The translations under genes were made by a program, and so were the position numbers. This document shows, piece by piece, positions 1-8,774 of a stretch of DNA of 8,774 nucleotides. The stretch comes from Candidatus Nanoarchaeia archaeon (lineage in GTDB: Archaea > Nanoarchaeota > Nanoarchaeia > SCGC-AAA011-G17 > JAFCDX01): contig JAQUND010000064.1 of assembly GCA_028717785.1 (NCBI GenBank), forward strand, positions 1 to 8,774, given 5' to 3'. A model generated the notes under the pieces. It saw only the letters and a program-made list of their open reading frames with translations. It ran no database searches and was not told the origin of the DNA. Each line of letters opens with the position of its first letter. Positions within the stretch are counted from its first letter, which is position 1.

Positions 1-1178
1 ACCATTGGTTTAGTTGGTCTTAGTTTAACAATTGCTGTATCTCCATTCTTTAACATATCTGGATGATCTTTTATTGTTTCTCCATTTGCTGGATTAATTT
101 GTTTAACTAATTCAATAAATTGACATGCAATTTGTGCTGTATGAATATGGAATACTGGAGTATATCCAACAGTTAATACAGTTGGATGATTTAGTATTAC
201 AATTTGAGCAGTAAATTCGGAAACAACACTAGGTGGATTACTTACGTGACCTAAAACATCTCCACGAGCAATATCCTTTTTGTTTATTCCACGAACGTTA
301 AATCCTACATTATCACCTGGTAATGCTTCTGTTAATTGTTCATGATGCATTTCTATAGATTTAACTTCACCTGTTACACCACGTCCTTCCCTAGCAGGAA
401 CTACTATTACTTTATCATTAACTTTCATTATTCCAGTTTCAACTCTACCTACTGGAACAACTCCAATTCCTTGGATATTATAAACATCTTGAATAGGTAA
501 TCTTAAAGGTAAGTTAGTTGGTTTTTCTGGTTCCTTAAATAAATCTAATTGTTCTAATATAGTTGGACCAGTATACCAAGGCATATTTTCTGATTTCTTA
601 GCAACATTATCTCCTTTTAAAGAAGCTGTTGGAATGAAATTAACTTCATCAATTTTATAATTAACACTTTTTAATAATCCTTGAACATCTGCTTTTACTT
701 TTTCAAATTTAGCTTTATCAAAGTTAACCATATCCATTTTATTAACTACAACAGCTAATTGATTAACACCTAAAGTTCTACATAAGAATACATGTTCTTT
801 AGTTTGTTCCATAACTCCATCAGTTACTGCAACAACTAAAACACCAACATCAGCTTGACTAGCTCCTGTAATCATATTTTTAATAAAATCTCTGTGTCCT
901 GGAGCATCAATAACTGTATATTCATATTTATTAGTAATAAATTTTTTGTGAGATAAATCAATTGTAACTCCTCTTTCTCTTTCTTCTTTTAAATTATCCA
1001 TAACGAATGCGAATTCAAAACCAACTTTTCCTAATTCTTGCGCTTTTTCTTTTAATTTTTTTAATTCTTGTTCAGGAATATTTCCTGCATCATATAATAA
1101 TCTACCAACAGTAGTTGATTTTCCGTGATCTACGTGACCAACGAATACAATGTTCATGTGTGGTTTTGTTTTTGCCAT
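1..1178 (-). CDS. tuf: Translation elongation factor 1-alpha (aEF1A), 3' end cut off by the window edge
   Basis: GTPase that carries aminoacyl-tRNA to the ribosomal A site as a GTP complex. I translated the reverse strand: 392 whole codons are present, beginning [20 protein letters not shown] and running to a TKPM motif. About 40 C-terminal residues of the third domain should lie beyond the left edge. The G domain shows G1 GHVDHGKS (14-21), the GVTIDL effector segment with Thr72, G3 DAPGH (91-95) and G4 NKMD (146-149). Beta-barrel domain II follows with [21 protein letters not shown] (about 229-249), then domain III with [18 protein letters not shown]. The segment [14 protein letters not shown] lacks the insertion found in crenarchaeal and eukaryotic homologues, so it is of euryarchaeal type. 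There is no Shine-Dalgarno site. A TATA box 29-36 bases upstream predicts a leader of only a few bases. Identity is clear; only the end is missing. Confidence 0.98.
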
Positions 1179-1206
1179 TTTGAATAGAATTTTTATTTAT
1201 AACATG

Positions 1207-1214
1207 TATATAAA
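1207..1214 (-). promoter_or_regulatory. TATA box of the aEF1A gene
   Basis: On the minus strand this reads TTTATATA, the canonical archaeal box A, preceded by an A-rich CAAAACA that can serve as the TFB recognition element. Its centre is about 32 bases from the ATG at 1178. Transcription starting about 25 bases downstream of the TATA centre would give a leader of roughly 5-9 bases. A second AT-rich match (GTTATAAATA, 1203-1194) is only about 20 bases from the ATG and so fits less well. Confidence 0.7.
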
Positions 1215-1287
1215 TGTTTTGGTGATATAAATATTAAAAATTATTTTATTAAAGATATTTTACATTACTTAATAGTAGTTACAAATA

Positions 1288-1301
1288 GAAAGATTTAAAT
1301 A
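1288..1301 (+). promoter_or_regulatory. BRE and TATA box of the metalloprotease-like gene
   Basis: GAAAG (1288-1292) acts as a purine-rich TFB recognition element, followed by TTTAAATA (1294-1301). The TATA centre is about 25 bases before the ATG at 1323, so the mRNA is predicted to be leaderless. The same GAAAG-N-TTTA arrangement occurs before the 390- and 588-codon genes, which supports it as a real promoter element. A degenerate palindrome, TTACTTAATAGTAG (1265-1278), lies upstream. Confidence 0.7.
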
Positions 1302-1322
1302 GTCCAAAATTTAATTTATTTT

Positions 1323-2279
1323 ATGAAAACTAGATCTATTATTGAAAATGTATTAATTTCAGGAATGATAGTTTTAGCTAGTTTAAGAGGAATAGAATAT
1401 TATCATCAAATAAAAGAAGTACAAAAATTTAGAAATGAACAAATTGCTAATTTTGGAACTATTGAACAACCTAAATATTTAATTACGGCTAAATTTAATC
1501 AAGTACAAAATAGAAATGAAAATAAACCATTTAAAATAAGGTACAATTATGACGGAAGTAATAATATTAATTTAGAAATAAATTATAAAAATTTTAAAAA
1601 ATATTGTAACACTTCTTTTTTAGATAGTGAAACTCCATCAGATTCTCTTTTTCTTATAAACAAAAAATTAATAGAAAAAAATTGTAATACTAATTTCATA
1701 AATATGTATAAAAACGAAATTAAAAAAATAAAAAATAGTAAATTAAATGAAATAGAAATATCTAAACAAATATTTGAAGATTTAACAAATAAAAAATTTC
1801 CAGAATTTATTAGAATTAATAAAGAAAAAATGGATAATAGAGAAGGCTATCATTTCGCTTATGGAAAAAAAATTGCATTTAAAGATATATTTCCATTAAT
1901 GAATATATCTACAATTTTACATGAAATGGGTCATATGATTGTTCAATATGATGAACAAAATGACTCAGATGAAAGTATATTAGAAGAAGCCTGTGCAGAT
2001 GCATTTGCAAATGCAGGATTAGAATATTTAATTTCTAACCAAGATAATGTAAAAGAATTAGAAGACTATAATACATTATTTAAATATATAACAAATCTTC
2101 AAGAACAAAATTTTAAAGAAGGAAAAGATGATAAAGCTAAACATTATGCAGGGGCTACTTTATTTAATGAAACTCTTAAAATAATAAAAGATCCTTATGA
2201 AACCTTTAATTATTTGGCAACTGTTGGAAGTTTAGAAAATTTAAAACCAGAGATTAAAGTTGCAATGAAAATAAAATAA
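1323..2279 (+). CDS. Membrane-anchored HEXXH zinc-metalloprotease-like protein
   Basis: The 318-residue protein starts with a short basic stretch and a hydrophobic segment (about residues 6-22, IIENVLISGMIVLASL), a likely single membrane anchor or uncleaved signal. The long middle is lysine- and asparagine-rich and shows no family I recognise. It has two similar cysteine motifs, CNTSF (Cys95) and CNTNF (Cys121), which could pair in a disulfide if this part is outside the cell. The active-site motif ILHEMGH gives zinc ligands His200 and His204 and catalytic Glu201. The following EEACADAFANAGLEYL (221-236) matches the downstream glutamate helix of gluzincins, with Glu221 or Glu222 as the third ligand, somewhat like the ImmA/IrrE-type pattern. 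Peptidase activity is inferred from these motifs; substrate and exact family are unknown. The ATG is favoured because the TATA box lies 25 bases upstream. Membrane orientation is not clear from flanking charges. Confidence 0.75.
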   Translation: MKTRSIIENVLISGMIVLASLRGIEYYHQIKEVQKFRNEQIANFGTIEQPKYLITAKFNQVQNRNENKPFKIRYNYDGSNNINLEINYKNFKKYCNTSFLDSETPSDSLFLINKKLIEKNCNTNFINMYKNEIKKIKNSKLNEIEISKQIFEDLTNKKFPEFIRINKEKMDNREGYHFAYGKKIAFKDIFPLMNISTILHEMGHMIVQYDEQNDSDESILEEACADAFANAGLEYLISNQDNVKELEDYNTLFKYITNLQEQNFKEGKDDKAKHYAGATLFNETLKIIKDPYETFNYLATVGSLENLKPEIKVAMKIK

Positions 2280-2285
2280 ATAGAC

Positions 2286-2295
2286 TATATAAATA
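2286..2295 (+). promoter_or_regulatory. TATA box of the permuted GTPase gene
   Basis: TATATAAATA sits in the 34-bp gap after the metalloprotease-like gene, centred about 24 bases before the ATG at 2314. This again predicts a leaderless mRNA. No clear GAAAG element precedes it (the bases are TAGAC), so it belongs to a different promoter class from its upstream neighbour. Its presence argues that this gene does not depend only on read-through. Confidence 0.65.
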
Positions 2296-2313
2296 AGCTT
2301 TCTTTAGAATAAT

Positions 2314-3036
2314 ATGGAAAAATCTGAATTAGTTGATAGTGTAATAAGAAATTCTGATATTGTATTAATTGTTTTAGATGCTAGAATGATTAAAGATAGT
2401 ATGAATAAATATATCGAAGATAAAATTAAAAGATATAGAAAAAAATATTTATATGTTATTAATAAAATTGATTTAATTTCAAAAGAAGAACAAAATAAAA
2501 TTGATTTAGAAAATTCTGTTCAAATAAGTGCGAGACTTCATATTAATACACTAACTTTATTTAGAAAAATAAAAGAAATTTCTAAAGGTAAAGAAGTTAC
2601 TGTAAGTGTTGTTGGATTTCCAAATACAGGAAAATCAGCAGTTATTAATGCACTTAAAGGAAGAAGAAGTGCTCCAATTAGTCCAGTTAGTGGTTATACT
2701 AAAAATTTACAAAGAGTTAGAATAGATAAAAATTTGTTAATGGTTGATACTCCTGGTGTTTTTAATTATTCTAATAAAAAAGAAATAGTTTTACTTGGTG
2801 TTATTAATGTAGAAAATTTAGAAAATCCTGAATATACAGCAACGGAATTAATACAATCATTAAATGGACAAATTGAAAAATATTTTGATGTTGAAATTAA
2901 AAAAGATCATTTTGAAACTCTAGAAGAAATTGCAATTAAAAAACATATTTTAAAAAAAGGTGGATTACCTGATACAAAAAGAATGGCAGTTGATATAATA
3001 AGAATGTGTCAAAAAGGAAAAATAAAAATTAATTAG
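2314..3036 (+). CDS. Circularly permuted GTPase of the YlqF/RbgA (MMR1-HSR1) type, probable 50S ribosome-assembly factor
   Basis: The GTP-binding motifs appear in permuted order, which defines this group. After the DAR signature (22-24) come G4 NKID (50-53), G5 SAR (72-74), then G1 GFPNTGKS (101-108), a G2 threonine in SGYTKNLQ (Thr129) and G3 DTPG (145-148). The N-terminal VIRNSDIVLIVLDAR matches the family start, which supports this ATG. The C-terminal helical part ends GGLPDTKRMAVDIIRMCQKGKIKIN, with the family's usual 'KGG-pD--rA---i----GKI' tail, so the protein is complete. At 240 residues it is somewhat shorter than bacterial RbgA. Known relatives bind the maturing large ribosomal subunit and act as GTP-dependent checkpoints. 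That role is inferred here, and sits well near two elongation factors. A second NKID at 61-64 lies outside the expected beta strand and is probably chance. Confidence 0.9.
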   Translation: MEKSELVDSVIRNSDIVLIVLDARMIKDSMNKYIEDKIKRYRKKYLYVINKIDLISKEEQNKIDLENSVQISARLHINTLTLFRKIKEISKGKEVTVSVVGFPNTGKSAVINALKGRRSAPISPVSGYTKNLQRVRIDKNLLMVDTPGVFNYSNKKEIVLLGVINVENLENPEYTATELIQSLNGQIEKYFDVEIKKDHFETLEEIAIKKHILKKGGLPDTKRMAVDIIRMCQKGKIKIN

Positions 3037-3060
3037 TATTACTTTTAAGTAGGTACTAAT
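3032..3060. repeat. Nested inverted repeat across the stop codon of the GTPase gene
   Basis: ATTAGTA (3032-3038) is perfectly inverted by TACTAAT (3054-3060). Inside, TACTT (3040-3044) is inverted by AAGTA (3047-3051). The left arm contains the TAG stop codon (3034-3036), and the right arm ends just before the next gene's promoter. It could be a hairpin in the 3' end of the GTPase mRNA or a dimeric protein site. The half-sites TTAGTA/TACTAA are the same as in the palindrome at 5650-5663. In DNA this AT-rich, chance cannot be excluded. Confidence 0.45.
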
Positions 3061-3061
3061 A

Positions 3062-3077
3062 GAAAAATTTATAAATA
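3062..3077 (+). promoter_or_regulatory. BRE and TATA box of the 89-residue protein gene
   Basis: GAAAAA (3062-3067) followed by TTTATAAATA (3068-3077), centred about 25 bases before the ATG at 3097. A leaderless mRNA is predicted. A well-placed promoter is the main evidence, beyond the open frame, that this short gene is real. Confidence 0.7.
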
Positions 3078-3096
3078 TAAGTACAATATAAAAAAT

Positions 3097-3366
3097 ATGA
3101 AATTATCAATTAATCCAAAAAATTTACAAACAATATTAGAAGGTAAAGAGTGTAAAGAATCTATTGCATTTTGTGGAGAAGTTAAAGATGATACTCTTCA
3201 TTTGCAAGAGACTTATTCAGGTGGAAGTGTTTTTTGGCCATTAGCTAAAGGTTTAATTGATAAATCTACAGGTTATGTAAAATATATGGAAGAAAAAATT
3301 ATTTTATGTGGCGTTGCTAATAAACAAAATTACGAATTTGTACTTAAAGAAATAATTCTTAAATAA
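3097..3366 (+). CDS. Uncharacterised 89-residue protein
   Basis: I do not recognise a family. The protein is short, soluble-looking and has no signal or membrane segment. It starts MKLSINPKNLQTILEGKECK, probably a strand then a helix, followed by ESIAFCGEVKDDTLHLQETY, probably a beta hairpin. It contains three cysteines (19, 26, 71) that do not form a CxxC pair. The N-terminal layout (strand, helix, then an E-cG-like segment) faintly recalls the start of JAMM/MPN domains, but the HxH...D zinc motif is absent and I do not assign it. Coding is supported by codon usage like its neighbours and by a TATA box at leaderless spacing. It is separated from the GTPase gene by 60 bp containing an inverted repeat and converges on aEF2. 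Confidence 0.65.
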   Translation: MKLSINPKNLQTILEGKECKESIAFCGEVKDDTLHLQETYSGGSVFWPLAKGLIDKSTGYVKYMEEKIILCGVANKQNYEFVLKEIILK

Positions 3367-3371
3367 ATTTA

Positions 3372-3378
3372 TTTTTTT
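3372..3378 (+). terminator. Oligo-T stretch, probable terminator of the 89-residue protein gene
   Basis: A run of seven T lies six bases after the TAA stop, within the 32-bp gap between this gene and the convergent aEF2 gene. Archaeal RNA polymerase commonly terminates at T runs without a hairpin. On the opposite strand the gap is A-rich with no comparable T run, so the aEF2 terminator is not obvious here. Confidence 0.5.
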
Positions 3379-3398
3379 AAATATAATATTAATTAAAT

Positions 3399-5567
3399 TT
3401 ATTGATTTTCTGTTAAACCTTTTCTAGTTCTAATTTGTTTAATTATTTTTGCTTGTAAATCTTCAGGTAATTTTTCGAAAACTTGATCTACAACGAAGAA
3501 AACACCACGTCCACCTGTTGCACTTCTAACTTCATTACTTAATCCAAACATTTCAGCAACTGGTAATTTTGCTTTTATTGTAATATGTTCTTCTTCTTGA
3601 ATCATATCTAATAATTGTCCACGTTTGTTTTGAACTAATTTAGAAATATCTCCCATATGTTCTACTGGAGCTTCAATTTGTAAAATTTGCATTGGTTCGA
3701 ATAAAACGGCTTTAGCATCACGCATAGCATCTCTAATTGCATCTCTTACAGCAGGTAACATTTGTGCTGGACCTCTGTGAATAGCATCTTCGTGTAATTT
3801 ACAATCAACTAAATCAACTCTAATTTTAACTCCTGGTTCTCTTGCTAATGGACCTTCATTCATAACTTGTTCAAATCCATCAAGAACTAATTCTATAATT
3901 TCCCCAATATGAACAATACCTTTAGTTGAATCAACTAACATATTACCTTTGTAAATATCTCTAACATTTCTTGCATCTTTATTTTCATAACCAAGATCTA
4001 ATAATTTTTTAACTAAATCATCATCTTTCTTTTTAATTCTCATTTCTGGAATTTCTCCAGCTTTTATAGTTGCAGAAACATTTTCTTCTAATGGTCTTAC
4101 TTTGAAATATAATTTATTGTGTTTGTTTGGAGATTTACCTTCCATTTCTGCAGATTCTTTTTGAATTGCTTCTCTGTAAACAACAATAGGATTACTAGTT
4201 TTAACATCTAATCCTTTTTCTGTTTTAATTCTATTTTCTGTAACTTCTAAATGTAATTCTCCCATTCCTGAAATTAAATTTTCTCCAGTTTCTTCATTAA
4301 TTTCAATTTTAATAGAAGGATCTTCTTTACTTACTTGTCTTAAAACTTCAATTAATCTTGCTAAATCTGCTGTTTTTTTTGCTTCTATAGATTTTGTAAT
4401 AACTGGTTCAAAAATATGTTTAATAGATTCGAATGGTTCAATTGGATTACTTGAAACAGTTTCTCCTGCAAAAGTATCTTTCAATCCAACAACACCAATA
4501 ACATTTCCTGCTGGAATTTCATCAACTAAAATTCTTTGGGCTCCTTTGTAAACAGAAACTTGTTGTACTCTAATTGATTTTTTAGCCATGTTTAAATATA
4601 AATCTTGACCTTGTTTTATTGTTCCTGAGAATAAACGACCTGCAGCAACTTCTCCTGCATGTTTATCAATAACAATTTTTGTAACTACAAAAGCAACTGG
4701 ACCACTTGCATCACAACTAATTAATGATTTACCTTCTGTACTATCAATATCTCCATGCCAAATTTTTGGAATTCTATATTTTTGAGCTTCCATTGGATTT
4801 GGATGATGTTTAATACACATACTTAAAACAACTTGATGTAATGGTGCTTTATGTGCTAATTCTTTAAAAGTACCTTTTTCATAAGCATCAATTACATCTT
4901 TAAAAGATAATCCTGATTTCTGCATATAAGGAAATGATAAAGCCCAATTATGAAAAGCTGAACCAAATGCAACTGATCCATCTTGTACACTTACTTGCCA
5001 TTTTTCTTTAAATTCTTCTGGAGCAATTGATCTTATTAATTTATTAATTTCATCTATAATTTTAATAAAACGTTCCTGCATTTTTTCAGGAGTTAGTTTA
5101 ACTTCTTTGATTAAACGATCAACTTTATTAATGAATAAAACTGGTTTTACTCTTTCTCTTAATGCTTGTCTTAATACTGTTTCTGTTTGTGGCATAATAC
5201 CTTCAACAGCACAACATAAAACTATAGCTCCATCAATAGCTCTCATTGCTCTTGTAACGTCTCCACCAAAATCAACGTGTCCAGGAGTATCAATTAAATT
5301 AATTAAATAATCTTCACCCTCAGATTTATGAACCATAGAAACATTAGCTGCATCAATAGTAATTCCTCTTTGCTGTTCATCTTCGTGAAAATCTAAAGAT
5401 AATTGCTTTCCTGCTAATTCTTCAGAAATCATTCCAGCTCCTAATAATAAGTTATCTGAGAATGTAGTTTTCCCATGATCAATATGGGCGCACGTACAAA
5501 TATTTCTAATGTGATCTCTCTTTTTAGTTAATTCTTTTACTTGTTCAATAAATTTATCTACAGCCAT
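3399..5567 (-). CDS. fusA: Translation elongation factor 2 (aEF2)
   Basis: Ribosomal translocase that moves tRNAs and mRNA after peptide-bond formation, using GTP. The 722-residue protein is full length for the archaeal family. The G domain has G1 AHIDHGKT (27-34), the RGITI switch segment (67-71), G3 DTPGH (93-97) and G4 NKVD (147-150). Domain II includes IDKHAGEVAAGRLFSGT (300-316). Domain III has LISGMGELHLEV (431-442). Domain IV has the segment LHEDAIHRGPAQ (591-602), in which His597 is the residue converted to diphthamide in archaea and eukaryotes. The C terminus, KLPEDLQAKIIKQIRTRKGL, is family-typical, while the stretch ATGGRGVFFVVDQV just before it departs from the usual archaeal TSGKALWSTE. 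The start is supported by a minus-strand TATA box 27 bases upstream, so the mRNA is predicted leaderless. It is transcribed divergently from the 390-codon gene. Confidence 0.98.
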   Translation of the reverse strand: MAVDKFIEQVKELTKKRDHIRNICTCAHIDHGKTTFSDNLLLGAGMISEELAGKQLSLDFHEDEQQRGITIDAANVSMVHKSEGEDYLINLIDTPGHVDFGGDVTRAMRAIDGAIVLCCAVEGIMPQTETVLRQALRERVKPVLFINKVDRLIKEVKLTPEKMQERFIKIIDEINKLIRSIAPEEFKEKWQVSVQDGSVAFGSAFHNWALSFPYMQKSGLSFKDVIDAYEKGTFKELAHKAPLHQVVLSMCIKHHPNPMEAQKYRIPKIWHGDIDSTEGKSLISCDASGPVAFVVTKIVIDKHAGEVAAGRLFSGTIKQGQDLYLNMAKKSIRVQQVSVYKGAQRILVDEIPAGNVIGVVGLKDTFAGETVSSNPIEPFESIKHIFEPVITKSIEAKKTADLARLIEVLRQVSKEDPSIKIEINEETGENLISGMGELHLEVTENRIKTEKGLDVKTSNPIVVYREAIQKESAEMEGKSPNKHNKLYFKVRPLEENVSATIKAGEIPEMRIKKKDDDLVKKLLDLGYENKDARNVRDIYKGNMLVDSTKGIVHIGEIIELVLDGFEQVMNEGPLAREPGVKIRVDLVDCKLHEDAIHRGPAQMLPAVRDAIRDAMRDAKAVLFEPMQILQIEAPVEHMGDISKLVQNKRGQLLDMIQEEEHITIKAKLPVAEMFGLSNEVRSATGGRGVFFVVDQVFEKLPEDLQAKIIKQIRTRKGLTENQ

Positions 5568-5590
5568 GTCTCTAAAATGCTAGTCCAATC

Positions 5591-5605
5591 TTTATAAAGT
5601 TTTTG
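5591..5605 (-). promoter_or_regulatory. BRE and TATA box of the aEF2 gene
   Basis: On the minus strand this reads CAAAAAC followed by TTTATAAA (5598-5591). The TATA centre is about 27 bases from the ATG at 5567, predicting a leaderless mRNA. The A-rich upstream element resembles that of aEF1A (AAAAC before the TATA box), so the two elongation factors share a promoter style distinct from the GAAAG class. A further TTTATAAA at 5610-5617 is less well placed. Confidence 0.7.
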
Positions 5606-5619
5606 CAGATTTATAAAAC

Positions 5620-5633
5620 GAAAGGTTTAAATA
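5620..5633 (+). promoter_or_regulatory. BRE and TATA box of the 390-codon gene
   Basis: GAAAG (5620-5624), one base, then TTTAAATA (5626-5633). This is nearly identical to the element before the gene at 1323. Transcription should start near 5655, leaving a leader of about 20 bases that holds a Shine-Dalgarno site. The start point would fall inside the palindrome at 5650-5663. Confidence 0.7.
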
Positions 5634-5649
5634 CTAAAATTGTAGTTAA

Positions 5650-5663
5650 TTAGTAACTACTAA
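5650..5663. promoter_or_regulatory. 14-bp palindrome at the predicted transcription start, candidate operator
   Basis: TTAGTA-AC-TACTAA is a perfect 6-bp inverted repeat with a two-base spacer. It lies 17-30 bases downstream of the TATA box, where a bound repressor would block RNA polymerase, and directly abuts the Shine-Dalgarno site. An overlapping second inverted repeat, GTAGTTA (5642-5648) with TAACTAC (5654-5660), shares its bases. As RNA it could form a 5-bp stem with an AACT loop next to the ribosome-binding site. A sister palindrome occurs at 6865-6878. Confidence 0.5.
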
Positions 5664-5668
5664 GAGGT
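5664..5668 (+). promoter_or_regulatory. Shine-Dalgarno site GAGGT of the 390-codon gene
   Basis: GAGGT ends seven bases before the ATG at 5676. It is the only convincing Shine-Dalgarno site among the gene starts in the window, all others being leaderless or nearly so. It fixes the start codon choice and shows that this mRNA has a true leader. Confidence 0.7.
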
Positions 5669-5675
5669 AAATAAA

Positions 5676-6848
5676 ATGAAAGATATACCTTCTAATGAAA
5701 ATGGAAAGACAGAAAGTCATAGATTTGCTAATTTGTGTTATCTTACTTCTATGGCAACTAAATCTGGAAAAGGTAAAAGTGAAGATGTATTAATAACAGA
5801 ACATAAAATTTTAAAAAAATGGTGTGAACTTGTAGGTTTAGAATCTGGAATATTTTTAGATCAAGTTATTAAATATTTTCAAGATAAAGTAGAATATCAA
5901 AAAGCACAAGACATTATTACAGAAAACACTCTTTTACAACATCAACAAAGAGGAATAGAAGAACTTGTTGAAACTAATGAATTATCATTAAATCCAAAAG
6001 AAGTAAATGAAGCAATAAAATTTATTAAAGAATATAAAAATAAACCAAATCAACAAGAAATAGATTCTTCTTTAAAAGAAATTTTAGAAAAGCACAGATA
6101 CGATTTAGATTCAGCAGCAGTTCCATTAAATAATAATCAAATTAAAGAATTATTTGAAGTAGCAGATACAAATCTTAGAATTGATCAAGAAGAAAGTGAT
6201 TTACTTGGATATATTATACGTATGAATAATTTACCTAATGCAGTTCAAGAGTCTAGAGATATTGCTAATAAATTTTTAAAAAGATATTCTCAAGATAAAT
6301 CTTTATTATTATGTTTATCAGAAAAAGACTCACAAAAAAAAGAAATTATAGAACAATTAAAAACATTAGGTTATAAAATTGGATTATTAAATCCTTTAGT
6401 TAATGTTTGTCCGTTAATGGATGGTAATCAATTTAATCCAGATAAAACGGGTTCAGATGAAAATACTTTTAATCTTTATATTACTGAATTTGGAGATATA
6501 GAAGCTGAAAAAGGATTTAAACCAAATATGCTTATTATCGATCCAAAATCAATTATAGATCAAATTCCAAATTATAATGCAAAAAGAGATATAAGTTATA
6601 TTAAAGACGAATTAAGAAAAGTTTGTATGAGTTTTGAAAATTTAGGTAAAGATATTCCAATTATAGTATATGGTAAACAAGAAGATATTGAAACATTTAA
6701 AGATATGAGTTTAAATATTAGAACTTTAACAAGAGAAAACATTAATGTACTTGATTTAAATTCTGGTCAAGAAAAAACAGAAATACAAAAACTTCAAGGT
6801 CAAATTAATAATATATATGAATTACACGAAAGAAATAAAGCCTTATAG
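5676..6848 (+). CDS. Uncharacterised 390-residue protein with a helical N-terminal half and a C-terminal receiver-like domain
   Basis: No whole-protein family is recognised. Residues 1-205 are mostly helical and charged, without signal or membrane segments. Two stretches (about 17-70 and 150-205, the latter with EVADTNLRIDQEESDLLGYI) faintly resemble TerB-type helical repeats, which is a weak inference. Residues about 207-360 follow the order of a response-regulator receiver: beta-1 SLLLCLSEKD with acidic Glu216 and Asp218, helix 219-231, beta-2 YKIGLL, a 40-residue insertion, beta-3 PNMLIIDPKS with Asp289 at the phospho-acceptor position, beta-4 DIPIIVYG and beta-5 NIRTLT. The conserved Ser/Thr after beta-4 and Lys after beta-5 are not evident, so phosphorylation is doubtful. 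A final helix (365-388) could mediate coiled-coil pairing. The promoter, palindrome and Shine-Dalgarno site upstream support the start. The next gene begins 43 bp later with its own promoter and related palindrome, suggesting linked roles. Confidence 0.75.
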   Translation: MKDIPSNENGKTESHRFANLCYLTSMATKSGKGKSEDVLITEHKILKKWCELVGLESGIFLDQVIKYFQDKVEYQKAQDIITENTLLQHQQRGIEELVETNELSLNPKEVNEAIKFIKEYKNKPNQQEIDSSLKEILEKHRYDLDSAAVPLNNNQIKELFEVADTNLRIDQEESDLLGYIIRMNNLPNAVQESRDIANKFLKRYSQDKSLLLCLSEKDSQKKEIIEQLKTLGYKIGLLNPLVNVCPLMDGNQFNPDKTGSDENTFNLYITEFGDIEAEKGFKPNMLIIDPKSIIDQIPNYNAKRDISYIKDELRKVCMSFENLGKDIPIIVYGKQEDIETFKDMSLNIRTLTRENINVLDLNSGQEKTEIQKLQGQINNIYELHERNKAL

Positions 6849-6863
6849 AAAGCTTTATAAATA
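6848..6863 (+). promoter_or_regulatory. BRE and TATA box of the 588-codon gene
   Basis: GAAAG (6848-6852) then TTTATAAATA (6854-6863). The first G is the last base of the preceding gene's TAG stop, so the promoter starts exactly where the upstream frame ends. The TATA centre is about 33 bases before the ATG at 6892, giving a predicted leader near 9 bases without a Shine-Dalgarno site. The gene can therefore be transcribed separately from its neighbour. Confidence 0.7.
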
Positions 6864-6864
6864 G

Positions 6865-6878
6865 TTACTAACTAGTAA
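6865..6878. promoter_or_regulatory. 14-bp palindrome between TATA box and start of the 588-codon gene, candidate operator
   Basis: TTACTA-AC-TAGTAA is a perfect 6-bp inverted repeat with the same AC spacer as the palindrome at 5650-5663. The two differ only at positions 4 and 11, where G and C are exchanged so that symmetry is kept. It begins two bases after the TATA box, a classic position for archaeal repressors that stop polymerase recruitment. Protein binding is inferred; the symmetry itself is directly visible. Confidence 0.5.
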
Positions 6879-6891
6879 TAACAGATATAAA

Positions 6892-8658
6892 ATGACACAA
6901 ACATTAGAGCAAAGATTAGGAATAGAAGAAAAACAAATGAGTAATGGTGGAATCGCTTTAGTAATTAGTGATCCAAACGAAGAAATAAAAGGAATTTTAC
7001 ATAAAGGTAAAAAATTAATTGAACCCCAAAAATTAGCTAAAGCAATTGATGAAAAATATTTATTACAACAAGAATTAGATTTTAATAATGAATTATTAGG
7101 TATGCATAGATATTTTGATTCATTAAGAGATTCTATTAAAAGAAAAGAACTTACAGTTGATAAAGCAATAGAAGGAGCACTTACTCATTTAGCAGGATAT
7201 GTTGGTGCATTTTATGTAGGATTTAATCTTAATGAAAATTTAAAAGTAGAAAATAAAGTAGATGTTAAAAATATTAATTATGTATGTACCGAAGTTATAC
7301 ATGGCAAAGAAGGATATAAACCATTAAATGGAAAAGGAAAAGATTTTTTTAAAGCATTTAGAGATGTTAATGAAGAACTTAAATTAAATTTTCAAGAACC
7401 AAAAAATAATTATTATGAAGATATAGAACAATCAACAGAACAAGTTTCTAAATCAAGACCTCTAAGCGGAAGTGCATTTACCTTTTATCTTAAACCAGGT
7501 CATGATGTTATTGGTGCAATTCAAGCAATACAAACAAAAAAAATTGGGCCTAAAGAAGGAAGATATATCAAAGAATGGGTAAATCTTGCTGATACTTTTT
7601 TAAGTGATATATTAAACATAAAAATTGAAGCAGATAATAGTGAAATATTTACAGAAGAACAACCTTTAGAAAATTTAGAAGAAATAACTGATACAGATGA
7701 TGAAAGAGTAAGAAATACTTTTGGTTTATCTACTGATGAAATGGGAGCAGAATTTATCGGTGGTGGAGATTATAAAAATAGAGGAGCAAATATTGAAAAA
7801 AAATTAGAAACCGAAAAAAAATCTTGGAAATTTTATGTACCTAATTCTTATTTTGATAAAAATTATACACAAATAAGAGATCAAATTACTCACTTCTTTT
7901 CTGGATTTACAAATGTAGAAGTAGAAGGTGCTAAAGATATTGAAAGTAAAAAATTTGAAAAAGGTAAAAAATTAATAAATGATATTTACAGAGAAAGACC
8001 TGAATTTAATATAGATCAAGAAGAAGCTGAAAAAGATCTTAATTCTGCAGTTTCAAATATGAAAATGATAAATGCTTTATACTTAAAATATGGAGACAAA
8101 ATCTGCAAGGAATTTAAATTAAGTGATGGAAGAGAAATTGATCAAGAAACTTTAGAAACTGCTTCTATTTTTACAGCAGCATTTGCAAAAGCAGTAAAAT
8201 ATATGCATCAAGCAGATATATTACCAAGAATAGAAGAAGTAAGAGAAAGAAATGATATTAGAGAATTAACTGGTTATCTAGCTAGTCTTATAGAAACACC
8301 AAAAATTGCAGGAGAATTTGTTTATTTTGGAGAACCTTTAGTAAACAAATTTAAAAAACCTTCATTATTAGGTTCTACTGTTATAGACATTTCAAATAAA
8401 TTAGATCCAAATAAAGAAAGTCATTTTGCTATTGACTTAATTGAAAAAGTAATGACTTATGAAGAAAGAATACAAAATAATGATATAGATAAAACAATTT
8501 GGAAGATGTATGAAGATTGTGTTAAACAACAAAATGGAAAACTAATGATTGATAATAATGGAATTTATGCAATAAGAATGATTGATACTCTTGTTCACGA
8601 TGAAAAGGGTAGCGTATATCCTAAGTTTAAAGAACAAATGGATAATCTAATTAAATAA
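6892..8658 (+). CDS. Uncharacterised 588-residue protein with an N-terminal GAF-like sensor domain
   Basis: Residues about 60-90 form a helix leading into a GAF-like domain (about 85-245). This has TVDKAIEGALTHLAGYVGAF at its start, beta strands FYVGF and SAFTFYL, and the typical closing segment VIGAIQAIQTKK followed by a long helix (YIKEWVNLADTFLSDIL). GAF domains bind small ligands or mediate dimerisation in signalling proteins; no ligand can be named. An acidic linker (about 246-272) separates it from a C-terminal part of about 310 residues, mostly helical, that I cannot assign. Within this, about 375-530 faintly follows an HD-GYP-like order, but no HD metal-binding pair is visible. There is no signal peptide or membrane segment, so it should be cytoplasmic. 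The ATG at 6892 is preferred over Met16 because it lies close to the predicted transcription start. The 3' end overlaps the convergent gene by 8 bp. Confidence 0.75.
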   Translation: MTQTLEQRLGIEEKQMSNGGIALVISDPNEEIKGILHKGKKLIEPQKLAKAIDEKYLLQQELDFNNELLGMHRYFDSLRDSIKRKELTVDKAIEGALTHLAGYVGAFYVGFNLNENLKVENKVDVKNINYVCTEVIHGKEGYKPLNGKGKDFFKAFRDVNEELKLNFQEPKNNYYEDIEQSTEQVSKSRPLSGSAFTFYLKPGHDVIGAIQAIQTKKIGPKEGRYIKEWVNLADTFLSDILNIKIEADNSEIFTEEQPLENLEEITDTDDERVRNTFGLSTDEMGAEFIGGGDYKNRGANIEKKLETEKKSWKFYVPNSYFDKNYTQIRDQITHFFSGFTNVEVEGAKDIESKKFEKGKKLINDIYRERPEFNIDQEEAEKDLNSAVSNMKMINALYLKYGDKICKEFKLSDGREIDQETLETASIFTAAFAKAVKYMHQADILPRIEEVRERNDIRELTGYLASLIETPKIAGEFVYFGEPLVNKFKKPSLLGSTVIDISNKLDPNKESHFAIDLIEKVMTYEERIQNNDIDKTIWKMYEDCVKQQNGKLMIDNNGIYAIRMIDTLVHDEKGSVYPKFKEQMDNLIK

Positions 8659-8774
8659 GTAATCTTGATTTTCTATAAATTTCTGAATGTGCTATCTTAC
8701 TAAATTCTCCAGAAAAAGTTTTTGGAATATGTAATAATTCATGTAAAATAGTTTGATTTTGTTGTTGTTCATTC
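8651..8774 (-). CDS. C-terminal 40 residues of an HELLH zinc-metallopeptidase-like protein, 5' part beyond the window
   Basis: The reverse strand is open from the right edge to a TAA stop at 8653-8651. It encodes NEQQQNQTILHELLHIPKTF followed by SGEFSKIAHSEIYRKSRLLI. HELLH supplies two zinc-ligand histidines and the catalytic glutamate. A further histidine 14 positions after the second one (IAHSE) may be the third ligand, giving HExxH-x13-H. The motif resembles small predicted metallopeptidases with HELLHIP-type active sites (the COG4900 or phage-metallopeptidase kind), but I cannot confirm the family from this fragment. It differs from the HEMGH protein at 1323, whose third ligand appears to be a glutamate, so the two are not close paralogues. 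The stop lies inside the end of the convergent 588-codon gene, sharing 8 bp. Confidence 0.75.
   Translation of the reverse strand, partial: NEQQQNQTILHELLHIPKTFSGEFSKIAHSEIYRKSRLLI

Follow-up and report, generated by a model that had tools for sequence, protein, structure and literature searches.

Two adjacent genes in the 8,774-nucleotide stretch of archaeal DNA analysed here (hereafter, the window) raise the question of whether they encode a signalling system and, if so, of which kind. The initial annotation proposed a two-protein module, with a receiver-like domain closing the first protein and a GAF-like domain opening the second, that could be a split or lineage-specific sensory system. 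Gene A (5676..6848, + strand) encodes 390 amino acids and gene B (6892..8658, + strand) 588 amino acids. Both are real open reading frames on the same strand, as annotated, with a spacing of 43 bp. On the basis of the reading frame, the structure model, fold comparison and relatives, the product of gene A is predicted to comprise a helical N-terminal region followed by a receiver-like (pseudo-receiver) C-terminal domain. By the same kinds of evidence, gene B is predicted to encode, in order, N-terminal strands, a long helix (residues 45–83), a GAF-like region, a linker and an HD-like C-terminal domain. Neither protein has a hydrophobic (membrane) segment or a match to a DNA-binding family in Pfam or NCBIfam, and no histidine kinase was found among the five window proteins scanned against Pfam.

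The surroundings of the pair are well defined. A divergent EF-2 gene (3399..5567, - strand) neighbours gene A and served as the synteny anchor; its best matches are in Woesearchaeota/Nanoarchaeota MAGs. Gene B meets, tail to tail and with an 8 bp overlap, the reading frame for the C-terminal 40 residues of a PhageMetallopep-family protein (8651..8773, - strand), assigned to PF18894 through the match of its homologue at locus L001. Among 44 EF-2 loci compared, the metallopeptidase is present at three (L001, L002 and L039), and at each of these the adjoining gene is B-like (3/3). A profile built from the three copies detected no further one in the other 41 EF-2 loci. Within the order of the closest relative, the metallopeptidase is found in 4 of 103 genomes, namely those of the three loci and G080, in which a gene of B-like size lies against it with no A alongside. 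The tail-to-tail overlap with B recurs at L001, L039, L002 and L057, and measures 4–9 bp in 5/5 cases (window, L001, L039, L002 and G080).

At L001 an A-like gene is followed by B in the same orientation with a 4 bp overlap, and at L039 the same arrangement is seen with the genes 2 bp apart; at L002 a 123-amino acid protein occupies the place of A. The proposal of a linked, lineage-restricted pair is supported: A and B are adjacent and co-oriented in both of the other genomes with a clear A (2/2). B lacks an adjacent A in L002 and G080. The A proteins of L001 and L039 share 37% identity over 293 columns (E 1e-61), and the window A matches a profile of these two over 49 columns at the expected place, with a score of 23.6 that none of 100 shuffles equalled (best 22.3). 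Against the window-type B profile, L002 B scores 45.0 (E 5.5e-5; 0/100 shuffles as good, best 32.0) and L039 B 30.9 (E 0.005; 0/100 shuffles as good, best 28.7), the latter match spanning the start of the GAF-like region. The B proteins of L001 and G080 have no direct match to this profile (74/100 and 94/100 shuffles as good). L001 B is related to L039 B (26% identity over 249, E 3e-12), and G080 B weakly to L001 B (49 columns, E 0.001). Through these matches, the B proteins of the window, L001, L039 and L002 are linked stepwise, and that of G080 mainly by position.

The B protein of L001 is 328 amino acids long, aligns from residue 93 on with the C-terminal half of L039 B and has no GAF region. 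As B occurs without an adjacent A in two relatives and one B is without the GAF region, it is the HD-like part that varies least in its presence. No receiver-GAF fusion appeared in the searches made. Because some loci are without A and one B is without the GAF region, the idea of a split protein is not favoured. It is more convincing to see B as a sensor-output protein in its own right, with a GAF-like and a degenerate HD-like part, and A as an accessory pseudo-receiver.

A search of about 5.8 billion proteins with gene A returned only itself, and a profile of A and its two syntenic relatives added one further protein, nearly identical to the L039 A already in the profile. The same search with gene B returned six relatives at 41–57% identity, one of them named Woesearchaeota archaeon. 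Pattern scans for B matched 299 stretches of genome contigs and 58 of viral contigs, of which none was confirmed, and phage records held no relative. The window-type B profile had no match in 12 genomes or in the 103 genomes of the order of L001; a single weak match in the class (1/378), with stops inside, was taken as chance. Strong matches to the A-family and B-family profiles in the order (2/103 and 3/103 genomes) are the loci used to build them; further matches to profile A2 in G003 and G107 (E ~0.002) were not accepted. Pfam, NCBIfam, PADLOC and PHROGs recognised no family for A-type or B-type proteins, the best library E-values being at least 0.014, to unrelated families and below the curated cut-off where one exists; the PADLOC and PHROGs scans covered four such proteins each (for PADLOC: A, B, L039 B and L001 A). 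Sequence searches of the PDB with A, B and both alignments found no meaningful relative. Matches of A to designed PPR proteins, with E down to 6e-8, were rejected, as they cover 31 residues of a helical region with no stretch passing alone.

The most striking fact at the locus is the divergence of A and B beside conserved EF-2 and metallopeptidase genes. Identity to the window is 28% (L001) and 18% (L039) for A, and 19% (L001), 21% (L039) and 19% (L002) for B. The corresponding values for EF-2 are 86% (L001, residues 1–722), 88% (L039, for which only residues 6–263 are on the contig) and 77% (L002), and of the 40 C-terminal metallopeptidase residues, 36, 35 and 27 are identical in L001, L039 and L002, respectively. 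Replacement by a distant homologue may instead account for the divergence of A and B in the few loci compared. The two genes, from an archaeon with a very small genome, resemble degraded relatives of signalling proteins of the bacterial kind. Their rapid sequence change at a fixed genomic place and behind a fixed start signal points to an unusual form of selection on a putative sensing pair.

Upstream of gene A, a TATA-box-like element read from the sequence (TTTAAATA; 5626..5633, + strand) is preceded by CGAAAGG, a combination which we take to be an archaeal TATA/BRE. It is accompanied by an operator-like inverted repeat with 7-base arms, GTAGTTA-N5-TAACTAC (5642..5660). In relatives the right half of this repeat is kept and the left half only partly; the left arm is not preserved in L001, and a simple palindromic operator is therefore not claimed for all loci. 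Gene B is likewise preceded by a TATA-box-like element (TTTATAAATA; 6854-6863, + strand) and by an imperfect inverted repeat (6855-6881; 13-base arms, 85% complementary). The matching promoters and operator-like palindromes of the initial annotation were thus borne out, each gene having a TATA-like box and a nearby inverted repeat. A motif drawn from both sites, and defined after they had been seen, matches four times with up to three mismatches, always at these two sites, where shuffles expect 0.34. A scan for sigma-70 promoters, irrelevant for an archaeon, gave fewer sites than in shuffles.

Just upstream of gene A lies a 14-base leader element, AGTAACTACT-N3-AGGT (5652..5668, + strand), that is present without mismatch in the window and at L001, L039 and L002. 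At all four loci it stands directly before the first gene of the operon and behind a TATA-like box, and its final bases look like a ribosome-binding site. The GTG start listed for L002 overlaps the last bases of the element; an ATG three codons downstream (protein MNKM...) would restore the spacing seen at the other loci. Exact copies occur once each in the genomes G001, G002 and G003, all at this locus. Across the class there are five in 378 genomes, the remaining two, in G115 and G232, adjoining unrelated genes. A reversed-pattern control also gave five copies in 378 genomes, so that a roughly equal number of chance matches is expected. Copies with one mismatch in G080, before an unrelated secreted-looking protein, and in G083 were taken as chance. 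With one exact copy per genome, always at the locus, the leader element marks the operon in those relatives that have it. A related sequence, GTAGTTAC, is present at the promoter of the window gene at 1323.

The receiver-like region of A covers residues of about 201–360 (6276..6755, + strand) in a structure model of low confidence. Comparison of this C-terminal fold with solved structures identifies receivers, RssB among them, with SDR and RCK (Rossmann) folds scoring level. The two lowest rmsd values belong to receivers, and five of the seven receiver rows cover 84–87% of the target chain; Foldseek gave no significant match for the models of A and B. At E values up to 1, PF00072 matches neither A nor its counterparts in L001 and L039. 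When the A family including the window was compared with a receiver profile derived from the order, none of 198 shuffles was as good, as against 7 of 200 for L001 and L039 A only; the signal of the window A alone was not above other pairings. Sequence support for a receiver in A is weak, and a receiver fold at its C-terminus is plausible and, on balance, favoured. Asp289, the residue with which predicted strand 3 closes, fits the receiver aspartate in the window, and both relatives have serine aligned there. Following predicted strands 4 and 5 of this weak model are G333/K334 and T352/R353, not threonine and lysine. The full set of receiver active-site residues, listed as DD, D, T and K in a 2025 review (PMC12632262), is not present in A. 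A TerB-like N-terminal half of A, considered from its appearance, found nothing in its support and is not claimed.

The GAF-like region of B spans residues of about 60–250 (7069..7641, + strand) and is also modelled with low confidence. Its fold is plausible from structure comparison, and we regard a GAF assignment as somewhat the better bet; sequence support is absent. The GAF profiles PF13185 and PF01590 at E up to 1 match neither B nor eight B-type relatives. For window-type B, 9 of 200 shuffles were as good against GAF profiles, but the alignment spanned 14 columns and was misplaced; for L002 B the count was 61/200, and a half-domain GAF HMM distinguished no B protein from shuffles. The annotated receiver-like and GAF-like domains are accordingly retained as plausible by structure comparison, but with no Pfam match and as folds that are unproven.

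Contrary to the initial view that the rest of each protein was unrecognised, residues 351–588 of B are its best-modelled part (pLDDT about 79) and match HD domains of the HD-GYP, SAMHD1 and PDE types. All 27 fold rows confined to the C-terminal part are HD-type, as judged by title or by known family. The best-scoring solved folds for B are the HD-GYP structures 4mcw and 4r8z, and the matches include 3i7a and SadB (9qzk), which we take to be HDOD-like. An HD fold for residues 345–588 (7924..8655, + strand) is thus likely. Support from sequence is marginal and confined to one relative: against the HD_5 profile, 3 of 200 shuffles were as good for L039 B, compared with 27/200 for L001 B and 92/200 for window-type B.

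HD-GYP phosphodiesterases carry the metal-binding and signature motifs HD, HHE and GYP. This set is not found in B, in which residues 345–588 contain no invariant histidine column over five B proteins. Among four distant B proteins, the HD dipeptide is absent from L001, L039 and G080 and occurs twice in L002. The HD_5 proteins of the order retain the HD and HH motifs. No match of B to HDOD (PF08668) was obtained from Pfam at E up to 1. Given the lack of an invariant histidine in B and the serine at the site of Asp289 in A, these parts are probably non-catalytic, if the folds are right.

We propose, with a probability of roughly 40% for the mechanism as a whole, that A and B together make up a fast-evolving, non-catalytic signalling cassette that is cytoplasmic and belongs to a narrow lineage of DPANN archaea. 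The proposal takes gene order, synteny, divergence, leader conservation and the lack of an invariant histidine in the HD part as observed, and the three folds (receiver, GAF and HD) as supported but not proven. B would dimerise through its long N-terminal helix, and its GAF-like region would sense a small molecule or a partner. The helix that follows could relay this state to the C-terminal HD-fold domain which, having lost its metal ligands, would act as a protein- or RNA-binding output and not as a phosphodiesterase. A would be a pseudo-receiver, without a full phosphotransfer site, that contacts B as a docking partner or adaptor. A more specific version, which we consider rather unlikely, is a 'pseudo two-component' cassette of a small DPANN clade. 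Here both proteins would be without catalytic sites and would signal by contact only, with the interface under constant pressure, for instance from a changing host; even closely related genomes would share little of the sequence, with gene order, metallopeptidase overlap and leader all staying fixed.

GAF-HD-GYP and REC-HD-GYP architectures are common in bacteria. B resembles these systems (RpfG type) in its domain order, and here too there is a receiver-like partner, but in A-B this is encoded by a gene of its own, B is without conserved histidines for metal binding and there is no Pfam or NCBIfam match. With HDOD proteins B shares a predicted HD-like fold without catalytic histidines, but it does not match the HDOD profile. 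A is comparable to the pseudo- or aspartate-less receivers described in the 2025 review (PMC12632262), having a predicted receiver-like fold minus key active-site residues; unlike them it was assigned by structure and weak profiles, with PF00072 not matching. That review states that its authors were unaware of published work on archaeal pseudo-receiver function. The co-component systems VtrA/VtrC and ToxR/ToxS (PMC9214523) are fast-evolving two-gene cassettes for which the order of genes in the operon and the predicted fold are better guides to recognition than sequence is. A-B is similar in being an adjacent, co-operonic pair whose order is conserved in the window, L001 and L039 despite fast divergence (identities 18–28%). 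VtrA/VtrC is anchored in the membrane and has an output that binds DNA (PMC9214523), whereas A-B has neither a membrane segment nor a DNA-binding family match, and the folds are unrelated. Neither the membrane tether nor the DNA-binding output of co-component systems was found in A-B. In one literature collection, titles and abstract openings among the matches listed contained no published account of such a pair.

A different possibility is that B is a working HD-type phosphohydrolase, acting for example on a cyclic dinucleotide under GAF regulation, with A as its response regulator, the whole being a drifted REC / GAF-HD-GYP system. The HD-GYP structures at the top of the B fold list would agree with this, as would the presence of HD_5 above its cut-off in 16 of the order's 103 genomes and, in genome G095 (locus L156), an HD_5 gene with intact-looking motifs directly before a receiver-like gene. 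An active enzyme is nevertheless improbable, as no histidine column is invariant in the HD-like part of five B proteins, in contrast to the HD and HH motifs preserved by HD_5 proteins in the order, and the receiver aspartate is serine in both relatives of A. The folds themselves could have been misassigned, with A another Rossmann-like domain that binds a nucleotide or cofactor, the C-terminus of B merely resembling an HD domain, and the role of the pair a different one, perhaps related to RNA or translation. Such an error is doubtful but deserves weight: the models of A and B are of low confidence, SDR and RCK folds are level with receivers for A, Foldseek found nothing significant, and translation-factor genes (EF-2 and EF-1 alpha) lie close to A and B. 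It is opposed by the uniformly HD-type C-terminal-only rows of B (27/27), by the rmsd values and target coverage of the receiver rows of A, and by the profile of three A sequences, whose alignment in the receiver register was better than 198/198 shuffles.

The pair might also be a conflict module (defence, toxin-antitoxin or mobile) in a fixed hotspot, its divergence driven by an arms race. Extreme divergence beside conserved genes, the way in which A and the GAF region come and go like modules, and the adjoining PhageMetallopep gene would all suit such a reading, but the PADLOC scan of four proteins gave one weak partial match (E 0.014) and B has no relatives in phage records or viral contigs. 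The conserved leader and position favour vertical inheritance, and a conflict module is judged very improbable. The locus suggests that systems of this kind can escape profile searches through the speed at which they evolve. Little is known of how symbiotic DPANN archaea signal, and the locus offers a small, defined, soluble-looking pair with a leader element that is open to experiment.

Signalling genes, in which the initial annotation took the archaeon to be otherwise poor, do occur in the order of the closest relative. Over cut-off, receivers were found in 35 of 103 genomes, HD_5 in 16 and GAF_2 in 2. The number of receivers contrasts with a 2018 census in which the finished genomes of Nanoarchaeota available at that date contained no two-component systems (PMC5847659). 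Putative GGDEF proteins, identified by BLAST, are described for DPANN archaea in a 2021 paper (PMC8646023). In G095, of the same order, the HD_5 gene (4227-4853) is followed after an 8 bp gap by the receiver-like gene (4862-5203), whose PF00072 match (E 2.3e-4) is below cut-off. This arrangement differs from A-B in its reversed gene order, the intact-looking HD_5 motifs and the lack of a GAF-like region. As in A-B, HD and receiver are on separate adjacent genes near translation genes, and the G095 pair thus offers a natural counterpart in which the HD and receiver parts are likewise split between genes.

Gene B (588 residues, with a GAF-like region, in the window) and its PhageMetallopep-family metallopeptidase neighbour overlap tail to tail by 4–9 bp in all five lineages, namely at positions 8651–8658 of the window and, in the loci of relatives, at 1208–1215 of L001, 1415–1423 of L039, 7807–7810 of L002 and 4395–4403 of L057. 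The overlap is kept throughout despite fast sequence change in B. In L002, the place of gene A (390 residues in the window) downstream of the conserved 14-base leader element is occupied by a gene for a 123 amino acid protein (9459–9830).

The reverse complement of the core of the leader element, TAGTAGTTAC, is found within the window at 1270–1300, directly 5' of the promoter that serves the 1323–2279 gene. The presence of this core at a second promoter hints at a regulator that would be common to this gene and the leader-element operon. The encoded 318 amino acid protein has a hydrophobic stretch at its N-terminus and a zinc-protease-like HEMGH motif, and its match to Peptidase_M78 is weak (E 0.11). 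A related-looking protein of 315 residues is encoded 3' of EF-2 in L002.

An HD_5 gene with motifs that look intact is followed, after a gap of 8 bp, by a stand-alone receiver-like gene in G095 (locus L156, 4227–5203); this pair is flanked by what we take to be aIF5B-like and S6e-like genes, with other ORFs around. On contig C1 of the relative G003 (approximately 527558–529893; loci L113 and L085), a GAF match within a 682 amino acid frame is followed roughly 1.6 kb later by a receiver gene, and the two likely represent an ordinary two-component system.
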